Assembly: GCF_017873855.1 (NCBI RefSeq)
Contig: NZ_JAGGKR010000001.1
Coordinates: forward strand, 1,178,001 to 1,242,000
Length of the DNA: 64,000 nt
DNA from: Methanolinea mesophila
GTDB taxonomy: Archaea > Halobacteriota > Methanomicrobia > Methanomicrobiales > Methanospirillaceae
Direction of reading: 5' to 3'
Positions 1 through 64,000 of this stretch are shown here, piece after piece. Both the position numbers and the translations under genes were made by a program. Below the pieces are notes generated by a model. The model was not told where the DNA came from and did not search any database. It saw only the letters and a program-made list of their open reading frames with translations. Position 1 is the stretch's first letter, and every line of letters starts with the position of its first letter.

Positions 1-228
1 GGCTATGATAATTTCCCCGTCAATACTCGCCCCGGTAGGAAACCTGAATCCTCCCTCCCCATCCGAGATCACCACTCCGTCCAGGGATCCCACTCCTGAC
101 AGGACCAGGTACTCGTCCGCGTCTTCAGGAAGATAGGTATCCGGGCAGAACTCGGTGATCTGCACCGCTGCACAGGGAATTGCGATGAAGATCAGGAGGA
201 GCAGGAGAACCGGGATAGGGCGAGTCAC
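1..228 (-). CDS. Secreted protein, N-terminal fragment (lamin-tail-like?)
   Basis: This is the first 76 codons of a protein that continues beyond the left edge of the window. It opens with GTG at 228 (VTRPIPVLLL), the first usable start after an in-frame TGA, and an AGGAG sequence overlaps the start. Residues 4-21 form a hydrophobic signal peptide ending near PCAA. The mature part (VQITEFCPDTYLPEDADEYL) is rich in acidic residues and resembles the beginning of lamin-tail-like extracellular domains found in methanogen surface proteins; that family call is tentative. It is divergent from the kinase gene at 280, with only about 50 bp between them. Confidence 0.55.
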   Translation of the reverse strand, partial: MTRPIPVLLLLLIFIAIPCAAVQITEFCPDTYLPEDADEYLVLSGVGSLDGVVISDGEGGFRFPTGASIDGEIIIA

Positions 229-279
229 TCCTGAAGAATGGCAACCTGTTTTTAATCAATCTGGTGAAATAGTTCTGTT

Positions 280-861
280 ATGCGGACGTCGCTCGTGGTG
301 AAGATCGGAGGGAGCCTGATGGACCGGGTACCTGACCTGATCGCGGAACTGCGAGAGTTTCGTGTGCTGATCGTCCCGGGCGGAGGGAGTTTTGCAGACC
401 TGGTACGGGCCTCTCAGGTCGGTGACCAGGACGCGGCACACTGGATGGCCATCGCGGCGATGGAACAGTACGGATGGTATATCTCTTCGTTCGGTCTTCC
501 CGTGACCGAAAGACCCGAGATCCCTCGGGCAGCCACGGTACTGCTTCCCTATCGCGCGCTTCGCGATCTCGACCCGCTTCCCCACCGTTGGGAGGTATCG
601 TCGGACACGATCGCCGGGTGGATCGCAGCGCGCCTCGGACTGGAGCTGCTCCTGGTAAAGTCAGTGGACGGGATCCGGTCCGGGGGGGTCCTGCTTGATC
701 GGATTTCCACGCCGGTGGAGACCGGGGACGTGGATCCCTGTATTATCCCGTTCGCCCTTGCCCGCGGCGTGAAGGTATGCGTAGTGAACGGACGGCGTCC
801 CGGGCTCCTTCGCGGGGTGCTGGGAGGAGAATCACGTGCCGGCACTACCATTTGCATTTAA
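280..861 (+). CDS. mfnE: Amino acid kinase family protein, MfnE-like
   Basis: A 193-residue kinase of the amino acid kinase fold. The N-terminus shows the family's VVKIGGSL phosphate-binding strand (residues 6-13), followed by LIVPGGG (about 30-36) and a C-terminal VVNGRRP segment where acetylglutamate and uridylate kinases also contact nucleotide. Short archaeal members such as MJ0458 were identified as MfnE, which phosphorylates aminomethylfuran phosphate to the diphosphate in methanofuran synthesis. Length and motifs fit that, but a general small-molecule kinase cannot be excluded. It lies upstream of the Zn-ribbon and EF-1beta genes, 44 bp before the next start. Confidence 0.7.
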   Translation: MRTSLVVKIGGSLMDRVPDLIAELREFRVLIVPGGGSFADLVRASQVGDQDAAHWMAIAAMEQYGWYISSFGLPVTERPEIPRAATVLLPYRALRDLDPLPHRWEVSSDTIAGWIAARLGLELLLVKSVDGIRSGGVLLDRISTPVETGDVDPCIIPFALARGVKVCVVNGRRPGLLRGVLGGESRAGTTICI

Positions 862-905
862 GTCACATAAGAAAGATATTCTAAGGAACGGTTCGAGGAT
901 AAGCT

Positions 906-1067
906 ATGTCAAATAAAAATTGTACCTCGTGTAACGCACCTCTGGCTGAGCAGGGTGCAACTGAATTCAAGTGCCCGGTGTGCGAGCAGAAGATCTACCG
1001 GTGTTTCCGCTGCAGGGAACAGAGCATTCCCTATATCTGTGCAAAGTGCGGGTTCCGGGGGCCGTAA
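906..1067 (+). CDS. Small archaeal zinc-ribbon protein
   Basis: A 53-residue protein (MSNKNCTSCNAPL start). It has CxxC pairs at residues 6/9, 23/26, 33/36 and 45/48, so it can form two treble-clef or ribbon zinc sites. Such small zinc-finger proteins sit directly before the EF-1beta gene in many euryarchaea, and the spacing here is only 3 bp, so the two are probably co-transcribed and translationally coupled. A link to translation is likely from context; no biochemical role can be read from the sequence. Confidence 0.85.
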   Translation: MSNKNCTSCNAPLAEQGATEFKCPVCEQKIYRCFRCREQSIPYICAKCGFRGP

Positions 1068-1070
1068 ATC

Positions 1071-1328
1071 ATGGGAACTGTCGCATTGATCGCGCGGGTA
1101 ATGCCGGAATCTCCCGAGATCGACCTCGTGGCGCTTACCGCCGAGATCAGGAAACAGGTTCCCGGTCTCCAGGATGTAAAGGAAGAGCCTATCGGATTCG
1201 GGTTGAAGGCGCTGAAGATCGCGGTCATCGCGGATGACGCGGCAGGCGTGAGCGACGAAGTAGAGGCCAAACTCAATGCGATCAAAGGCGTGGAACGTGC
1301 CGAGATCATTGAGGTCACCCTTACCTGA
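1071..1328 (+). CDS. ef1b: Elongation factor 1-beta (aEF-1beta)
   Basis: An 85-residue protein of the size of archaeal aEF-1beta, the guanine nucleotide exchange factor that recycles aEF-1alpha-GDP. The whole protein corresponds to the alpha-beta sandwich exchange domain: MGTVALIARVMPESPEIDL at the start, the EEPIGFGLKALKI segment in the middle and a C-terminal GVERAEIIEVTLT strand. In eukaryotic EF-1beta the equivalent domain carries the exchange activity. It follows the zinc-ribbon gene closely and is followed by a T-tract and the convergent malate dehydrogenase gene. Confidence 0.93.
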   Translation: MGTVALIARVMPESPEIDLVALTAEIRKQVPGLQDVKEEPIGFGLKALKIAVIADDAAGVSDEVEAKLNAIKGVERAEIIEVTLT

Positions 1329-1331
1329 TAC

Positions 1332-1338
1332 TTTTTTT
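1332..1338 (+). terminator. T-tract terminator after ef1b
   Basis: A run of seven T residues follows the EF-1beta stop codon by a few bases in the 20-bp convergent gap with the malate dehydrogenase gene. Archaeal RNA polymerase terminates at such oligo-T runs, so this is a plausible end of the kinase-to-EF-1beta transcript. Confidence 0.45.
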
Positions 1339-1348
1339 AAAAACGAAG

Positions 1349-2329
1349 TTACGATTTTACGGGTTTTTCCGGATACGGCAGTTCCTTCTCTATCAGGGAA
1401 TGAACCTCGCGGGTGATTCCCCTGATCTTTTCCACCGATTCACGGAACTGTATCACTTCTTTTTCATCGATTTTGATCGGTACCGGAAATACACCTGCCC
1501 TGTTGATTCGTGCGGGAACTCCGATACATACGTTTCCTATCCCGTGCACCTCGGTGCGGATGTACGCGGATACGGTCAGAATCCGGTTCTCGTCCCCGAG
1601 CACGGTGCGGACCAGGGTGGCGATAGCCTCTCCGGGGCCGTATACCGTCGAACCCTTGTTCCGGATAATATTCTCTCCCGATGAGAGCACGGTGTCGACC
1701 ATCTCCTGCACAGGGAGATGAGAAAATGCAGGCAGGTTGCTGATCTGGATACCGCCGATCGTGGTCGCCGACCAAAGGGGCACCATACTCATTCCGTGTT
1801 CCCCGATGATCCTGGTGTGCACTTCGCTCACATGGACCTTGAAATATCCGGCGATCAATGATTTCAGCCGCATCGAATCCAGGTGCGTCCCCAGCCCGAA
1901 TACCTGGCGCGGCTCGAGCCCGGAATACTTGAGAGCAATCGAGGTCATCACGTCGACCGGATTCGTAATCATCAGGAGCATCGCGTCCGGGGCGACTTCG
2001 CCCACCGTCCGGGAAAGTTCGGCCACGAGCCTCGCGTTACCCACCGCAAGGTCGAGACGGTCCTGTCCGGGTCGCCGGGGGATCCCCGCGGTGCATACCA
2101 CGATATCCGAATTACGCAGGTCGGAGAGATCGGTGCTCCATGAAAGCCGTATTGAGTTGCCGCATGCGGCAAACGAGTCCTGCAGATCCTGGGTAATTCC
2201 ATTCAGCAGATCTTCGCGCCCGGTTCTGCCTATGAGCAGGATGTCCTGCACGTGAGGTATTTCAGAAATAGTATGAGCTGCGAAGGTGCCGACGTTGCCG
2301 GTTGCCCCGATAATGGTCACTTTCGGCAT
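1349..2329 (-). CDS. mdh: Malate dehydrogenase (L-lactate/malate dehydrogenase family)
   Basis: An NAD(P)-dependent malate dehydrogenase interconverting malate and oxaloacetate in the incomplete TCA route of methanogens. From the ATG at 2329 the protein is 326 residues. Residues 5-14 (TIIGATGNVG) are the Rossmann nucleotide-binding loop, a GIPRRPGQDR segment supplies substrate-binding arginines, ITNPVDVMT follows, and GEHGMSMVP carries the catalytic histidine. A TTG at 2344 would add five residues, but the ATG has an AGGT ribosome site and fits the family N-terminus. The gene lies 18 bp downstream of the SRP RNA on the same strand and may share its transcription. Confidence 0.92.
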   Translation of the reverse strand: MPKVTIIGATGNVGTFAAHTISEIPHVQDILLIGRTGREDLLNGITQDLQDSFAACGNSIRLSWSTDLSDLRNSDIVVCTAGIPRRPGQDRLDLAVGNARLVAELSRTVGEVAPDAMLLMITNPVDVMTSIALKYSGLEPRQVFGLGTHLDSMRLKSLIAGYFKVHVSEVHTRIIGEHGMSMVPLWSATTIGGIQISNLPAFSHLPVQEMVDTVLSSGENIIRNKGSTVYGPGEAIATLVRTVLGDENRILTVSAYIRTEVHGIGNVCIGVPARINRAGVFPVPIKIDEKEVIQFRESVEKIRGITREVHSLIEKELPYPEKPVKS

Positions 2330-2347
2330 GATCACGACCTGCAAAGT

Positions 2348-2655
2348 GGGGACACGTTCTCGGTCGACTGTACGTCTCTACCCTCGCTGGAGCACCCATC
2401 CTCCGCCCCGCAACCCCATGGGCGCCGAATGTTCACGGTAAGTTTGCTCCCTTCCGGGCCTCAACCGGTTCCCGCGACAACAGGTCGCCACCCCCTCCGG
2501 GGCTTTGATCCCTGTCCACCGACCTCACAGGACGAGGTTTCAACGTCAGGACACAACAGTATCAGGCAGCTCGTTGCAGCCTTCCTCGAACTTCGCCCCC
2601 CGCATACCGACGGTCTCGGGTTATAGGTGACGCCGAACCACCCGGGCTAGTCCCC
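2348..2655 (-). ncRNA. ffs: Archaeal 7S SRP RNA
   Basis: On the minus strand this 308-nt segment contains the helix 8 signature of SRP RNA, GGAAGGGAGCAA, with the matching 5' side GTTGAGGCCCGG. The 5' end GGGGAC pairs with the 3' end GTCCCC (positions 2348-2353), closing helix 1/5 as in other archaeal 7S RNAs, and the 5' domain loops are recognisable near 2600-2650. It is the RNA scaffold for SRP19 and SRP54 in co-translational membrane targeting. The ends are set from the terminal pairing and could be off by a few bases. Confidence 0.9.
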
Positions 2656-2672
2656 GTATAATTATGGCACGA

Positions 2673-3701
2673 CTAGGGGATAAATACCTCGCCGGAGGCA
2701 TGCTCCTTCCATCTTTGCAATGCACGGTCTACCCTTACCCGGTCCTGTTTTTCAAAGAGATCCAGGACCGTGAGGACCCGTCCTTCCGGAACAACCTTCG
2801 GGAGAAGGGCGTAATCCCCCTGGTAGACTTCCACGACCTGTTTCCCTGTCGCCTCCGCGATCTTCTCCGGCCCGTCGAGAACCGGGGTCTTTTCGATGGC
2901 TTCATAGTGTTTCAGGATGCGGATCTCATCGAGGTCGAGGAATTCCTTGTTCACGGACAGGTTAAACGCGGTCCAGAATGCGGCGGCATACCAGATGTCA
3001 TTGAAGATCAGGTGGGGAACCTTCATCCTGCCCGCGGTGAGCCCGAGCGTACCAACCCCCGACGACGCGTCCACAAACACCTCGGGCCGGGCGGCACGGA
3101 TCCGTTCTTCGACATTGGCGATCTTCGGGTTAAACTCCCTGGGAAACTCGATGTGAATCCGGGACTGCTGCTTGTACGTGACCACGGGGCCGGCAGTGGT
3201 CCGGAATACATCGGCACGTACGTCGCAGCCGGCGAGGAGCGTATAGGTCCTGGGAGTCTGTGTGCGTTCGGGGTCAGCAACTCCCGGAACGAAATTGCCA
3301 CCTCCCACCACGCCCCGGATCTCGGGCACCTCTTTCTCCATCCTGGCCGCGATCTTTGTATCGGCCACCCTCGTCACCAGTACCAGCGAACCGGGCGGCA
3401 GGAATGGCGGGGAGTTCATGAAAAAACCGGGATGGATAAGGGGGATTCCGACTGCGCCGAGGGGCTCCTTCCCGGTGAACTTCCCCTCTTCGACAAGAAT
3501 TGTATAGAGATGGGAGAAGACCTGGTCGATGAATCTCTTCTGGCATTCGCAGGGTTCGGCCGGGGGACCTGCGGGAGGCGGCCTGGACTTGTCGAGTACC
3601 GTGGCCCGGCAGGACGAACATCCCGAAAACACGTCCGGGAGCGTTGCGATCAGATCTCCCGCCTGGGACACACAGTCGTTCCCGCACACTGGACACTGCA
3701 T
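2673..3701 (-). CDS. Zinc-ribbon protein with SAM-methyltransferase-like domain
   Basis: A 342-residue protein. The N-terminus has two CxxC pairs (MQCPVCGNDC, then GCSSC) that can form a zinc ribbon. The middle is unassigned. Around residues 228-250 a VDASSGVGTLGL motif followed by LIFNDIWYAAA resembles motif I and the acidic ribose-binding strand of class I SAM-dependent methyltransferases; a short DLFEKQD segment follows near the C-terminus. The substrate is unknown; tRNA, DNA or protein is possible. It is upstream of, and slightly overlaps the promoter of, the SRP RNA gene. I recognise the domains, not the family. Confidence 0.65.
   Translation of the reverse strand: MQCPVCGNDCVSQAGDLIATLPDVFSGCSSCRATVLDKSRPPPAGPPAEPCECQKRFIDQVFSHLYTILVEEGKFTGKEPLGAVGIPLIHPGFFMNSPPFLPPGSLVLVTRVADTKIAARMEKEVPEIRGVVGGGNFVPGVADPERTQTPRTYTLLAGCDVRADVFRTTAGPVVTYKQQSRIHIEFPREFNPKIANVEERIRAARPEVFVDASSGVGTLGLTAGRMKVPHLIFNDIWYAAAFWTAFNLSVNKEFLDLDEIRILKHYEAIEKTPVLDGPEKIAEATGKQVVEVYQGDYALLPKVVPEGRVLTVLDLFEKQDRVRVDRALQRWKEHASGEVFIP
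2678..2686 (-). promoter_or_regulatory. TATA box of the SRP RNA gene
   Basis: TATTTATCC on the minus strand is centred about 27 bp before the inferred 5' end of the SRP RNA at 2655, the normal spacing for archaeal TATA boxes. It lies inside the last codons of the upstream methyltransferase-like gene, whose TAG stop is at 2673-2675, so the strong RNA promoter is embedded in coding sequence. Confidence 0.6.
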
Positions 3702-3779
3702 AAAGGTGCTCTATGCTACCGGGGAATAGAAATGTTGTGAAATGAGCGGATCGCTGACGGCGGCATCGACTGAATAAAG

Positions 3780-3854
3780 TGGGCCCGATGCGATTTGAAC
3801 GCATGACCGCCCGGTTATGAGCCGGGCGCTCTGACCGGACTAAGCTACGGGCCC
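3780..3854 (-). tRNA. tRNA with CAT anticodon (elongator Met or Ile2)
   Basis: A 75-nt cloverleaf with a GGGCCCG acceptor strand, a D-stem with TAGCTTAG, an anticodon stem CCCGG/CCGGG around the loop CTCATAA, and a T-loop GTTCAAATC. The anticodon is CAT. The G1-C72 pair argues against an initiator tRNA, which in archaea begins with A1-U72. Elongator methionine and the isoleucine tRNA read after C34 modification (agmatidine) both remain possible; the GGGCCC acceptor slightly favours Ile2. CCA is not encoded. A TTTATG element near 3885 may be its TATA box. Confidence 0.92.
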
Positions 3855-4110
3855 CGATCTGGATGGCTTCCGGTATCCGGCATAAACCCGGAACCACACT
3901 GTATTGGTGCCGTTAATTCAAAAATTTTTGCGCATGCCACAAAGCTTCCCGGGATATTTCCCGGGCGTTTCCGACGACAGGTTTTCCGGAGGCGGCATTC
4001 GCGGGTGGCCGCGTCTGCACGGGAACTCCTCACCGAAACCCGGCATACCCTTGTCCGGGTGCTGGTGATAACGCTAAAAGGTGAACTCCAGGGAAAAAAT
4101 AAGAATTGAA
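3855..4110. other. Gap between the two tRNA genes
   Basis: This 256-bp stretch holds the upstream region of the CAT tRNA and the 3' flank of tRNA-Asn. I see no convincing reading frame, repeat or RNA structure apart from the TTTATG element near 3881-3890. Confidence 0.5.
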
Positions 4111-4183
4111 CGCCGCCAACAGGACTCGAACCTGTGACATGCTGGTTAACAGCCAGCCACTCTACCAACTGAGTTATGGCGGC
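4111..4183 (-). tRNA. tRNA-Asn (GTT)
   Basis: A 73-nt cloverleaf with acceptor GCCGCCA/TGGCGGC, discriminator G73, D-arm AACTCAGTTGGTAGAG, anticodon loop CTGTTAA (anticodon GTT) between CTGGC/GCCAG-type strands, and T-loop GGTTCGAGTCC. No intron and no encoded CCA. An AAGGCACAT motif sits 5 nt before the 5' end (positions 4189-4197) and a CTTTAAAAAC element near 4216-4225 is a fitting TATA box. Confidence 0.95.
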
Positions 4184-4267
4184 ACGAGATGTGCCTTAAT
4201 AGATTGTCCTCGGGTGTTTTTAAAGATACCGTTACGGAATACGTCAGGTACCGGCCGCACTACAGGG

Positions 4268-4558
4268 TTATCCGCCATCGGTTTTCATCGAAGAGAGAAG
4301 GCCGATCATCTCGTCCAGCCCCTCATCCAGATGAAGGAGCAGTTCCTCTGCCTGACGGGTGGCCATTGCGCCCGACGGCGAGGCACGAATGTATCCCATC
4401 TGCTCCAGTACCCGGAGGGAATACCGTATCCGATGAAACGGGAGGTTCAGCTGCTCGGAGAGCTTCATGATTCCGATCGGCTGCGATGCCACCACGGCCC
4501 TGAGTATGACGATATGGCGCTGCATCAATTCGATCTCGTGCTTGACCTTTTCCAGCAT
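4268..4558 (-). CDS. Winged-helix transcriptional regulator
   Basis: A 96-residue protein from the ATG at 4558. It starts with a charged helix (MLEKVKHEIELMQRHIVIL), followed by a winged helix-turn-helix core: the ASQPIGIMKLSEQLNLPFHRIRY segment is helix-turn-recognition helix, and RVLEQMGYIRASPSGA is the wing. A C-terminal helix (EELLLHLDEGLDEMIGLL) probably dimerises. A GGAGG precedes the ATG; an upstream in-frame GTG at 4582 would overlap the preceding gene's stop as GTGA. It is probably co-transcribed with the small membrane protein gene and may sense or regulate in that context. Its ligand and targets are unknown. Confidence 0.8.
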   Translation of the reverse strand: MLEKVKHEIELMQRHIVILRAVVASQPIGIMKLSEQLNLPFHRIRYSLRVLEQMGYIRASPSGAMATRQAEELLLHLDEGLDEMIGLLSSMKTDGG

Positions 4559-4578
4559 GATGTCGACCCTCCCCCCCC

Positions 4579-4806
4579 TCACGCGTTCTCATCGAGCCAG
4601 ACTTTTGTAGTGTAATACCCTTTCCTGAAATAATATCCCAGTACCGCCGCAAGGACGAAAAATATCAGCGCGAGCGGAATGGCGAATCCCTGCGGTGCTT
4701 TGAACAGGGCTACGAACCCCACCGCAACCAGGATGACGATTATATTGAGCATTACGGCAAGCTTGTAAAATTTCCACTTGAATCGCTCTTTCGTGGGCTC
4801 GTCCAT
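4579..4806 (-). CDS. Small two-helix membrane protein
   Basis: A 75-residue protein beginning MDEPTKERFKWKFYKLAV. Two hydrophobic segments, about residues 17-36 and 43-60, are connected by a short KAPQGFA loop, and the positively charged ends suggest both termini are cytoplasmic. The ATG at 4806 has an AGGT element 9 bp upstream; the GTG just before it is less likely. The stop overlaps the possible GTG start of the HTH gene, so the two form an operon. No family recognised. Confidence 0.7.
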   Translation of the reverse strand: MDEPTKERFKWKFYKLAVMLNIIVILVAVGFVALFKAPQGFAIPLALIFFVLAAVLGYYFRKGYYTTKVWLDENA

Positions 4807-4870
4807 CACATCGTACCTGGTATGTTATGATAAAAGTACTTGTGGTATCGCGACATAATTCGAGGGTATT

Positions 4871-5998
4871 ATGGACGCGCTGGACCAGATGCTGAAGAAG
4901 ACCGGGGGAGGGGGATTCGTGGCGTTCGGCTCCTCGCAGGACGCAAATGTCCGATACCTGACACAGTTTACCAGCTCGGACCCTGTCGTATATTTCAGGC
5001 GGCGGGGTGAAAAGGGCACCCTGATTGTCTCCCAGATGGAAGCCCGGCGTGCGGCGCAGGAGTCGTCAGCGTCTGTGATGACCAGGGCCGAAGCGGGCCT
5101 TCTCGATATCGTCAGGGAGGAGAAGGACCGGGTGAAGGCGCTTGCCATGATGATCACGCGCCTGATCGATGGCGAGATCTTTGTTCCCGCCAATTTCCCG
5201 TTTCTCCTCGCGAAAGAGATGGAGCAGTTCCGGCATGTCCGTGCCGACAGGGGCACGGTTGAAACGATGCGTGCGGTAAAAACAACAAGTGAGGTAGGGA
5301 ATATCGAAACCGTCCAGCAGGCGACCGAATCTGCGATGAACAAGGCCCTCGACCTGATCTCCGGGGCGAAGATCCGCAAGGATATGCTGTACCGCGGTGC
5401 GGCACCGCTGACCTCCGAGTTCGTGCGGGAGTCAATGCAGCGGGTCCTTGTCGGGGCGGATTGCCACGCCATGGAGACCATCGTCTCCTGCGGCGAAGAG
5501 AGCGCCGTACCCCATATCACCGGCTCGGGGCCGCTGCACGCGCACCAGCCCATCGTGATCGACATATTCCCCCGGAGCGAGAGGACGGGATATTATACCG
5601 ATATGACCCGCACCGTGTGCAGGGGCGAAGCTTCCCCCGAGATCCGGGAGATGTACCGGGCCGTGAAGGGCGCACAGGCGCATGCGGCCGAAAGAATCCG
5701 GCCGGGCGCGACCGGAGAGGAGGTCCACCAGTCCGCGGTGGAGTTCTTTAAGGAATGCGGCTATGAGAGCGGAGACCGGGGGTTTATTCACAACCTCGGC
5801 CATGGAGTGGGGCTCGAGGTGCACGAGCTTCCGTCTATCGGCCCCGGGGGAGAGACGATCCGGGCAGGAAATGTGGTAACCAACGAACCGGGCCTCTACT
5901 ATCCGGGACTGGGAGGCGTCAGGCTGGAGAACATTGGCGTGGTCACCCGCGACGGCTGGCGCTGCATCACCGCATTTCCGGAAACGCTGGAGATCTAA
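4871..5998 (+). CDS. pepQ: M24 family Xaa-Pro aminopeptidase/dipeptidase
   Basis: A 375-residue cytoplasmic metallopeptidase of the pita-bread fold that removes residues ahead of proline. The N-terminal creatinase-like domain (about residues 10-135) starts GGGFVAFGSSQDANVRYLT. The catalytic domain contains the metal ligands expected of M24: VIDIFPR and the following YTDMTRT (two aspartates), HNLGHGVG (histidine), NEPGLYY (glutamate) and VRLENIG (glutamate). It is 3 bp upstream of a second M24 enzyme, methionine aminopeptidase, so the pair forms a peptide-processing operon. Confidence 0.9.
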   Translation: MDALDQMLKKTGGGGFVAFGSSQDANVRYLTQFTSSDPVVYFRRRGEKGTLIVSQMEARRAAQESSASVMTRAEAGLLDIVREEKDRVKALAMMITRLIDGEIFVPANFPFLLAKEMEQFRHVRADRGTVETMRAVKTTSEVGNIETVQQATESAMNKALDLISGAKIRKDMLYRGAAPLTSEFVRESMQRVLVGADCHAMETIVSCGEESAVPHITGSGPLHAHQPIVIDIFPRSERTGYYTDMTRTVCRGEASPEIREMYRAVKGAQAHAAERIRPGATGEEVHQSAVEFFKECGYESGDRGFIHNLGHGVGLEVHELPSIGPGGETIRAGNVVTNEPGLYYPGLGGVRLENIGVVTRDGWRCITAFPETLEI

Positions 5999-6001
5999 GC
6001 C

Positions 6002-6877
6002 ATGGACCAGGAGGTATTCGATCTCTACATTGAGGCGGGAAAGATCGCCTCTCGCGTGCGTTCGGCGGGGGTCGGGGTGATCCGGGTGGGGGCCGGGTTC
6101 CTGGAAACGGTCGAGACAATCGAGGCGATGGTCACGGATACCGGCGCAGGCCTGGCCTTTCCGCTCAACATCTCGTTGAACGAGGACGCGGCCCACGACA
6201 CCGCCTCGACAGGGGACGGGAGAGTTTTTCGTGAAGGAGATGTGGTGAAACTCGACCTGGGCGTTCACCTGGACGGCTATGTGGCCGATACCGCCACTAC
6301 CATCGACCTCGGAGACCGCCCTATGCTGATCGAAGCGTCCAGGGAGGCGCTTGCCGGGGCGATACGCCTGGTGCGACCGGGAACGACGGTAGGCCAGCTC
6401 GGCGAGGCGATACAGAAAGAAATAACCCGAAGGGGATTTCTCCCGGTGGTAAATCTGACCGGTCACGGTCTAGGCAGGTATATCATTCATTCGCCTCCCA
6501 ATATCCCCAATATCGCGATCTCGGGAGGTGCGACACTGGAAGCAGGGATGGTCTTTGCTATCGAACCGTTCGCCAGTACCGGATCCGGGCACGTAAGTGA
6601 GAAACCGAGGACGGAAATCTACCAGCAGATTCTGGAAAAACCGATCCGGATGCCCCAGGCAAGAAAGATCCTGGACAGTGTTCGCCCCCGCAAGGGTCTG
6701 CCGTTCGCAAAGCGATGGCTTCCAGGGACCCGGCTGGATATTCCTCTTAGTACCCTGGTGAGAGAGCAGATACTCCACGCTTATCCGGTGCTCTCGGATA
6801 TCCCCGGCTCTTACGTGTCGCAACATGAACACACGATAATTGTCACCGAAGACGGGTGCATAGTGACCACTGCATGA
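6002..6877 (+). CDS. map: Methionine aminopeptidase, type II
   Basis: A 291-residue methionine aminopeptidase that removes the initiator methionine from new proteins. Metal ligands are visible: KLDLGVHLDGYVADTA (two aspartates), LTGHGLGRY (histidine), FAIEPFA (glutamate) and QHEHTIIVTEDG near the C-terminus (glutamate just before the HT pair in QHEHT is not a ligand; the final VTED supplies it). An inserted region of about 60 residues between the IEPFAS and QHEH segments marks the type II (archaeal/eukaryotic) form. It follows the Xaa-Pro peptidase gene by 3 bp. Confidence 0.93.
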   Translation: MDQEVFDLYIEAGKIASRVRSAGVGVIRVGAGFLETVETIEAMVTDTGAGLAFPLNISLNEDAAHDTASTGDGRVFREGDVVKLDLGVHLDGYVADTATTIDLGDRPMLIEASREALAGAIRLVRPGTTVGQLGEAIQKEITRRGFLPVVNLTGHGLGRYIIHSPPNIPNIAISGGATLEAGMVFAIEPFASTGSGHVSEKPRTEIYQQILEKPIRMPQARKILDSVRPRKGLPFAKRWLPGTRLDIPLSTLVREQILHAYPVLSDIPGSYVSQHEHTIIVTEDGCIVTTA

Positions 6878-6921
6878 GATACTCTTATGCAACCTAAGGA
6901 AGAATACTAAAGGTTACAGCC

Positions 6922-8196
6922 ATGTCCGGAGAGGATGAATCCCTCAAGATTCTTGAAGTGCTACTCACCGCCGAGATCTTCAACCAGAATACAAACCTGG
7001 ATGTCAACGACCTCACGCCGGAACTCCGTGAGCTTTTCGGGGTCCCCGATTCCGGGGAGGTGAAGCGGCCGCTCTATGTCAGCGAAGGGATGGTGCGAAA
7101 GACCCTGGGAATCGCCGATGCCTGCAAAAAGCTCCAGGCTAACCCGGTGGTCACCTGCGAGGAGTTCGGTCAGCGGATCAAGATCACCACCCTGGAGCCC
7201 GCGTCCCGCTGGTTCATCAACAAGGGCGGACTCCCCCTGGTAACGGCAAACCCGGCCCTGGCATATTTCTTCCAGAATTTTGATTCGGTGAAGGTCTCCT
7301 ACGATGAAGTCAGGGAACATAATCCGCTCTTCCAGGATACAAGGGTCTTTCTTGCGGCCAAGATCTCCAGGATCACTGGGGACGACCCGAAGATGAAGAG
7401 TGCGCTCGACCTGGTGATCGTGAGTGCTCCCGAAGAGATCGAACAGCAAATGGCAGATCTTGTCTGCACCCCGGAGCAGAGAGAGGTTATTGAAAAAGTG
7501 AAACTCGCCCGCCGGCACACCGAGGAACTGCGCCGCCAGAGGATCCACGAGGTCGGAAAGCTACTCTTCGTGGGACCACCGGGAACGGGAAAGACTTCCC
7601 TCGCACTCGCCCTCTCGCATGAGATGCACCTCCCCCTTCTCGAAGTCCGGCTCTCCATGATCACCTCCCAGTACCTTGGAGAGACCTCGAAGAATGTCGA
7701 CCGGATATTCGAGATCGCCAAGGAGATTGCACCTTGTATCCTCTTCATCGACGAGTTCGATTTCGTGGCAAAGAGCAGGGTGACCGACGACCACGGGGCC
7801 ATGAAGAGGGCGGTAAATTCGCTCCTTAAAAATATCGACCAGATCAGCCTGGTGAAGAACCACGTCCTCCTTATCGGGGCCACGAACCATCCCCAGCTCC
7901 TCGACGAGGCGGCATGGCGCAGATTCGACGAAGTTGTCGTCTTCGGGCTGCCCGATGCGAAGATGCGGCAGGAGATTCTCAGGAAAGTGACCTCATCCAT
8001 GGACTGCCGGTGCGATTTTTCTAAGCTCGCGGAAGAGACCGAAGGATTTTCGGGAGCAGACCTTCGGATAATGGTAAAAGAGGCATTCCTGTCGGCACTC
8101 ATGGAACGTCGCAATTACATTACGGAGAACGATATAACCCGGGGAAAACTCGTGGTGGAAAACCGGAACGAGCTGCGCCAGCTGAACTGGTTGTAG
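6922..8196 (+). CDS. AAA family ATPase
   Basis: A 424-residue ATPase with one AAA module. Residues 1-170 form an archaeal N-domain without recognised motifs; a short coiled region (about 185-210) leads to the Walker A GPPGTGKT at 218-225, Walker B LFIDEFD at 274-280, sensor 1 GATNHP, arginine fingers in EAAWRRFDE and the C-terminal lid GFSGADLRIMVKEA. The ATPase core is closest to the CDC48/proteasomal class, but there is only one ring. Such proteins act as protein remodelling factors; the substrate is unknown. The MBL-fold gene starts 1 bp after its stop. Confidence 0.88.
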   Translation: MSGEDESLKILEVLLTAEIFNQNTNLDVNDLTPELRELFGVPDSGEVKRPLYVSEGMVRKTLGIADACKKLQANPVVTCEEFGQRIKITTLEPASRWFINKGGLPLVTANPALAYFFQNFDSVKVSYDEVREHNPLFQDTRVFLAAKISRITGDDPKMKSALDLVIVSAPEEIEQQMADLVCTPEQREVIEKVKLARRHTEELRRQRIHEVGKLLFVGPPGTGKTSLALALSHEMHLPLLEVRLSMITSQYLGETSKNVDRIFEIAKEIAPCILFIDEFDFVAKSRVTDDHGAMKRAVNSLLKNIDQISLVKNHVLLIGATNHPQLLDEAAWRRFDEVVVFGLPDAKMRQEILRKVTSSMDCRCDFSKLAEETEGFSGADLRIMVKEAFLSALMERRNYITENDITRGKLVVENRNELRQLNWL

Positions 8197-8197
8197 T

Positions 8198-8956
8198 ATG
8201 AAGCTCACGCTGCTCGGGACGGGGGACGCCATCGGGACCCCCAAGGTGAACTGCTCCTGCCCCAGGTGCAGTTATGCACTCCGTTTCGGGATCCAGCGTT
8301 TACGGACCTCCCTCCTCATCGAGGGAAACGGCGGGAACGTCCTGGTGGACAGTACTCCCGACCTGCGCCAGCAGCTCCTGCAGAACGGCTCTCCCCACAT
8401 CTCCGCGGTCATCTGGACTCACGGGCATTACGACCATTTCATGGGTTTCGGGGAATTTTACCGCGTACAGCAGATCCCCGACGTTTATGCCGCCCCGCCG
8501 GTAATGGACTATTGCGGAGGGATTTTCTCGTTTCTCTCCTTCCGGCGCCATTACCAGGAGCCTTACCGGGCATTCTCCCTGTTCGGAATGACGTTCACCC
8601 TGGTCGAGGTGAACCACCCCCCGGCGTATACCTGCGGGCTGCTCGTCGAGGGGGACGGGTACCGGGTTGGATTCACCTCGGATACCAGCATGGATCTCCC
8701 CCGAAGGACCCTCGATCTCCTGGAGGGTGTGGACCTCTTACTGGTGGATGCGCTGGTCCCCCCCGAATACCATATCGCGAAGCACATGAACTACAAGGAT
8801 GCACAGGATCTTGCGGAAACCCTGGGAGTCAGGGACTACCGTTGCGTGCATATCTCCCATAATATGCCGTGGGAGCTTCCAAATCTTGGAATGGACGGAG
8901 AGAAATTCTGCTTTCGGGAATCCCTGACAAGCGGCCGTTCCGGGAGCAGGGAGTGA
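8198..8956 (+). CDS. MBL-fold metallohydrolase, PhnP-like
   Basis: A 252-residue metallo-beta-lactamase fold enzyme. The N-terminal CSCPRC at residues 19-24 is the structural zinc knuckle of PhnP-type phosphodiesterases, the HGHYDH motif at 75-80 is the dinuclear metal site, and further ligands are in TSDTSMD and the C-terminal HISHNMP. PhnP enzymes cleave cyclic ribose phosphates; other members act in cofactor pathways, so the substrate is open. It is directly downstream of the AAA ATPase gene and probably translated from the same message. Confidence 0.85.
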   Translation: MKLTLLGTGDAIGTPKVNCSCPRCSYALRFGIQRLRTSLLIEGNGGNVLVDSTPDLRQQLLQNGSPHISAVIWTHGHYDHFMGFGEFYRVQQIPDVYAAPPVMDYCGGIFSFLSFRRHYQEPYRAFSLFGMTFTLVEVNHPPAYTCGLLVEGDGYRVGFTSDTSMDLPRRTLDLLEGVDLLLVDALVPPEYHIAKHMNYKDAQDLAETLGVRDYRCVHISHNMPWELPNLGMDGEKFCFRESLTSGRSGSRE

Positions 8957-9002
8957 CATCCATCCATACCTATATAGAACTCAGGCCTCCATTTATAAGT
9001 GG

Positions 9003-9278
9003 ATGAATATTAAGATACTCGAGCTGGAAGAGAACAAGGTCAGGATGGTAATATCGGGGGAGAGTCATACCTTCATGAACCTCCTCACCGAGGAGATCCT
9101 TCGCGACCCTGACGTGGACGTCGCCCGGTACGTCATAAAATTCCAGTTCTCCGATCCGGAGCTCCTGGTGACCACAAACGGAAAGAGATCACCCCTCGCC
9201 GCGGTGCAGGATGCGTGCGGGCGCCTGTCGGGATACTGCGTCAAGCTGATGGATGACCTGAAAAAAGAGGCCGCATAA
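9003..9278 (+). CDS. rpoL: DNA-directed RNA polymerase subunit L (Rpo11)
   Basis: A 91-residue homologue of eukaryotic RPB11/AC19, which heterodimerises with subunit D during assembly of archaeal RNA polymerase. The protein matches the family from end to end: a beta strand MNIKILELEENKVRMVI, then GESHTFMNLLTEEILRDP, the core VARYVIKFQFSDPELLV, and a long C-terminal helix with GRLSGYCVKLMDDLKKE. A CCTATATAG box at about 8968-8976 lies close before the start, giving a short leader. Confidence 0.93.
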   Translation: MNIKILELEENKVRMVISGESHTFMNLLTEEILRDPDVDVARYVIKFQFSDPELLVTTNGKRSPLAAVQDACGRLSGYCVKLMDDLKKEAA

Positions 9279-9455
9279 CAACCGGACGCCCGGCCGGTAC
9301 TTCCGGCGCTCCGAATATCTGAAAAGTCAATCCTTTTTCCCGATACCTTCCCGGCCTTCACCCCGGGGGCCGCGTGTGCTTCCCGGATGGCTTTCGGATG
9401 GAAGACTGAATTTCCGGCTTATTGAGATCCGGGAGAAAAAAATATTGATATGACC
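9279..9455. other. Convergent gap between rpoL and aif2b
   Basis: A 177-bp convergent spacer. I see only AT-rich patches that could serve as terminators and no reading frame or structured element worth calling. Confidence 0.5.
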
Positions 9456-10070
9456 TTATTCGGCCCTTTCCGTGAAGACGATGGATCCCGATACCCTTGT
9501 GACACGTACCTTGACCTGCTGTCCGGGCTTTGAATGCGCGACATAGATCACGTACTTGCCTCTCCTGACTACGCCATCCCCGCGCTTGCTGACTGACTGA
9601 ATCTCGAGATCGAGGATAGAACCTTCCTGTATCTCGTTGGCCGGCGGTTCAATCCGGGCTTTGCGCTTCTTCACCGGGCGGTGTCCTCCGCAGGCGTCGC
9701 AGCGGAGCATAAGGACCCTGTCATCCTTTACCAGCCGTGTGTCCGGTTTCCCGCACTCCGAACAGATCACGTAGTCGTCCACATAACTCTTGACCAGGCT
9801 GTTGATCAGGGATGGTTCGAACTTGCCGTTGAACACCGCCCGGTTTCCGTCAATCTTTCCCGCAGTCCCCAGCTCGCCCAGGAGGAATTTCATCAGGTGA
9901 TCCTGGTCCCTTCGCAGGATACCCGCTATCTCTGCGAAATTTTCAAGGACCGTTGTTTTCCCCTCAATGTAGGCCTTTGCTTCCGGGACGTTGAACCGTT
10001 CCGTGGACTCGGTCGGTTCGGTCACGTTTGCGTATGCCCGCTTGAGGAGGCTCTCGTACGTCTCCACCAT
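9456..10070 (-). CDS. aif2b: Translation initiation factor aIF2-beta with C-terminal TRAM domain
   Basis: The beta subunit of the aIF2 complex that delivers initiator tRNA. From the ATG at 10070 ([13 protein letters not shown]) it is 204 residues; ATG at 10076 is equally possible. The helical N-terminus and alpha-beta core ([14 protein letters not shown]) are followed by the C4 zinc ribbon, CSECGKPD and CDACG. After [10 protein letters not shown] a TRAM domain of about 60 residues begins ([18 protein letters not shown]) with the GRGRV-like nucleic-acid-binding face. Such fusions occur in methanogens and haloarchaea. A CTTTTTTATG element about 20 bp upstream of the start suggests a leaderless message. 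Confidence 0.9.
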
Positions 10071-10157
10071 GCTCATATATAGGGGGGCGCGGCATAAAAA
10101 AGGCCACATCAGACCAGTGCGGGATGGTTTTTTAGGTAGCGCAGGAGACATTTCCTC

Positions 10158-12230
10158 ATGCTATCCACCGAGGACCAGGAGATCATCAGGAAGTCCCTGG
10201 GACGAGAGCCCACCGATGTCGAGACCGCCTGCTTTGAGAACCTTTGGAGCGAGCACTGCAGCTACCGCTCGACGAGGCACCTCTTAAAGACCCTCCCCAC
10301 TACCGGGGATGCGGTGCTCCTCGGGCCGGGTGATGATGCGGCGATCGTACGGTACGACGAGGACCTGGCGCTCGCGGTGGGTATGGAAAGCCACAATCAC
10401 CCGAGTTACGTCGATCCGCACGATGGTGCGGCGACGGGCGTAGGCGGTATCGTCAGGGATGTGCTCTCCATGGGCGCCCGGCCGGTTGCGCTCATGGACC
10501 CGCTGTATTTCGGACCACTCGACAGAGAGAAGAACAGGTATCTCCTGGAGCACGTGATCGACGGGATCGGCGGATACGGCAACTGTATCGGGGTGCCGGT
10601 AGTGAGGGGAGACCTGGTTTTTGACGAAGGGTTCAACGGAAATCCCCTGGTAAACGTGGTCTGCGTGGGGATCGTACATCCTGACCGTTACATCACCGCC
10701 CGTGTGAAGAAACCGGGCAGCCGCCTGGTGCTGATCGGTGCCTCTACCGGAAGGGACGGCCTGGGCGGCGCCTCTTTCGCCTCGCGGGACCTCTCCGAGG
10801 ACTCCGAGGCGACCGACCGGCCCAGTGTCCAGATCGGAGACCCTTTTACCGAGAAACTCCTCATCGACGCAATTCTCGAGATGGCGGAGACCGGGAAGAT
10901 CCTCTCGTGCAGGGACCTCGGTGCTGCGGGCCTGGCAGGTGCGTCCAGCGAGATGTGCAGCACGTTCGGAGGAAGGCTCCGCGCCGACAGGGTGCATCTG
11001 CGTGAGCCGGGGATGAAGCCGGTCGAGATCATGCTTGCCGAATCGCAGGAGAGGATGCTCATAGAGGTCGATCCTTCGGATGTACCCCTCATGGGGAAGA
11101 TCGCGGAGAAGTACGATCTCGGGTGGAGCGATATCGGGGAGGTTATCGCGGAACACCGCTATATCGTGGAGTTTAATGGAAAAACGGTGGCTGATATTCC
11201 TCTTGATCTCCTTGTAGGGGGAACTCCGGGCTGCAGCTGGGAGAAAAAATCTTACAACGCGGTAAAACCGTTTACCATGCCCGCAGGGGACCTGGAGTCC
11301 CTTGCGCTCAAAGTCCTCTCGTTCCCTGAAGTCGCCTCGCGGCAGTGGGTTGTCGAACAATACGACCATGATGTGCAGATCAGGACCGTGACGCTCGCCG
11401 GGGACGCCGCGGTGCTCAGGCTCGGGAACGGCGGCCTTGCCCTCTCCTGCGGGTGCAATCCCCGGCACATCTATCTCTCACCTTATGCCGGGGCCGCGAA
11501 TGCGGTGCTCGAGAACGCCGCGAACCTGGCCTGCGTCGGCGCCACCCCGCTCTGCATCGTAAACTGTCTCAACTTCGCCAGCCCGGTCCACCCCGAGATC
11601 TACTGGCAGCTCGAACAATCCGTTCTCGGGATGGGGGCCATGGCCCGCACGCTGGGGACTCCTGTTGTGGGAGGTAACGTATCGCTCTACAACGAGAGCG
11701 ACGAGATGGGCACCCAGATCAAACCCACCCCGTCGATTGGGATGCTCGGGAAATGCGAGGTGCGGCACCCGGCGCGCCCTTCCGACGGCTGGGTACTCGC
11801 TCTGGCAGGAGATACCGGCGACCATTTCGGAGGGTCCGTCCTGGACGCGGTTACCGGGTGCGGAGGCGCCCCCCCGCCGCAGGCCGATCCCCGGCTCCTC
11901 CTGGCGATCAGGGATCTGATGACCAGGGGACGCGATATCGCGGTGACCGATCTCTCCCAGGGGGGCCTGATCGCCGCACTTTCAGACCTTGCACCCTGCG
12001 CAGACATCACGCTCCGGGGTCCGCTGGTGAAGATGCTCTTCGCAGAGACCTACGGCCGGTTCCTCGTCGCGTGTCGGGACGAGAGAGCACTCGAGGGGCT
12101 GGCTGCAACGCGTATCGGTGAGATCGGGGGTGACTCGCTCATTCTGCGGAGCGGTTCAGAGAAGGTCGTCATCGAACAGGACGCGCTCACCCGGGCACGA
12201 AATTCCCTCTCGGCGATCCTGCGGCATTAA
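10158..12230 (+). CDS. purL: Phosphoribosylformylglycinamidine synthase subunit PurL
   Basis: A 690-residue FGAM synthase large subunit of the small (archaeal and Gram-positive) type, which works with PurS and PurQ at step four of purine synthesis. The N-terminus [13 protein letters not shown] is the typical PurL opening; [17 protein letters not shown] and [13 protein letters not shown] carry the nucleotide and substrate sites of the first half, and [12 protein letters not shown] and DLSQGGL those of the second. No PurS or PurQ gene is in the window. A GCAGGAG ribosome site precedes the ATG. It is divergent from aif2b, sharing an 87-bp promoter region. Confidence 0.95.
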
Positions 12231-12610
12231 CGCAACCGGAGACGATTACCTTTTTTTAATCCTGTCAGCCAATTTTTCCTTATCCTATCCTCACTTCAGT
12301 GACGTTCTTATAATTCGACTCCGGGAAGTATGGTAGAAGGGCCTTTTTGCTTTTTTTGGAAAGTTGGCTTTCTTACTGCGCGATGGAGCGACATCAAAAC
12401 CAGTTGGCTTTCTTTGATAAAGCTGGCGGGGGTTTTTAAAAAAGTCCATTGTGGTTCCGCCTGAATGTGGAAGAACGATTAATTAATTTGATTCATCAAT
12501 TAAAACCCGGAAACGCGAATAATTACCTGTTCCAGCCTGATCGGACCTTGTCAGTCCTGCCTACGGTATGCCCGGGATTCGAAAAAATAAACGGGGGATC
12601 TCTCAAGAGT
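12231..12610. other. Convergent purL-ilvC gap with a 13-bp direct repeat
   Basis: A 380-bp AT-rich stretch. AGTTGGCTTTCTT occurs twice, at 12362-12374 and 12402-12414, exactly 40 bp apart. A 44-codon frame (ATG 12330 to TGA 12464) lies across the repeats behind a CTTATAATTC sequence, but the repeat spacing is not a multiple of three, so the repeats are not codon-level. A T7 run at 12251-12257 can end the purL transcript. I recognise nothing else. Confidence 0.5.
12251..12257 (+). terminator. T-tract terminator after purL
   Basis: Seven T residues begin about 20 bp after the purL stop codon, a position and composition typical for archaeal intrinsic termination. Confidence 0.4.
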
Positions 12611-13600
12611 CTATTTCTTCTTGAACTGGGGCATGAGGTCCCGGACCTCTTTTCCCACGATCTCAACCAGGTGTTCCTCGTCGGCCTTGGTCAGCGCATT
12701 GAAAACCGGGCGGTTTACCAGGTTCTCGAGCATCCACTCCCGGGCGAACTCCCCGTCCTGGATCTCGCGCAGGATCTCCTGCATGGCGACATACGCCTCG
12801 GGGCCGATAACCCTGGGGCCCCGGGTAAGGTCGCCGTATTGTGCGGTATTGCTGATTGCGCTTCGCATTTTGGTAAAGCCACCTTCGTAGATAAGGTCCA
12901 CGATCAGCTTGGTCTCATGGAGCACCTCGAGGTACGCCATCTCCGGAGCATATCCCGCATCGACGAGGGTCTCGAACCCCGCTTTGATCAGGGAGGTGAT
13001 ACCCCCGCACAGTACCGCCTGCTCTCCGAAGAGATCGGTCTCGGTCTCCTCGCGGAAGGTCGTTTCAAGCACCACCGCGCGGGTCGCGCCTATCCCCTTG
13101 GCATAGGCGAGGGCAATCTCGTGGGCATGGCCGGTATAGTTCTGGTGCACTGCAATCAGGGCGGGGACCCCTTTCCCCTCTTCGTACTGCCTGCGCACCA
13201 TGTGTCCGGGGCCCTTGGGAGCGACCATCACTACGTCGACCGTGGGCGGGGGCACAATCTGTCCGAAATGGATGTTGAACCCATGGGAGAACATGAGGCA
13301 TTTGTTCTCGGCGAGGTGGGGCATGATCTCCTGCCGGTACAGCGCGCCCTGCATCTCATCGGGGACGAGCACCTGGACTACATCCGCGGCCTTTACCGCT
13401 TCCGGGACAGGATGTACGCTGAAACCCTCTTCGCTCGCGGCCTTCCAGCTCTTTCCCGGACGAAGCCCGATGATCACATTGACTCCGCTATCCTTGAGGT
13501 TCAGTGCCTGTCCTCTCCCCTGGGAGCCGTATCCGATAACTGCCACCTTTTTGCCCGAAAGGACGTTCAGGTCGGCATCGGATTCATAAAATTTTTTCAT
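12611..13600 (-). CDS. ilvC: Ketol-acid reductoisomerase (NADP+)
   Basis: A 329-residue class I KARI that converts 2-acetolactate to dihydroxyisovalerate in branched-chain amino acid synthesis. The N-terminal Rossmann domain has [22 protein letters not shown] marks the substrate region, and [17 protein letters not shown] supplies the magnesium-binding glutamates of the knotted C-domain. I chose the second ATG (13600; MKKFYESD). No ilvB or ilvN lies nearby, so it is a stand-alone gene here. A TTTTATATAA box near 13642-13651 is about 25 bp ahead of its likely transcript start. Confidence 0.95.
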
Positions 13601-13639
13601 CATGGTCGCACCCTTAGGTATCGATAACAGAGCTCTTAA

Positions 13640-13659
13640 ATATTATATAAAAAAAATTT
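13640..13659. promoter_or_regulatory. Divergent TATA region for ilvC and mptA
   Basis: An uninterrupted AT block (ATTATATAAAA type) sits between the two divergent starts. On the minus strand it is spaced to start ilvC about 20 nt before its ATG; on the plus strand it would give mptA a leader of about 75 nt. Confidence 0.5.
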
Positions 13660-13747
13660 AACCTCACACCTTTTCGGAACCATCGATATGGAGCGATGAG
13701 CTATTCACGAAGTACTGAGTCCGGACCGCGGACGGGAACTGCCGGAT

Positions 13748-14674
13748 GTGCAATCCACTACTCCGGACGTGAGGATCAACCTCACCCGCGTAGGCGTAAA
13801 AAACGTTAAAAAACTGGTAGAAGTCTCCAGGCCGGATAAAAGGCCTGTAATATTTATCTCCACCTTTGATGTTTTTGTGGACCTTCCCGGCAGCCTGAAG
13901 GGGGCGAACCTCTCCAGAAATTTTGAAGTGATCGACGAGGTCCTGCAGCAGGCCATCGACGGGGATGTAAAAGAGATCGAGGATCTGTGCAGCATCGTTG
14001 CCAGGAAACTGCTGGACCGCCACGAGTATGCCGACCGCACCGAGGTGCTCATGCAGAGCCAGTTCATGGTGAAACGCGAGACCCCTGTCTCCCACACCAG
14101 CTGCCACGAGGTTGTGACGGTCCACGCCCGCGCCGTGGCCAGGAGGACATTCCGGGAACCCATCGTGAGAAAGAGCATCGGGGCCGAGGTAACCGGCATG
14201 ACCGCCTGCCCCTGTGCCCAGAATATCATGAAGGAGCGGGCCATGTACGTCCTCCAGGACCTGGGCGTCGAGGACGAAACCGTGGAGAAATTCCTTGAAA
14301 AGGTTCCCATGGCCACTCACAACCAGAGGGGAAGAGGATTTCTCTGCATCGAGATTGACGACGACCAGCACTTAAAACTGGAAAAGATCATAAGAATACT
14401 CAAGGAATCGATGAGCGCCTCAATCTACGAGCTCCTGAAACGGGGTGACGAGAGTTATGTGGTGCTCTCGGCGCACAACAATCCACGGTTCGTGGAAGAT
14501 TGCGTCAGGGAGTGCGCAAAGAAAGTCCTCGCCGAGTTCAGTTACCTTCCGGGTGACTCCCTGATCACCATAAAGCAGACCAACGAAGAGAGCATCCATC
14601 AGCATGATGCATACGCCGAGAGGAAGGCCACTATGGCGGAACTTTTCGTGGAACTGAATGGGGAGCACCAATAA
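13748..14674 (+). CDS. mptA: GTP cyclohydrolase MptA
   Basis: A 308-residue archaeal GTP cyclohydrolase of the FolE2/MptA family, which makes 7,8-dihydroneopterin 2',3'-cyclic phosphate, the first step to tetrahydromethanopterin. Recognisable segments are INLTRVGVKNVKKLVEVSR at the N-terminus, QSQFMVKRETPVS, SIGAEVTGMTACPCAQ with the metal-binding cysteine, and MATHNQRGRG. The start is the GTG at 13748; the frame stays open back to 13700 and encodes ELPDVQ just ahead, which looks family-like but has no ATG, GTG or TTG, so the true N-terminus is uncertain by a few residues. A T6 tract follows the stop. Confidence 0.9.
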   Translation: MQSTTPDVRINLTRVGVKNVKKLVEVSRPDKRPVIFISTFDVFVDLPGSLKGANLSRNFEVIDEVLQQAIDGDVKEIEDLCSIVARKLLDRHEYADRTEVLMQSQFMVKRETPVSHTSCHEVVTVHARAVARRTFREPIVRKSIGAEVTGMTACPCAQNIMKERAMYVLQDLGVEDETVEKFLEKVPMATHNQRGRGFLCIEIDDDQHLKLEKIIRILKESMSASIYELLKRGDESYVVLSAHNNPRFVEDCVRECAKKVLAEFSYLPGDSLITIKQTNEESIHQHDAYAERKATMAELFVELNGEHQ

Positions 14675-14675
14675 A

Positions 14676-14681
14676 TTTTTT
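14676..14681 (+). terminator. T-tract terminator after mptA
   Basis: Six T residues, then CTTTT, immediately after the mptA stop codon; a plausible archaeal terminator separating mptA from the frh promoter. Confidence 0.4.
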
Positions 14682-14743
14682 CTTTTGTCCGCCGTTTCGA
14701 AACCACTGCAAAGGGCACCCCGTTTAAAGGCTGAACAGAACTT

Positions 14744-14783
14744 AAATCAAAAAGCGCAGCGTTTTTAAGGGTTTTTTTGATTT
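14744..14783 (+). repeat. 10-bp inverted repeat upstream of frh
   Basis: AAATCAAAAA (14744-14753) and its exact complement TTTTTGATTT (14774-14783) are separated by 20 bp. It lies between mptA and the frh TATA box, so it could be a terminator hairpin for mptA or a regulator site for frh. Confidence 0.5.
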
Positions 14784-14822
14784 TGATGCCGGCACCCCCC
14801 TTATCAAAGTCAAAATAAGCCC

Positions 14823-14868
14823 AATTCTCGGTTTTTCCGGGTAAGAGAAGGCGGGGGAGCCGAGAATT
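14823..14868 (+). promoter_or_regulatory. 9-bp inverted repeat just upstream of the frh TATA box
   Basis: AATTCTCGG (14823-14831) and CCGAGAATT (14860-14868) are exact complements with a 28-bp spacer, ending 12 bp before the TATA box. Half-sites at this position are where archaeal activators and some repressors bind. No regulator is known to me for this sequence. Confidence 0.45.
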
Positions 14869-14880
14869 ATTGCAAAGCAG

Positions 14881-14890
14881 ATATATAATA
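14881..14890 (+). promoter_or_regulatory. TATA box of the frh operon
   Basis: ATATATAATA, the strongest TATA match in the gap before frhA. A start about 26 bp downstream, near 14911, would give a leader of about 100 nt that begins with the 13-bp palindrome at 14914. Confidence 0.6.
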
Positions 14891-14913
14891 GGAGCCGGTT
14901 AAACTATTTTGAA

Positions 14914-14952
14914 CGTACTAAGTACGGTCAACCATCTTTCTACGGAAAGATG
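14914..14952 (+). promoter_or_regulatory. Palindrome and hairpin in the frh leader
   Basis: CGTACTAAGTACG (14914-14926) is a 6-bp perfect palindrome around one base at the predicted transcript start. Seven bases later CATCTTTC-TACG-GAAAGATG (14933-14952) forms an 8-bp stem with a tetraloop. Both would be in the 5' leader of the frh message, or the palindrome could be an operator at the start site. Confidence 0.5.
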
Positions 14953-15010
14953 TGCGTGGATTTACGACGGTATCGTGATATGAACAACCCAATAAAATGA
15001 GGCGATAATA

Positions 15011-16378
15011 TTGTCGAAAGTTGTAGAGATTTCCCCAACCACGAGGCATGAAGGACATTCCAAGCTCGTCCTCAAGGTGAATGATGAGGGCATCATCGAG
15101 CGTGGTGACTGGCTTTCCATTACTCCCGTCAGGGGAGTAGAAAAGCTTGCCATTGGCAAGACCATGGACCAGGTTCCAAAGATTGCATCCCGTGTCTGTG
15201 GTATCTGCCCGATTGCCCACACCCTTGCAGGTATCGAAGCGATGGAAGGTTCCATCCGCTGCGAGATCCCCGAGGATGCAAAGCTGCTCCGGGTCATTCT
15301 CCAGGCGGCCAACCGCCTGCACAGCATTGCACTGCACAACATCCTGATTCTGCCCGACTTTTACATTCCGGGCACCGAGACCAAGATCAACCCGTTCACT
15401 CCCGAAGAACCGGTCCGGAGCGTTGCCAAGCGCATCCAGCGGATCCGTGAGATCGGGCAGACTATCGGTGAGATCGCCGGCGGTGAAGCGGTTCACCCGA
15501 GCAACCCCCGTGTGGGTGGGATGTACAAGGCCTGTTCCGAACGGGCGGTCTACAAGATGTACGACCTGGCCAAAGAGGGACTTACCCTTGCCCACCAGCA
15601 GATGGAGTTCATGCTGGCCGTGCTGAACAACATGAAGAAGCGCGACTGGACGGACGTTGCCGGGAAGCAGATCCCCCTGCCGAAGACTCTCGGATACCAC
15701 GACCTGGGCTACATGGCATCGCACCCGATGTATGCAAGCTCCAACCTTGACGAGATCCCCGGGTGGGACCCCGACCGGTGGACCGACGTCAGACCGTGGG
15801 ACTGGTACATGGGCGAAGTCGAGGTCAGCCTCGCAGATCCGAGCTACCCGATCGGTGGAACCTCGCCTGTCGGCACCAAGGCCAACCCCCAGATGGAGGC
15901 CTGCACCGGTGTCCCGCTCTATGACGGCGCACCCGTCGAGGTCGGACCCCGTGCCCGGCTGGCGACCTACAAGAACTTCACTGAGAAGGGAACGTGGGCC
16001 CAGCACGTCGCACGTCAGCTCGAATACACCGACTGCTGCTACACTATGATCAATGCACTCGACGCGTACAACCCGTCAGGCAAGGTCCTTGCCGACTGCA
16101 TCCCCCAGGGTGACGGATCCATGGGCTGGGCGGCAAACGAGGCCCCGCGTGGTTGTGACGTCCACCTGGCAAAGGTCAAGGATGGACGGGTCCTCTGGTA
16201 CGAGATGCTCGTGCCGACCACCTGGAACTTCCCCACCTGCAGCCGTGCACTGACCGGTGCCCCGTGGCAGGTTGCCGAACTGATCGTCCGGGGATATGAC
16301 CCGTGCGTCTCCTGTGCGACCCACATGATCGTGGTCGATGAGGACAAGAGGATAGTTGCCCAGAAACTCATCCAGTGA
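15011..16378 (+). CDS. frhA: F420-reducing [NiFe]-hydrogenase, alpha subunit FrhA
   Basis: The 455-residue large subunit holding the Ni-Fe site that oxidises H2 to reduce coenzyme F420. The N-terminal nickel motif RVCGIC has cysteines 63 and 66, and the C-terminal motif DPCVSCATH has cysteines 432 and 435; a protease should cut after His438, removing 17 residues. Both C-terminal positions are cysteine, so this is not a selenoprotein. The start is TTG at 15011, supported by GAGG 8 bp upstream and the family N-terminus SKVVEISPTTRHEGH. First gene of frhADGB. Confidence 0.96.
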   Translation: MSKVVEISPTTRHEGHSKLVLKVNDEGIIERGDWLSITPVRGVEKLAIGKTMDQVPKIASRVCGICPIAHTLAGIEAMEGSIRCEIPEDAKLLRVILQAANRLHSIALHNILILPDFYIPGTETKINPFTPEEPVRSVAKRIQRIREIGQTIGEIAGGEAVHPSNPRVGGMYKACSERAVYKMYDLAKEGLTLAHQQMEFMLAVLNNMKKRDWTDVAGKQIPLPKTLGYHDLGYMASHPMYASSNLDEIPGWDPDRWTDVRPWDWYMGEVEVSLADPSYPIGGTSPVGTKANPQMEACTGVPLYDGAPVEVGPRARLATYKNFTEKGTWAQHVARQLEYTDCCYTMINALDAYNPSGKVLADCIPQGDGSMGWAANEAPRGCDVHLAKVKDGRVLWYEMLVPTTWNFPTCSRALTGAPWQVAELIVRGYDPCVSCATHMIVVDEDKRIVAQKLIQ

Positions 16379-16388
16379 GCGTAACTAA

Positions 16389-16910
16389 ATGCTGTTTCCA
16401 GAGATCGTAATCACAGGGTGCGGAAATCCCCTGTTCGCTGACGATGGGTTCGGTCCTGCCGTAGTGGAGGAACTGCAAAAACTCCAACTTCCCGACAATG
16501 TCAAGGTGATCGATGCCGGCCTCGGAGGCCCGCATTTCATTTTCACCCTGATTGACCCGGAAAAAACGAAGAAGTTGATAATTATCGATATCGCTGACTT
16601 CGGTGCGGAACCGGGCGACCTTACGTTGCTCAGGGTGGAAGACCTTCCAGCGGGGAGTTATCGGGACGCCCATTCATGGGACCTGACCGAGCCGTTGCAA
16701 AGGCTCAAAGATCGTGTGGATATTACGGTCATCGGATGCCAGCCAAAGCATGTTACTGCCCCCGATTTTGAATTGGGGCTCACTGAAGAGGTTTCAAATG
16801 CAGTACCCAAAACAGTACGGACTGTACTGGAATTAATTGGGGTGGACTATGGGATGGCTATCGAGAATCTTCGGAAAGAAGAATGCCAGCGAGCCTTCGG
16901 CGAAAGCTGA
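16389..16910 (+). CDS. frhD: Hydrogenase maturation protease FrhD
   Basis: A 173-residue endopeptidase of the HyaD/HycI (M52) family that trims the C-terminal extension of FrhA after nickel insertion. It has the family opening VITGCGNPLFADDGFGPAVV with the nickel-probing aspartate, a VIDAGLGG strand, IIIDIADFGAEPG, and HSWDL with the conserved histidine. It lies 10 bp after frhA, its substrate, and its 3' end overlaps an in-frame upstream extension of frhG, although the likely frhG start is further on. Confidence 0.93.
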   Translation: MLFPEIVITGCGNPLFADDGFGPAVVEELQKLQLPDNVKVIDAGLGGPHFIFTLIDPEKTKKLIIIDIADFGAEPGDLTLLRVEDLPAGSYRDAHSWDLTEPLQRLKDRVDITVIGCQPKHVTAPDFELGLTEEVSNAVPKTVRTVLELIGVDYGMAIENLRKEECQRAFGES

Positions 16911-16950
16911 AGTGAAAATGGCTGAAAAAACTAAAAAGGAGGATAAGCCT

Positions 16951-17712
16951 GTGGCAGACAAGATTACAGTAGGCCATGTACACATGAGTGGATGTACTGG
17001 CTGTCTTGTGTCCTTAGCAGACAATTACGGTGGATTGTTAACCATTCTTGACAGGTACGCTGACCTGGTTTATGGTCTGACTCTTGCAGATGTCAGGCAT
17101 ATTCCAAAGATGGATGTTGCACTTGTCGAGGGATCCGTCTGTATTCAGGACAAATTAGCAGTTGAAGAGATCAAACAGACCCGTGAGAAGGCGGCAGTCG
17201 TGGTTGCAGTAGGCGGATGCGCCTGCTATGGCAACATCACCCGGTTCGGAAGGGGTGGACAGCCCAACCAGCCCCAGCACGAGTCGTACCTTCCCATCGG
17301 GGACCTGATCAAGGTCGATGTCTACATCCCCGGGTGTGCACCGACTCCCCAGCTGATCAGGAACGTATGCGTGATGGCCTACCTGCTCCTGAAAGGAACC
17401 AAAGAGCAGAAAGACCTGGCGACCGCGTTCTTAACCCCGCTCATGCAGCTCGCAGACCGCGGAACTACCGCCTGCGGGTGCGACCTGATCTATGACGTCA
17501 TAAACCAGGGGCTCTGCATGGGATGCGGATCCTGTACGGCGTCGTGCCCGGTCAGGGCGATCACCATGGAATACGGGAAGCCCAACGTGAACCGTGAGAT
17601 GTGCATCAAGTGTGGTGCCTGTTACGCGCAGTGCCCGAGGAGCTTCTTCAATGTCGATGTGGTGAACCAGTACGAAGGGATCATGGAAGCCATCGATGGA
17701 GCACTCAAGTGA
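16951..17712 (+). CDS. frhG: F420-reducing hydrogenase, gamma (small) subunit FrhG
   Basis: The 253-residue electron-transfer subunit. From the GTG at 16951 it reads VADKITVGHVHMSGCTGC, the normal FrhG beginning; GGAGG at 16938-16942 fixes this start with 8-bp spacing. The proximal cluster motif SGCTGC is at residues 13-18, further ligands are in GGCACYG and IPGCAPTP, and the C-terminal third holds two 4Fe-4S motifs, CMGCGSCTASCP and CIKCGACYAQCP. The frame is open upstream to 16837, adding a lysine-rich 38-residue segment that overlaps frhD and is probably not translated. frhB follows after 10 bp. Confidence 0.94.
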   Translation: MADKITVGHVHMSGCTGCLVSLADNYGGLLTILDRYADLVYGLTLADVRHIPKMDVALVEGSVCIQDKLAVEEIKQTREKAAVVVAVGGCACYGNITRFGRGGQPNQPQHESYLPIGDLIKVDVYIPGCAPTPQLIRNVCVMAYLLLKGTKEQKDLATAFLTPLMQLADRGTTACGCDLIYDVINQGLCMGCGSCTASCPVRAITMEYGKPNVNREMCIKCGACYAQCPRSFFNVDVVNQYEGIMEAIDGALK

Positions 17713-17722
17713 GGTGATTTAA

Positions 17723-18601
17723 ATGGGAACTGAACTTGGCGTTTACAAAACCTGTGTTTCGGCACGCAGCACCAGCAAGGAGATCCTGAAGAAGGCCCAG
17801 GACGGGGGCATTGTCACTCAGCTCTTCGCCTATGCACTGGACGAGGGCATCATCGACGGAGCCATCGTTGCAGGCCCGGGACCCGAGCCCTGGAGGCCGA
17901 TGCCCATGGTGGCACTCACCTCCGAGGAGCTGATGGCGTCCCGCGGAACGAGGTACAACCTCAGCCCGAACGTTGCCCTGATCAAGGAAGTCACCAGGAG
18001 CTACGGCCTTGACAAGGTCGGTATCGTAGGCACCCCCTGCCAGATGCAGGCGGTCCGCAAGGGCCAGCTGTATCCCGCAGGACTCAGGGACGTCCCCGAC
18101 AAGATTGCACTGGCAATCGGCATCTTCTGCATGGAGAACTTCCCCTACCAGAGCATCAAGCAGCTCGTTGAAGACCACGCAGGAATGGCACTCCCGGCCG
18201 TCAAGAAGATGGAGATTGGCAAGGGCAAGTTCTGGGTATACGGAGAACGCGGACAGGTCGTAACCCTCCCGCTCAAGGTGACCCACAAGTACGAACAGCC
18301 CGGATGTCATGTCTGTCTTGACTACGTGGCAAACCTCGCCGATGTCTCAACCGGTTCCGTCGGGTCCCCCGATGGCTGGAGCACCGTCTTTGTGCGGAGC
18401 AAGAAGGGAGACGACATCTGGAGCAAGGCGATGGCAGCCGGCTGCTTCGAGACCAAGCCGATCGAGCAGGTCAAGCCCGGCCTGGAACTGGTGAGCAAGC
18501 TCGCAAACGAGAAGATCTCCAAGAACCAGAAGACCGTCGAGTCCCGTGCGACCTTCGGGGTCAACAAGGCGCTCCGTAACCCCTACGTATCTCCCAAATA
18601 A
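17723..18601 (+). CDS. frhB: F420-reducing hydrogenase, beta subunit FrhB
   Basis: The 292-residue flavoprotein subunit that passes electrons from the iron-sulfur clusters via FAD to coenzyme F420. It has KKAQDGGIVTQLFAYAL near the N-terminus, the VGIVGTPCQMQA motif with a cluster-ligating cysteine, IGIFCMENFPY, and GCHVCLDYVANLADVSTGSVG in the F420/FAD region, all typical of the FrhB/FdhB family. A GAGGTG ribosome site precedes the ATG. Codon use is GC-rich, unlike the AT-rich 5' part of frhG. Last gene of the operon; a T8 run follows the stop. Confidence 0.96.
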   Translation: MGTELGVYKTCVSARSTSKEILKKAQDGGIVTQLFAYALDEGIIDGAIVAGPGPEPWRPMPMVALTSEELMASRGTRYNLSPNVALIKEVTRSYGLDKVGIVGTPCQMQAVRKGQLYPAGLRDVPDKIALAIGIFCMENFPYQSIKQLVEDHAGMALPAVKKMEIGKGKFWVYGERGQVVTLPLKVTHKYEQPGCHVCLDYVANLADVSTGSVGSPDGWSTVFVRSKKGDDIWSKAMAAGCFETKPIEQVKPGLELVSKLANEKISKNQKTVESRATFGVNKALRNPYVSPK

Positions 18602-18604
18602 ATC

Positions 18605-18612
18605 TTTTTTTT
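18605..18612 (+). terminator. T-tract terminator after frhB
   Basis: Eight T residues start 4 bp after the frhB stop codon region and are followed by further T-rich sequence, a strong archaeal termination signal for the frh operon. Confidence 0.55.
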
Positions 18613-18733
18613 ATTATTTCAGGGTCGGGGTAAGATCCATTGAGAACAGGAAGGGGCCTCATCTACTTTGTGGTCTCATCAAATCTTTGTCGGGGGTTGT
18701 TTAGAACACAAATCTATAGATTATGGCGCTCCT

Positions 18734-18895
18734 GGGGCTGCGCCCCGCCACTGCGGCGCCCCAACAGGATATGCCGGACGGTCGGTAGGTCCAGGATCTT
18801 TTGGTTATTTGATATTGTGCGATATCTGCCGTGGTTAAACTTTTTTTCATAGATATCGCGCCGGGGGCTGCCGCAGTGGCGGGGGCGAAGCCCCC
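18734..18895. repeat. Nested inverted-repeat element (possible MITE or REP-like)
   Basis: Two GC-rich arms of about 30 bp face each other: 18734-18762 and 18863-18895 share the complementary core CCGCCACTGCGGC / GCCGCAGTGGCGG, and each arm can itself fold (GGGGC...GCCCC type ends). Inside the right half a second exact 9-bp inverted repeat occurs, GCGATATCT (18819-18827) and AGATATCGC (18851-18859). The interior is AT-rich with no reading frame. The layout is that of a small non-autonomous mobile element or REP-like cassette in the 416-bp gap between frhB and the next gene. Confidence 0.5.
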
Positions 18896-19017
18896 AAGAA
18901 CGTCACAGGGTAATGATGTCAACAAAGCCAATAAAGCTCGTTTTTGGAGAAAAAAAGGTTACAGGCAATGATACGGGGGAAACCCCGTCGGTCCTGGAAA
19001 ATTATTCCGGATAGAGG

Positions 19018-19506
19018 TTACTCCTCCCTGATCACTTCCACCGGGCTGATGGTGGCATTGATGAGCAGATCGAACGAGATCTCATCCAGCCATCCCGTCT
19101 TCTCGAACATGTTCATGAAGCATACCCCTATCTTTTTCGCATCCGGGTACCGGGACAGGACTTCCTTCATCTGTCGTACCTCGACCGGGACGTTTGGCAT
19201 GGAGAGGCCGCCCATAACCACGAGGACGACAGGCTTCTTTATCGTGATCTTATCCGTCGCCTGCATCCCCACTTCAGGGACGAGGGTAAGGCTTCGGGCT
19301 CCCTGTTCATCAACATAGGGCACGAATACCTGGGTAAACTTCAGGCTCCTCACGGCAAACCCGAGCAGCTCCACGAAAGGAGTGCACGTGCCCGGGCATC
19401 CGTAGTACACGATCTGGTCTCCGGGCGCAAATCCTCCGGTTTCAAGGAATTCACGAAAAGGCCTGAGCATCCCGGGGACACCCTGGAACACCTCTTTCTT
19501 TGTCAT
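19018..19506 (-). CDS. DUF2124-like methanogen protein
   Basis: A 162-residue cytoplasmic protein (MTKKEVFQGVPGMLRPF). It has an alternating alpha-beta pattern: GDQIVYYGCPGTCTPFVELL, VFVPYVDEQ, KPVVLVVMGGLSMPN and GVCFMNMFEKTGW. Cysteines in YGCPGTC are near a glycine-rich turn, so a Rossmann-like or metal-binding site is conceivable. It looks like the DUF2124 family of methanogens, for which no function is known; that assignment is from memory of the pattern. The ATG at 19506 has GGAG 4 bp upstream. It is divergent from the flavodoxin gene. Confidence 0.65.
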   Translation of the reverse strand: MTKKEVFQGVPGMLRPFREFLETGGFAPGDQIVYYGCPGTCTPFVELLGFAVRSLKFTQVFVPYVDEQGARSLTLVPEVGMQATDKITIKKPVVLVVMGGLSMPNVPVEVRQMKEVLSRYPDAKKIGVCFMNMFEKTGWLDEISFDLLINATISPVEVIREE

Positions 19507-19623
19507 CAATCTCCTTCGGCCCGCATGATTGTTTAACCTTGTCCCCCATCCGAACCGGGGATCCTACCGGCACCATTTTCTCTCTTCATTCGCTCAAGTG
19601 TATCGGGAAGGTCGATCCAGAAC

Positions 19624-20130
19624 ATGAAGAAGATAGTGCTGGTCTGCTATGCCAGCCGTTACGGTTCAACCGGTGAGATCGCGGAAGTTATCGCCGAACA
19701 ACTGGAAACGATGGAGGTCTCCACAGAGGTCGCCAGGGTCGAGGATGTGAAAAGTCCTGCGGGATTTGATGCCGTGGTCCTGGGAAGTCCCCTGTATATG
19801 GGAAAAATGCTGCCGGAAGCGCGTGAATTCGTGCACAAATTCCGGGGTCCGCTTTCGGGCATGCCACTCTACGTGTTCGTCGCCGGATATACATTCCGGG
19901 AACGGCTCGAGGAATACCTCCGAAGCGGGGAGGACGCAATCGATGCGATAAGGCTGTACGTCACCCCATTGGGTACCGGCTATTTTGCGGGACGGGTGGA
20001 TCCCGACCGGGTGAGCGGGCCGGACCGGGAGATTCTTATCATGGGTGGTGTGCATCCAGGCGATTTCAGGGAATGGGACAGGATAAAGAAATGGGCAGTC
20101 CAGATAGGGGAAAAGATCCTCGAAATGTAA
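19624..20130 (+). CDS. Flavodoxin domain protein
   Basis: A 168-residue protein of the flavodoxin fold. The phosphate loop of FMN is CYASRYGSTGEIAEVIA (about residues 8-24); VVLGSPLYMGKM and VFVAGYTF are the isoalloxazine-flanking loops. The size and YGSTGEIA pattern resemble HemG-type protoporphyrinogen oxidase-like flavodoxins common in methanogens, which serve as redox carriers; a precise partner is not evident. It stands alone between the DUF2124-like gene (divergent) and the GTPase gene (convergent). Confidence 0.85.
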   Translation: MKKIVLVCYASRYGSTGEIAEVIAEQLETMEVSTEVARVEDVKSPAGFDAVVLGSPLYMGKMLPEAREFVHKFRGPLSGMPLYVFVAGYTFRERLEEYLRSGEDAIDAIRLYVTPLGTGYFAGRVDPDRVSGPDREILIMGGVHPGDFREWDRIKKWAVQIGEKILEM

Positions 20131-20441
20131 CTCCTTGCAATCAAACATTTTTGAAAATTACGGGATTTGCTGAGCGCTTATCGTTTTCCTGGCGTTCTCG
20201 GGACTTTTCCCCGCCACGCACCAGCCCGGGGTGCATTACCTCCGGAATAAGCCTGACCCTGCCTGGTGCTGCGGAGAATCAACGAAAAATCCTGGACACA
20301 CGGTGACGGGGCATATCCGTTCGGAGCGCGGAAGCGGCGGGGCAGAGCCTGTGTAACTTTCAGTAACGCAAATCCCCCTTCTTCGCGTATCCTGGAATGG
20401 TATGGAGATACTCAGCCGCGCCGAAACCTCTTACCCGATCA
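20131..20441. other. Convergent gap between flavodoxin and GTPase genes
   Basis: A 311-bp stretch with no reading frame I would support and no clear repeat or RNA structure. Confidence 0.5.
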
Positions 20442-20930
20442 TCAGAGGTCCCCCACCAGTCCGTCGACAAACGTAGAAAGTGCCTGCCGGGCGCTTTCCC
20501 CGTCTCGTGAAGATATATCGAAGGTCTGCGTCGTATTGAGGGTTTTTCTCACCATTGAGGGGCACGCTTCGACCATGTCGCACTTGTTGAGCATCACCGC
20601 GAGGGGGATGTTCTTTCCGGAAAGATACTCGTAGAGTTTTCGGGTGAACTCATCGACCTGACAGGTGCAGTCGATCACAAGAATCGCCGCATCCATTCCC
20701 CTCATGATGATCTCCCGCACGAATTCGAACCGTTCCTGCCCGGGGGTCCCAAAGAGGAATATCTGCATGTTGTGCAGGGTTATTCTGCCGAAATCGAACG
20801 CTACCGTGGTGCTCCCTTCACCCCCCTGCGCCTCGATATGGCGGGAATTCGAGTCAATAGACTGGATAAATGTTGATTTTCCGGCATTAAACGATCCAAA
20901 GACCACAATTTTCAGCTTCCCGCCTGCCAT
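20442..20930 (-). CDS. Small Ras-like GTPase (MglA/CvnD-like)
   Basis: A 162-residue GTP-binding protein consisting of the G domain alone. G1 is FGSFNAGKSTF (residues 11-21), the switch region contains GEGSTTVAFDFG, G3 is the variant FGTPGQERF in place of DTAGQE, and G4 is LNKCD; G5 may be DISSRDG. The FGTPGQ form is typical of prokaryotic Ras-like GTPases such as Streptomyces conservon CvnD proteins, which usually pair with Roadblock/LC7 domain proteins. None is encoded nearby. The role is unknown; a signalling or polarity switch is an inference from the family. Confidence 0.85.
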   Translation of the reverse strand: MAGGKLKIVVFGSFNAGKSTFIQSIDSNSRHIEAQGGEGSTTVAFDFGRITLHNMQIFLFGTPGQERFEFVREIIMRGMDAAILVIDCTCQVDEFTRKLYEYLSGKNIPLAVMLNKCDMVEACPSMVRKTLNTTQTFDISSRDGESARQALSTFVDGLVGDL

Positions 20931-21097
20931 CGACGAGTTATAGGTGAGCGGAGTTTTTACGTTTTCGATTTCTTTGCCTCTTTTCCACAGGTCCTCTATT
21001 CTTCATGGCATAGTCACCGGCTCTTATGGTACGCCCCCCATCGAAGAATGGATGATAAGATTTTATAAGTGCAGGAACCGATTCAATCCAGAATATT

Positions 21098-21580
21098 ATG
21101 GCAGAGACGATACATCCCCCCGGCAGCAGGGTCAGGCTCGAGACCACTATGGGCACCGTCACCATCGAGCTCTATGCGGATATGCCCATCACCGCAGGGA
21201 ATTTCGAGAAGCTTGCAAAGAGCGGGTACTATGACGGAGTCATCTTCCACCGGATCATTGCCGGGTTCATGATCCAGGGCGGGGACCCCACCGGGACTGG
21301 AAGGGGAGGCCCAGGGTACACCATCAGGGACGAACTCCCCCGGAATAACCGGAACGACCGGGGGACCATCTCTATGGCAAATGCCGGTCCCAACACGGGG
21401 GGAAGCCAGTTCTTCATAAACCTGGTAAACAATAATTTCCTTGACGATAAGCATCCGGCCTTCGGAAAAGTGATCGAGGGAATGGATATCGTGGACAAGA
21501 TGGGGAAGGTGCGTACCGACCGGAGTGACCGGCCCCTCCAGGAAGTTAAAATCATCAAGGCGACGGTTGTCGAAGGATAA
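21098..21580 (+). CDS. ppiA: Peptidyl-prolyl cis-trans isomerase, cyclophilin type
   Basis: A 160-residue cytoplasmic cyclophilin that catalyses proline isomerisation during folding. Characteristic blocks are VTIELYADMPITAGNFEKL, the active-site FHRIIAGFMIQGGDP with the catalytic arginine, GTISMANAGPNTGGSQFFI, and HPAFGKVIEGMDIVDKM. There is no signal peptide. A TTTATAAG box (about 21061-21068) sits about 30 bp before the ATG, giving a very short leader. Confidence 0.93.
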   Translation: MAETIHPPGSRVRLETTMGTVTIELYADMPITAGNFEKLAKSGYYDGVIFHRIIAGFMIQGGDPTGTGRGGPGYTIRDELPRNNRNDRGTISMANAGPNTGGSQFFINLVNNNFLDDKHPAFGKVIEGMDIVDKMGKVRTDRSDRPLQEVKIIKATVVEG

Positions 21581-21915
21581 CTTATTTTTTATTGTAAAAT
21601 GTAAAAAAACTTTAAAAATCTCTTTTTCCATGGATTTCGGGGTATTTCATGTTCCTACGCTCCCGCCTTTTCCTCCCTTCGGGAGAGGGCAGTAATCACG
21701 ATAATTTTTAGTCTTAATCTCACTTGCATTGAACTGCTCGGTACATTCTCACGGATATTCCCCAGGGGGCGCTGTTGCACGGTGCAGGGCGATGAGAGTG
21801 TCTTATCTTCGAGTGAACCTGTTCCTGAAGTTCACGAGAGGACGGGAAATATCTTCTGAACCTGTGTAATTCTCGAGAAAAGAACGCAAAATTGTCTAAT
21901 AGCGAAAAAAAAGAT
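21581..21915. other. Gap between cyclophilin and EF-2 genes
   Basis: A 335-bp convergent spacer. It contains a CTCCC-TTC-GGGAG mini-hairpin near 21675 and two copies of GAACCTGT about 40 bp apart (near 21820 and 21857), but no reading frame or recognisable RNA. Confidence 0.45.
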
Positions 21916-24108
21916 TTATGCGAGGTAATCCGCAGGAGTGGGCATCTGCTCTTTCAAGCCCTTCCGCTTGCGGATACCGGTTACAACTTCCTTTACCATG
22001 CCCTGGGGCACAAGTTCGAACCCGGCGAACTCGGTGCTCCACATGGCCCTTCCCTCGGTCGCGGACCGGATGTCCCCGGCGAACCCGAAGAGTTCCGCCA
22101 CCGGGGCCTTGCCGACCACGGTGATGGTGTCTCCCTCGCTGTTCATGTCGAAGACCTGGCCTCTCCGGCCCTGGATCTGGGAGGTCGCACTGCCCATCTG
22201 GTCGGTGGGAACCGTGATCGAGATCTTCTGCATGGGCTCGAGCAGGGAGTCTCCCGCCATAAGGAGCCCGGCCTTTACTGCGGCACGGACCGCGGGAATT
22301 ACCTGCGCAGGGCCACGGTGGATTGCGTCCTCGTGGAGCTTGACATCGACCAGCCGGATCTTGACGTTCTGTACCGGCTCGTCCGCGAGCGGGCCGCCCG
22401 CCAGGGCCTCGTGAAGACCTTCGATGATCAGTTCCATGGTCTCGTTCAGGTACTGGATACCCTTGGTCATGTCGACGAACATGTTGGTACCATAGATGTC
22501 CTTGACACTCTTGGACTCGTCCTTGTCCATACCGGCAGCCATGAGGGTGTCCCTCCGCTTGAGGGCTTCCTGGTTCATGGAGACCTCCCCGCCCTTGATC
22601 AGGTTCACGATCTCTTCCGGCAGGGGTTCGAGCTCGATGTAGAACCTGTTGTGCCTGTTGGGCGACTTCCCCTCGACCGGTCCCGCCTTCATGACGGCGG
22701 TCTCACGGTAGACCACGATAGGCTCAGAGGTAATGATCTCCACACCCTTGTCACGCTTGATACGGCCGGTAATGATCTCCAGATGCAACTCGCCCATCCC
22801 GCTGATCAGGTGCTCACCGGTCTCCTCGTTGATGGTCACGACGAGGGTGGGGTCTTCCTTTGCCACCTGGCGGAGGACCTCGACGAGCTTGGGCAGGTCC
22901 TTCATGTTCTTCGCCTCCACCGCCACGGTCATGACCGGTTCGCTGTAGTGTTTCAGCGATTCGAACGGTGTCATATCCAGGAGGTTCGTCACGGTAGACC
23001 CTACGATGGCATCCTTCAGCCCGGTTACCGCGGCGATGTTCCCCGCGGTAAGCTCCTCCACCTCGACCCTGGTCGGGCCCATGAAGATCCCTACCTGCTG
23101 GAGCCGGTTGCCCCTTTTCGCGGTGCCCATCACGAAAAGTTCGGTACCTCTCTTGAGACGTCCTGAGAAGAGCCGCCCGGTGGCGACCTCACCCGCATGA
23201 GGGTCGAACGAGATGTCGGTGACCATCATGGAGATCGGGCCGTTGGGGTCGCAGTTCATCATCGATTTGCCTTCCGGGCTCTCGGCATCGCCATGCCAGA
23301 TGATCTTGATCCTTCTCTTCTGGGCATCAAGGGGGTTTGGAAGGTGCCTGACGACCATGTCGAGCACGACTTCGCTCAGGGGGCTCTTCTTCGCGAGGGT
23401 CTTCATGTCCCCTGCTTTGCAGCGGTCGTACACTTCCTTGAAGTTGACCCCCGACTTCTGCATGTACGGTACCGAAACCGCCCAGTTATAGAGAGCCGAC
23501 CCGAATGCTACGGTCCCTTTGGTGGCATCCAGTTTCCATCCACCCTCGTACGCGGCCTCGTTCATCCCTTTGATAAGCTTGTTGACCTTGTCGATAACCC
23601 GGCCGAGACGGATCTGCATCTCCATGTCATCGACTTTCAGCTCGTTGATCAGCCGGTCGACCTTGTTGATGAACAGGATCGGGCGGACACCCTCTTTAAG
23701 TGCCTGCCGGAGCACCGTCTCGGTCTGGGGCATGGTGCCCTCGACTGCATCCACCAGGACGACTGCTCCGTCCACCGCACGCATCGCGCGGGTCACGTCG
23801 CCCCCGAAGTCCACGTGGCCCGGGGTATCGATCATGTTGATCAGGTATTCCTGCCCGTTGTACTCGTGCACCATCGAGACGTTGCTCGCGTCGATGGTGA
23901 TCCCGCGGGCCTGCTCCTCCTCGTCCGAGTCCATGAAGAGCTGCTTCCCAGCAAGTTCCTCGCTGATGATCCCCGCTCCCGCGAGCAGGTTGTCCGAGAG
24001 GGTGGTCTTCCCGTGATCGATATGCGCCACAATCCCGATGTTCCGGATGTGTGCGGGCTCACTCATGAGCTCGATTACTCTTTCAATTGATTTTTTGCCT
24101 CTGGCCAT
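21916..24108 (-). CDS. fusA: Translation elongation factor EF-2
   Basis: A 730-residue translocase GTPase. G1 is AHIDHGKTT, switch II is [12 protein letters not shown] and G4 is NKVD; the C-terminal domain IV has [12 protein letters not shown], whose histidine is the site of diphthamide modification in archaea and eukaryotes. I chose the ATG at 24108 ([11 protein letters not shown]); the longer frame back to 24240 overlaps rps7 and lacks homology-like sequence. It is 30 bp after rps7, in the conserved rps12-rps7-EF-2 order. Confidence 0.96.
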
Positions 24109-24137
24109 TACCAAACACCACAAAAAAGTAAAATTAT

Positions 24138-24719
24138 TTATCGGGCGGATTTTGCGATCCGCTCGCGTTCTTCCTTCTTGTTCACGGAGTACGTCTTCAC
24201 GTCGCCCTTGGAGGCCGCGATAAGTTCGTCCGCGAGACAATTAGCCGCAGGTTTTTTGCTCTTGTGAGCCCCTTTGCGGACCGCCTCGGAGATGAAGTAA
24301 AGGGCCGAGTTGACCCTCCGGATGGGAGCAGTGTCCACCGACTTGGGGACATTGATACCGCCGTACTTGAGCCTTACCGTCTCTTCACGCGGTCCGGTGT
24401 TCGCCACTGCCTCAACAAGGACCTGGACCGGGTTCTTCTTGGTCTTCTTATAGATGATCTCGAAGGCATCACGGACGATACGGATCGCCAGCTGCTTGTT
24501 ACCGGTGTTCATCTCGGTCTGCATCAGGCGGTTGATCAGCCGTTCGACGATCATCATGTTTGCCTTGTTGAACTCCTGACGGGTTAATTTTCCAAAGGTA
24601 TGGGGTACGATGACAGGGTCAAGGTTGACGTAGCGTACGAGCCCGGGGTCGGTGATCTGGACTTCGGACAGGTCCCAGCGGTTGAACAGGAGATGCTTTG
24701 CGGTCTCTACTTCTGCCAT
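24138..24719 (-). CDS. rps7: Ribosomal protein S7 (uS7)
   Basis: A 193-residue archaeal uS7, the 16S rRNA 3'-domain organiser. It has the archaeal N-terminal extension ([20 protein letters not shown]), the core [23 protein letters not shown], the [22 protein letters not shown] segment and the C-terminal helix [18 protein letters not shown]. It lies 6 bp downstream of rps12 and 29 bp upstream of EF-2, so all three are co-transcribed. Confidence 0.97.
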
Positions 24720-24725
24720 GATACG

Positions 24726-25154
24726 TTACCTCCGCGGTTTCTCCTTTCGCCCGATCACAAGTTCGTGAAGCGAGACGTTGTTCACCTTGGTGACCACGAA
24801 CCGGACCCCGGGGATATCTCCCATGGAACGGCCCAGTCTGCCCCCGATCCCTTCGATCTCCACCTCATCGTGCTCATCGATGAAGTTAATCGCACCATCG
24901 CCCACTGCAAACGCAGTGACCTGGCGGCCGTTCTTGATCAACTGGACCCTGACGCACTTGCGGATGGCGGAGTTGGGCTGCTTGGCCTCCACCCCGATCT
25001 TCTCCAGCACGATCCCCCTGCCCTGGGGAGCCCCCTCGAGCGGGTCGGATTTCAAATCCAGTCCGGTCTGACGCCTGGCGTAGTTGATGTCACTCCACCG
25101 GAACTTTTTTGCGTCATTCTTCAGTTTTCTGGCTGCAAATTTTCCCTGTCCCAT
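24726..25154 (-). CDS. rps12: Ribosomal protein S12 (uS12)
   Basis: A 142-residue archaeal uS12 that monitors decoding at the A site. The core reads [21 protein letters not shown], the KQPNSAIRK loop being the decoding-centre signature, then [14 protein letters not shown] and [25 protein letters not shown] ribosome site precedes the ATG. A CATATAAAT box on the minus strand (25231-25238) implies a leader of about 55 nt. First gene of the rps12-rps7-EF-2 operon. Confidence 0.97.
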
Positions 25155-25230
25155 GAAATACCCTCATAGACTCATTTACCACGTTTGATAGAGATGGCTC
25201 GCGAGAGACATGCCTGAACGCGCGTGATTG

Positions 25231-25238
25231 ATTTATAT
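25231..25238 (-). promoter_or_regulatory. TATA box of the rps12 operon
   Basis: ATATAAAT on the minus strand, spaced to start transcription near 25208, about 54 nt before the rps12 ATG. Confidence 0.5.
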
Positions 25239-25285
25239 GTTGTGGATTCACCCACGTGTGCTTGTATAGGTTGCACCGCATGGCT

Positions 25286-25299
25286 AATAATATTATATC
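25286..25299 (+). promoter_or_regulatory. TATA box of the queDEC operon
   Basis: AATAATATTATATC ends about 24 bp before the queD ATG, so transcription would begin at or within a few bases of the start codon. The message is probably leaderless, which leaves no room for a riboswitch. Confidence 0.5.
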
Positions 25300-25322
25300 T
25301 CCCTCGGCCAAAATCCTGTACA

Positions 25323-25727
25323 ATGAATTCCCGGATTTACAAAGAGGCGCATTTTGATGCCAGCCATAGGCTGCTCCATTACTGCGGGAAATGCGCAAAC
25401 CTCCACGGACACCGCTGGAAAGTGGAGGTCTGGATCGAGGGGGCGGTTGACGATACTTCCCTCATACTTATGGACTACAATGCCATTAAAAACATCGTGG
25501 ACCATTTCGACCACCAGATCATCCTGAACCGGGACGATCCTATGGTGGAGTGCATAAGCCAGTTCCAGGAGGTCATCACCACCCCGGGTGATCCCAGCAG
25601 CGAACTGCTGGCAATGCTCATCAGGGACATGATCCAGGAGTATTGCCGGGAACAGGGCTCACAGGCGGTGGTTTCCAGGGTCCGGGTCTGGGAATCGCCG
25701 ACGTGCTGGGCAGAGGCAGTCGAATGA
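25323..25727 (+). CDS. queD: QueD, 6-carboxytetrahydropterin synthase
   Basis: A 134-residue protein of the PTPS fold that makes 6-carboxy-5,6,7,8-tetrahydropterin on the path to preQ0 and archaeosine. Zinc ligands are the histidines in FDASHRL and LHGHRW, with the catalytic cysteine in YCGKCANLHGH; VEVWIEG and the DYNAIKNIVDHFDHQIIL segment complete the fold, and [12 protein letters not shown] is the C-terminal substrate-binding end. The ATG at 25323 is preferred over the upstream frame. The stop overlaps the queE start as ATGA. Confidence 0.93.
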   Translation: MNSRIYKEAHFDASHRLLHYCGKCANLHGHRWKVEVWIEGAVDDTSLILMDYNAIKNIVDHFDHQIILNRDDPMVECISQFQEVITTPGDPSSELLAMLIRDMIQEYCREQGSQAVVSRVRVWESPTCWAEAVE

Positions 25728-26332
25728 AGGTCTGCGAGGTGTTCCGGAGTATCCAGGGAGAGGGGAAGAGCCAGGGACGGCCCTGCACTTTTATACGGAT
25801 GGCCGGGTGCAACCTGCGATGTTCCTGGTGCGACACCGAATACGCCAGGGAAGGAGGGGAGGAGATGACTCCCGAAGAGTTGTTTTCCCGTGCGGTGGAG
25901 CTCCGCGGACGTCTGGTATGCATCACGGGGGGGGAGCCGCTCCTCCAGGGAAGCGACCTGCTCCCCCTTCTTGCCCGGCTTCGCGAGTACGGGTTCTCCA
26001 TCGAGATCGAGACCAACGGAACCGTCGATTTCCGCAGGTGCCAGGAGTATGCGACCGTGTGCATGGACGTGAAGTGCCCTTCCTCGGGAGAGACGAGCGA
26101 TCTCTCGCTGCTCTCGCACCTTAAACCTGGTGACAGCGTGAAGTTCGTAGTCTCGGATTATTCCGATTGTGCCTACGCGGAACAGGTGATCCGCTCCCAC
26201 CCGATCCCGGTGGAGATATTCATCTCACCGGTGTACGGGTCGGATTACCGTATCCCCGCAGAATTCGTCCTCGCAACCGACCTCCCCGTCCGCCTGCAGC
26301 TCCAGCTGCACAAGATCCTGGGGGTGGCGTGA
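25724..26332 (+). CDS. queE: QueE, 7-carboxy-7-deazaguanine synthase
   Basis: A 202-residue radical SAM enzyme with the trimmed barrel of QueE, converting carboxytetrahydropterin to 7-carboxy-7-deazaguanine. The N-terminus has [21 protein letters not shown] and the cluster motif CNLRCSWC (CX3CX2C); GGEPLLQ is the SAM-contact loop. The start ATG at 25724 overlaps the queD stop and its stop overlaps the queC ATG, so translation of the three is coupled. Confidence 0.95.
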
Positions 26333-27000
26333 TGCGGGCGGTATGCCTCCTCTCCGGGGGGATGGACTCGACCACCCTCGCATACGTGGCAAAGGACATG
26401 GGGTACGGCATATACGCGCTGCACTTCAACTACGGCCAGCGTACTGAGAGAAAGGAAGGGGAATGTGCCCGGAAAATTGCCGGTCTGCTCCCGGTGGAAG
26501 AACTGCGGGAGATCGACCTTCGCTATCTCTCCATGTTCGGCGGAAGCAGCCTCACCGATCATCGCATGGCAGTGGATGACTTTGACGAGGACCGGGAGGG
26601 AATTCCCAATACCTATGTGCCGTTCAGGAATGCGAACCTCCTCTCGATCGCCACCAGTTTTGCGGAGTCCAGGGGTGCGGAGGCGATATTCATCGGGGTG
26701 CAGTCCCAGGACTACAGCGGGTACCCGGACTGCCGCCCGCAGTTTATCGAGACTTTCCAGAAGCTGATCGACGTCGGCACCAGGGATGAGACCCGGATCC
26801 GGCTGATGACCCCCTTTATCAACCTTACAAAGACGGATATCCTCAGGATCGGGGCGGGACTCGAAGTCCCCTACCGGTTCACCTGGTCGTGCTACCAGGA
26901 CGAAGAGCAGGCATGCGGGACCTGCGGGGCCTGCCACTTCAGGAAGAAGGCGTTCGCGGAGATCGGGATCGCCGACCCCATCCCCTACAGGGAGGGATAA
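26332..27000 (+). CDS. queC: QueC, 7-cyano-7-deazaguanine (preQ0) synthase
   Basis: A 222-residue ATP-dependent enzyme that turns the carboxylate into the nitrile preQ0, which archaeal TGT inserts into tRNA position 15. The PP-loop is [10 protein letters not shown] near the N-terminus, [12 protein letters not shown] follows, and the zinc site is formed by [19 protein letters not shown]. The ATG at 26332 shares a base with the queE stop. The Nudix gene begins in its TAA as TAATG. Confidence 0.95.
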
Positions 27001-27506
27001 TGGAGATCTACCGGGGGACGCGGCTCTCAATAGAGAAACGCGAGATTACGCTCCCGGATGGAAAGGTCGTTGACCGGGTGGTGGTCCATCCCGGCGACGC
27101 GGTCGCGATCCTCCCGGTACGGGGTGACTCTTCGTGCTACCTCATCCGCCAGTACCGCTTCGCGGTCGGGGATTTCATCTACGAGGCCCCGGCCGGGACG
27201 CTCGATCCCGGAGAGTCCCCCCTCGATACCGCTCACCGGGAACTGATCGAGGAGACTGGCTTCCAGGCAGAAACCCTCATCCCCCGGGGGTTCATTTATA
27301 CCACGCCCGGATTCACCGACGAACGGATCTATCTCTTCGAGGCCCACAACCTCACCCCGTCCTGCGAATTCGAACAGGACGAGGACGAGGTCATAGAGGT
27401 GGTGAAGGTGACGTTCGCCGAGATTGCCGCGATGATCACCGACGGCAGGATAAGTGACGCCAAGACAATCTGCCTCGTGTACCGCTGTCTCGGTGAGAGG
27501 AGATGA
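27000..27506 (+). CDS. Nudix hydrolase, ADP-ribose pyrophosphatase-like
   Basis: A 168-residue Nudix protein. The full Nudix box is present from GTLDPGE to REL and EETGF (GX5EX7REUXEEXGU), preceded by YRFAVGDFIYEAPAG, which is the pattern of ADP-ribose pyrophosphatases. It is fused translationally to the queuosine-type operon (TAATG with queC) but there is no obvious reason in that pathway; general nucleotide cleaning is likely. The downstream lipoprotein gene overlaps its stop. Confidence 0.88.
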   Translation: MEIYRGTRLSIEKREITLPDGKVVDRVVVHPGDAVAILPVRGDSSCYLIRQYRFAVGDFIYEAPAGTLDPGESPLDTAHRELIEETGFQAETLIPRGFIYTTPGFTDERIYLFEAHNLTPSCEFEQDEDEVIEVVKVTFAEIAAMITDGRISDAKTICLVYRCLGERR

Positions 27507-28396
27507 GTCGGGGATCGGCCGCCCCTTTGCTCCTGCTGGCGCTGGTTGTTTCGGGGCTGGTCATTTCCACCGGCTGCACCAGCCCGGTGCCCGGGGAAAA
27601 GAGTTATTCGGTGGCACAGGACGGCGGTCTTTCCCTCTCCTGCGGGGAGCCCTCGGTCTCTTCGCATATCACCTCACAGGAGGGTGGAGTGGTCACCGAA
27701 AGGCTGGTCTTTTCGGACGATAACGGCCCGGTCTATGCCCTCCTCGCGTCCCCGGGCACCCCCCGTGCCGCGTTCGTCCTCGCTCCCGGAGCGGGGGTGA
27801 AGAAAGAAGGGCATCTCCCACGTGCACTCATGTACGCCCGCGAGGGGTACGCGTTCATGGTGCTCGACGTCAGGGGGAACGGGGGGGAAACCCCGGGCTA
27901 TCCGCTCGATTTTAATGCAGATTTTACCCGGTTCGAGAAGGGGGAGTGGCCCGAGTACTATCTCTCGATCTGTGATATGATTCACGCCGAACAGTACCTC
28001 TCGGAACGCTACGGGGTCCCGGTATATGCAATCGGAGAGAGCAACGGCGGCAGGTACGCCGCGATCGCCGCGGCACTTGACCCCGGGTATGCCGGTTTTA
28101 TCGGTATCTCCACCTCGGGATTCGGCCGTGCCGGAATGCAGTACGACGGTGATGCCCGCCGGTTCCTCCTCTCCGTGGACCCCGACCTGTATATAGAGAA
28201 GATCGCACCGCGGGAGGTCTGTATCTTCCATGCAGAGGCCGACCCGATAATCCCGTTTTCGGAAGGAGAGGCGCTCTATAACCTCTCGCTCCCTCCTCAC
28301 CGGTTTGTCGCCTTCAACGGGACCCACGGGATCAACGAAGAGGTGGACCGGGCGATCATTGGGGAATGTACTCAGATTTATGGCGTTCAGGGATGA
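27503..28396 (+). CDS. Alpha/beta hydrolase lipoprotein
   Basis: A 297-residue secreted hydrolase. A signal peptide (LLLLALVVSGLVIS) ends in the lipobox STGC, so the protein is probably lipid-anchored outside the cell. The hydrolase core has VLDVRGNGGETPG, the nucleophile elbow IGESNGG, an acid loop HAEADPI, and the terminal NGTHG with the histidine. The triad is complete. The substrate is unknown; esterase or peptidase activity is possible. The start overlaps the Nudix stop as ATGA. Confidence 0.82.
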   Translation: MSRGSAAPLLLLALVVSGLVISTGCTSPVPGEKSYSVAQDGGLSLSCGEPSVSSHITSQEGGVVTERLVFSDDNGPVYALLASPGTPRAAFVLAPGAGVKKEGHLPRALMYAREGYAFMVLDVRGNGGETPGYPLDFNADFTRFEKGEWPEYYLSICDMIHAEQYLSERYGVPVYAIGESNGGRYAAIAAALDPGYAGFIGISTSGFGRAGMQYDGDARRFLLSVDPDLYIEKIAPREVCIFHAEADPIIPFSEGEALYNLSLPPHRFVAFNGTHGINEEVDRAIIGECTQIYGVQG

Positions 28397-28430
28397 ACAT
28401 ATATAAGCTCAGATACTGGTGAGAGGGGAA

Positions 28431-29705
28431 ATGACCGAACAGGCAGAGATGGACGACGCGAGGAAACGCTACGAATTCAAAAAAATGCTGGAGAAGCTCG
28501 AGGCGAAGCAGGGGAGCGGCACGGAGCTGATCTCCATCTACATCCCGCCGGATAAGCAGATCCACGACGTTACCGCCCAGCTCCGCGACGAGTTCGGGCA
28601 GTGCGCCAACATCAAGAGCAAGCAGACCCGGACGAACGTCCAGAGCGCCATCTCCTCGATCCTCTCCCGTTTGAAATATTACAAAAATCCCCCGGAGAAC
28701 GGGATGGCCATCTTCTGCGGGACCATCGAGCTCGGCGGTGACCGGTCCGATCTCCAGTGCACGGTGGTGGACCCGCCCGAACCCCTCAACCTCTACATGT
28801 ACCGGTGCAGCTCCAATTTCGAGCTGGAGCCTCTCCGTGAAATGCTGGAAGAGAAGAGCGTCTATGGCCTGCTCGTCCTCGACCGGAGGGAGGCCTTCTG
28901 GGGCTTTTTACGGGGGAACCGGATCGATCCCGTTGCGGGGGTGACCTCCACGGTTCCGGGAAAACAAAGGAAAGGCGGGCAGTCGAGCGCCCGTTTCCAG
29001 AGGCTACGCGAGATCGCGATCAACGAATTCTATACAAAGATCGGGGAGCGTTCGAGCGCGGCATTCCTCGCGGAGAAGGATTTCTTCGAGCGGTTCAAGG
29101 GGGTCCTCATCGGGGGCCCGAGCCCCACGAAAGAGGAGTTCGAGGCCGGACAGTACCTCCACCACGAGGTGCAGAAGCGGGTCCTGGGGCTCTTCGACGT
29201 GGCGTATACCAACGAGAGCGGGCTTGCGGAACTGGTCGACGCTGCGAAGGACGCGCTGAAGGGCGTGGAGGTGATGAAGGAGAAGGACGTCATGAACCGG
29301 TTTTTGAAGGAGCTGGTCAAGGACGACGGTCTCGCCGCGTACGGTGAGGACAGCGTCAGGAAGAACCTCGAGCTCGGGTCGGTCGACGTCCTCCTGCTCT
29401 CCTCCGGGCTCCGGAAATCACGTGTCACCATCAAGTGCCAGGCCTGCGGGCACTCCGAAGAACGCACCATTGCCATGGAGCCGGGGAAGACCGTGTCGGA
29501 TATCCTCGCGACCACCAACTGCAGGAAGTGTACCGGACCTATGGTGGTCGACACGGAGGTGGACATCATCGAGGAACTCACCCTGCTCGCCGACCAGAGC
29601 AACGCCCGGGTGGATATCATCTCGGACGACTTCGAGGAGGGGTCCATGCTCTATACCGCATTCGGGGGCATCGCCGCAATTCTTCGTTACAGGACGGGGA
29701 TATGA
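28431..29705 (+). CDS. prf1: Peptide chain release factor aRF1
   Basis: A 424-residue archaeal/eukaryotic class I release factor. Domain 1 has the stop-codon reading motif ANIKSKQTR, domain 2 the KGGQSSARF loop that triggers peptidyl-tRNA hydrolysis, and the C-terminal domain has zinc-ribbon cysteine pairs (CQACG and CRKC). The ATG at 28431 follows GAGAGG; the GTG at 28419 would add four residues. The stop overlaps the argS start as ATGA. Confidence 0.95.
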   Translation: MTEQAEMDDARKRYEFKKMLEKLEAKQGSGTELISIYIPPDKQIHDVTAQLRDEFGQCANIKSKQTRTNVQSAISSILSRLKYYKNPPENGMAIFCGTIELGGDRSDLQCTVVDPPEPLNLYMYRCSSNFELEPLREMLEEKSVYGLLVLDRREAFWGFLRGNRIDPVAGVTSTVPGKQRKGGQSSARFQRLREIAINEFYTKIGERSSAAFLAEKDFFERFKGVLIGGPSPTKEEFEAGQYLHHEVQKRVLGLFDVAYTNESGLAELVDAAKDALKGVEVMKEKDVMNRFLKELVKDDGLAAYGEDSVRKNLELGSVDVLLLSSGLRKSRVTIKCQACGHSEERTIAMEPGKTVSDILATTNCRKCTGPMVVDTEVDIIEELTLLADQSNARVDIISDDFEEGSMLYTAFGGIAAILRYRTGI

Positions 29706-31369
29706 TGTACAGGGACGTATACCTGGCAATCGAGCGTGAACTGCGCTCGATGACCGGCATTTTGGATATCGCGCTTACCGACGGGGGAGAACACGCGGAT
29801 CTCGCCTCTCCCGTGGCATTTGCGCTCGCAAAGGAACGACGGAAGGCACCGGCAGCCATCGCGAAAGAACTGGCAGACCAGCTTTCGGAATTTGCCGCAA
29901 AGAACGGCATCACTGTTGAAGCCGCCGGGCCGTACCTCAACTTCAGGCTGGGGGACGACCATGTCCGGCAGGCGGTCAGGGACGCGCTCGCACCGGGCTA
30001 CGGCGATCTCCCGGCGCTCCCCGAGAGACTGGTGCTCGAGCATACCAGCGCCAACCCCAACGGTCCTCTCCACGTCGGACATATCAGGAACTCCATCATC
30101 GGAGATACCCTTGCCCGGTGCCTCCGCAAGGCCGGCCATGCGCTCGAGGTGCAGTACTACGTGAACGACATGGGACGGCAGATCGCCATCGTGGCCTGGG
30201 GATTCACGAACCTCCCGAACGAACCCGCACCGGATGAGAAGGGCGACCACCACGTGGCCCGGATCTATATCGCCGCCAACCGGGCGCTGGAGGCGGACCC
30301 GGAGATCGTGTCATCCGTCGACAGGCTCATGCAGCAGGTGGAAAAGGGCGATCCGGCAACCGTCAGGCTGTTCCGCGGGGCGGTGACCGAGTGTCTCGAC
30401 GGCTTCAAGGTCACCATGGCCCGGCTCAACGTGCGCCACGACAGGTTCGTATGGGAAAGCGATTTCGTCCGGAACGGGGATACCGACCGCCTGCTAGGCC
30501 GGATCTCCCACATGAAGGAGGTCCACCAGGACGACCGGCTCTGGGTCGACCTCACGGAGGCCGGCTACGAGAAGGAGTATGTGCTCCGGAGGAGCGACGG
30601 GACCTCGGTCTATGCGGCCCGCGACCTCGCTTATCACATCTGGAAGGGGAGGAACTTCGGGCGGATGATCGATGTGCTCGGAGCGGATCACAAGCTTATC
30701 GGGGGGCAGCTGATCGCAACCCTCAGACTTATCGGGGAGCAGTACCCCGAGATCGTCTACTTCGAGTTCGTTTCGCTGCCTGAAGGGTCGATGAGCACCC
30801 GGGCGGGGAAGTTCGTCTCGGCGGACGAGCTGATGGACGAGGTGACCGCCAGGGCATTCCATGAGGTGACCGTAAGGCGCCCCGAACTTCCCGAGGAGGA
30901 ACGGCAGCAGATCGCGAGATCTGTGGCAATCAGCGCGATACGCTACGATATCGTGAAAATATCCCCGGAGAAAAGCACGGTCTTCGACTGGAAAGAAGCG
31001 CTCGACTTCGAGCGGCAGAGCGGGCCGTACATTCAGTATGCTCATGCCCGTGCCTGCAGCATCCTCGAGAAAGCAGGAGCGTTCGAGCCCGCCTTCGAGC
31101 TCGCGAGCCCGAGCGAGATAGCACTCGCGAAACAGATCGCCCGGTTCCCCTTTGTCCTGGAGAAGGTCGCCGGGGAGCTCAAGCCCCATATGCTCGCAAC
31201 CTATGCCAGGGACCTGGCCGATCTGTTCAACGCGTTCTATCATTACGAACCGGTGCTGAAGAGCGAGGGGATTACCCGGGCGAGCAGGCTCACCCTGGTA
31301 AAGGCCACGCAGAACACGCTGCAGGAAGCCCTCGGGACCCTGGGGATCGATGCCCTCCGGACCATGTGA
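29702..31369 (+). CDS. argS: Arginyl-tRNA synthetase
   Basis: A 555-residue class I synthetase. The N-terminal Add-1 domain recognises the tRNA elbow; the HIGH-type motif is NPNGPLHVGHIRNS, and MSTRAGKFVS replaces KMSKS, as is normal in ArgRS. The C-terminal helical bundle includes IQYAHARACSI. Two adjacent ATG codons (29702 and 29705) are possible starts; the first overlaps the aRF1 stop. Confidence 0.96.
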   Translation: MMYRDVYLAIERELRSMTGILDIALTDGGEHADLASPVAFALAKERRKAPAAIAKELADQLSEFAAKNGITVEAAGPYLNFRLGDDHVRQAVRDALAPGYGDLPALPERLVLEHTSANPNGPLHVGHIRNSIIGDTLARCLRKAGHALEVQYYVNDMGRQIAIVAWGFTNLPNEPAPDEKGDHHVARIYIAANRALEADPEIVSSVDRLMQQVEKGDPATVRLFRGAVTECLDGFKVTMARLNVRHDRFVWESDFVRNGDTDRLLGRISHMKEVHQDDRLWVDLTEAGYEKEYVLRRSDGTSVYAARDLAYHIWKGRNFGRMIDVLGADHKLIGGQLIATLRLIGEQYPEIVYFEFVSLPEGSMSTRAGKFVSADELMDEVTARAFHEVTVRRPELPEEERQQIARSVAISAIRYDIVKISPEKSTVFDWKEALDFERQSGPYIQYAHARACSILEKAGAFEPAFELASPSEIALAKQIARFPFVLEKVAGELKPHMLATYARDLADLFNAFYHYEPVLKSEGITRASRLTLVKATQNTLQEALGTLGIDALRTM

Positions 31370-32243
31370 CGCCTTGAAGAGGCAGGGGTACCAGTTCGTC
31401 CTCCCCGGCTCCTCTGCCGCGGTAAAACCCTGCCTCTGGTGCAAGAAGGCGTTGAAAGGTGGAGACCAGTGCTATAAGCACCAGTTTTACGGTATCGAGA
31501 GCCACCGCTGTGTCCAGATGACGCCTACCCTCCGATGCAACCAGCGCTGCCTGTTCTGCTGGCGGTCGATGGAGCACGAGGTGACAGAGGAAGAGGAGTG
31601 CCCCCCGGAGCTCATTATCGGGGCCCTCGCCCGGCTGCAGAAGAAGGCACTGTCGGGATATAAGGTGTCCCCCTACGTGGCACACGAAAAATTCGCCGAG
31701 GCGCTGGCACCGCGGCACGTCGCGATCTCGCTCTCCGGGGAACCGACCCTTTACGAACCCCTCCCCGGCCTGATCCATGCGCTCAATGCCGGGGGATACA
31801 CGACGTTCCTGGTGAGCAACGGGACCCGCCCATGGGTGCTGGAGCAGTGCGACCCGTTCCAGTTGTACGTCTCCCTCGCCGCACCCGACCCCGATACCTA
31901 CCGTGCCCTCTGCAGACCGAGAGAGGATTCATGGGAAAGGCTCATGGAGAGTCTCGGACTCCTGGGATCGAAACGGTCGGCGATCCGGGTCACCCTTGTC
32001 GGAGGAGAAAACAACAAGAGCCCTGAAAAGTATGCCAGGATGATCCAGGACTCAGGAGCCCGGTTCGTAGAGGTGAAGGGATATATGTATCTCGGATACA
32101 GTAGAAAACGTTTGAAAAGGGATAATATGCCGGGGCACGAGCAGGTAAAGGCGTTTGCCGGACAGATCGCCGCAGAGTGCGATTACAGGGTCGCGGATGA
32201 GAACCGGGCGAGCAGGGTGGTCTGCCTGGAGCGGGAATCATGA
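31350..32243 (+). CDS. taw1: 4-demethylwyosine synthase Taw1
   Basis: A 297-residue radical SAM enzyme that condenses pyruvate with m1G37 of tRNA-Phe to form 4-demethylwyosine. Two cluster sets are visible: [17 protein letters not shown] near the N-terminus and the radical SAM motif [22 protein letters not shown] and [13 protein letters not shown] are conserved family segments. The ATG at 31350 overlaps argS by 20 bp; a TTG at 31374 would avoid that. It is somewhat shorter at the N-terminus than some homologues. The sepS start overlaps its stop. Confidence 0.92.
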
Positions 32244-33820
32244 GATTTGATGTGAACTATTTCAGGGATCTCTCCAGGGAGAACTTCGAACGGGCATGGC
32301 ACGAGGGCCCCGGCGTCCTCACCCCGGCACGGGGGGAAGAACACTACCCCCGCCTCGCCTATCGCAGGGCTCGCCCTCACCCGGTCTTCGAGACGGTGCA
32401 GCGGCTCAGGGAGGTCTATCTCGCCATTGGGTTCGATGAGGCATCGAACCCTCTCATCGTCGAGGAGCAGGAGATTTACCGTCAGTTCGGGCCGGAAGCG
32501 AGCGCCGTTCTCGACAGGGTGTTTTATCTCGGGGGGCTGGAGCGGCCGAACCAGGGGATCGGGAAGGAGGAGCTGGAGGGCATTGCGACCATAACCGGGA
32601 AGCCGGTATCGAAGGACGAAGAGGACCGGCTCCGCGAGATCCTGCAGTCCTACAAGAAATCGGCGATCGACGGCGACGACCTTGTCCACGCGACCTCCGA
32701 GGCCCTGGGGATCGACGACGGACTGACGGTAGAGATCTACGAGCGGGTCTTCCGGGCGTTCCGGGAGCTCACCCCGAAATCTTCACGGAACACCCTGCGG
32801 AGCCACATGACCAGCGGGTGGTTCATGACCCTCTCCGCGATCTGGGACAGGAGCCCCCTGCCGATCCGCATGTTCTCGATCGACCGTTGCTTCCGGAGGG
32901 AGCAGGAGGAAGGCCCGACGAGACTGATGAGCTACCACTCGGCGTCCTGCGTGGTCGCGGGCGAGGACGTGACCATCGAGGACGGAAAAGCCGTGAGCCA
33001 TGCGCTGCTCTCCGCGTTCGGGTATACGGATTTCTCGTTCAGGCCCGACGAAAAACGTTCCAAGTACTACATGCCGGATACCCAGACCGAGGTCTACGCA
33101 CGCCATCCGGTCCACGGCTGGGTAGAAGTGGCGACATTCGGGCTCTATTCGCCATCAGCCCTCTCAGAGTACGGGATCGGGATCCCGGTGATGAACCTGG
33201 GGATGGGAGTCGAGCGGCTGGCGATGATCGCCTACCAGTCTTCGGACGTGCGCCAGCTCACCCACCCCCAGTTTTTCCCCAGGGAGCTCTCGGACCTGGA
33301 GATCGCCCGGGCGATCCACTACCGGGAAGACCCGGGGAGCCCGGAGGGTCTCCGGCTGGCAGAGGCGATCACAACGACTGCGACTACGAATGGCTCCGCC
33401 ACTGGTCCCTGCTCGTTTCTCGCGTTCGAGGGGGCGATTGCCGGGCGCGAGCTTCGGGTCTTTGTGGAAGAGCCTGAAGAGAACGCCAGGCTCTGCGGAC
33501 CTGCCTGCGGAAACGAACTCTTTGTGTACAACGGATCGGTGCTCGGCGTCCCGGACAACGAGAAATGGAAAGAAGTCCGGGAAAAGGGGGTTCCCGCGGG
33601 GATCTCCTACCTCGGGGCGGTTGCGGCCCTCGCCGCATCACGCATCGAGGAAGGTGCACGCTGCGGCAACCCGGTCCTCGTCCAGGTGAAGATGGCCAAG
33701 CTGCCGAGCGACATCAACCTGAGAATCGAAGAATATGCCATGCGGTCCATCACCGACAATAAAAGGAAAGTGGACGTGAGGGGGCCGGTCTTCCTGACCG
33801 TCCGCTCCATCCTGGAATAA
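32240..33820 (+). CDS. sepS: O-phosphoseryl-tRNA(Cys) synthetase SepRS
   Basis: A 526-residue class II synthetase found only in methanogens and a few relatives, charging tRNA-Cys with phosphoserine that SepCysS then converts to cysteine. The family opening is [20 protein letters not shown]; motif 2 is [17 protein letters not shown], and [16 protein letters not shown] is motif 3. The C-terminal domain after about residue 390 recognises the anticodon. No cysS is seen in the window. It closes the aRF1-argS-taw1-sepS operon and is followed by a T9 run. Confidence 0.95.
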
Positions 33821-33829
33821 TTTTTTTTT
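33821..33829. terminator. T9 tract between sepS and the antiporter gene
   Basis: Nine T residues directly after the sepS stop codon, in the 8-bp convergent gap with the antiporter gene. It is a strong archaeal termination signal for the translation operon. Confidence 0.5.
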
Positions 33830-34989
33830 CAGGCTTCTTCCGCAGGGGCCGGGACTTGCGGAAGGGCGGGTGCCGGCGGCCCTTTTTTCATTTTCCGCAT
33901 CGCACCCTGCAGGTTCTGGCTGTATTTTGCGACGAACGCGCCCACGATGGAGGTGACGATGACCATCGCTGCGATGGTGCCCGATACCACCGCAGACCCG
34001 TACAACGCCGCGATTGCAATGGAAAATTCTCCCCTTCCGATGGTATTCGACCATATCTCTACACCGGAAGATGAGCTCTTATGTATGACTTTCCCGATGG
34101 CGATCCCCGAGAGGAGTTTACTCCCTATTGCCAGCAGGCTCACCGCGATGATCGCGAGGATCGAGACCCCTCCTGCGAAGATATCGACGCTGATCCCGAA
34201 GAAGACAAAGAAGACCACCAGGAACACGTCCTTGAACGGGCGTGAGTGAAGCTCGAACGCGATGGGATCGATGGTGCCGAGGATCGTCCCGAATGCGATG
34301 ACCATGAAGGATTCGGGGATCCCGATAGACACCGCGAGGGCGGCGATACCCAGCACGGCCGAGAAGGTGAGGAGCACGGGGAGTTCGTCGTCCCTTTTAA
34401 GGACTGATATGATATACCGTTTCCCGTAATGGGTGATGGCGATGATCGCCCCGAGCACGACAAGGATCTTGGCGAGGATTATCAGGGGGTGCTCGGTTGT
34501 GGTCCCGATGAAGGCCAGGAAGATTATCAGGACAATATCCTCGAAGATCATCAGCCAGACGATCGTCTCCGACTCCCTCATCAGGAGCTTCTTGTTCTCT
34601 ATCAGGGAGGTGACCGCCATCGCGGTGCTGCTGATGAAGAACGCCGCAGCGACGATGATGGAGTCAAAGAGGGTGAATCCAAGCGCATACGCGGCGAGAA
34701 AACCTATGAGGCCGTTGATCTGGAGGTCTATTAACCCGCTCTGGAGTATTGCCGACTGGTTGTGCCAGATACGGTCCGGTTTGATCTCGAGTCCCAGGAA
34801 GAAGAGCAGGAAGAGCAGCCCGAGCTGGGTCAGGAACTGGGAGACCGCGTCGGAAGCCACCAGCTGTAGTCCGCTCTGGCCCAGGAGCAGCCCCGCCAGG
34901 ATGTAAAAAGGTATCGAGGGGAGGGAAAGCCGCTTGGTGATGAGCGCGAGTATCAGGCAGACGAATAAGGCAAGGACGATGCCTTCCAT
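33829..34989 (-). CDS. Cation:proton antiporter, CPA2/KefB type (KhtU-like)
   Basis: A 386-residue membrane protein of about 11-13 helices starting directly in the membrane (MEGIVLALFVCLILALITKRL). LLLGQSGLQLV, LLFFLGLEIKPDRI and DSIIVAAAFFISSTAMAV are the KefB/Kch-like blocks. No C-terminal RCK domain is attached; the cytoplasmic end is a proline-rich tail. The regulatory TrkA-C part is encoded by the upstream gene with a 1-bp overlap, as in the bacterial KhtTU K+/H+ antiporter. Potassium or another cation could be exported. Confidence 0.88.
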   Translation of the reverse strand: MEGIVLALFVCLILALITKRLSLPSIPFYILAGLLLGQSGLQLVASDAVSQFLTQLGLLFLLFFLGLEIKPDRIWHNQSAILQSGLIDLQINGLIGFLAAYALGFTLFDSIIVAAAFFISSTAMAVTSLIENKKLLMRESETIVWLMIFEDIVLIIFLAFIGTTTEHPLIILAKILVVLGAIIAITHYGKRYIISVLKRDDELPVLLTFSAVLGIAALAVSIGIPESFMVIAFGTILGTIDPIAFELHSRPFKDVFLVVFFVFFGISVDIFAGGVSILAIIAVSLLAIGSKLLSGIAIGKVIHKSSSSGVEIWSNTIGRGEFSIAIAALYGSAVVSGTIAAMVIVTSIVGAFVAKYSQNLQGAMRKMKKGPPAPALPQVPAPAEEA

Positions 34990-35474
34990 TACCCCACCAG
35001 TATTTCACGCTCGAACTTTTTCAGCTGGTCCGTCTCTCCTATCGCGACCACGGCATCCCCTGCCTGGAACACGAAACTGGGAGGCGGGTTAATTACGTTC
35101 TTGTCTCCCCGGGAGACGGCGATTATGGTTACCCCGGTCTTTGCCCTCACCTGGAGATCTTCCAGGCTTTTACCGGCCATCTTCTTCCCGAACACGAAGG
35201 TGTGGACGCTGATCCGGAGATCGGACAGGGCCGAGAATGCGATCTCGACACTCTCCCGGTCGGCCTCCATGATCGCCCCCGAGAGTATGGTCCCCAGCCT
35301 TCGTGCCTCCCCCGGTGAAAACTCCACCACGCTTGGCTGAGGGGTGTCATGGGGGAGCGTATACATCTGGATGTTGCCGCTTTTCAAAAAGAATATCGCG
35401 ATCAGATCGTTCTTCTCAGTTTCCAGTTCATACTTGGTCCCTATCCCGGGAAGATTTATCGACCGAAGGCCCAT
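34989..35474 (-). CDS. TrkA-C domain regulator (KhtT-like)
   Basis: A 161-residue soluble protein. The N-terminal half (MGLRSINLPGIGTKYELETEKN) matches the start of KhtT, and the C-terminal 75 residues form an RCK-C/TrkA-C domain: FGKKMAGKSLEDLQVRAKTGV, IIAVSRGDKNVINPPPSFVFQAGD and VVAIGETDQLKKFER. In KhtTU this subunit binds a cyclic nucleotide and gates the antiporter. Its stop and the antiporter's ATG overlap by 1 bp, so the pair is certainly one transcription unit. Confidence 0.88.
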   Translation of the reverse strand: MGLRSINLPGIGTKYELETEKNDLIAIFFLKSGNIQMYTLPHDTPQPSVVEFSPGEARRLGTILSGAIMEADRESVEIAFSALSDLRISVHTFVFGKKMAGKSLEDLQVRAKTGVTIIAVSRGDKNVINPPPSFVFQAGDAVVAIGETDQLKKFEREILVG

Positions 35475-35760
35475 AATTTCCGGTTCGCTGCCTGATATGA
35501 AATATATTGCCTAAAATTCCGGGAATCTATAGGAGATACCGTTTTAAAATGAGGAAGATTTTAAAAAGACGCTTCCCTACCGGTTCGAGGATCGCGGGAG
35601 CCAAAATCGACCGTGGATTGCCGAACAATTAAGGGATCGCAAAGACCGTTCCCTCGATCGCGCTTTCCTGACCGGCCGGGCACATTTCAGGAAATTAAAC
35701 CCGTTGATCTGATCGCGTCCTGAAAAGGTAATCACACAAGATGCGGGATGATTTCCGTGT
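35475..35760. other. Gap between the khtT-like gene and the hypothetical gene at 35761
   Basis: A 286-bp AT-rich stretch upstream of the khtT-like gene. A 22-codon basic frame (ATG near 35548) starts behind an AT-rich patch, but I would not call it a gene. No repeat or RNA structure seen. Confidence 0.4.
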
Positions 35761-36114
35761 TCACCGGGGTCTCCCTGCTTCCGGTACATTCAGCCCGCAC
35801 GCACATTCCTCGTCTTCCTCGAGGGGGGAGCTGGTTATCCTCTCGAGCACCTTCCCGACGAACGCATCGAACGAATCGATCTTTCCCCAAGATTCCCGGG
35901 TATAGATCTCGCTGCTCTGGGGACTTCGGATCACCAGGACCTCTCCCCCCGCGGTAGGGGTGGTGATGAACTTCCTTCCCCATATGCGAGGGCTCTTCAC
36001 CACTTTGGTCATCCACACGGTCACGTCCCACCAGTTCACCTGCTCGTGCGGGTCGATGGTGACATCGTGGTCGTTCTCGAACTTTTTTATCAGGTCAATC
36101 GTCTTCGCCTGCAT
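35761..36114 (-). CDS. Hypothetical archaeal protein
   Basis: A 117-residue soluble protein beginning MQAKTIDLIKKFENDHDVTID; GGGAGG lies about 10 bp upstream of this ATG, while the longer frame back to 36192 has no support. It is rich in tryptophan and charged residues (NWWDVTVWMTKVV, RIWGRKFI) and ends with CACG, a possible metal-binding pair. The core TTPTAGGEVLVIRSPQSSEIYTR has the look of a small alpha-beta domain. No family recognised. Confidence 0.6.
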   Translation of the reverse strand: MQAKTIDLIKKFENDHDVTIDPHEQVNWWDVTVWMTKVVKSPRIWGRKFITTPTAGGEVLVIRSPQSSEIYTRESWGKIDSFDAFVGKVLERITSSPLEEDEECACGLNVPEAGRPR

Positions 36115-36342
36115 CCGGAAATTCCTCCCGAAGGATACGAGGTGAAGTGGCGGCTGGCATAAAAAAGTTTTCGCCCGGGTTTCACGGAGCACACGGACAT
36201 CCGTTCTGTTACACCGGAAAAACGTAACAAAAGGTTTATGGACGCTATCCCTTCATAAAAACCCGGTCCCTCGGCTCAGGATACTCCCCCGGGCATCCAC
36301 GCAGGAGAAGAAAAGAGAGGACGGGGTTTTTCCTGCCCCGCG

Positions 36343-36819
36343 TTAACGGTACCGCGAAAGGAGCCTGTCCCTCAGTTCCTGGAATTTCGTTCCGGTATCC
36401 TGGGGGGTTTCGGAAGATCCCCCGCCCGATTCTCCGTCGGCAGGGGTCATCACTACGTCGATGTCAAGGATCTTTCCCGCAAGGGGCGTGCCGGGGAGGG
36501 GTTCGTTGTAGGTAGTGTAGCCCTTTGCCGTCACCTCGATCGTGCTGTACGGGGTTCCGGTGGTATACACCCTGGCGAGCAGCATCCCCAGGCGTATCAT
36601 TCCCTGGTAGACCCCGTCAAAGAACACGGTGGCACCATCCACGTTGCAATTGATCCGGTAATACCCTATACCTCCGCCTATCCGCGGCCCCGGACGATCG
36701 ATCGACCCCGGAACCGGGAGCACCGCGGATACCGTCTGGACCATCAGGCCCATAAGCAGGAGCAGTGCACACACGGCGAGAACACGTCTCTTCCCGATCA
36801 TGTCTGCTGAGAAGTTCAC
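36343..36819 (-). CDS. Secreted protein with PEGA-like domain
   Basis: A 158-residue exported protein. The signal peptide spans about residues 10-31 (RRVLAVCALLLLMGLMVQTVSA). The mature part has a PEGA-like unit: YYRINCNVDGATVFFDGVYQG, a VYTTGTPYSTIEVTAKGYT strand pair and a final VDVVMTPA. A serine/glycine linker (DGESGGGSSETPQ) and a charged helix end the protein. PEGA domains are found in surface proteins of methanogens and are probably binding or structural modules. The GTG at 36819 and ATG at 36801 are both possible starts. Confidence 0.7.
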   Translation of the reverse strand: MNFSADMIGKRRVLAVCALLLLMGLMVQTVSAVLPVPGSIDRPGPRIGGGIGYYRINCNVDGATVFFDGVYQGMIRLGMLLARVYTTGTPYSTIEVTAKGYTTYNEPLPGTPLAGKILDIDVVMTPADGESGGGSSETPQDTGTKFQELRDRLLSRYR

Positions 36820-37122
36820 CCCTTAGAATACATAATGGGTATGGCTGCCAGGGAGCATTTTCCCTGGAGTGTCAGATCGAAAAGAGGGTGGCAAACCCTC
36901 GCCAGGGTTTACCTGAACCATTCAAGGTCTGGGTGCTGCAGACAGGAGGCCGGAATCTTCCGTTGCGTTCCTGTGGAAGAGGGGGTTTTCCTCTGCCTCC
37001 CTATTCATTACCTCGATGAGTCCCTTTTTAAACGAACGCCATGCGCGGGGTGAAAGTGGAAGGATCTGTTCGGTGGTATCATCGCACCCGGGGAATACCT
37101 TCAACGTCAGGGATAACGTACC
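36820..37122. other. Gene-free stretch rich in inverted repeats
   Basis: A 303-bp gap with no reading frame of note but several short exact inverted repeats: CCAGGGA/TCCCTGG (36848-36867), GAGGGT/ACCCTC (36884-36900), AAACCCT/AGGGTTT (36893-36910), ACAGGA/TCCTGT (36942-36974), GGAGGC/GCCTCC (36945-37000) and AGAGG/CCTCT (36978-36994). Two pairs overlap and would be mutually exclusive. It may be a structured RNA or a set of regulatory sites upstream of rlmH. Confidence 0.4.
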
Positions 37123-37611
37123 ATGACCGCAATGCAGATCCAGATCGTCGCCGCGGGGAAGATCAGGGAGTCATACCTGCTCGAGGGAATCCAGGAGTAT
37201 GTCAAAAGATTACGCCCCTATGCCGATCTTTCCATCGCGGAGATTTCAGAAGTGGCGGTCCCTCCGAGGGCTTCCCCTTCGGAGGTGCGGACGATCCTCG
37301 AACGGGAGGGCGAACGCATCCTCGCGGCGTTGCGGGAGCCTGCAGTCACCGTCGCCCTTACCCCGGACGGGGAAGAATGGACGAGCGGGGAGCTTGCCGG
37401 GTTCCTGGGCACGCTCGAGATAGAGGGAAAAGGGAGGGTAGCGTTCCTGATCGGGGGGAGCCTCGGGCTTTCTCCCCAGGTCCTTTCTCGTGCGGAAGTG
37501 CGCCTCTCGCTCTCCAGGATGACGTTTCCCCACCAGATGTGCCGGTTGATCCTGCTTGAACAAATCTACCGGGCATTCCGGATTAAGACCGGACAGCCCT
37601 ACCATAAGTGA
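37123..37611 (+). CDS. rlmH: 23S rRNA (pseudouridine-1915-N3)-methyltransferase RlmH
   Basis: A 162-residue SPOUT methyltransferase. The conserved knot region FLIGGSLGLSPQVLSRA and the C-terminal LILLEQIYRAFRIKTGQPYHK are as in bacterial RlmH, which methylates helix 69 of 23S rRNA in assembled ribosomes. An AGGGAT lies before the ATG at 37123; ATG 37132 (MQIQIVAAGKIRE) would match homologue starts better. The gene stands alone next to the GNAT gene (convergent). Confidence 0.92.
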   Translation: MTAMQIQIVAAGKIRESYLLEGIQEYVKRLRPYADLSIAEISEVAVPPRASPSEVRTILEREGERILAALREPAVTVALTPDGEEWTSGELAGFLGTLEIEGKGRVAFLIGGSLGLSPQVLSRAEVRLSLSRMTFPHQMCRLILLEQIYRAFRIKTGQPYHK

Positions 37612-37615
37612 CAGG

Positions 37616-38461
37616 TCACCCCATCTCAAAGGACGTCACTCCGAAGATCTCCCGGAGGGGGAGGTCGGGGACATTCCGCGTATACATCCTCGCGGTCTCG
37701 AACACCAGTTCCATTCCGTAGCGGGCGGCGAGCAGAATCCCGTCACGGTTCGGTTCGGGAACGTCGAGGAAGACCGGGAGGCCGGGTGCATATGCTGCCA
37801 GACCCCGGTACAACCTGTCCGCCGCCTCCGGGCCTCCGGCAAAGAGGGGTCCAATCTTGAACCCGGAAAAACAGGTCCTGATTGTCCCGAACCCTGCAAC
37901 ACTTCCGTCCTTTCCAAACTCTACCAGGGTCCGGCTGTCGGCCTGCGATAGCCAGGCTTCCAGAAATGGAGAGCGGGGAGCGGGGAAATGGTCGCGGTCG
38001 AAGCGGTCGATCTCCCGGAAGGAAACCTCCCTGCCGGGTACGAGGCCTTCCGGGACATCTCCCCCGCCCCGCCCCTCAAAACGCTTGTTCCTGTACGCGA
38101 AGATAAACCCGTCCCTCTCTGCATATTTGGGTTGCATGGCCAGCACCCCGTCGATCCCGAGGTTCCGCGTTCCTGCATGGGCCATTGCGTGGCGGGAGAT
38201 GCAGGTTCCGGCGCCCTTTCCCCGGTATTCAGGATGGACGATGAAAAGTCCGCCGAATGAGAATTCAGAGGAATAATTCGCCACGACCGCCGTGGCCACC
38301 GGCTTCCCGCCGGTTTCGGCGATAAAAAAACCCGAGGGATCGATCCGGTAGAAACATTCGCCGTCGTGGATCCCGGGGTTCCAACCCTCCTGTTCGGCCC
38401 ACGACAGTGCAAGGTCCACCTCGCCGGGTTTCATAACCCGTACTTCATACGATTTCTCCAT
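37616..38461 (-). CDS. GNAT family acetyltransferase
   Basis: A 281-residue protein with an N-terminal GNAT domain: the acceptor-binding strand FFIAETGGKPVATAVV, then LFIVHPEYRGKGAGTCI with the acetyl-CoA phosphate loop (RGKGAG), and a second, weaker alpha-beta domain in the C-terminal half (FGTIRTCFSGFKIGPLFAG), as in YitH-type and similar two-domain GNATs. The substrate is unknown. Confidence 0.82.
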   Translation of the reverse strand: MEKSYEVRVMKPGEVDLALSWAEQEGWNPGIHDGECFYRIDPSGFFIAETGGKPVATAVVANYSSEFSFGGLFIVHPEYRGKGAGTCISRHAMAHAGTRNLGIDGVLAMQPKYAERDGFIFAYRNKRFEGRGGGDVPEGLVPGREVSFREIDRFDRDHFPAPRSPFLEAWLSQADSRTLVEFGKDGSVAGFGTIRTCFSGFKIGPLFAGGPEAADRLYRGLAAYAPGLPVFLDVPEPNRDGILLAARYGMELVFETARMYTRNVPDLPLREIFGVTSFEMG

Positions 38462-38670
38462 GCCAGTACAGGAATGATGGCTTCCTTCTGATATGCCTTC
38501 GTTATTGGACAGAAGCCCGCCCGTGTCTGCATGTCAGCGTACCGGGAGAGAATTCACGGCCCGCGTGCAACGGCAATTTCTCCGTCAGAATTCCTGGTTT
38601 CTCCCCTGTTCAAGGGAAGAACCTGAAATCCCGGCGATTATTTTTTAAGCCGGTGCGATGAGGTAGGGAT
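38462..38670. other. Divergent gap between the GNAT and Yip1 genes
   Basis: A 209-bp spacer. Apart from the TTTTTTAAG box near 38643 that serves the Yip1-like gene I see no coding or structured element. Confidence 0.45.
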
Positions 38671-39267
38671 ATGACAACAGATTTCATCGACAGGGTCAGG
38701 GGATTTCTGCAAAACCCGGTCGAAGCGTTCCGGAAGTCCAGGGGGGACAGTTTCGGCACCTCCTTTACCTACTATATCATCCTGGTCATCATTTACGCGG
38801 CTCTGTCCACGGTTATCGCCGCAATAATCGGAGCCGCCGGAATGTTCCTCGGACTGCCCGGCCCAATAGGGGCGATGTTACCCGCGTTCGTTTTCATCTA
38901 TTCGATCGTCGTCAGCATCGTGCTCTGGTTTGTCTTCGGGCTCTGGCTCCATCTCTGGGTGTATGTCCTCGGCGGAAGGAAAGGGATACTCCAGACCGTC
39001 AATGCGGTGTATTACGGGAATACGCCGTACCTCCTGCTGGGCTGGATACCGTTTGTGAGTATCATCGGGATTGTCTGGAGTTTCGTGCTCTGGATCCTCG
39101 GCGTACGGGAACTGCAGGAGATCTCCACGGCAAAAGCAATCGCCGCGGTCGTTATTGCGATTGCCATTGTTATCATTGTCCTTATCCTCATTGCGATGTA
39201 TTTCATCGCCACCCTGATCTCTGTCACCCCCCTTGGTCCGATATACGGCTCGGGGCCGGCATTCTGA
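38671..39267 (+). CDS. Yip1-like integral membrane protein
   Basis: A 198-residue protein with five predicted membrane helices: about residues 28-60, 72-95, 100-115, 125-150 and 160-185. The first cytoplasmic part is DFIDRVRGFLQNPVEAFRKSR, the common opening of archaeal Yip1-domain proteins, and YVLGGRKGILQTVNAVYYG is the conserved loop. The last helix is a long isoleucine-valine stretch. Role unknown; Yip1 relatives are linked to membrane trafficking in eukaryotes only. A TTTTTTAAG box about 27 bp upstream suggests a short leader. Confidence 0.75.
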   Translation: MTTDFIDRVRGFLQNPVEAFRKSRGDSFGTSFTYYIILVIIYAALSTVIAAIIGAAGMFLGLPGPIGAMLPAFVFIYSIVVSIVLWFVFGLWLHLWVYVLGGRKGILQTVNAVYYGNTPYLLLGWIPFVSIIGIVWSFVLWILGVRELQEISTAKAIAAVVIAIAIVIIVLILIAMYFIATLISVTPLGPIYGSGPAF

Positions 39268-39448
39268 CCTTTTTTCTCCCTGGGCCCCGGGGCCGAATAT
39301 TTCAGCACGGATGCGGGAGATAAACGGGCCCCTGCCCCTGTGAAAGAACCGGGCGAACACGGCAATGCATCGCAGGTGTATCCGGGCGGGTTTCCGGAAA
39401 GGGTCGATCAGGTGCAAACGGCGATGGTCGGATATCCATTACCCCGAA

Positions 39449-40576
39449 TCAGGGGATTATCTCGCAACCGTTGTACCGGGTATACTGGAAATCCTCTTCC
39501 CGCAGGACCCCCCCGGAGATAAGTTCCTTAATTCTGGGGATCTCGGTGCGCAGGGCATCATGGAGGTTCTGCACGGTGCTGCAGACGATTTTACGGTGGT
39601 CCGGCGGCCAGGGGTTCACCAGGTTTGCGTAAAGGCACCTCCCCCCGCAGAACGAGGAGATCCCGCACCCTTCACAATTCCGGTCGTATTCGAAACGGGG
39701 AAGGTCCCGGGGGTCCGACACGGCGACATGTCCAAGGTAGTACTTCTTCATCCCTATCATCACCGGGCACGGGACGATATGCCCGTCGGTAAGGATCGTG
39801 TAGTTGGAATGCCCGGCTCCGCACCGCAGGGGGGAGGGACGATCCGCCAGGAGGTCACGGACGGTCCCGAGAAACGGGTACCATTTCTGCACACTTCCTT
39901 CATCCTGCATCCTTTCCACCCATTCCCGGACGAGCAGTCGTATCCCCGGGTTGTAACTCGTCTCCACCCATTCGCGGAAGCTACGTTGACGGTAATCCGC
40001 CCAGAAATTGGCATCGATCTGCCAGTGGATCGAACCGAACGAATAATCGTTGTTGTCCGCGAGGAACTGCACCTCCCGGTGGATATCGGTCGTCTCGGTC
40101 ACGGTCATCCGGGCGATAAGTTCACCCTGAGCGCCGCAGTCACGGAGCGCCTGGACGTTCCGCATTACCCGCCGGTAGACCCCCTCGCCCCTGTTACGGT
40201 CGGTAAGGTCGGGGGATCCGTCCAGTGAGACCAAAATTGTCTCGAACCTCATGAGATACTCCGGCCCGAGCCGGTCGAGCCGGAGGCCGTTCGTCTGGAT
40301 CATATACCGCTTCACCGGGGCGCGGTCCATGATCTGCCGGACCAGGTCGTCCCGGAGAAGCGGCTCTCCTCCGTAAAAGGTCAGCACGGCGTCCGGGTCC
40401 TTCCCAAGGAACCTGAAAAGAATTCCGAGGTCGAGATCGAAGTCCGGCGGAAGCCCGATATCAACATCCACGGCGCCGGGGCTTTCATCCTCGAGCGCGA
40501 ATGCCTTTCCCCTGCAATACGAACAGCACAGATTGCACGAATCGGTCAGGATCAGGTGATAAAACAAAACGGTCAC
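39449..40576 (-). CDS. SPASM-type radical SAM enzyme, putative peptide modifier
   Basis: A 375-residue radical SAM protein. The cluster motif CNLCCSYC (cysteines 14, 18, 21) is followed by TFYGGEPLL and IQTNGLRL. A SPASM-like C-terminal domain with extra cysteines is visible: RCGAGHSNYTILTDGHIVPC, CEGCGISSFCGGRC, and IVCSTVQN. This layout is that of the AF0577/Mhun_1560-type putative peptide-modifying enzymes of archaea. No short precursor-like gene is visible within 1 kb. It is downstream of the TPR protein gene with a 64-bp gap on the same strand. Confidence 0.85.
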   Translation of the reverse strand: MTVLFYHLILTDSCNLCCSYCRGKAFALEDESPGAVDVDIGLPPDFDLDLGILFRFLGKDPDAVLTFYGGEPLLRDDLVRQIMDRAPVKRYMIQTNGLRLDRLGPEYLMRFETILVSLDGSPDLTDRNRGEGVYRRVMRNVQALRDCGAQGELIARMTVTETTDIHREVQFLADNNDYSFGSIHWQIDANFWADYRQRSFREWVETSYNPGIRLLVREWVERMQDEGSVQKWYPFLGTVRDLLADRPSPLRCGAGHSNYTILTDGHIVPCPVMIGMKKYYLGHVAVSDPRDLPRFEYDRNCEGCGISSFCGGRCLYANLVNPWPPDHRKIVCSTVQNLHDALRTEIPRIKELISGGVLREEDFQYTRYNGCEIIP

Positions 40577-40640
40577 TCCCGGGTTTCTGGTGGGTGCCCT
40601 GCACGGGGGAGGTCGGCAGGACGACCCCGGCTGCTGCGGA

Positions 40641-41498
40641 CTACCGGTATTTCCCGGTCCTCCGGCAGTATATGAGGAGAAGAATACCTAACGCACCGCA
40701 TACCGGCAGGCAGGAGACCGGCGCAGAGGGGGTCGGCGAGGGGGTAGGGGTAAGCGACTCCAGCGGAGGCGGAACCCCTCCGGGGGTCTGGGACGGCACC
40801 TTGAACACCGTCTCTACCGCTTTCCTGCCGCTGAGTGCCTGTTCCATCTTGGGGTTGATCTGAAGAGCCACCGAGTACGCATCCATCGCTTCCTGGTACC
40901 GGCCAAGACGGTAGAGAGCATCCCCCTTGTTCGCCCATATCCGGGCATCATAGCGGGCGTCGTTAGGGTGTTTCCGGACCTCGTAATCAGCGAGCCTGAC
41001 GACATCCCCATAGAGCTGCATGGCCTCGTCGGGTTTTCCCAGTTCCTGGAGACACATCCCTTTATGGACCATTGCATAAAGATCGTTCGGATTGATCGCT
41101 ATCGCCCTGTCATAGGCGTCGATCGCATCGTTACAGCTGCCCAGGTAGGTGTACGAATCCCCGAGGTTATCCCAGGCGGTCACATAATAGGGGTCAATCT
41201 CCACCGCTTTCTTGAAGGCTTCCGGGGCTCCTTTGACCGCACCCATCTTCAGGAGCGCCATACCTCTCCCGTTCCATGCCAGGCTGCTGTACGGGTCCTT
41301 CTCGATCGCACTGTCGAACGCGATCAGGGCATCCCCGTACCTCCCCTGGACCAGCAGGTCGTTCCCGGTCTGGACCAGGGTGACGGACTCTTCCATCTGG
41401 GTCGTGGCTGCGACAGGCATCACCATGGTTCCCGCGAGGAGCACCACCATAAAAACTGATAAAATTCTCGCGCCGCGGGAAATACACAATCCTGGCAT
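40641..41498 (-). CDS. Secreted TPR protein with C-terminal membrane anchor
   Basis: A 285-residue protein exported by a signal peptide (about residues 12-31, ending VMPVAA). Four to five TPR units occupy residues 35-230 (for example NDLLVQGRYGDALIAFDSAI and AWNGRGMALLKMGAVKGAPEAF). A Pro/Thr/Ser-rich linker (LTPTPSPTPSAP) leads to a hydrophobic C-terminal helix (LPVCGALGILLLIY) with a basic tail, resembling archaeosortase-processed or simple membrane-anchored surface proteins. Role unknown; TPRs imply a protein scaffold outside the cell. Confidence 0.8.
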   Translation of the reverse strand: MPGLCISRGARILSVFMVVLLAGTMVMPVAATTQMEESVTLVQTGNDLLVQGRYGDALIAFDSAIEKDPYSSLAWNGRGMALLKMGAVKGAPEAFKKAVEIDPYYVTAWDNLGDSYTYLGSCNDAIDAYDRAIAINPNDLYAMVHKGMCLQELGKPDEAMQLYGDVVRLADYEVRKHPNDARYDARIWANKGDALYRLGRYQEAMDAYSVALQINPKMEQALSGRKAVETVFKVPSQTPGGVPPPLESLTPTPSPTPSAPVSCLPVCGALGILLLIYCRRTGKYR

Positions 41499-41718
41499 TT
41501 AAAGTTCTCAGGTTAAGCTTCGGTGCTCAAGAAATATTATCCTGTCGAAGGTTCCTATTGCGGTATCCGTATCTGACCGGAATTTCGCATGTCGCCCCAT
41601 TTTCCATGATTTTTTTATTTGCATTTCCCTTTTCGGATGTCCCCCGCCTCGTCCTTGGAGATCAAACGCTCTTATGGGAAGGACGACGGGCGTGGGTAAT
41701 ACAATCCAAGAACCGGGA

Positions 41719-42372
41719 TTATTTCATGCCGGCAAGAGAAGGAAAACCTGCGGAGAGGATCTGCGGGAGCGCCTCCCCCGTACCGTTGATGATGAACTGG
41801 ACGGCGATCGCGAGGACGAAGACCGCCATCAGGCGGGGAATGACCTTCATCTCGTGGTGACCGACGAACCTGAACAGGAGATGCGAATAGCTCATCGCCA
41901 GGTACGAGACGATGATGGCGAATATCACCGCCACGTACACGGACACCAGCTGGGGGACATTCGTGGCCTCCGAGGTAAGGAGGATCACCGTGGTGATCGT
42001 CCCTGCCCCGCAGGTGAGCGGAAACGCGAGGGGGACCACCGCGATATTCTCGAGCTGGTCCGCGGAGTACTCTGTAATTTTCGGGTTAAGCATGGAGAAC
42101 GCTACCCCCACCAGCAGTATCCCTCCGGCAATCTTGAAGGCCGGGAGCGTCAGGCCCAGGATGGAAAAGATCAACTGTCCGGTGAGGGCGAAAAAGATCA
42201 GGACGAACAGGGAGAGTTTCATTGCGGATTTCATCACCCTGATACGGTCCGCTTCCGGGGTCTCCTCCGTGAGCACAGAATAGACCGCCGCGGTGCTTAC
42301 TGGGTTCATGATCGCCAGGACAGAGGTCACGGCCAGTGCCAGAAATTCAAGGTCTGCGATGAGATCGGCCAT
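41719..42372 (-). CDS. MarC family integral membrane protein
   Basis: A 217-residue protein with six predicted helices. MNPVSTAAVYSVLT after the first helix and FGGGILLVGVAF-like glycine-rich segments (KIAGGILLVGVAF) are MarC family marks, along with VPLAFPLTCGAGTITTVI. The family was once linked to multiple antibiotic resistance but its transport substrate is not known. GGAG lies 7 bp before the ATG. Confidence 0.88.
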   Translation of the reverse strand: MADLIADLEFLALAVTSVLAIMNPVSTAAVYSVLTEETPEADRIRVMKSAMKLSLFVLIFFALTGQLIFSILGLTLPAFKIAGGILLVGVAFSMLNPKITEYSADQLENIAVVPLAFPLTCGAGTITTVILLTSEATNVPQLVSVYVAVIFAIIVSYLAMSYSHLLFRFVGHHEMKVIPRLMAVFVLAIAVQFIINGTGEALPQILSAGFPSLAGMK

Positions 42373-42430
42373 ATGCTCTCCACTCTCACTTCCCGGTGGA
42401 CGAGTATCTTTCCCTGCGGAGATTACTTAA

Positions 42431-42838
42431 CTATTTTGACCCGGAGGTCCTGCCAACCCTTTTGATATTCTTTTCGGGTGCCCCGGCAACCTTCTCCGGG
42501 GAAGAGCGGCCGGGTCCGCAACCGGCATCCAGGGACTCTTCTATGCGTCCGACCTGGTCCCGGAAGAAAGAGAATTCTTCCTTCCTGGCATCGATCTCGA
42601 CGAGGAATGTCCCCATGCACCGTTTGGAGAACGGGAGATAGATTTTCCCGGATTTTTCATCCAGACCGACCAGCATAGGGCAGGCGAGGCTGATCCTGGT
42701 CTCACGAAAGATCACGACGTCCGGGGGGATCTCCACGAATTCGCTGCAATGAGTCCTGATATAGCGGTTCACCTCCTCCGGAGTGCCGTCTTTTATGGCA
42801 AACCTGTCGCCAAGGTTGTTGATACAGCGGAATACCAT
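42431..42838 (-). CDS. Hypothetical protein
   Basis: A 135-residue soluble protein from the ATG at 42838 (MVFRCINNLGDRFAIKD), chosen because AAGGGA lies at suitable distance; a GTG at 42883 would add 15 residues. The N-terminal two-thirds look like an alpha-beta domain (EVNRYIRTHCSEFVEIP, RISLACPMLVGLDEKSGKIYL), and the C-terminus is a charged, proline-poor tail (KNIKRVGRTSGSK). No family recognised. It follows tRNA-Val by about 78 bp on the same strand. Confidence 0.6.
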   Translation of the reverse strand: MVFRCINNLGDRFAIKDGTPEEVNRYIRTHCSEFVEIPPDVVIFRETRISLACPMLVGLDEKSGKIYLPFSKRCMGTFLVEIDARKEEFSFFRDQVGRIEESLDAGCGPGRSSPEKVAGAPEKNIKRVGRTSGSK

Positions 42839-42915
42839 CGTGTCGTTCCCTTCGGGCTCGTACCCGATGTGCGGTACGTTCACATAAGCCTAACAGGTTC
42901 CGGAAAAACAGATGA

Positions 42916-42989
42916 TGGGCTCGTCGTGATTCGAACACGAGATCTTCGCCGTGTGAAGGCGACGTCATGACCAGCTAGACCACGAGCCC
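42916..42989 (-). tRNA. tRNA-Val (CAC)
   Basis: A 74-nt cloverleaf with acceptor GGGCTCG/CGAGCCC, A73, D-arm GGTCTAGCTGGTCATGAC, anticodon stem CGCC/GGCG around TTCACAC (anticodon CAC), and T-loop TGTTCGAATCA. It begins 3 bp after tRNA-Gly on the minus strand, so the two come from one transcript. Confidence 0.95.
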
Positions 42990-42992
42990 AAA

Positions 42993-43063
42993 TGCATCGA
43001 CCGGGAATTGAACCCGGGCTATAGGCTTGGAAGGCCTAAGTCATGCCACTAGACCATCGATGC
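42993..43063 (-). tRNA. tRNA-Gly (TCC)
   Basis: A 71-nt cloverleaf with acceptor GCATCGA/TCGATGC, A73, anticodon arm TAGGC CTTCCAA GCCTA (anticodon TCC) and T-loop GGTTCAATTCC. An AAGGCACAT motif (43066-43074, minus strand) precedes it, the same sequence as upstream of tRNA-Asn, and an AGTAATAATAGATC element near 43091-43103 is the likely TATA box of the Gly-Val pair. Confidence 0.95.
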
Positions 43064-43203
43064 GAATGTGCCTTGATAATTTGGCGAAGAGATCTATTAT
43101 TACTTTCTCATTGCCCTCAGGAGTGCCGGATCCGGTGGCAGGCATACATCGCAGGGACGGCACGGAAAAAAATAAAAAAGGGGGCGGGTTACTCCCCCCG
43201 GAA

Positions 43204-44079
43204 TCAGTAACCCCGCAGTTCAAGCTCGACTTTTTCCAGGTTCGCGATTCTCTTCTCGAGCGGCGGGTGGGTGGAGAAGAGCTCCATGAGCGTCCTCCCC
43301 GAGAGCGCCGGGATGATGAAGAAGGCATTCGCCGTCTCGACCTGCTGCTTGGCCTGCGGGGGGACGTAATCCATCTTGTTCGAGATCTTCTGCAGGGCGG
43401 TGATGAGGTCCCTCGGGCTCCGGGTGATATAGGCGCTTCCCCTGTCCGCCGCGAACTCACGGTAGCGCGAGAGGGCCAGTATGAGCAGCTGACTGACGAA
43501 GTACACGATGATGGCCACGATACCCGCAATGATCCACGGGCTGTCGCGTTCACGGGAGAACATCGCCGCGAAGATGAAATTGTTCATGATCAGGGCGGCG
43601 AGCATGGCCAGGAAACTGGCCAGGGTGAGGGTGAGCACATCCCGGTTCTTCACGTGGGAGAGTTCGTGTGCGAGCACGGCTTCGAGCTCCCGGGGCGAGA
43701 GGAGCCTGAGGATAGAGTCGGTGACCGCGACCACCGCGTGCTTCGGGCTCCTGCCGGTCGCGAATGCGTTCGGGACCGGGCTCTGCATGACTGCTACCCG
43801 GGGTTTAGGGATACCTGCCTCGCCGGCAAGCCGTTCCACCATCCGGTGGAGTTCAGGGTATTCGTCGGGTGCTACGACTCTCGCCCGCGTGCTCCAGAGT
43901 ACCAGCTTGTCCGAGAAGAAATACTGTACAAACGCCAGTACGAATACAATCCCGATGAGGAACGGCAGCCCCAGCCCCAGGTACGCCAGGACTGCGATGA
44001 ACACGAGGTACACCAGGAAGAGCAGGAACATTGTGAGCCAGATCCTCATGGTGAGGCCCCAGTCGCGCTTCCATTTCAT
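43204..44079 (-). CDS. htpX: HtpX family M48 metalloprotease
   Basis: A 291-residue membrane protease. Two N-terminal helices (about residues 8-45) are followed by TRARVVAPDEYPELHRMVERLA, the zinc motif LAHELSHVKNRDVLT (HExxH), two more membrane helices and REFAADRGSAYITRSPRDL with the third ligand glutamate. It degrades misfolded membrane proteins in the family. Its promoter region holds one end of the GATTCCGGA inverted repeat shared with thi4. Confidence 0.93.
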   Translation of the reverse strand: MKWKRDWGLTMRIWLTMFLLFLVYLVFIAVLAYLGLGLPFLIGIVFVLAFVQYFFSDKLVLWSTRARVVAPDEYPELHRMVERLAGEAGIPKPRVAVMQSPVPNAFATGRSPKHAVVAVTDSILRLLSPRELEAVLAHELSHVKNRDVLTLTLASFLAMLAALIMNNFIFAAMFSRERDSPWIIAGIVAIIVYFVSQLLILALSRYREFAADRGSAYITRSPRDLITALQKISNKMDYVPPQAKQQVETANAFFIIPALSGRTLMELFSTHPPLEKRIANLEKVELELRGY

Positions 44080-44132
44080 AATTTAGATCTATATGAGATC
44101 AGGCTGATAAACATTCTCTCGATACCATTCCG

Positions 44133-44165
44133 GATTCCGGAAATAACGGAAAATAATCCGGAATC
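44133..44165. promoter_or_regulatory. 9-bp inverted repeat between htpX and thi4
   Basis: GATTCCGGA (44133-44141) and TCCGGAATC (44157-44165) are exact complements with a 15-bp spacer; the palindrome TTCCGGAA within the left arm recurs at 44307-44314 next to the thi4 TATA box. It is upstream of both divergent genes and is a candidate operator. Confidence 0.45.
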
Positions 44166-44295
44166 AGGGGCTGTTTGGGACCCTGGTGTCCCACGGCCCG
44201 GGAGGTGCGCGAGCAAAACGGCCCCCGCCTGTCATGACTGCTCACTGCAGACTCCCGCCGGGACCGGCGGGTATGCCCGGGGCTACTTGGAATCA

Positions 44296-44314
44296 CTATA
44301 ATACCGTTCCGGAA
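44296..44314 (+). promoter_or_regulatory. thi4 TATA box and overlapping TTCCGGAA site
   Basis: ACTATAATAC (44296-44305) is the TATA box, followed after one base by the 8-bp palindrome TTCCGGAA (44307-44314). The start of transcription would be near 44325, so a protein bound to the palindrome would block RNA polymerase. Confidence 0.45.
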
Positions 44315-44337
44315 TAAGATCTTAGGAAGTGATCCGG

Positions 44338-45102
44338 ATGGAACTGAACGAGATTACCATTAGCAGGGCCATCGTTGCCACCCAGATGGACCTGCTCCTC
44401 GACTATATGGAGATGGATGTGGCGGTGGTGGGAGGGGGACCTTCGGGCCTGGCCGCCGCCGCCCTCCTTGGGAAAGAGGGACTCAAGGTGGGAGTCATAG
44501 AGAAGAAGCTCTCCATCGGTGGTGGAATGTGGGGCGGTGGAATGATGTTTCCCCGGATCGTTGTCCAGGAAGAGGCGAAGAGACTGCTGGACCTTTTCGG
44601 GATACGCTCCAGGAGGTATGATGAGGGATACTACGTCGCCTCCTCGGTCGAATCGGTCTCGAAACTTACCGCCGCGGCTTGCGAGGCCGGTGCCGAGTTT
44701 TTTAACCTCACCTCGGTGGAAGACGTGATGATCAAGGATGACGGCAGAGTAAGCGGTCTTGTGATCAACTGGACTGCTGTCGAGATGGGGGGTTTGCACG
44801 TCGATCCTCTTACCCTCGGCTGCCGTTATGCCGTCGACGCGACCGGCCACGACGCGGTAGTGGCGAGACTGGTGGCAAAGAAGGGGAAAGGGCTCGAAGT
44901 GAAGGGTGAAGGCTTCATGTGGGCCGATCGCGCCGAGTCCAGGATCCTTGCCCATACGAGGGAGGTCTACCCGGGTCTGATCGTCACCGGGATGGCGGCC
45001 AATGCGGTCTCGGGCGAGAACCGGATGGGGCCGGTCTTCGGGGGCATGCTTCTCTCTGGCGAGAAGGCCGCTTCCATCGTTCTTGAACAGCTTCGCGGCT
45101 GA
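44338..45102 (+). CDS. thi4: Sulfide-dependent ADP-thiazole synthase (archaeal Thi4)
   Basis: A 254-residue Thi4 homologue that builds the thiazole of thiamin from NAD, glycine and sulfide. The FAD/NAD dinucleotide fold is [40 protein letters not shown] and [14 protein letters not shown] are conserved. At the position of the yeast sulfur-donor cysteine (before MDP) it has histidine (GLHVDPL), the form that uses free sulfide catalytically. ATG at 44338 is preferred; a GTG at 44329 is also in frame. Confidence 0.94.
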
Positions 45103-45149
45103 TTCTTCAAACATAACCTTTTTTTGCCGATTCCTTCAATTCAGTACAC

Positions 45150-45800
45150 ATGAGCGATGTCGAGCCGGATGCACTGGCCGATGTAGCATACGGACTGTTC
45201 GAGCTGATGCTGAACCAGGAGCTCCGGGCCCGGGGGGAGGCGCTCTACCTGCTGGTGGAGGGGAACACCGACTTCCGTATGCAGTTCGACCAGATCTTCG
45301 ACCGGTTTTCGGGAGAGTACCCCCAGCTCGCGGAGGCCCTCCTTTCCCGTTTTACCGACACCGATACCATCTATGGACTTATCCGGGAGGGCGAAGGAGT
45401 CACTCCCAGCATGACGACGCAGATGTACTGGATCGTCCAGGACGCTCCCGGCGTTGCCCCCGAGGCAATCCAGGACGAACTCGCGGGAAAATGGCTCATC
45501 TTCCTCCCCCCCGAGGAAGTCGACGACGCCTGGAAGAAGGTCCGTGATGCCACCTGGCGTGGTGAGCTCGGGATATCCGCGAAGGTGAGCACCGCAAAAC
45601 CGAACCCCGACTCCCGGGACAATATGAAGGTGATCTATGTCTATACCCCGGACTGGCGTGACGAAGAGGACGTCATGAGGGTCAGGGAACGTTTGAGAGG
45701 ACTCGGGTTCGTGGATCGCATCGGCTATAAGAGAAACATCGAAACATTCCAGGGCCAGTACAGCCAGAAAGGGAAAAAAGTTACGTTCTATAGTGCCTGA
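45150..45800 (+). CDS. Bles03/DUF1917-like protein (putative phosphothreonine lyase fold)
   Basis: A 216-residue protein. The C-terminal part GKWLIFLPPEEVDDAWKKV, ISAKVSTAKPNPDSR, and VIYVYTPDWRDEEDVMRVRERL matches the pattern of the Bles03 (DUF1917) family, known mainly from eukaryotes and some archaea and structurally related to eIF4E-like folds; databases label it putative phosphothreonine lyase domain. The N-terminal 80 residues are helical and unassigned. Function is unknown. It is 47 bp after thi4, with an AT-rich spacer that may contain its own promoter. Confidence 0.75.
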   Translation: MSDVEPDALADVAYGLFELMLNQELRARGEALYLLVEGNTDFRMQFDQIFDRFSGEYPQLAEALLSRFTDTDTIYGLIREGEGVTPSMTTQMYWIVQDAPGVAPEAIQDELAGKWLIFLPPEEVDDAWKKVRDATWRGELGISAKVSTAKPNPDSRDNMKVIYVYTPDWRDEEDVMRVRERLRGLGFVDRIGYKRNIETFQGQYSQKGKKVTFYSA

Positions 45801-45804
45801 GTGA

Positions 45805-45951
45805 TCAGGCCTTGCGCTCTTTATTCTTGGGACGAAGGTTCTGGTACCCGCACTTCCGGCAGCGGGTCGCGCGCATCGCATTCCGGGCGTTGCAGCGCAT
45901 GCAGATCTTCACATTCAACGTCCGTGCTTCTGCTTCAGGGAATCTTGCCAT
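45805..45951 (-). CDS. rpl40e: Ribosomal protein L40e (eL40)
   Basis: A 48-residue protein too short for most gene finders. It reads [20 protein letters not shown] at the start, contains two CxxC pairs (CMRC and CRKC) forming the zinc site of eL40, and ends with KERKA. In eukaryotes it is fused to ubiquitin; archaea have it free. A TTTTATATAA box (45974-45983) is 26-28 bp ahead of the ATG, so the message is nearly leaderless. Confidence 0.95.
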
Positions 45952-45973
45952 TCTTATACACCACTTTCCTGTC

Positions 45974-45983
45974 TTATATAAAA
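45974..45983 (-). promoter_or_regulatory. TATA box of rpl40e
   Basis: TTTTATATAA on the minus strand, about 27 bp before the rpl40e start codon. Confidence 0.55.
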
Positions 45984-46004
45984 TGTCATATTCAGTATTA
46001 ACGG

Positions 46005-46565
46005 TTACCTATCTTCCCGTTCCCGGTCGCCGGAGAGGAACCAGTCCCTGAAAGCCCCGAGCGCCCTGGCCCTGTGGGATATACTGCTTTTTTCCTCTAT
46101 CGGGAGTTCCGCCAGGGTTTTCCCTTTCCACTCGAAGATCGGGTCGTACCCGAACCCGCAGCTCCCCCGCGGGTCCACGATTCGTCCCTCGATCCTTCCT
46201 TTAAAGACCCTGATCCCCCGATGGTCCGCGTAGGCGATAGCGGTCTCGAAATTCGCATCCCGATCGGGTTCCCCCTCCATGAGCTTGAGGATTCCCCGGT
46301 TGCCGAGGGTGCGTAATACGTAGGCCGCATAGGGCCCGGGAAAATCATTCAGGGCACTGATGGAAAACGCGGTATCATCCACGATCAGGGGGGTCTTCAG
46401 GGCGGACCAGGCGAATTCCGCCTTCTGCATGGCGATCTTTCCTACGTCGTCGTCACGGTATTCGGGGCATTCCAGTGCGACATGTGTCACGGTAAGGGTG
46501 CCGCCGAAGAACGACGCCACTTCTTCCGCCTTGTGGGGGTTGCTGGTAACCACGGTAAGGTTCAC
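46005..46565 (-). CDS. XTP/dITP diphosphatase (RdgB/HAM1 family)
   Basis: A 186-residue house-cleaning enzyme that hydrolyses non-canonical purine triphosphates. The family opening is [16 protein letters not shown] (SxNxxK motif), [18 protein letters not shown] is the metal-binding loop, and [10 protein letters not shown] plus [13 protein letters not shown] at the C-terminus complete the substrate site. It overlaps the Kae1-Bud32 stop by 4 bp in the conserved minus-strand operon. Confidence 0.95.
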
Positions 46566-48136
46566 AGGTACCTCCCCCGGCGTTCGATCTCCAGTTCCCG
46601 TTCGAGAACTGCCCCCGCTTCCGGAAACGCGGCGCGGTAGCCCCGGGAGAATGCCTCCTTCAGGGAAGGGTATCCGTCCGTCGTGCTCTCCAGGGTCTGG
46701 AACAGGACGTGGACGTCCACCCCCCGGGACTCGACCTCGCTCGAATAGTATGCCAGTCCGAAATCGATCAGGACGCAGCGGCCGCCGCGGAGGATAATAT
46801 TGCTCGGGGTCAGGTCCCCGTGAATGATCCCCGCTCCATGGAGCTTCCCTGCGGTCTTTCCCGTCTCTTCAAGGTGGTCCTCTTCCAGGGCATCTCGAAG
46901 GAGCGTCCCCTTCACCCGCTCCATGACGATGGTGTCCGCACGGACGTCCCGGATAAGCGGCGTCGGCACCCCGGCCCTCCGGGCCATGGCGATAAGCCGG
47001 GCCTCCGCCCGGGTCCGCTCGGTGATCAACCTCGAATCGAGCCCGGGAACCCGGTAGCCCTTCGACACCCGGGTCTTGATCGCCTCGTCCGGGGTGAGGG
47101 CGACCACGGCTTCGGCCCCCCTCGCCTCGGTCATCAAGTCGAGTGCGGGTCGGTGTTCCTTCTCAGGGACATCCCTCCTCCAGGTCACTTCCACCTGGTC
47201 CGACCGGAACGATGGGTCGACCTGGGAGTCCGCGAGCTCGAGCGTATACCCGCTCTCCAGCATGATCTTTCCCGTGTAGGCGATCATGGCCCCGTTGTCC
47301 CCCAGGTACTTCCTGGGAGGGACGTGGAACGATGCCCCCCGCTCTTCGCACATCGTCGCGAGCATCTCCTGCAGCCGGGAGTTCGCTCCCACCCCCCCGA
47401 CCAGCATGACCTCGTCCTTCCCTGTATGGGCCAATGCTCTCTCGGTGACCTCCACGCACATGGCAAAGGCAGTCTCCTGGAGGCTGAAACAGACGTCCTC
47501 GAGCCTGGCACCGGTTTCCCGTGCAGCGCTTACCAGGCCGGAGAAGGCGAGGTCCATCCCCTTCACCGTGTAAGGAAGGTCGATGTAGCGCCCGTCACGG
47601 GCGAGTTCCTCGATCTTCGGCCCGCCGGGATGGGGGAGGTCCTTACTCCGGGCGAACTTGTCGAGCGCGTTCCCGATCCCGATATCGAGCGTCTCGCCGA
47701 AGATGCGGTACCTCCGGTTGAGGTACCCGATCACCTGGGTGTTCGCTCCCGATGCATAGAGCACGATAGGATCCTCGCACCCCGTCGCGAACCGGCCGAT
47801 CTCCACGTGAGCCACGCAGTGGTTCACCCCCACGAGAGGAACCCCGAGCGCGAGGGCCAGCGACCGCGCCGCGGTTGCCACGGTCCGCAGGCAGGGCCCG
47901 AGACCCGGGCCCTGGGAAAAGGCCACCCCGGTAATGAGGGAGGAGTCCCCGATCACGCGGGAGATCACCCCCTTCATCTCGGTTGCATGGGCCTGGGCGG
48001 CCTCCCGGGGGTGGATACCCCCGTGGGGTGGCTGGTAAGGCTTCGAATACAGCGCGATAAGATCGGTATCAAAAAGAGCGGCGCTGAGGTTCCAGGCAGT
48101 CCCCTCAATCCCCAGTATCTGCCCAAAAACAGGCAT
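46562..48136 (-). CDS. Kae1-Bud32 fusion (tRNA t6A synthesis)
   Basis: A 524-residue bifunctional KEOPS protein. The N-terminal 320 residues are Kae1, with GQILGIEGTAWN, the metal-binding HCVAHVEIGR, YASGANTQVI and a GGVGANSRLQ phosphate loop; it transfers threonylcarbamoyl to A37 of tRNAs. Residues from about 335 on are the Bud32 kinase, with RVSKGYRVPGLD, IIHGDLTPSN and LIDFGLAY. The fusion is usual in methanogens. It lies 8 bp after the S27ae stop and shares the operon. Confidence 0.96.
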   Translation of the reverse strand: MPVFGQILGIEGTAWNLSAALFDTDLIALYSKPYQPPHGGIHPREAAQAHATEMKGVISRVIGDSSLITGVAFSQGPGLGPCLRTVATAARSLALALGVPLVGVNHCVAHVEIGRFATGCEDPIVLYASGANTQVIGYLNRRYRIFGETLDIGIGNALDKFARSKDLPHPGGPKIEELARDGRYIDLPYTVKGMDLAFSGLVSAARETGARLEDVCFSLQETAFAMCVEVTERALAHTGKDEVMLVGGVGANSRLQEMLATMCEERGASFHVPPRKYLGDNGAMIAYTGKIMLESGYTLELADSQVDPSFRSDQVEVTWRRDVPEKEHRPALDLMTEARGAEAVVALTPDEAIKTRVSKGYRVPGLDSRLITERTRAEARLIAMARRAGVPTPLIRDVRADTIVMERVKGTLLRDALEEDHLEETGKTAGKLHGAGIIHGDLTPSNIILRGGRCVLIDFGLAYYSSEVESRGVDVHVLFQTLESTTDGYPSLKEAFSRGYRAAFPEAGAVLERELEIERRGRYL

Positions 48137-48143
48137 TCAATTC

Positions 48144-48326
48144 TTATTTTTTGAATTCGGTATAGCCGCACCTGCCGCAGGCGACACGGTCCTTGTGCTC
48201 CGCGAGGATCACTCCGGGCCCGCACCGGGGGCAGAATCTCTTTTCCAGGACGACCTTATCGCCTTCCTTTTTGTAATAGGAACTCCGGGCCACAGACCGG
48301 GTCTTCGCTTTCTTGGCTGCCGCCAT
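48144..48326 (-). CDS. rps27ae: Ribosomal protein S27ae (eS31)
   Basis: A 60-residue zinc-ribbon protein of the small subunit. Basic N-terminus [20 protein letters not shown], then CPRCGPG and CGRCG as the zinc pairs. Its ATG overlaps the rps24e stop (TAATG). Confidence 0.96.
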
Positions 48327-48625
48327 TATGCACCCTCTTCTTCCTTCGCCTTCGGGACTCCGCGGGTGAGGAGATAGCCACGCTCGACCTTGTTCCGTTC
48401 CTCTTCACTGTCGTAGATCCTGGCTGAGCCCGAGAGCTCCATGACCCCGAACCGGGTCTTCATGGTATCAAGCACGACCGTGTTCTCGGCGACGTTCATC
48501 ATTGCCGCAAGTTTTCCGGTAACCTGCATCCTTGAAGGAGTGGGCCCTTCGAAACGGAGTTCAAAATCGACTTCTCTCCGCTTCAGGAGCGCATTTCTGG
48601 TATCCCTGGTAACCTCAAATTCCAT
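48326..48625 (-). CDS. rps24e: Ribosomal protein S24e (eS24)
   Basis: A 99-residue protein with the eS24 pattern: [19 protein letters not shown], then [40 protein letters not shown] and YLLTRG. It sits between the dephospho-CoA kinase gene and rps27ae, the common archaeal order. Confidence 0.95.
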
Positions 48626-48700
48626 CGATATCCTCTTATTATTCGTGGTGCATTTATTTATACCCTAGCGTTATCCATCCCGGGCTGCGCGGGACGGGGG

Positions 48701-49195
48701 TCACGACTCGTCGATCCGATCAAAGAGCGCGAGCATCTCTTTTGCCTTCTCCTTCGCCGTACCGTCCACTTCCCTGAACACGACTCCTTCCCCCGGCTGG
48801 CCGTAGAGCACGACCCCGCCCTCGTCCGCCGCAATGACCAGGGGGATCACCGCGAGGTCTTCCTCGCCGTCCACGTAAATCAGGGTGGGAGGGTCGGCGA
48901 GCGCAAGGTCGAGGGCTTCGATCAACTCGTCGGTGATGGTCCCCGGAGGGTTTTTCACCCGGATACACCGGGGGAAGACCGCGGGGGAGCGGTTGCATGG
49001 CGTGCGCATGGAATGACCGTCGATGATCGCGACATCCGGCATGATATTCCGATCTATCAGCCGGGCTGTGACCACGTCACCGACAGAGTATACCCGTTTC
49101 CCGGCGAGGGTCGGAATTCCTTCGTCAAGAGAAAAAAACAGGACCCCGAAGGGAGCCTTGAAAAAAGAACGTTGTCCCGGGGGGAGGCGGAGCAT
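48701..49195 (-). CDS. GTP-dependent dephospho-CoA kinase (DUF359)
   Basis: A 164-residue protein of the DUF359 family, shown in Thermococcus (TK1697) to be a GTP-dependent kinase completing CoA synthesis. Matching segments are KRVYSVGDVVTARLI, DVAIIDGHSMRT, NPPGTITDELI, TLIYVDGEEDLAVIPLVI and VVLYGQPGEGVV. It follows spt4 directly (its ATG abuts the TGA). Placement among transcription and ribosomal genes is conserved in euryarchaea. Confidence 0.93.
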   Translation of the reverse strand: MLRLPPGQRSFFKAPFGVLFFSLDEGIPTLAGKRVYSVGDVVTARLIDRNIMPDVAIIDGHSMRTPCNRSPAVFPRCIRVKNPPGTITDELIEALDLALADPPTLIYVDGEEDLAVIPLVIAADEGGVVLYGQPGEGVVFREVDGTAKEKAKEMLALFDRIDES

Positions 49196-49399
49196 TCAGC
49201 GGACCTTCAGCGCGTATCTTCCGGGAAGCTTGATATTCATTTTTTTCGCCACGTCGGAGTGCGCAGGGTCGATTATCACCAGGTAGCCCGCCCAGTCGGT
49301 GGAGAGGTTGGTGGTCCCGCAGATCACACAGCTCTCTCCGTCCACTACCCGGTGACACTCACGGCAGACAGATACCTGTTTCTTCTTAATGGCCGCCAC
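49196..49399 (-). CDS. spt4: Transcription elongation factor Spt4 (RpoE'')
   Basis: A 67-residue zinc protein. CRECHRVVDGESCVICG holds the four zinc cysteines, and DWAGYLVIIDPAHSDVAKKM is the family core. Spt4 binds Spt5 to raise RNA polymerase processivity. It starts with GTG at 49399 behind GGAG and overlaps the rpo7 stop by 14 bp. Confidence 0.95.
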   Translation of the reverse strand: MAAIKKKQVSVCRECHRVVDGESCVICGTTNLSTDWAGYLVIIDPAHSDVAKKMNIKLPGRYALKVR

Positions 49400-49979
49400 G
49401 CTCTCCTCCTTTCTCCTTCTCCTTGTCCTTCTCCTTCGCGAGGTCCTCTTCCAGCCACCGCAGCGTCCCGAGCCCGGACTGGCGCATAGTAAGCCCTATC
49501 TTGCTGTCCCTCGGCTCACGTTCGTTCAGGGAGAGGGTGACGACCCTGGCTCTCACCGGGTCGCCGACTCCAATGAACCTCTTCGATTCCTGGCAGATCA
49601 GACGGGAGTTCTTCTCGTCGTAGTTGATGTACTCGTCAGAGATCTGGCTCACGTGGAGCATGGCATCGATGGGCCCCAGGCTGATGAATGCCCCGAAACT
49701 GGTGGTCTCGACGGTCAGCCCTTCCACGATCTCCTGCAGGGTGAGCCGGAGCACCACCGCCTCGAATTCCACGTCGTAATACACTGCACCGTCGCCGGGG
49801 ACGATCTCCCCTTCCCCGATATCCAGCACCTTGGTAATGGCGATGAATATGCCGATCTCCTTGTCAATACTTGCCTCAAGCTGTTCCTGAAGCACGTCGA
49901 GAATGACCCGGGAGAGCTCTTCCCCCAGGCGGTGGGGTGGAACCCTCACCTTGTCCGCCAGTTGCATCCGGTAATACAT
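49386..49979 (-). CDS. rpoE1: DNA-directed RNA polymerase subunit E' (Rpo7)
   Basis: A 197-residue stalk subunit equivalent to RPB7. The N-terminal tip domain (MYYRMQLADKVRVPPHRLGEELS) is followed by an S1/OB domain, with YYDVEFEAVVLRLTLQEIVEG, FGAFISLGPIDAMLHVSQI, and DPVRARVVTLSLNEREP. A charged lysine/glutamate tail of about 15 residues ends the protein. It helps open complexes and bind nascent RNA. Confidence 0.95.
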   Translation of the reverse strand: MYYRMQLADKVRVPPHRLGEELSRVILDVLQEQLEASIDKEIGIFIAITKVLDIGEGEIVPGDGAVYYDVEFEAVVLRLTLQEIVEGLTVETTSFGAFISLGPIDAMLHVSQISDEYINYDEKNSRLICQESKRFIGVGDPVRARVVTLSLNEREPRDSKIGLTMRQSGLGTLRWLEEDLAKEKDKEKEKGGERGGH

Positions 49980-49986
49980 AACCCAC

Positions 49987-50361
49987 CTATCTTCTTATGA
50001 TATCCAGTTTTTGCTTTCCTATAAGGGATATTACGGGGATTTGAAGGTCAAGAAGCCTGTTCCTCAGTGCCCGGTCGTCGGAGAAAACCATGCAGCGGTG
50101 CGCCTTTGCATAGGACACGATCCTGTCATCCACGGAGCCTTCGCCATCTGCCTCAACCACCGTACATTGTTCTGCGAGCATCAGTCCATAGCGGGCTGCG
50201 CGAGCATCCTTCCCCCGCCCCCGGGCAAGCCCTTCCAGCTCTGCCCGTACCTCTTTCAGTATCAATGGTTCATACGCCCCGATAAGGTTTCTCAGCGCCT
50301 CAAAGATATCGATCCTGAACCTGGCCGGGATCAGGAGCGCATTGGTATCGAGGAGGATCAC
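49987..50361 (-). CDS. PIN domain RNase (Fcf1/Utp24-like)
   Basis: A 124-residue PIN nuclease: ILLDTNALLIPARF holds the first aspartate, VRAELEGLARG the glutamate, and GSVDDRIVSYA plus FSDDRALRNRLL the remaining acids of the metal site. Archaeal relatives are thought to process rRNA, as Fcf1 does in eukaryotes. GTG at 50361, overlapping the aIF2-gamma TAG, matches homologue starts; the ATG at 50397 lies within aIF2-gamma. Confidence 0.88.
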   Translation of the reverse strand: MILLDTNALLIPARFRIDIFEALRNLIGAYEPLILKEVRAELEGLARGRGKDARAARYGLMLAEQCTVVEADGEGSVDDRIVSYAKAHRCMVFSDDRALRNRLLDLQIPVISLIGKQKLDIIRR

Positions 50362-51596
50362 TACTCTGTCAGGACTCCCATTCCTATCAGGCGCCATCGT
50401 GCTCCCAACTGGCGGCTGATCGCGATCCGTGCGCCTAGCTCGGCACAGACCGGCCGTTTCAGGACCACTTCCACGAGTTCCTTCTTGGTGTTGGTGACCA
50501 CGCCGACGGTGACCGCGGTCCCCACCGAGAGCATCAGCGGCTCGTGATGTTTCACCGGCTCGATGTTCTGTTCGCTGGTGGCACCCACGACCCGTTCCAT
50601 CAGTGTCACACGGAATTTCAGCTTGTCCCAGACCGGGGGAAGGGCCCCGACATGTCCGGCTACCTGGCCGGCAAGGGCATCGCTCTTGGTGAGCGCGGGA
50701 TCGAGCTTGGTGCCGATGGCCATAAGGCCCCCGGGCGTGGCTTCCATCACCTTTCTCGACCCCGCATTGATGGTGGTGATCTTGGTGGTGATTGGTTCCC
50801 ACCTGGTACGGTTTTCGGCCTGGATCTGCCGTCCCGGCCGTATCTCGATATCATCTCCCTCTTTTAAGACACCGCGGATCAACGAGCCGCCGACAACTCC
50901 GCCCTTCACATCCTTCCAGCTGCTCCCCGGTTTATTGATATCGAACGACCTCGCGATCAGCATGAGGGGGTCCGCAGAGGGGTCGCGGTCCGGCTCGGGG
51001 ATCGCCTCGTTGAGCGCCTCTATGAGGGCACCCATATTGATGTTCTTCTGGGCGGAGACCGGTATTATAGGGGCGTTCTCGGCGACCGTTCCCTTGATGA
51101 ACTGGCGGATCTGCTCGTAATGCTTGACCGCATCCTTCTGGGAGACCACGTCTATCTTGTTCTGGACGATCACGATATTTTTGATCCCCACCAGTTCGAG
51201 GGCCATGAGGTGCTCCTTCGTCTGGGGCTGGGGACACGGCTCATTCGCGGCGATCACGAGCATGGCGCCGTCCATCAGCGCCGAACCCGAGAGCATGGTC
51301 GCCATGAGCGTCTCGTGACCCGGTGCATCCACGAAAGAGACCGAACGGAACGGGACGGCTTTCTCGCCGCACTGGTCGCAGGCGGGCTTCGGGGTATAGG
51401 CATCGGCCCCTTCGCACCCCTCGCACTTGTAGAAGACGGCATCCGCGTACCCCAGTCGGATGGAGATCCCCCGCTTGATCTCCTCGCTATGCCTGTCGGT
51501 CCAGGATCCGGTCAGTCCATAGACCAGGGTCGTTTTCCCGTGGTCTACATGGCCGACCACACCTATGTTGACACTTGGTATTGTAACATCCCGCAA
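50361..51596 (-). CDS. aif2g: Translation initiation factor aIF2-gamma
   Basis: A 411-residue GTPase subunit that binds initiator t[16 protein letters not shown] is G1, [12 protein letters not shown] is G3 and VQNKID is G4; a C4 zinc loop ([20 protein letters not shown]) lies between. The start is TTG at 51596 with GGAGG 11 bp upstream and GGTATATAG as a likely TATA box. First gene of the operon that runs to the XTP pyrophosphatase. Confidence 0.96.
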
Positions 51597-51744
51597 ATAC
51601 GATCGAACCTCCTTAATACTATATACCCATCCTACTTATACATACTCGCAAAGATCGGCAGGAACCATCCTTTCTCATAATTATCCCCCGTTAGGCCCGG
51701 ATCCGGAACGGGCGGGGAGATGCCCCAACCCCCGCCCCTGTAAC

Positions 51745-51765
51745 ACCAAGTATTACTCCCTTGGT
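51745..51765 (+). promoter_or_regulatory. Inverted repeat upstream of nikR
   Basis: ACCAAG (51745-51750) and CTTGGT (51760-51765) are exact complements with a 9-bp spacer, about 25 bp before the nikR ATG region. It is in the right place for an autoregulatory operator but does not match the GTATGA-type NikR site of enterics. Confidence 0.45.
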
Positions 51766-51790
51766 CGAAATTTAGAAACATTATAAAGGA

Positions 51791-52246
51791 ATGGCGAAGA
51801 GAGATCACATTGACGGGGTATCCATGACCATCGATAACGAACTCTCCCGGATAGGGATCTCCCTTCCCAAAAATCTCCTCGATAAATTCGATGACATTAT
51901 CAATATGAGAGGGTATTCATCCCGGTCCGAAGGAATCAGGGACGCGATCCGGAACTACATCACCTATTACAAGTGGATGTCCGACGTGAAAGGCGAACGT
52001 CACGGGGTGATCACCATGATCTACGACCATGAGCAACGCGGGCTTCTCACCACGCTCACAGACATCCAGCACGAGTTCATGGAGATCATCCAGGCGTCGC
52101 TTCACTCCCACGTGACGCACGACCGGTGCCTTGAGGTGATCCTGGTGAGGGGCGACGGGTCGCAGCTGAAAAATCTTGCCGAACGGCTCATGTCCCAGAA
52201 AGGGGTGGAATCGGTGAAACTGACCACCATCCCGGTGACCGATTAA
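51791..52246 (+). CDS. nikR: NikR family nickel-responsive regulator
   Basis: A 151-residue regulator. The N-terminal ribbon-helix-helix is LSRIGISLPKNLLDKFDDII and the RGYSSRSEGIRDAIRNYI helix; the C-terminal ACT-like domain binds nickel with histidines and a cysteine in GERHGVITMIYDHE, SLHSHVTHDRCLEVI. Ni-bound NikR represses nickel uptake, relevant to the nickel demands of hydrogenase and F430. AAAGG lies before the ATG at 51791; MTIDNE at residue 12 is an alternative start. Confidence 0.93.
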   Translation: MAKRDHIDGVSMTIDNELSRIGISLPKNLLDKFDDIINMRGYSSRSEGIRDAIRNYITYYKWMSDVKGERHGVITMIYDHEQRGLLTTLTDIQHEFMEIIQASLHSHVTHDRCLEVILVRGDGSQLKNLAERLMSQKGVESVKLTTIPVTD

Positions 52247-52536
52247 CCTCCGCCTTCGCAGCTTTGATCGGAATGGGATACCGCCTCCTGGAAGGCGGTA
52301 CCCGAATAATACTCCCGTTCCTCCTTTATTTTTTCCAGGTTCCCCTTCTCGTTCGCTTCCCGGGCTTTTCCCGCCTTATCGGCCGGGACGAGCTGGTCGA
52401 CCCGGTAAAAGAGGTGCGTGCTGTCCAGTTCCGCGAAAGTCTCTCCTTCATTCTCCTGCAGTGCGATCACCCTGCCCGTGGTGCCCGTCCGGGTGTACCG
52501 GACCTTCATCCCGACTTCGACGCTCCCGGCATTCAT
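52243..52536 (-). CDS. DUF2098-like methanogen protein
   Basis: A 97-residue protein. The N-terminal 55 residues (VEVGMKVRYTRTGTTGRVIAL and FAELDSTHLFYRVDQLVP) look like an SH3-type beta barrel and match my recollection of DUF2098 of methanogens. A charged helical tail follows. The stop overlaps the nikR stop region in convergent orientation by 4 bp. Confidence 0.65.
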   Translation of the reverse strand: MNAGSVEVGMKVRYTRTGTTGRVIALQENEGETFAELDSTHLFYRVDQLVPADKAGKAREANEKGNLEKIKEEREYYSGTAFQEAVSHSDQSCEGGG

Positions 52537-52591
52537 ACATAGGGGGGTTTTCTAAAAACTATAAAGGTATTTTTATCCCAATAGTACATCG

Positions 52592-53764
52592 ATGACGACA
52601 CCGCCGCGTTCGCTCACCGGCAAGGACGATCCCGAATACCATAGGGCTGTCGATCCGGACGACACCCTGGCAATGCTCGAACCCATATCGGACGAGATCG
52701 GAGTCCTCAAGATCCGCGACCTTACCGGGTTCGACAGGGTCGGGATCCCCTGTATGGCAGCCTACCGGAAGAGAGTGACGAGAAGCGGGTTCCCGTTCCT
52801 CCTGGGCGCGGCCCCGGACGAAAAACATGCCCGGATCGCCGCGATAATGGGCGTGGTCGAGCGTTTTTCCGCAGAGTTACGGGGCGATCCGCTCGAACTT
52901 GCAGCGTACGAGACCCTCGGCATCCACCGGGCACTCGACCCGGAAACGCTGATCCTCCCCCGCCCGCTCTCCCTCGGCGAGGAGCTCCACTGGCTCGAAG
53001 CCGATGATCTCCTCGACGGGAGCAGGGTGTTCATCCCGGGCAATGCAGTATTCTGCCCCTATGATTCCCGGGGGATTGCAACACAGCTCTTCTCCTCGGA
53101 TACCCTCGGCCTCGCAGCAGGTATGGTCCGCGATGAAGCGATCCTCTACTCGCTTCTCGAGGTTATCGAGGCGGACGCCCTGTCCCGAGCGGAGAGGGGG
53201 AGGGAACCCGGACTCATGCTCGATGCCGAAGGTTCCGCCGCAGAGGAGTTGCTCTCCCGGTTCACCCGCCAGGATATCGATATACACCTCTGGATCCTTC
53301 CCGGGCGAACACGTATCCCCACCGTGGTCGCGGCCGCCGACGATCGCCGGCTGGAGGACCCCGGACTCCTGGTGGTGGGTTCGGCCGCACACCCCGACCC
53401 GGCGTTTGCAACCATGAGAGCGCTCTCCGAGGTCGCCCAGCGAAGATGCGTCAGGCTCGGAGGGGAGTTCGAGAACCCCGAGCGGACCGCCTTCCTCGAA
53501 AGGACCGGATACGAAAGGATGAAACGGATTAACCGGCAGTGGTACCTTGCCGACCGGGACACCGTGGCGCTTGGTTCGCTCCCCGACATGTCCACTCCCT
53601 CGATCGACGGGGATCTGAAACTGGTCCTCGGCGAGTTGCGGCAGCAGGCCGAACGTGTGCTGGTAGCGGATCTCACCAGGACCGCAATTCCAGTGGTCAG
53701 GGGCGTAATACCGGGTTTCGAGGTCTCGTGCAGGAACAAGGAAAGGATCCGGCGTCACGGATAA
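52592..53764 (+). CDS. ycaO: YcaO protein, methanogenesis marker 1 (McrA thioamidation)
   Basis: A 390-residue YcaO-domain enzyme. The N-terminus IGVLKIRDLTGFDRVGIPC and the ATP-binding blocks GVVERFSAELRGD and SLLEVIEADALSRAER, then ALSEVAQRR, are YcaO hallmarks, and the whole resembles the methanogen marker 1 subfamily that, with TfuA, converts a glycine of McrA into thioglycine. No TfuA gene is in the neighbourhood; the next gene is a divergent-acting HDAC-fold protein on the other strand. A TATTTTTATCC box close before the ATG suggests a leaderless message. Confidence 0.82.
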   Translation: MTTPPRSLTGKDDPEYHRAVDPDDTLAMLEPISDEIGVLKIRDLTGFDRVGIPCMAAYRKRVTRSGFPFLLGAAPDEKHARIAAIMGVVERFSAELRGDPLELAAYETLGIHRALDPETLILPRPLSLGEELHWLEADDLLDGSRVFIPGNAVFCPYDSRGIATQLFSSDTLGLAAGMVRDEAILYSLLEVIEADALSRAERGREPGLMLDAEGSAAEELLSRFTRQDIDIHLWILPGRTRIPTVVAAADDRRLEDPGLLVVGSAAHPDPAFATMRALSEVAQRRCVRLGGEFENPERTAFLERTGYERMKRINRQWYLADRDTVALGSLPDMSTPSIDGDLKLVLGELRQQAERVLVADLTRTAIPVVRGVIPGFEVSCRNKERIRRHG

Positions 53765-53772
53765 GTCCCTGT

Positions 53773-54750
53773 TCAGAACATCATCTTTTTTAACTGGGAT
53801 ACTATCCGCAGGGTGCTTTCCCTGGCGGTTCCTCCATTGTCCGGCACGGGTCGTCCCCCGAGCGCGGCAAAGATCTCGTTCACCGCAGGTCCGATCGATG
53901 GTCCGTATCCACCCTCGAGTACCAGGGCGAGAGGAGCGTCGACCGCCTCCATCAGGACCCGGGTCATCACCCCGAAGTCCGGGGGGATCAGGGTCATTCC
54001 CCCGTCGGGGTCGTCCCAAAGGGGGTCCTCGCCGGCCGAGACGATGAGCAGGTCGGGGCGGAATTTCGTTATTGCGTTCGCAAACGCATCCTCCATTACC
54101 GATCGGTAATCGGGGAGCGAAGCGCCTTCCCGTATCGGAGCATTCAGGGTGAACCCCTTCCCCCTTCCCACGCCGATCTCATCTATCCATCCGGTACGGG
54201 GGAAAAGGTTTCCCTGGTGCACCGAGCAGAATAAAACCCTGTCGCTGTCGTAGAATATCTTCTGGGTGCCGTTGCCGTGATGGAGATCCCAGTCCACCAC
54301 CGCGACCCGGTCCACTTCTTCGAGCGCCCAGGCAGCGGCTACGGCCGCGTTGTTGAAGAGGCAGAAGCCCATGGCCCGATCCGGCTCCGCGTGATGCCCC
54401 GGGGGCCTGACAAGGGCGAACGCGTGCGTGCCCTCGAGCGCTCTCTTCGCCGCGAGGATAGCGGAACCTGCGGCCATTGAGGCTACGTGGAAAGAATCGG
54501 CGGTGACATAGGTGTCCATATCGATATACCGCCGGTCCCCGAGTGAAGAGAGATCGGAGATCATCCGGATATGCCGCGGGGTATGGACACGTTCAAGGTC
54601 GGCCTGCGAGGCCGGTTCGGGGTCCAGGAGGCGGATTCCAGGGGGAACCCCTGAGAGCGCCCGTTTCAGGCGTGCGGAGGTCTCCCGGTGGAGGTCCATA
54701 TCGTGCCGGGTAAAGACCTCCCCGGAGATCGCCACACAGGGAAATGCCAT
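53773..54750 (-). CDS. Histone deacetylase superfamily protein
   Basis: A 325-residue arginase/deacetylase fold protein. RPPGHHAEPDRAMGFCLFNNAAV carries the two active-site histidines, VAVVDWDLHHGNGTQ the zinc ligands, and LVLEGGYGP the catalytic-loop tyrosine. It may deacetylate acetyl-lysine (for example of histones or Alba) or small polyamine-like molecules. It is directly downstream of aglB, with ATG touching that gene's stop. Confidence 0.92.
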   Translation of the reverse strand: MAFPCVAISGEVFTRHDMDLHRETSARLKRALSGVPPGIRLLDPEPASQADLERVHTPRHIRMISDLSSLGDRRYIDMDTYVTADSFHVASMAAGSAILAAKRALEGTHAFALVRPPGHHAEPDRAMGFCLFNNAAVAAAWALEEVDRVAVVDWDLHHGNGTQKIFYDSDRVLFCSVHQGNLFPRTGWIDEIGVGRGKGFTLNAPIREGASLPDYRSVMEDAFANAITKFRPDLLIVSAGEDPLWDDPDGGMTLIPPDFGVMTRVLMEAVDAPLALVLEGGYGPSIGPAVNEIFAALGGRPVPDNGGTARESTLRIVSQLKKMMF

Positions 54751-57354
54751 TTAATTGACGGTAAGCCCCTGCATTACCGCCTCTTCCGGGACCTCGAACC
54801 GCGTACCCGTCCCCGCGATGCGGTAGCTTCCGGTGGCTCTTACCCCGTAGGGATTCCCGGTGGTTGAGTAGGGGACCACGAACTCCCCGTCCGTGCTGGC
54901 CTGGCGGTAGGTGAACTGCCTCCCCGTATCGGTGACCAGGTCGACCTCGATAACCCCCTCTCCCTTGATCCGCGCCCCGGGCACATACTCGAATACCTTG
55001 ACGTATTTTATATCCGCACTCCCGTCCGAGACCACGTTGCTCGGCGATTCATGGACCAGCCGGTAGTGCCGGAGCGCGGGGATCGGGTCGAGCGGCTGGA
55101 GGATGGAGACTGCGTACACCCCGGCATGGGTACCCGGCGCCGCCTGGCTGTTATACTGGTCCGCCATGGCGTACGCATCCGCAACGGGCATCAGCTGGGC
55201 ATTGGTGGCGACCGGAATGGGTGCCCCGGCCGATGCGGCGTCACGGTACTCCACGTAGTACGCGTTCCCCGGGACCACCATCGAGCCGTCGAAGTTGTGG
55301 AGCCGGGAGATCATGGTCCTGAAGTAAGGCGCCTCATAAAGCGCGAATGCGGAATAGGTGCCGCCCTGGCTGTCGGGGACCAGCATGCTGGTCTGGTAGG
55401 GGGCGACCCCGGCCGAGGTATTGTACCAGGTGGCCATTGCCCAGAATTTCTGGATGTCCATCTCGATGTCCGTGATTACGTACCGGGTCCCCTGGTGATC
55501 CGCGATCCGGTTCACTTCCTGTTCGGATTCGGTGATGAAGAAACTCGCCGCTCCGTACTCCCCTGCCACTCCGGCCTGGAACGGGTTCGCGTTCGGGATG
55601 CGCATGGCGATATAGGTGATCATGTGCCCATAGTCCCACCAGCTCATGACCCCGTACGACTGGGGCGGGTAGGTGAAGGAGGCCTTATCGTAGATGGTAT
55701 AGTAATCCACCCCGGTCGCCGGGGTGTTCTCCCCCATCCACTGCAGGGACTCCTTCCAGTCCTGGTTCATCCTGATCCCCCCGGACCCTGCTACCTGGTA
55801 CTCGAACCCGAACGATGACACAGCGAAAAGGGCCAACAGGACTATTACCACGGCGAGAAGTCCTATATAGAGTGGATTCACGTCCTTTGACGATGGTTTT
55901 GCGGCTTTCTTCTCCGGTTTTTCAGCCGCCTTCTTCTGGCCCTTGCCCTTTCCCTTCCCGGATGAGGCGGCCTCGGGTGCCGGAGTCTTGGCGGGGATAC
56001 CGCCTTTCACCAGCGCCCGGATACCTGGTTCCGACTTATTGATGGCAAGCCCGACGAAAAGCCCCCCGAGAACCGCGAGCGGGACCGCGAAGTAGTATTC
56101 GTACCGGATATGCTGCCAGGTCGAGAATACGATGATCAGGGACCAGATAAGGATGAGCAGGTGTTCTCCCCGTTTTTCCTTCCAGAGCATCCAGCAGAGG
56201 GTCGCAAACCCGCCTGCCATCAGGATCAGCCCGTAGTTGAAAGTGGTCCAGGCCTCGGCGAGCGTCCAGGAACGTGCCTCCTGGATGGTGAGGTAGAGGG
56301 CGTTCTGGCCGAAGAACTCCACGAGACCACCTACCAGGCTGAAATACAGGTCGGGAGCCGCCACGAAAAGGATCGCGAGCGCCGCGATGATAATGCCCGC
56401 GATCACCGCCGGGTAATAGTGAAGGTTTTTATCCTTCATTGCCCGGGAGATGAGCCAGAGGATGACCGTGCTCACCATGACCAGGATGAACGCCACGGGG
56501 TGTGCGATGGTGTAGAAATTAAACTGCATCCCCGGGGTACCCGGCCAGAAGAGGAAGAAGGCCACAGTGACCACCGCAAAAAGGATCACGTTGAGCACTA
56601 CCAGGTAGAAGGAATCTATCCTGCGGTAATGGTCCCATATGAACTGCACGAGCGTGTAGATGGCGATAATCATGGCGAACAGGATCATGGTGGGCATCAC
56701 GAGGAACCCCACCAGGTAGGCGAACCCTGCGATGACCGCCAGGATGGCGGGTTGCTTCAGGGTCTCCGGGTTCCGGGGGTCGATCACATGGCCCCTGGAC
56801 CTGGCGATGGCATAGATATAGACAAGAATGAATATGGTGGAGAAGAGCACTTCCGCGATGTGGTGGTCCAGGTACCCGAAGAGCGACCGGTAAAAATACT
56901 GGCCCGATACCAGGGAAATCATAAATGCGGCGGCGAGGCCTGCTTTCCAGTCCATGAGCTTCCTGACCAGGAAGAAGGAAACCGGGACCATTGCGGCTGC
57001 CATGATGGGGGGGATGGTGAGCGCGACCGAGATGATCTCGGGCCGGGTGGTTGCCCCGGCGAGGATGCAGGCGGCGCTGCAGATCCAGATAAACATCGGA
57101 CCCCAGTGGATCGTCTGGCCCACAGGATAGAGGGTCATGGGGTCGAACCAGGCGTAGCCCGGGAAGTTCGCAAGCATCTGCTCGATCTGGCGCAGGTTAT
57201 AGAGGGGGTCGTCGCTTCCCGCAAGGTTGAGCGGGTCGGTGACCCCGAGGAGTTCTGCCGGGAGCAGCCGGATCCAGAGCACCATTATGATAAAAATGAC
57301 GAGGAGCCCTGTCACCAGGAGCAGTCGGGTCTTATTTTCGGGAAGTGCTATCAT
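54751..57354 (-). CDS. aglB: Oligosaccharyltransferase AglB (STT3)
   Basis: An 867-residue membrane transferase that moves lipid-linked glycans to Asn in N-X-S/T. About 13 membrane helices fill residues 1-480, with the DxD-like AGSDDPLYN loop, GYLDHHIAEV in an external loop, and the lysine-rich cytoplasmic insert (KGKGKGQKKAAEKPEKKAAK) before the last helix. The acceptor-site motif WWDYG is in SWWDYGHMITYIA of the soluble C-terminal domain. Downstream member of the glycosylation cluster. Confidence 0.96.
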   Translation of the reverse strand: MIALPENKTRLLLVTGLLVIFIIMVLWIRLLPAELLGVTDPLNLAGSDDPLYNLRQIEQMLANFPGYAWFDPMTLYPVGQTIHWGPMFIWICSAACILAGATTRPEIISVALTIPPIMAAAMVPVSFFLVRKLMDWKAGLAAAFMISLVSGQYFYRSLFGYLDHHIAEVLFSTIFILVYIYAIARSRGHVIDPRNPETLKQPAILAVIAGFAYLVGFLVMPTMILFAMIIAIYTLVQFIWDHYRRIDSFYLVVLNVILFAVVTVAFFLFWPGTPGMQFNFYTIAHPVAFILVMVSTVILWLISRAMKDKNLHYYPAVIAGIIIAALAILFVAAPDLYFSLVGGLVEFFGQNALYLTIQEARSWTLAEAWTTFNYGLILMAGGFATLCWMLWKEKRGEHLLILIWSLIIVFSTWQHIRYEYYFAVPLAVLGGLFVGLAINKSEPGIRALVKGGIPAKTPAPEAASSGKGKGKGQKKAAEKPEKKAAKPSSKDVNPLYIGLLAVVIVLLALFAVSSFGFEYQVAGSGGIRMNQDWKESLQWMGENTPATGVDYYTIYDKASFTYPPQSYGVMSWWDYGHMITYIAMRIPNANPFQAGVAGEYGAASFFITESEQEVNRIADHQGTRYVITDIEMDIQKFWAMATWYNTSAGVAPYQTSMLVPDSQGGTYSAFALYEAPYFRTMISRLHNFDGSMVVPGNAYYVEYRDAASAGAPIPVATNAQLMPVADAYAMADQYNSQAAPGTHAGVYAVSILQPLDPIPALRHYRLVHESPSNVVSDGSADIKYVKVFEYVPGARIKGEGVIEVDLVTDTGRQFTYRQASTDGEFVVPYSTTGNPYGVRATGSYRIAGTGTRFEVPEEAVMQGLTVN

Positions 57355-57451
57355 GCCATCATCCTTGTAATTTTAGAGAATACAGCTATTATCTCCTAAC
57401 GATGCAAGATATTTGTTTTGTCCGTCCCATTCGCCGGGGGCCCGCCCCCGT

Positions 57452-58537
57452 TCAGGAAGATCTCCGGGCAGATTCCTCGACCATCATCCGGGCCTGCCGG
57501 GCGAAGAGATCATAATCGAATCTTTTCGCCCTTTGCAGGGACCTGTCGGCAAAGGACACCGGATCGGCTGAAATTTTTCGCACCGCCTTCTCGATCTCAT
57601 CCGGATCCGGGCCGACCAGGATCCCGGTCTCACCGTCGATCACCGTTTCCAGGTACCCGCCTTCCTTGGTAGCGACCACCGGTTTTCCCGAGGCCATGGC
57701 CTCGACGGGGGTGTACCCGAAGTCCTCGTCGATCGCCGTGGTGACAAAACCCTCGCATCTCGAATAGAGGTCCCGCAACTCGTCTTCTTTCACATTCCCC
57801 AGGAATTCCACGTTCGGAGGGGAATTGGTCACCAGGTCGCGGTAGCCCGGGTAGACCTGGCCTACCACGCGGAGCTGGCGCTCAGGGATCTGCCTGAACG
57901 CCTCGATCTGCAGCTCGATCCGCTTCCACTTGTCCACCCTTCCCACCGACAGCCAGAAGGGTTCCGGCTCCCTGTTCCGGTAGAGGGAAGTCCTCACCGG
58001 CGGGTAGAGGACCCGGGCGTCCCGGAGGTACGCCTTGAAGATACGGTTCCGGACGTTGTGCGAGATGCAGGCGAGCTCCTTAACATGGTGGTTCACGAAA
58101 CGGCGGTCCAGGTATTTCATCACGTTCAGGCCCGCCCGGTACGCCGGTCTCAGGAGGGGAGAGACCGATGCGAGATAATGATAGTACATGTCATACATCG
58201 CCCGCCGGGGGGTAAGCATGTAGTAGAGGTGGGGAGCACCATGGCGGACCGCACGAACGGCCATGTCGTCGATGCACACCAGGAAATCATAATCCCGGTC
58301 AAGGTCCGCTCCCGAGAAAAGCCTCATCCCGGCCGGCTGCCGGAACGGTTCGGCGGGCAGGGCTCTCCCCAGGGCCCTGACGCTCGCCCCGCCAGCCCGC
58401 CCGTACGCCCCGATTACCCCCGGGTCAACGGACGGTGCCACGACCTCCCCCGAGAGCGCTTCCGCCAGGTCAAGGATCAGGCGTTCGGCCCCGCCGATAA
58501 ATTCGAACCCGCTCCCGGTCAGGATCCCGATCTTCAC
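57452..58537 (-). CDS. Glycosyltransferase (GT4-like)
   Basis: A 361-residue GT-B enzyme. GFEFIGGAERLILDLAEAL is the N-terminal GT4 loop, WLSVGRVDKWKRIEL begins the C-terminal domain, and DEDFGYTPVEAMASGKPVVATKEGGYLE is the donor-binding EX7E region. Its start overlaps the stop of the other glycosyltransferase as ATGA. The product is probably part of the N-glycan made for AglB. Confidence 0.9.
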   Translation of the reverse strand: MKIGILTGSGFEFIGGAERLILDLAEALSGEVVAPSVDPGVIGAYGRAGGASVRALGRALPAEPFRQPAGMRLFSGADLDRDYDFLVCIDDMAVRAVRHGAPHLYYMLTPRRAMYDMYYHYLASVSPLLRPAYRAGLNVMKYLDRRFVNHHVKELACISHNVRNRIFKAYLRDARVLYPPVRTSLYRNREPEPFWLSVGRVDKWKRIELQIEAFRQIPERQLRVVGQVYPGYRDLVTNSPPNVEFLGNVKEDELRDLYSRCEGFVTTAIDEDFGYTPVEAMASGKPVVATKEGGYLETVIDGETGILVGPDPDEIEKAVRKISADPVSFADRSLQRAKRFDYDLFARQARMMVEESARRSS

Positions 58538-59709
58538 GAGCGGTCACCTCCCTGCGACGTCCCGGGGCCGTCTTCCTTTACAAGGTCGCCGCACAACTCC
58601 TCCCACCGTTCGGCGACCCGGTCCCACCGCAACTCTTCGGGGACCGGGTAGTTCTTCTTCTCCTTCAGGACCTTCGTGATCCCTTCGACGACCCCCCGGG
58701 TGTCTCCCGGCCGGGTGAAAGTCGTCCCCTGGTACCCCCCCAGACTTTCGACGAGGCCACCGACCTCCGACGCCACAACAGGAAGTCCGTACGCCATGGC
58801 GATATGTGCCACACCGCTCTGGGATGCCCGGGTATAGGGGATCACCAGGAGATCCGAGGCCGAGAAGAGGAGCGAGATCTCCCGGTCCTCCACGTAGCGG
58901 TCGATCACCGTGATCTGCCCTGCATATGCGGAACTTCGGGCCAGCCGGACGGATTCCTGGTCTTCCCACGCCTCTCCCGCGATCACCAGTCTCGATTCGC
59001 TGCGGAGCGACCCGGGGAGTTCTTCAAACGCGTGAATCAGCGTGGGGACACCTTTGTAGGGACGAAGCAGGCCGAAGAAAAGGATGATGTTCTTCTCTGC
59101 AAAACCGAGATGTTCCCGGGCCTCGCTTTTCCCGAATACTTTATACTGGTCGTAAAGTCCGTGAGGGATTATAGTAACCTCCTCCTCCGGGATCCGGTAA
59201 TGCGTTGTTATGAGGGATCTGTCCGCATCCGAATGGACGACGTATCGTACGGCCCGGCGGCGGATCAGGGTGCCCATGAGCCGGGCATAGTACCGGATCG
59301 GCAGGATCGACTGCTCCAGGGGGTCGACGACCTCGTGGAACTCTATCACTACCGGGACCTTCCTCCGGTTCATCAAACAGAGGGCGAGATACATGTGAGC
59401 GACGCTCGAGGTCCACCACTCCAGGACGATCACCTGCTGCCGCCGGAGCGTCCGGTACGCCTTTGCCCAGGTGAGAGGGTTGTACCAGTCAAGGATCTCC
59501 TCAACCCTCACCCCGGAGTCGAACTCGAGCTCGGTAATCTCGCTTCCCACCCGGCGCCAGCCGGGAAAGAGCCTGGTGGGGAGCATGTTTCTGAACAGGA
59601 CCGCGGTAACCCGGTTGCCGGGCGCGAGGGCATTTGACAGGCGCATGGTGAAGTAACTGATCCCGGATAGAAACCGGGGAGAAGGTCCGAGGATCGCCAT
59701 CATTATCAT
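58534..59709 (-). CDS. Glycosyltransferase family 4 protein
   Basis: A 391-residue GT-B glycosyltransferase, starting at ATG 59709 (MIMMAILGPSPRFLSGIS) because GGAGGT lies just upstream; the longer frame to 59754 is not supported. Donor-site features: IILFFGLLRPYKGVPTLI and VIPYTRASQSGVAHIAMAYGLPVVASEVGG. It lies about 50 bp downstream of glmS and is coupled to the next glycosyltransferase gene. Confidence 0.9.
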   Translation of the reverse strand: MIMMAILGPSPRFLSGISYFTMRLSNALAPGNRVTAVLFRNMLPTRLFPGWRRVGSEITELEFDSGVRVEEILDWYNPLTWAKAYRTLRRQQVIVLEWWTSSVAHMYLALCLMNRRKVPVVIEFHEVVDPLEQSILPIRYYARLMGTLIRRRAVRYVVHSDADRSLITTHYRIPEEEVTIIPHGLYDQYKVFGKSEAREHLGFAEKNIILFFGLLRPYKGVPTLIHAFEELPGSLRSESRLVIAGEAWEDQESVRLARSSAYAGQITVIDRYVEDREISLLFSASDLLVIPYTRASQSGVAHIAMAYGLPVVASEVGGLVESLGGYQGTTFTRPGDTRGVVEGITKVLKEKKNYPVPEELRWDRVAERWEELCGDLVKEDGPGTSQGGDRS

Positions 59710-59759
59710 CCTTTTACCTCCGGATTCTCCCTGGTTCTGGACCATGGCCACCACGCTCT

Positions 59760-61499
59760 CTATTCCACCGTGACGCTTTTCGCGAGGTTCCGGGGGGTGT
59801 CGATCTCCCGCTTCAGTCTGACGGCCGTATGGTAGGCGAGCAGTTGCAGCGCTACCGTCGCACCGAAGATATGCTGGACCGAATCTCCCTCGGGCAGGGG
59901 AATGAACACGTCGGCAAACTCCTCCAGGTCGAGATCCCCCTCCTGGCCGAGTACAATCAGGGGAACTCCCCGTGCCTTCATCTCCTTGAGATTGGAGACC
60001 ATGACCGGGTAGGTCTCTCCGGGAAAACAGAGCCCTACCGCGGGGGTTCTCGGGGAGAGGAGCGCAAAAGGTCCGTGCTTTATCTCACCGGCGGCATAGC
60101 CTTCGGCATGGATGTAGGATATTTCCTTCATCTTCAGCGCCCCCTCAAGCGCCACAGGATAAAACGGCCCGCGCCCTACGAAGAATATGTGTGCGGCTTC
60201 GGAGCAGAGGTCGACTGCCCGGTCCATACTCGAGAGGAGCACCTGCTCCATCGCCCGGTTCACTCCGTCGAGGCTCTTTGTGAGCTCTCCCCTGCTTATC
60301 GCGTCCACAAGGTGAAGCAGGACCGCCAGTTCGGCAATGAATGATTTCGTCGCCGCGACGCTTATCTCCGGCCCGGCTCCCATGTAGAGGGTATGGTCTG
60401 CGGTCCGGGTGATCGTGCTGCCGAGCACGTTGGTTACGGCCAGGGTCGGGCTCTGGTAGGCCCGCGCCTGTTTCAGGGCCGCGAGCGTGTCCGCGGTCTC
60501 CCCCGACTGGGTGATTCCGATCACCAGGTCGCGGGTCGGAGAGGGGTAATACTTGAACTCCGACGCGATCTCGATCCTCACCGGGATCCCGCACCGCTCC
60601 TCGGCGAGGTACTTGAACACCATGCCCGCGTGGTAGGACGTGCCGCAGGCGACGAGGGTGACCGCCTTCTCGCGGAGGATGCGGGACGGGATCTCCTCCC
60701 GCCGGAGCGTCCGGATGGTATCTGAAAACACCTCGGGCTGCTCGAAAATCTCCTTCTGCATGTAGTGGGCAAATCCCCCCTTCTTCACCTGTTCCACAGT
60801 CCATTCGATCTTTTCAATCGGTCTGCATGCAGGAACCCCGTTGTTCCACACCAGGAGCTGCCCGGGGGAGAGGGTGGCGAGATCGCCGTCCTGCAGGTAG
60901 ACCACGTTCTGGGTGTACTGGAGAAGGGGAGTCATATCCGATGCCGCATAGACGGCCTGATCTGCGATTCCGACGACGAGCGGGCTGTTCTGCCGGGCCG
61001 CCACGATCCGTTCGTCCCCTTCTGCGATCGCCAGCAGGGCGTACGATCCGTGGAGGTGGGGGATCGCGCATTTAAACGCCTCCAGGAGGTCCCCGTGGTA
61101 TTCCTCCTCAAGGAGGTGGACTATCACCTCGGTATCGGTATCGGATGAAAAGCGGTGTCCTCGCGCGACCAACTGTTTCCGGAGCTCGTGGTAATTCTCG
61201 ATGATCCCGTTGTGCACGATGGCGATGGTCCCGGTGCAGTCGACGTGGGGATGTGCGTTTTTGTCATCCGGGACCCCGTGAGTGGCCCAACGGGTATGCC
61301 CGATACCGGTGGTCCCCGGGAGGGTCCTGGCCCCCGCGACCCCCGTGGAGATACGGCCCTGCTTCTTGAAGACTTCGATCCTGTCCCCGATCGTAGCGAT
61401 CCCGAACGAGTCGTACCCCCGGTATTCCAGTTTCTTTAGCCCGTCGATCAGCACCGGTGCCGCGCTCGATATCCCGGAATAACCGATAATCCCGCACAC
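59760..61499 (-). CDS. glmS: Glucosamine-6-phosphate synthase GlmS
   Basis: A 579-residue amidotransferase converting fructose-6-P and glutamine to glucosamine-6-P. The N-terminal glutaminase begins MCGIIGYSG with nucleophile Cys2, has GHTRWATHGVP and HNGIIEN; two SIS domains follow, with GTSYHAGMVF, GITQSGETADTL and a C-terminal LAKSVTVE end. It is the entry to UDP-GlcNAc and lies between the two GlmU genes and the glycosyltransferases. Confidence 0.96.
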   Translation of the reverse strand: MCGIIGYSGISSAAPVLIDGLKKLEYRGYDSFGIATIGDRIEVFKKQGRISTGVAGARTLPGTTGIGHTRWATHGVPDDKNAHPHVDCTGTIAIVHNGIIENYHELRKQLVARGHRFSSDTDTEVIVHLLEEEYHGDLLEAFKCAIPHLHGSYALLAIAEGDERIVAARQNSPLVVGIADQAVYAASDMTPLLQYTQNVVYLQDGDLATLSPGQLLVWNNGVPACRPIEKIEWTVEQVKKGGFAHYMQKEIFEQPEVFSDTIRTLRREEIPSRILREKAVTLVACGTSYHAGMVFKYLAEERCGIPVRIEIASEFKYYPSPTRDLVIGITQSGETADTLAALKQARAYQSPTLAVTNVLGSTITRTADHTLYMGAGPEISVAATKSFIAELAVLLHLVDAISRGELTKSLDGVNRAMEQVLLSSMDRAVDLCSEAAHIFFVGRGPFYPVALEGALKMKEISYIHAEGYAAGEIKHGPFALLSPRTPAVGLCFPGETYPVMVSNLKEMKARGVPLIVLGQEGDLDLEEFADVFIPLPEGDSVQHIFGATVALQLLAYHTAVRLKREIDTPRNLAKSVTVE

Positions 61500-61500
61500 T

Positions 61501-62658
61501 TCAGATCACCAGTGCCGAATCAACCGCTGCAGAGAGTCCGCGAACACGGACATTGCCGTTTATCCGGACGTTGTTCCCCACGATCGCTCCCTCGAAGACG
61601 GTGAAGGGGCCGGCCGTGACCTGGTCGCCGATGACCGCCCCGAAATTGACTTTCATCAGAGCCCGCTCGATCTCCAGGAGGGTGGGGGAAGGGAGCACCG
61701 TGGTATGGCTCCCGAGGATGCTCCTCTCTCCCACTACCGCTCCGTCGATACGGGAATGGGAGCCCGTCGTGACATCCTTCATCAGGATCGAGTTGGACAC
61801 TACGGTGAAGGGCTCTACGACCACCCGGTCGCCGATGCTGGTTCCGGGCATGATACAGCAGTGCGGCCCTATCTCGCACTCCTCTCCGATTATCACCGGC
61901 CCCTGTATCACAGTATGGGAGCCGATGGTCGTCCCTTTTTCCACCCGGACCAGGCCGCCGATCACCGCGTCCCTGCCCACCGTTCCGGCGATACTTCCCG
62001 GGATCGTCTCCAGCAGCCTCCTGTTCATGTGGAGCAGGTCCCAGGGATACACCGCGTCCTGCCAGTCATCCGCGGGGACCGCACGGAGGGTGCCCCCCTG
62101 CCGGATCATCTCGTTGTAGGCGTCGGTAAGGTCATTGGTACATATATAATCGAGGAAATCAGGCGTCAGCGATGCAATCCCGGTCGATATGGTAAAACTC
62201 TCGGTTTTTTCAGGTTTTTCCGTGATCCCGGTGATGGTCCCGTCCTGCATCGAAACCACCCCGAAGTTCGAGGGGTAAGGATGCTGTTTGACCAGCATCG
62301 CGTTGACCTCCCCTGCGACCCTCCGGATCGAGGTCCCGTCGATGTAATTATCCCCCGGAAGCACGAGAAAGTCCTCGTTTATGAGTTCCGCTGCACACTT
62401 CAGCGCATCCGCCGTTCCCAGCTGCTTGTGCTGGATCACCACCTTGACCGGGAGCTCCATCCTGTTCAGGTGCCGGAGCACGTGTTCCTGCCGGTACCCC
62501 ACCACCACGATGATGTCACGGATCCCGCTCTCCAGAAGTGCGTGGACAGGGTAATCGAGGATAGGCGCATTGGCCACCGGGATCAATGCCTTCGGCCTGT
62601 TCCTGGTGAGCGGCCTCACCCTCTTCCCCTCTCCCGCCGCAAGTATTACCGCCTGCAT
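61501..62658 (-). CDS. Sugar-1-phosphate nucleotidylyltransferase with LbH domain (GlmU-like 1)
   Basis: A 385-residue protein. The N-terminal nucleotidyltransferase starts MQAVILAAGEGKRVRPLT, has KALIPVANAPI and PGDNYIDG. The C-terminal left-handed beta-helix (about residues 240-385) lacks the GlmU acetyltransferase segment NYIGD seen in the paralogue; there it reads KVNFGAVIGDQV. So it may keep only the uridyl- or thymidylyltransferase function. It is 6 bp downstream of its paralogue. Confidence 0.88.
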   Translation of the reverse strand: MQAVILAAGEGKRVRPLTRNRPKALIPVANAPILDYPVHALLESGIRDIIVVVGYRQEHVLRHLNRMELPVKVVIQHKQLGTADALKCAAELINEDFLVLPGDNYIDGTSIRRVAGEVNAMLVKQHPYPSNFGVVSMQDGTITGITEKPEKTESFTISTGIASLTPDFLDYICTNDLTDAYNEMIRQGGTLRAVPADDWQDAVYPWDLLHMNRRLLETIPGSIAGTVGRDAVIGGLVRVEKGTTIGSHTVIQGPVIIGEECEIGPHCCIMPGTSIGDRVVVEPFTVVSNSILMKDVTTGSHSRIDGAVVGERSILGSHTTVLPSPTLLEIERALMKVNFGAVIGDQVTAGPFTVFEGAIVGNNVRINGNVRVRGLSAAVDSALVI

Positions 62659-62664
62659 CCTTAC

Positions 62665-63864
62665 CTACCTCACTCGCGTGTTGTTTTCGACCGTTCCCTC
62701 GACCAGGGTATGGGGAGCGACCGAGACGCCGCTCCCGATCACCGCCCCCGGGTTCACGGAACAGTTAATCCCGAATTTCACCCCGTCACCGATGATGGCC
62801 CCCATCTTTACCCGGCCCGTGGAGATCCCTCCCGCTTTCACCGGGTTGTGATCGTGCCGGAGGTTCGCAACCTTGGTCCCCGCCCCGAAATTGCAGCCGC
62901 TCCCGATCACGCTGTCGCCGATATAATTGAAGTGGGGGACTTTCGTGTTCTCCAGGAGGATCGAGTTCTTCAGCTCCACCGCGTGACCGACGTGGCACCC
63001 GTCCCCGATGGCGGTTGCCCCCCGCAGGTACGCATGGGGGCCGATACGGCAGTTCTTCCCGATCAGGCAGGGGCCCTCGATATAGGTCCCCGACCGGATT
63101 ACCGTTCCCTCGCCCACCTGGACCGGCCCGGACAGGTATACCCCTTCCTCTATCGTCCCCTTGTTCCCGGCCGGTAATCCTGAAAGGTAGGACTCGTTCG
63201 CCGCCAGAAGGTCCCAGGGGTGCCCGAGGTCCCTCCAGGTGTGGAGGTGGTGCCCCGTCAGCGTGCCTTCCCCGATATAGTGCCCGAGCGCGTCGGTGAG
63301 CTCCAGTTCCCCCCGGGAGGAATGCCGGACTTTCTCCAGCAGCGGAAAGATCTCCCGATCGAAAAGGTACGCACCCGCGTTGATCATGTTCCCCCGGGGT
63401 TCCCTCGACTTCTCCTCAAGGCCGGTGATCCTGTCTCCTTTCATGGTCACCACCCCGTAATCCTCGGGCCGGTCGGTGGTCGAGACTCCCATGGCGGGGG
63501 CGTCCCGGGCCATGAGTGCGGCGATATCGTCCGCGGAGAGGATCATGTCGCCGTTGAGCATCAGGAAACGGTCAGAAACGAGGTCCTTTGCGGTGTTCAG
63601 CGCATCTGCAGTCCCCTTTTGCCGCCGCTGGCTGACGTACCTGATGGAGATGCCCCGGTCCTTGCCGTCCCCGAACCACGACCGGATCGACTGTTCTTCG
63701 TAGCCCACCACCATGACCAGTTCGGATACCCCCGCGGCGACCACCGCATCGACAAGGTGAGCAAGCATGGGACGGTTGCCGATAGGGAGCATCACCTTGG
63801 GGCGGTGTGCGGTGAGGGGGCGCATCCTTTTCCCCTCGCCTGCCGCCAGGATCACGCATTGCAT
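62665..63864 (-). CDS. glmU: Bifunctional GlmU-like protein (nucleotidylyltransferase/acetyltransferase)
   Basis: A 399-residue protein. The N-terminal domain has VILAAGEGKRMRPLT, MLPIGNRPML and LNGDMILS. The C-terminal beta-helix has FNYIGDSVIGSGCNFGAGT and the NLRHDH segment, the pattern of the GlmU acetyltransferase active site (bacterial YIGD...N.GAGT). It can thus acetylate glucosamine-1-P and uridylylate it to UDP-GlcNAc. ATG at 63864, 3 bp after the GlmM stop. Confidence 0.9.
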   Translation of the reverse strand: MQCVILAAGEGKRMRPLTAHRPKVMLPIGNRPMLAHLVDAVVAAGVSELVMVVGYEEQSIRSWFGDGKDRGISIRYVSQRRQKGTADALNTAKDLVSDRFLMLNGDMILSADDIAALMARDAPAMGVSTTDRPEDYGVVTMKGDRITGLEEKSREPRGNMINAGAYLFDREIFPLLEKVRHSSRGELELTDALGHYIGEGTLTGHHLHTWRDLGHPWDLLAANESYLSGLPAGNKGTIEEGVYLSGPVQVGEGTVIRSGTYIEGPCLIGKNCRIGPHAYLRGATAIGDGCHVGHAVELKNSILLENTKVPHFNYIGDSVIGSGCNFGAGTKVANLRHDHNPVKAGGISTGRVKMGAIIGDGVKFGINCSVNPGAVIGSGVSVAPHTLVEGTVENNTRVR

Positions 63865-63867
63865 ACT

Positions 63868-64000
63868 CTACTCTTTCCTCCCGCCTAAATGCAGTTTTCC
63901 CTCGCGAAGGAGCGCCCTGCCCTTCTCCATGTAGAATTTCGCCCGCTCCATGGTCTTTCCCTCGGCGGTGATCCTGACCTTCTGCTCGGTGCCCGAGGCC
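63868..64000 (-). CDS. glmM: Phosphoglucosamine/phosphomannomutase, C-terminal fragment
   Basis: The last 43 codons of a gene running off the right edge. ASGTEQKVRITAEGKTMERA is the C-terminal phosphate-binding domain of the phosphohexomutase family (SGTE loop), and the rest is a basic helix. With glmU and glmS directly downstream it is probably GlmM, but a phosphomannomutase cannot be excluded from the fragment. Confidence 0.8.
   Translation of the reverse strand, partial: ASGTEQKVRITAEGKTMERAKFYMEKGRALLREGKLHLGGRKE

Follow-up and report, generated by a model that had tools for sequence, protein, structure and literature searches.

A conserved, probably cis-acting RNA leader precedes the frhADGB operon across the Methanomicrobiales

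The frhADGB operon of Methanolinea mesophila (order Methanomicrobiales; genome of 2.66 Mb in two contigs) is preceded by a conserved 5' leader of the mRNA, located at positions 14909–15010 on the plus strand of the window, by which we mean the whole 64,000-nucleotide stretch of this genome that was analysed. The leader is matched end to end by a covariance model, R1, which was built from 12 leaders, and it is kept in all six families sampled within the order, in relatives including Methanolinea, Methanoregula, Methanofollis and Methanocorpusculum. On the comparative sequence evidence, we consider it on balance probable that this stretch of about 100 nt is an order-wide cis-acting RNA leader serving frhADGB alone, through which a trans-acting partner sets translation, stability of the mRNA, or both; the leader would thereby probably control the amount of enzyme.

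The first gene of the operon, frhA (15011–16378, plus strand), was recognised by TIGR03295 at 602 bits (cut-off 392.5), and NCBIfam supports the names frhA, frhD, frhG and frhB as well as that of mptA upstream, in agreement with an earlier, sequence-only reading that had named the operon frhADGB. TTG at 15011 is the frhA start codon, and a UUG start is nearly universal among the loci compared. The core promoter, as read from the sequence (14870–14889, plus strand), consists of a purine-rich element and a TATA-like box, TATATAAT (14882–14889), the centre of which stands 28 nt before the CGTAC of the first leader hairpin, P1. This distance is 26–32 nt in 73 of 93 leaders, with a median of 29 nt, the outliers being mostly cases in which the crude score chose another AT-rich octamer. 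Archaeal promoters have a usual spacing between TATA box and transcription start, and because the TATA-to-P1 distance fits it, P1 is predicted to form the 5' end of the mRNA; since the distance is also constant, a transcript start beyond 14952 is unlikely.

The P1 hairpin (14910–14930, plus strand) reads UGA-a-CGUAC/GUACG-g-UCA, with its core at 14914–14918/14922–14926, and the palindrome CGTACTAAGTACG (14914–14926) is part of 11-nt arms (14909–14919/14921–14931) that are 91% complementary. The core CGUAC/GUACG was present in 93 of 97 leaders from six families, and 98.2% of the P1 pair cells were paired on alignment A4, which was used instead of alignment A3, since A3 includes matches that are antisense or fortuitous and was kept out of the counting. 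The P1 loop varies in length among the 82 leaders with the motif, measuring 3 nt in 50, 4 nt in 15 and 5–20 nt in 17, where the 20-nt loop could reflect two motifs paired by chance, and several P1 loops of family f2 contain an inner stem, for example UGAA/UUCA. Three leaders of family f3 (L026, L027 and L067) are without the P1 core, and one f4 assembly (L076) carries unrelated sequence at this part.

Downstream of P1, the P2 hairpin (14933–14952, plus strand) has an 8-bp stem, CAUCUUUC-UACG-GAAAGAUG (in DNA, CATCTTTC-TACG-GAAAGATG), and is followed by a small hairpin, P3 (14955–14966, plus strand), which reads CGU-GGAUUU-ACG in the window and mostly GUGU/ACAC elsewhere. The most conserved part of the leader, absent from the sequence-only reading, spans 14970–15007. 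Here, motif D (14970–14987, plus strand) reads GUAUCGU-GAUAU-GAACAA, with the consensus GUANNGC-N5-GAACA and a nearly constant spacing of 5, and the Shine-Dalgarno region is UGAGGCGAUA (14998–15007, plus strand); motif D and then the Shine-Dalgarno sequence GAGGCGAU are almost invariant before the UUG start. Motif D was found in 93 of 97 leaders by regular expression, a way of counting that omits variants, as L011 and L051 have the motif by eye. A GAGG-like core is present in all 97 leaders, and the next base is C in 91, A in six and U in none. With the usual archaeal 16S tail, a U after GAGG would lengthen the Shine-Dalgarno match; because U never follows and the start is nearly always UUG, the frhA start looks deliberately weak. 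As a hint of usage elsewhere, a crude Shine-Dalgarno list of 92 candidate starts, many of them false, gave T 16, A 10, G 7 and C 4 after GAGG. Near 17723, the frhB start has a U-type ribosome-binding sequence, GAGGTGAT, and that of frhA (14999–15006 in the window) is always GAGGCGAT or GAGGAGAT.

These counts derive from a search of 199 genomes of the order, of which 184 gave an frhA match. We took 109 frhA upstream regions, the loci being picked for spread over genera rather than at random, and counted 97 of them for motifs, leaving out eight loci from other families (L095–L102), three second copies (L068, L103 and L104) and one containing N (L045). The wider comparison was kept within the phylum. 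Identity of the leader to that of the window was 69.4% across 60 family loci, compared with 49.9% for shuffled leaders, and 62.8% across 31 loci from five other families, compared with 49.3%; the 150 nt of DNA upstream of the promoter, in contrast, showed 47.5% identity compared with 46.6% when shuffled (60 family loci). Conservation thus runs from the promoter to the start codon.

Base-pairing in the leader was assessed on two alignments. In a model-fitted alignment of 49 distinct leaders, which is biased towards structure, 90.6% of cells were paired compared with 83.8% after shuffling, and 13 of 20 pairs had changed on both sides, with none of 500 shuffles reaching either measure or any other. 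In these 49 leaders, all eight pairs of P2 (83.5% of cells paired) and all four of P3 (88.1% of cells paired) had changed on both sides. An alignment made from sequence only, with 12 leaders, pointed in the same direction with a smaller signal: double-sided changes occurred in three pairs (3 of 500 shuffles), and pairing held in 94.9% of cells. P3 also carries a U-A to C-G change between the window and its relatives. Compensatory changes were found in P2 and P3 within the window's own family and nowhere in the P1 core, which is invariant, so that covariation cannot prove P1. RNAalifold, run on a MAFFT alignment of 84 leaders, predicted P1 alone, because MAFFT misplaces the variable P2. Order-wide conservation of the leader, together with the compensatory changes in P2 and P3, supports the earlier proposal that the leader hairpin is an mRNA element.

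Thermodynamic predictions give a weaker signal. The window's leader folded alone has a z score of -1.38, and the P2–P3 segment has a mean z of -0.77 over 88 leaders, near zero in families f4, f5 and f6, compared with -0.28 for the control; with one leader per genus, the Stouffer score was -3.7 compared with -2.28 for the upstream control. Predicted folding of P2–P3 is therefore weakly better than that of shuffles, and the stability of P2 and P3 appears weak outside the window's own family. The Shine-Dalgarno core is predicted to be unpaired about half of the time (mean 0.45, 93 leaders). A helix UAUCGC/GCGAUA, which forms in the minimum-energy fold of the window's leader, pairs perfectly in 20 of the 86 leaders scored, and among 47 leaders none of its pairs showed changes on both sides; masking of the Shine-Dalgarno sequence by this helix was rejected as a general feature for want of compensatory change, since the NN of GUANNGC vary without compensation.

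R1 is highly specific to this locus. In the window's own genome, it has one real match (107.6 bits, E 1.7e-24), the next best scoring 13.1 bits (E 6.4), and in the family it has matches at E 0.01 or better in 61 of 71 genomes, 62 in all. All 62 adjoin frhA, 47 as judged by coordinates and 15 by downstream sequence (13 by script and two by eye). Four of the ten family genomes that lack an R1 match belong to genus g10, whose leaders are divergent yet detected by other means. The motif D pattern occurred in 66 of 199 genomes of the order and its reversed control in none; in a database of 84,980 species it marked 74 stretches, a minority of them in bacteria or Lokiarchaeia, which look like chance matches.

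Searches for known elements gave no match to the leader. Rfam release 15, run over the whole window at the gathering score, returned an archaeal SRP RNA (2346–2657) and three tRNAs (3780–3854, 4111–4183 and 42993–43063), all on the minus strand, and nothing in the leader; the leader region searched at E up to 10 gave only chance matches, which involved models of miRNAs and snoRNAs and scored well under the cut-off, and 15 leader loci from several families gave no match at E up to 0.5. A known RNA family was accordingly rejected across the 4227 Rfam families. No antisense RNA to the Shine-Dalgarno region was found elsewhere in the genome at three or fewer mismatches in 21 nt. A leader-peptide attenuator was discarded, since the own-family AUG-AGG-CGA-UAA loses its AUG (to ACG or AAG) or its stop in other leaders, as was a termination attenuator, there being no U-tract and no T run longer than 3 in 14909–15010.

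The sequence-only reading had pointed to four repeats within 14744–15010, and each of them is indeed present in the sequence where it had been placed. Two lie upstream of the promoter and outside the conserved element: a 10-bp inverted repeat, AAATCAAAAA/TTTTTGATTT (14744–14783; arms 14744–14753/14774–14783), and a 9-bp inverted repeat, AATTCTCGG/CCGAGAATT (14823–14868; arms 14823–14831/14860–14868). Two perfect inverted repeats of at least 9 bp within 14675–14905 exceed the shuffled mean of 0.10 (none of 300 dinucleotide shuffles reaches two), and one of at least 10 bp there has a P of 0.037 (300 dinucleotide shuffles). Allowing one mismatch per arm, both arms of the 14823/14860 repeat were found in none of 68 own-family loci, its 3' arm alone in four, and both arms of the 14744/14774 repeat in two of 68, in reverse order. 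The upstream repeats are thus above chance in the window yet not conserved, whereas the 8-bp leader hairpin P2 is borderline when the window is considered alone (P 0.053, 300 dinucleotide shuffles) yet conserved. Conservation of the arms among relatives, to which the sequence-only reading had tied function, therefore divides the repeats: the leader hairpins are kept, P2 and P3 through compensatory changes, and the upstream arms are not. The suggestion that an upstream repeat is an operator fails on this lack of conservation, the surrounding DNA being at shuffled identity. A further, imperfect inverted repeat with 19-nt arms (84%) lies at 14769–14821 in the AT-rich DNA that separates mptA from the promoter, where T runs may represent the mptA terminator.

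Several frhA copies lie outside the typical setting. Methanomicrobiales-type frhA genes occur in two g84 genomes outside the class, on the Methanosarcinales side, where they are 76–79% identical to that of the window with frames intact (G296:C29 and G292:C48; L095, L096, L195 and L196), and on a contig labelled Methanosarcina (L158), also with an intact open frame. They likely reflect horizontal transfer with a decaying leader. Their leaders are closest to those of f3 and degenerate: L095 has alterations in P1, in motif D and in the Shine-Dalgarno spacer, L096 keeps only the last part of the leader, and in L158 one P1 arm is disrupted and UUG is missing. Such degeneration would fit lost constraint where the partner is absent, in a comparison that comprises three cases and a putative donor family, f3, that is itself variable. 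Second, divergent frhA-like copies with 55–60% identity (L103 and L104; G017:C1:2096061-2097377 and G169:C25:9746-10558) are without the conserved leader, and one of the two has an in-frame TAA. One f3 genome contains an additional frhA copy (L068; G008:C29:8482-9846), which has motif D and the Shine-Dalgarno sequence but lacks the P1 core. Methanocellaceae-like frhA (f14) has a different leader, with only GAGGCGGUAUAU-UUG common to both.

Together, we propose that, throughout the Methanomicrobiales, the frhADGB mRNA starts with a cis-acting leader some 100 nt long that serves no other operon. The leader would act as RNA, since its stems are kept although their loops differ in length, and since sequence conservation extends as far as the start codon. 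P1, at the 5' end of the mRNA, may serve as a landing platform or as a protecting cap, and motif D with the Shine-Dalgarno region as the control site of translation initiation, the start so controlled being a weak one, with UUG and a Shine-Dalgarno sequence that consistently mismatches the expected 16S tail. P1 and motif D may be recognised by a trans-acting partner, for which an RNA-binding protein is the likeliest candidate and a small ligand a less likely one; this step we hold less firmly than action as RNA. The partner would adjust FrhA synthesis, and perhaps the life of the mRNA, to H2, formate or redox supply. What the partner and the signal might be is a guess, and the choice of signal was guided by the response of frh mRNA to H2 in Methanothermobacter and by the central place of Frh in this order. 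According to PMC3600222, frh mRNA rises under H2 limitation in Methanothermobacter, and PMC2686161 tabulates three Methanomicrobiales genomes, all with Frh and one with Mvh, which makes Frh the entry point of H2 to methanogenesis in the order.

A bolder version of this proposal, which we regard as doubtful, holds that the leader represents an archaeal class of RNA sensors for hydrogen metabolism, in which H2, F420 or the redox state is read and translation of the hydrogenase is set. Tentatively, the state could be read either directly, as by a riboswitch, or through an RNA-binding protein specific to the order. Were this true, the class would have existed since the ancestor of the Methanomicrobiales.

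Other readings of the leader fit parts of the same evidence. It is unlikely, though worth weighing, that the leader is a constitutive element with no regulatory role, shielding an mRNA of very high abundance and helping the 30S subunit to bind. A 5'-terminal hairpin in all families would suit that role, as would the position of Frh as a central enzyme of these organisms and the differing strength of P2 and P3 between families; however, conservation of the invariant CGUAC/GUACG and of motif D goes far beyond what a protective hairpin needs, and the weak UUG with its constant Shine-Dalgarno mismatch looks like restraint rather than a boost. We find it rather improbable that P1 is a DNA operator, with a repressor dimer bound to CGTAC-N3-GTACG over the transcription start and the remaining leader ordinary. 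Sites over the transcription start are a common place for archaeal repressors, and P1 is a near-invariant palindrome, its core free of covariation, which overlaps the expected start site and keeps the same spacing to the TATA box. Nevertheless, the half-sites stand between 3 and 15 nt apart, or further, a variation that few dimers would accept; conservation continues for 100 nt to the start codon; and each of the genome's six other palindromes of this type is located within a long open frame, so that a regulon of P1 palindromes was rejected.

We give equally little credence to a riboswitch that would bind a small molecule or ion, such as F420, Ni2+ or a redox-linked cofactor, and gate translation. 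The conserved unpaired core between the hairpins and beside the Shine-Dalgarno sequence, its fixed spacing and its single-copy cis position all recall such elements, but no known class matches, the leader stands before one gene only, so that gene context names no metabolite, and, with the masking helix UAUCGC/GCGAUA unsupported, a conserved expression platform is missing. Last, the view of the sequence-only reading that control lies in an upstream inverted repeat acting as operator, plus the leader hairpin, is highly improbable, for although the upstream repeats exceed shuffled expectation in the window, they are not kept in 68 family loci, in DNA no more alike than shuffled sequence.

Among open-licence papers, we found no description of a structured frh leader in the Methanomicrobiales, although a report elsewhere is possible, and no report of control of Frh after transcription start. 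Few archaeal cis-regulatory RNAs have been described, and the leader would represent a new archaeal RNA family; order-wide and placed at frhA only, it offers a compact and testable way into the question of how H2 uptake is adjusted in these archaea. Stem-loops at the very 5' end stabilise bacterial mRNAs such as ompA, and P1 resembles them in position, but the frhA stem is near-invariant in sequence and is accompanied by a second conserved motif at the Shine-Dalgarno sequence. Candidate structured RNAs and riboswitches of bacteria and archaea, as gathered in Rfam (e.g. PMC2864571, the available text of which mentions neither frh, hydrogenase nor Methano-) share with the leader a cis position, covarying hairpins and conserved unpaired bases beside the ribosome-binding site; the frhA leader differs in matching none of the 4227 families, in preceding one gene only and in having no known ligand. 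Long leaders are also found in Methanosarcina, where PMC2838876 gives 51–137 nt for seven other gene clusters, and the review PMC3600222 names the CODH/ACS (cdh) leader (its reference 61), an example of 5' leader control of methanogen mRNAs. There, a central operon of methanogenesis is reportedly controlled through a long 5' leader once transcription has begun, much as we propose for frhADGB, but the cdh leader belongs to another order and another gene, whereas the frhA leader is conserved in sequence across its whole order and carries a hairpin at its 5' end.
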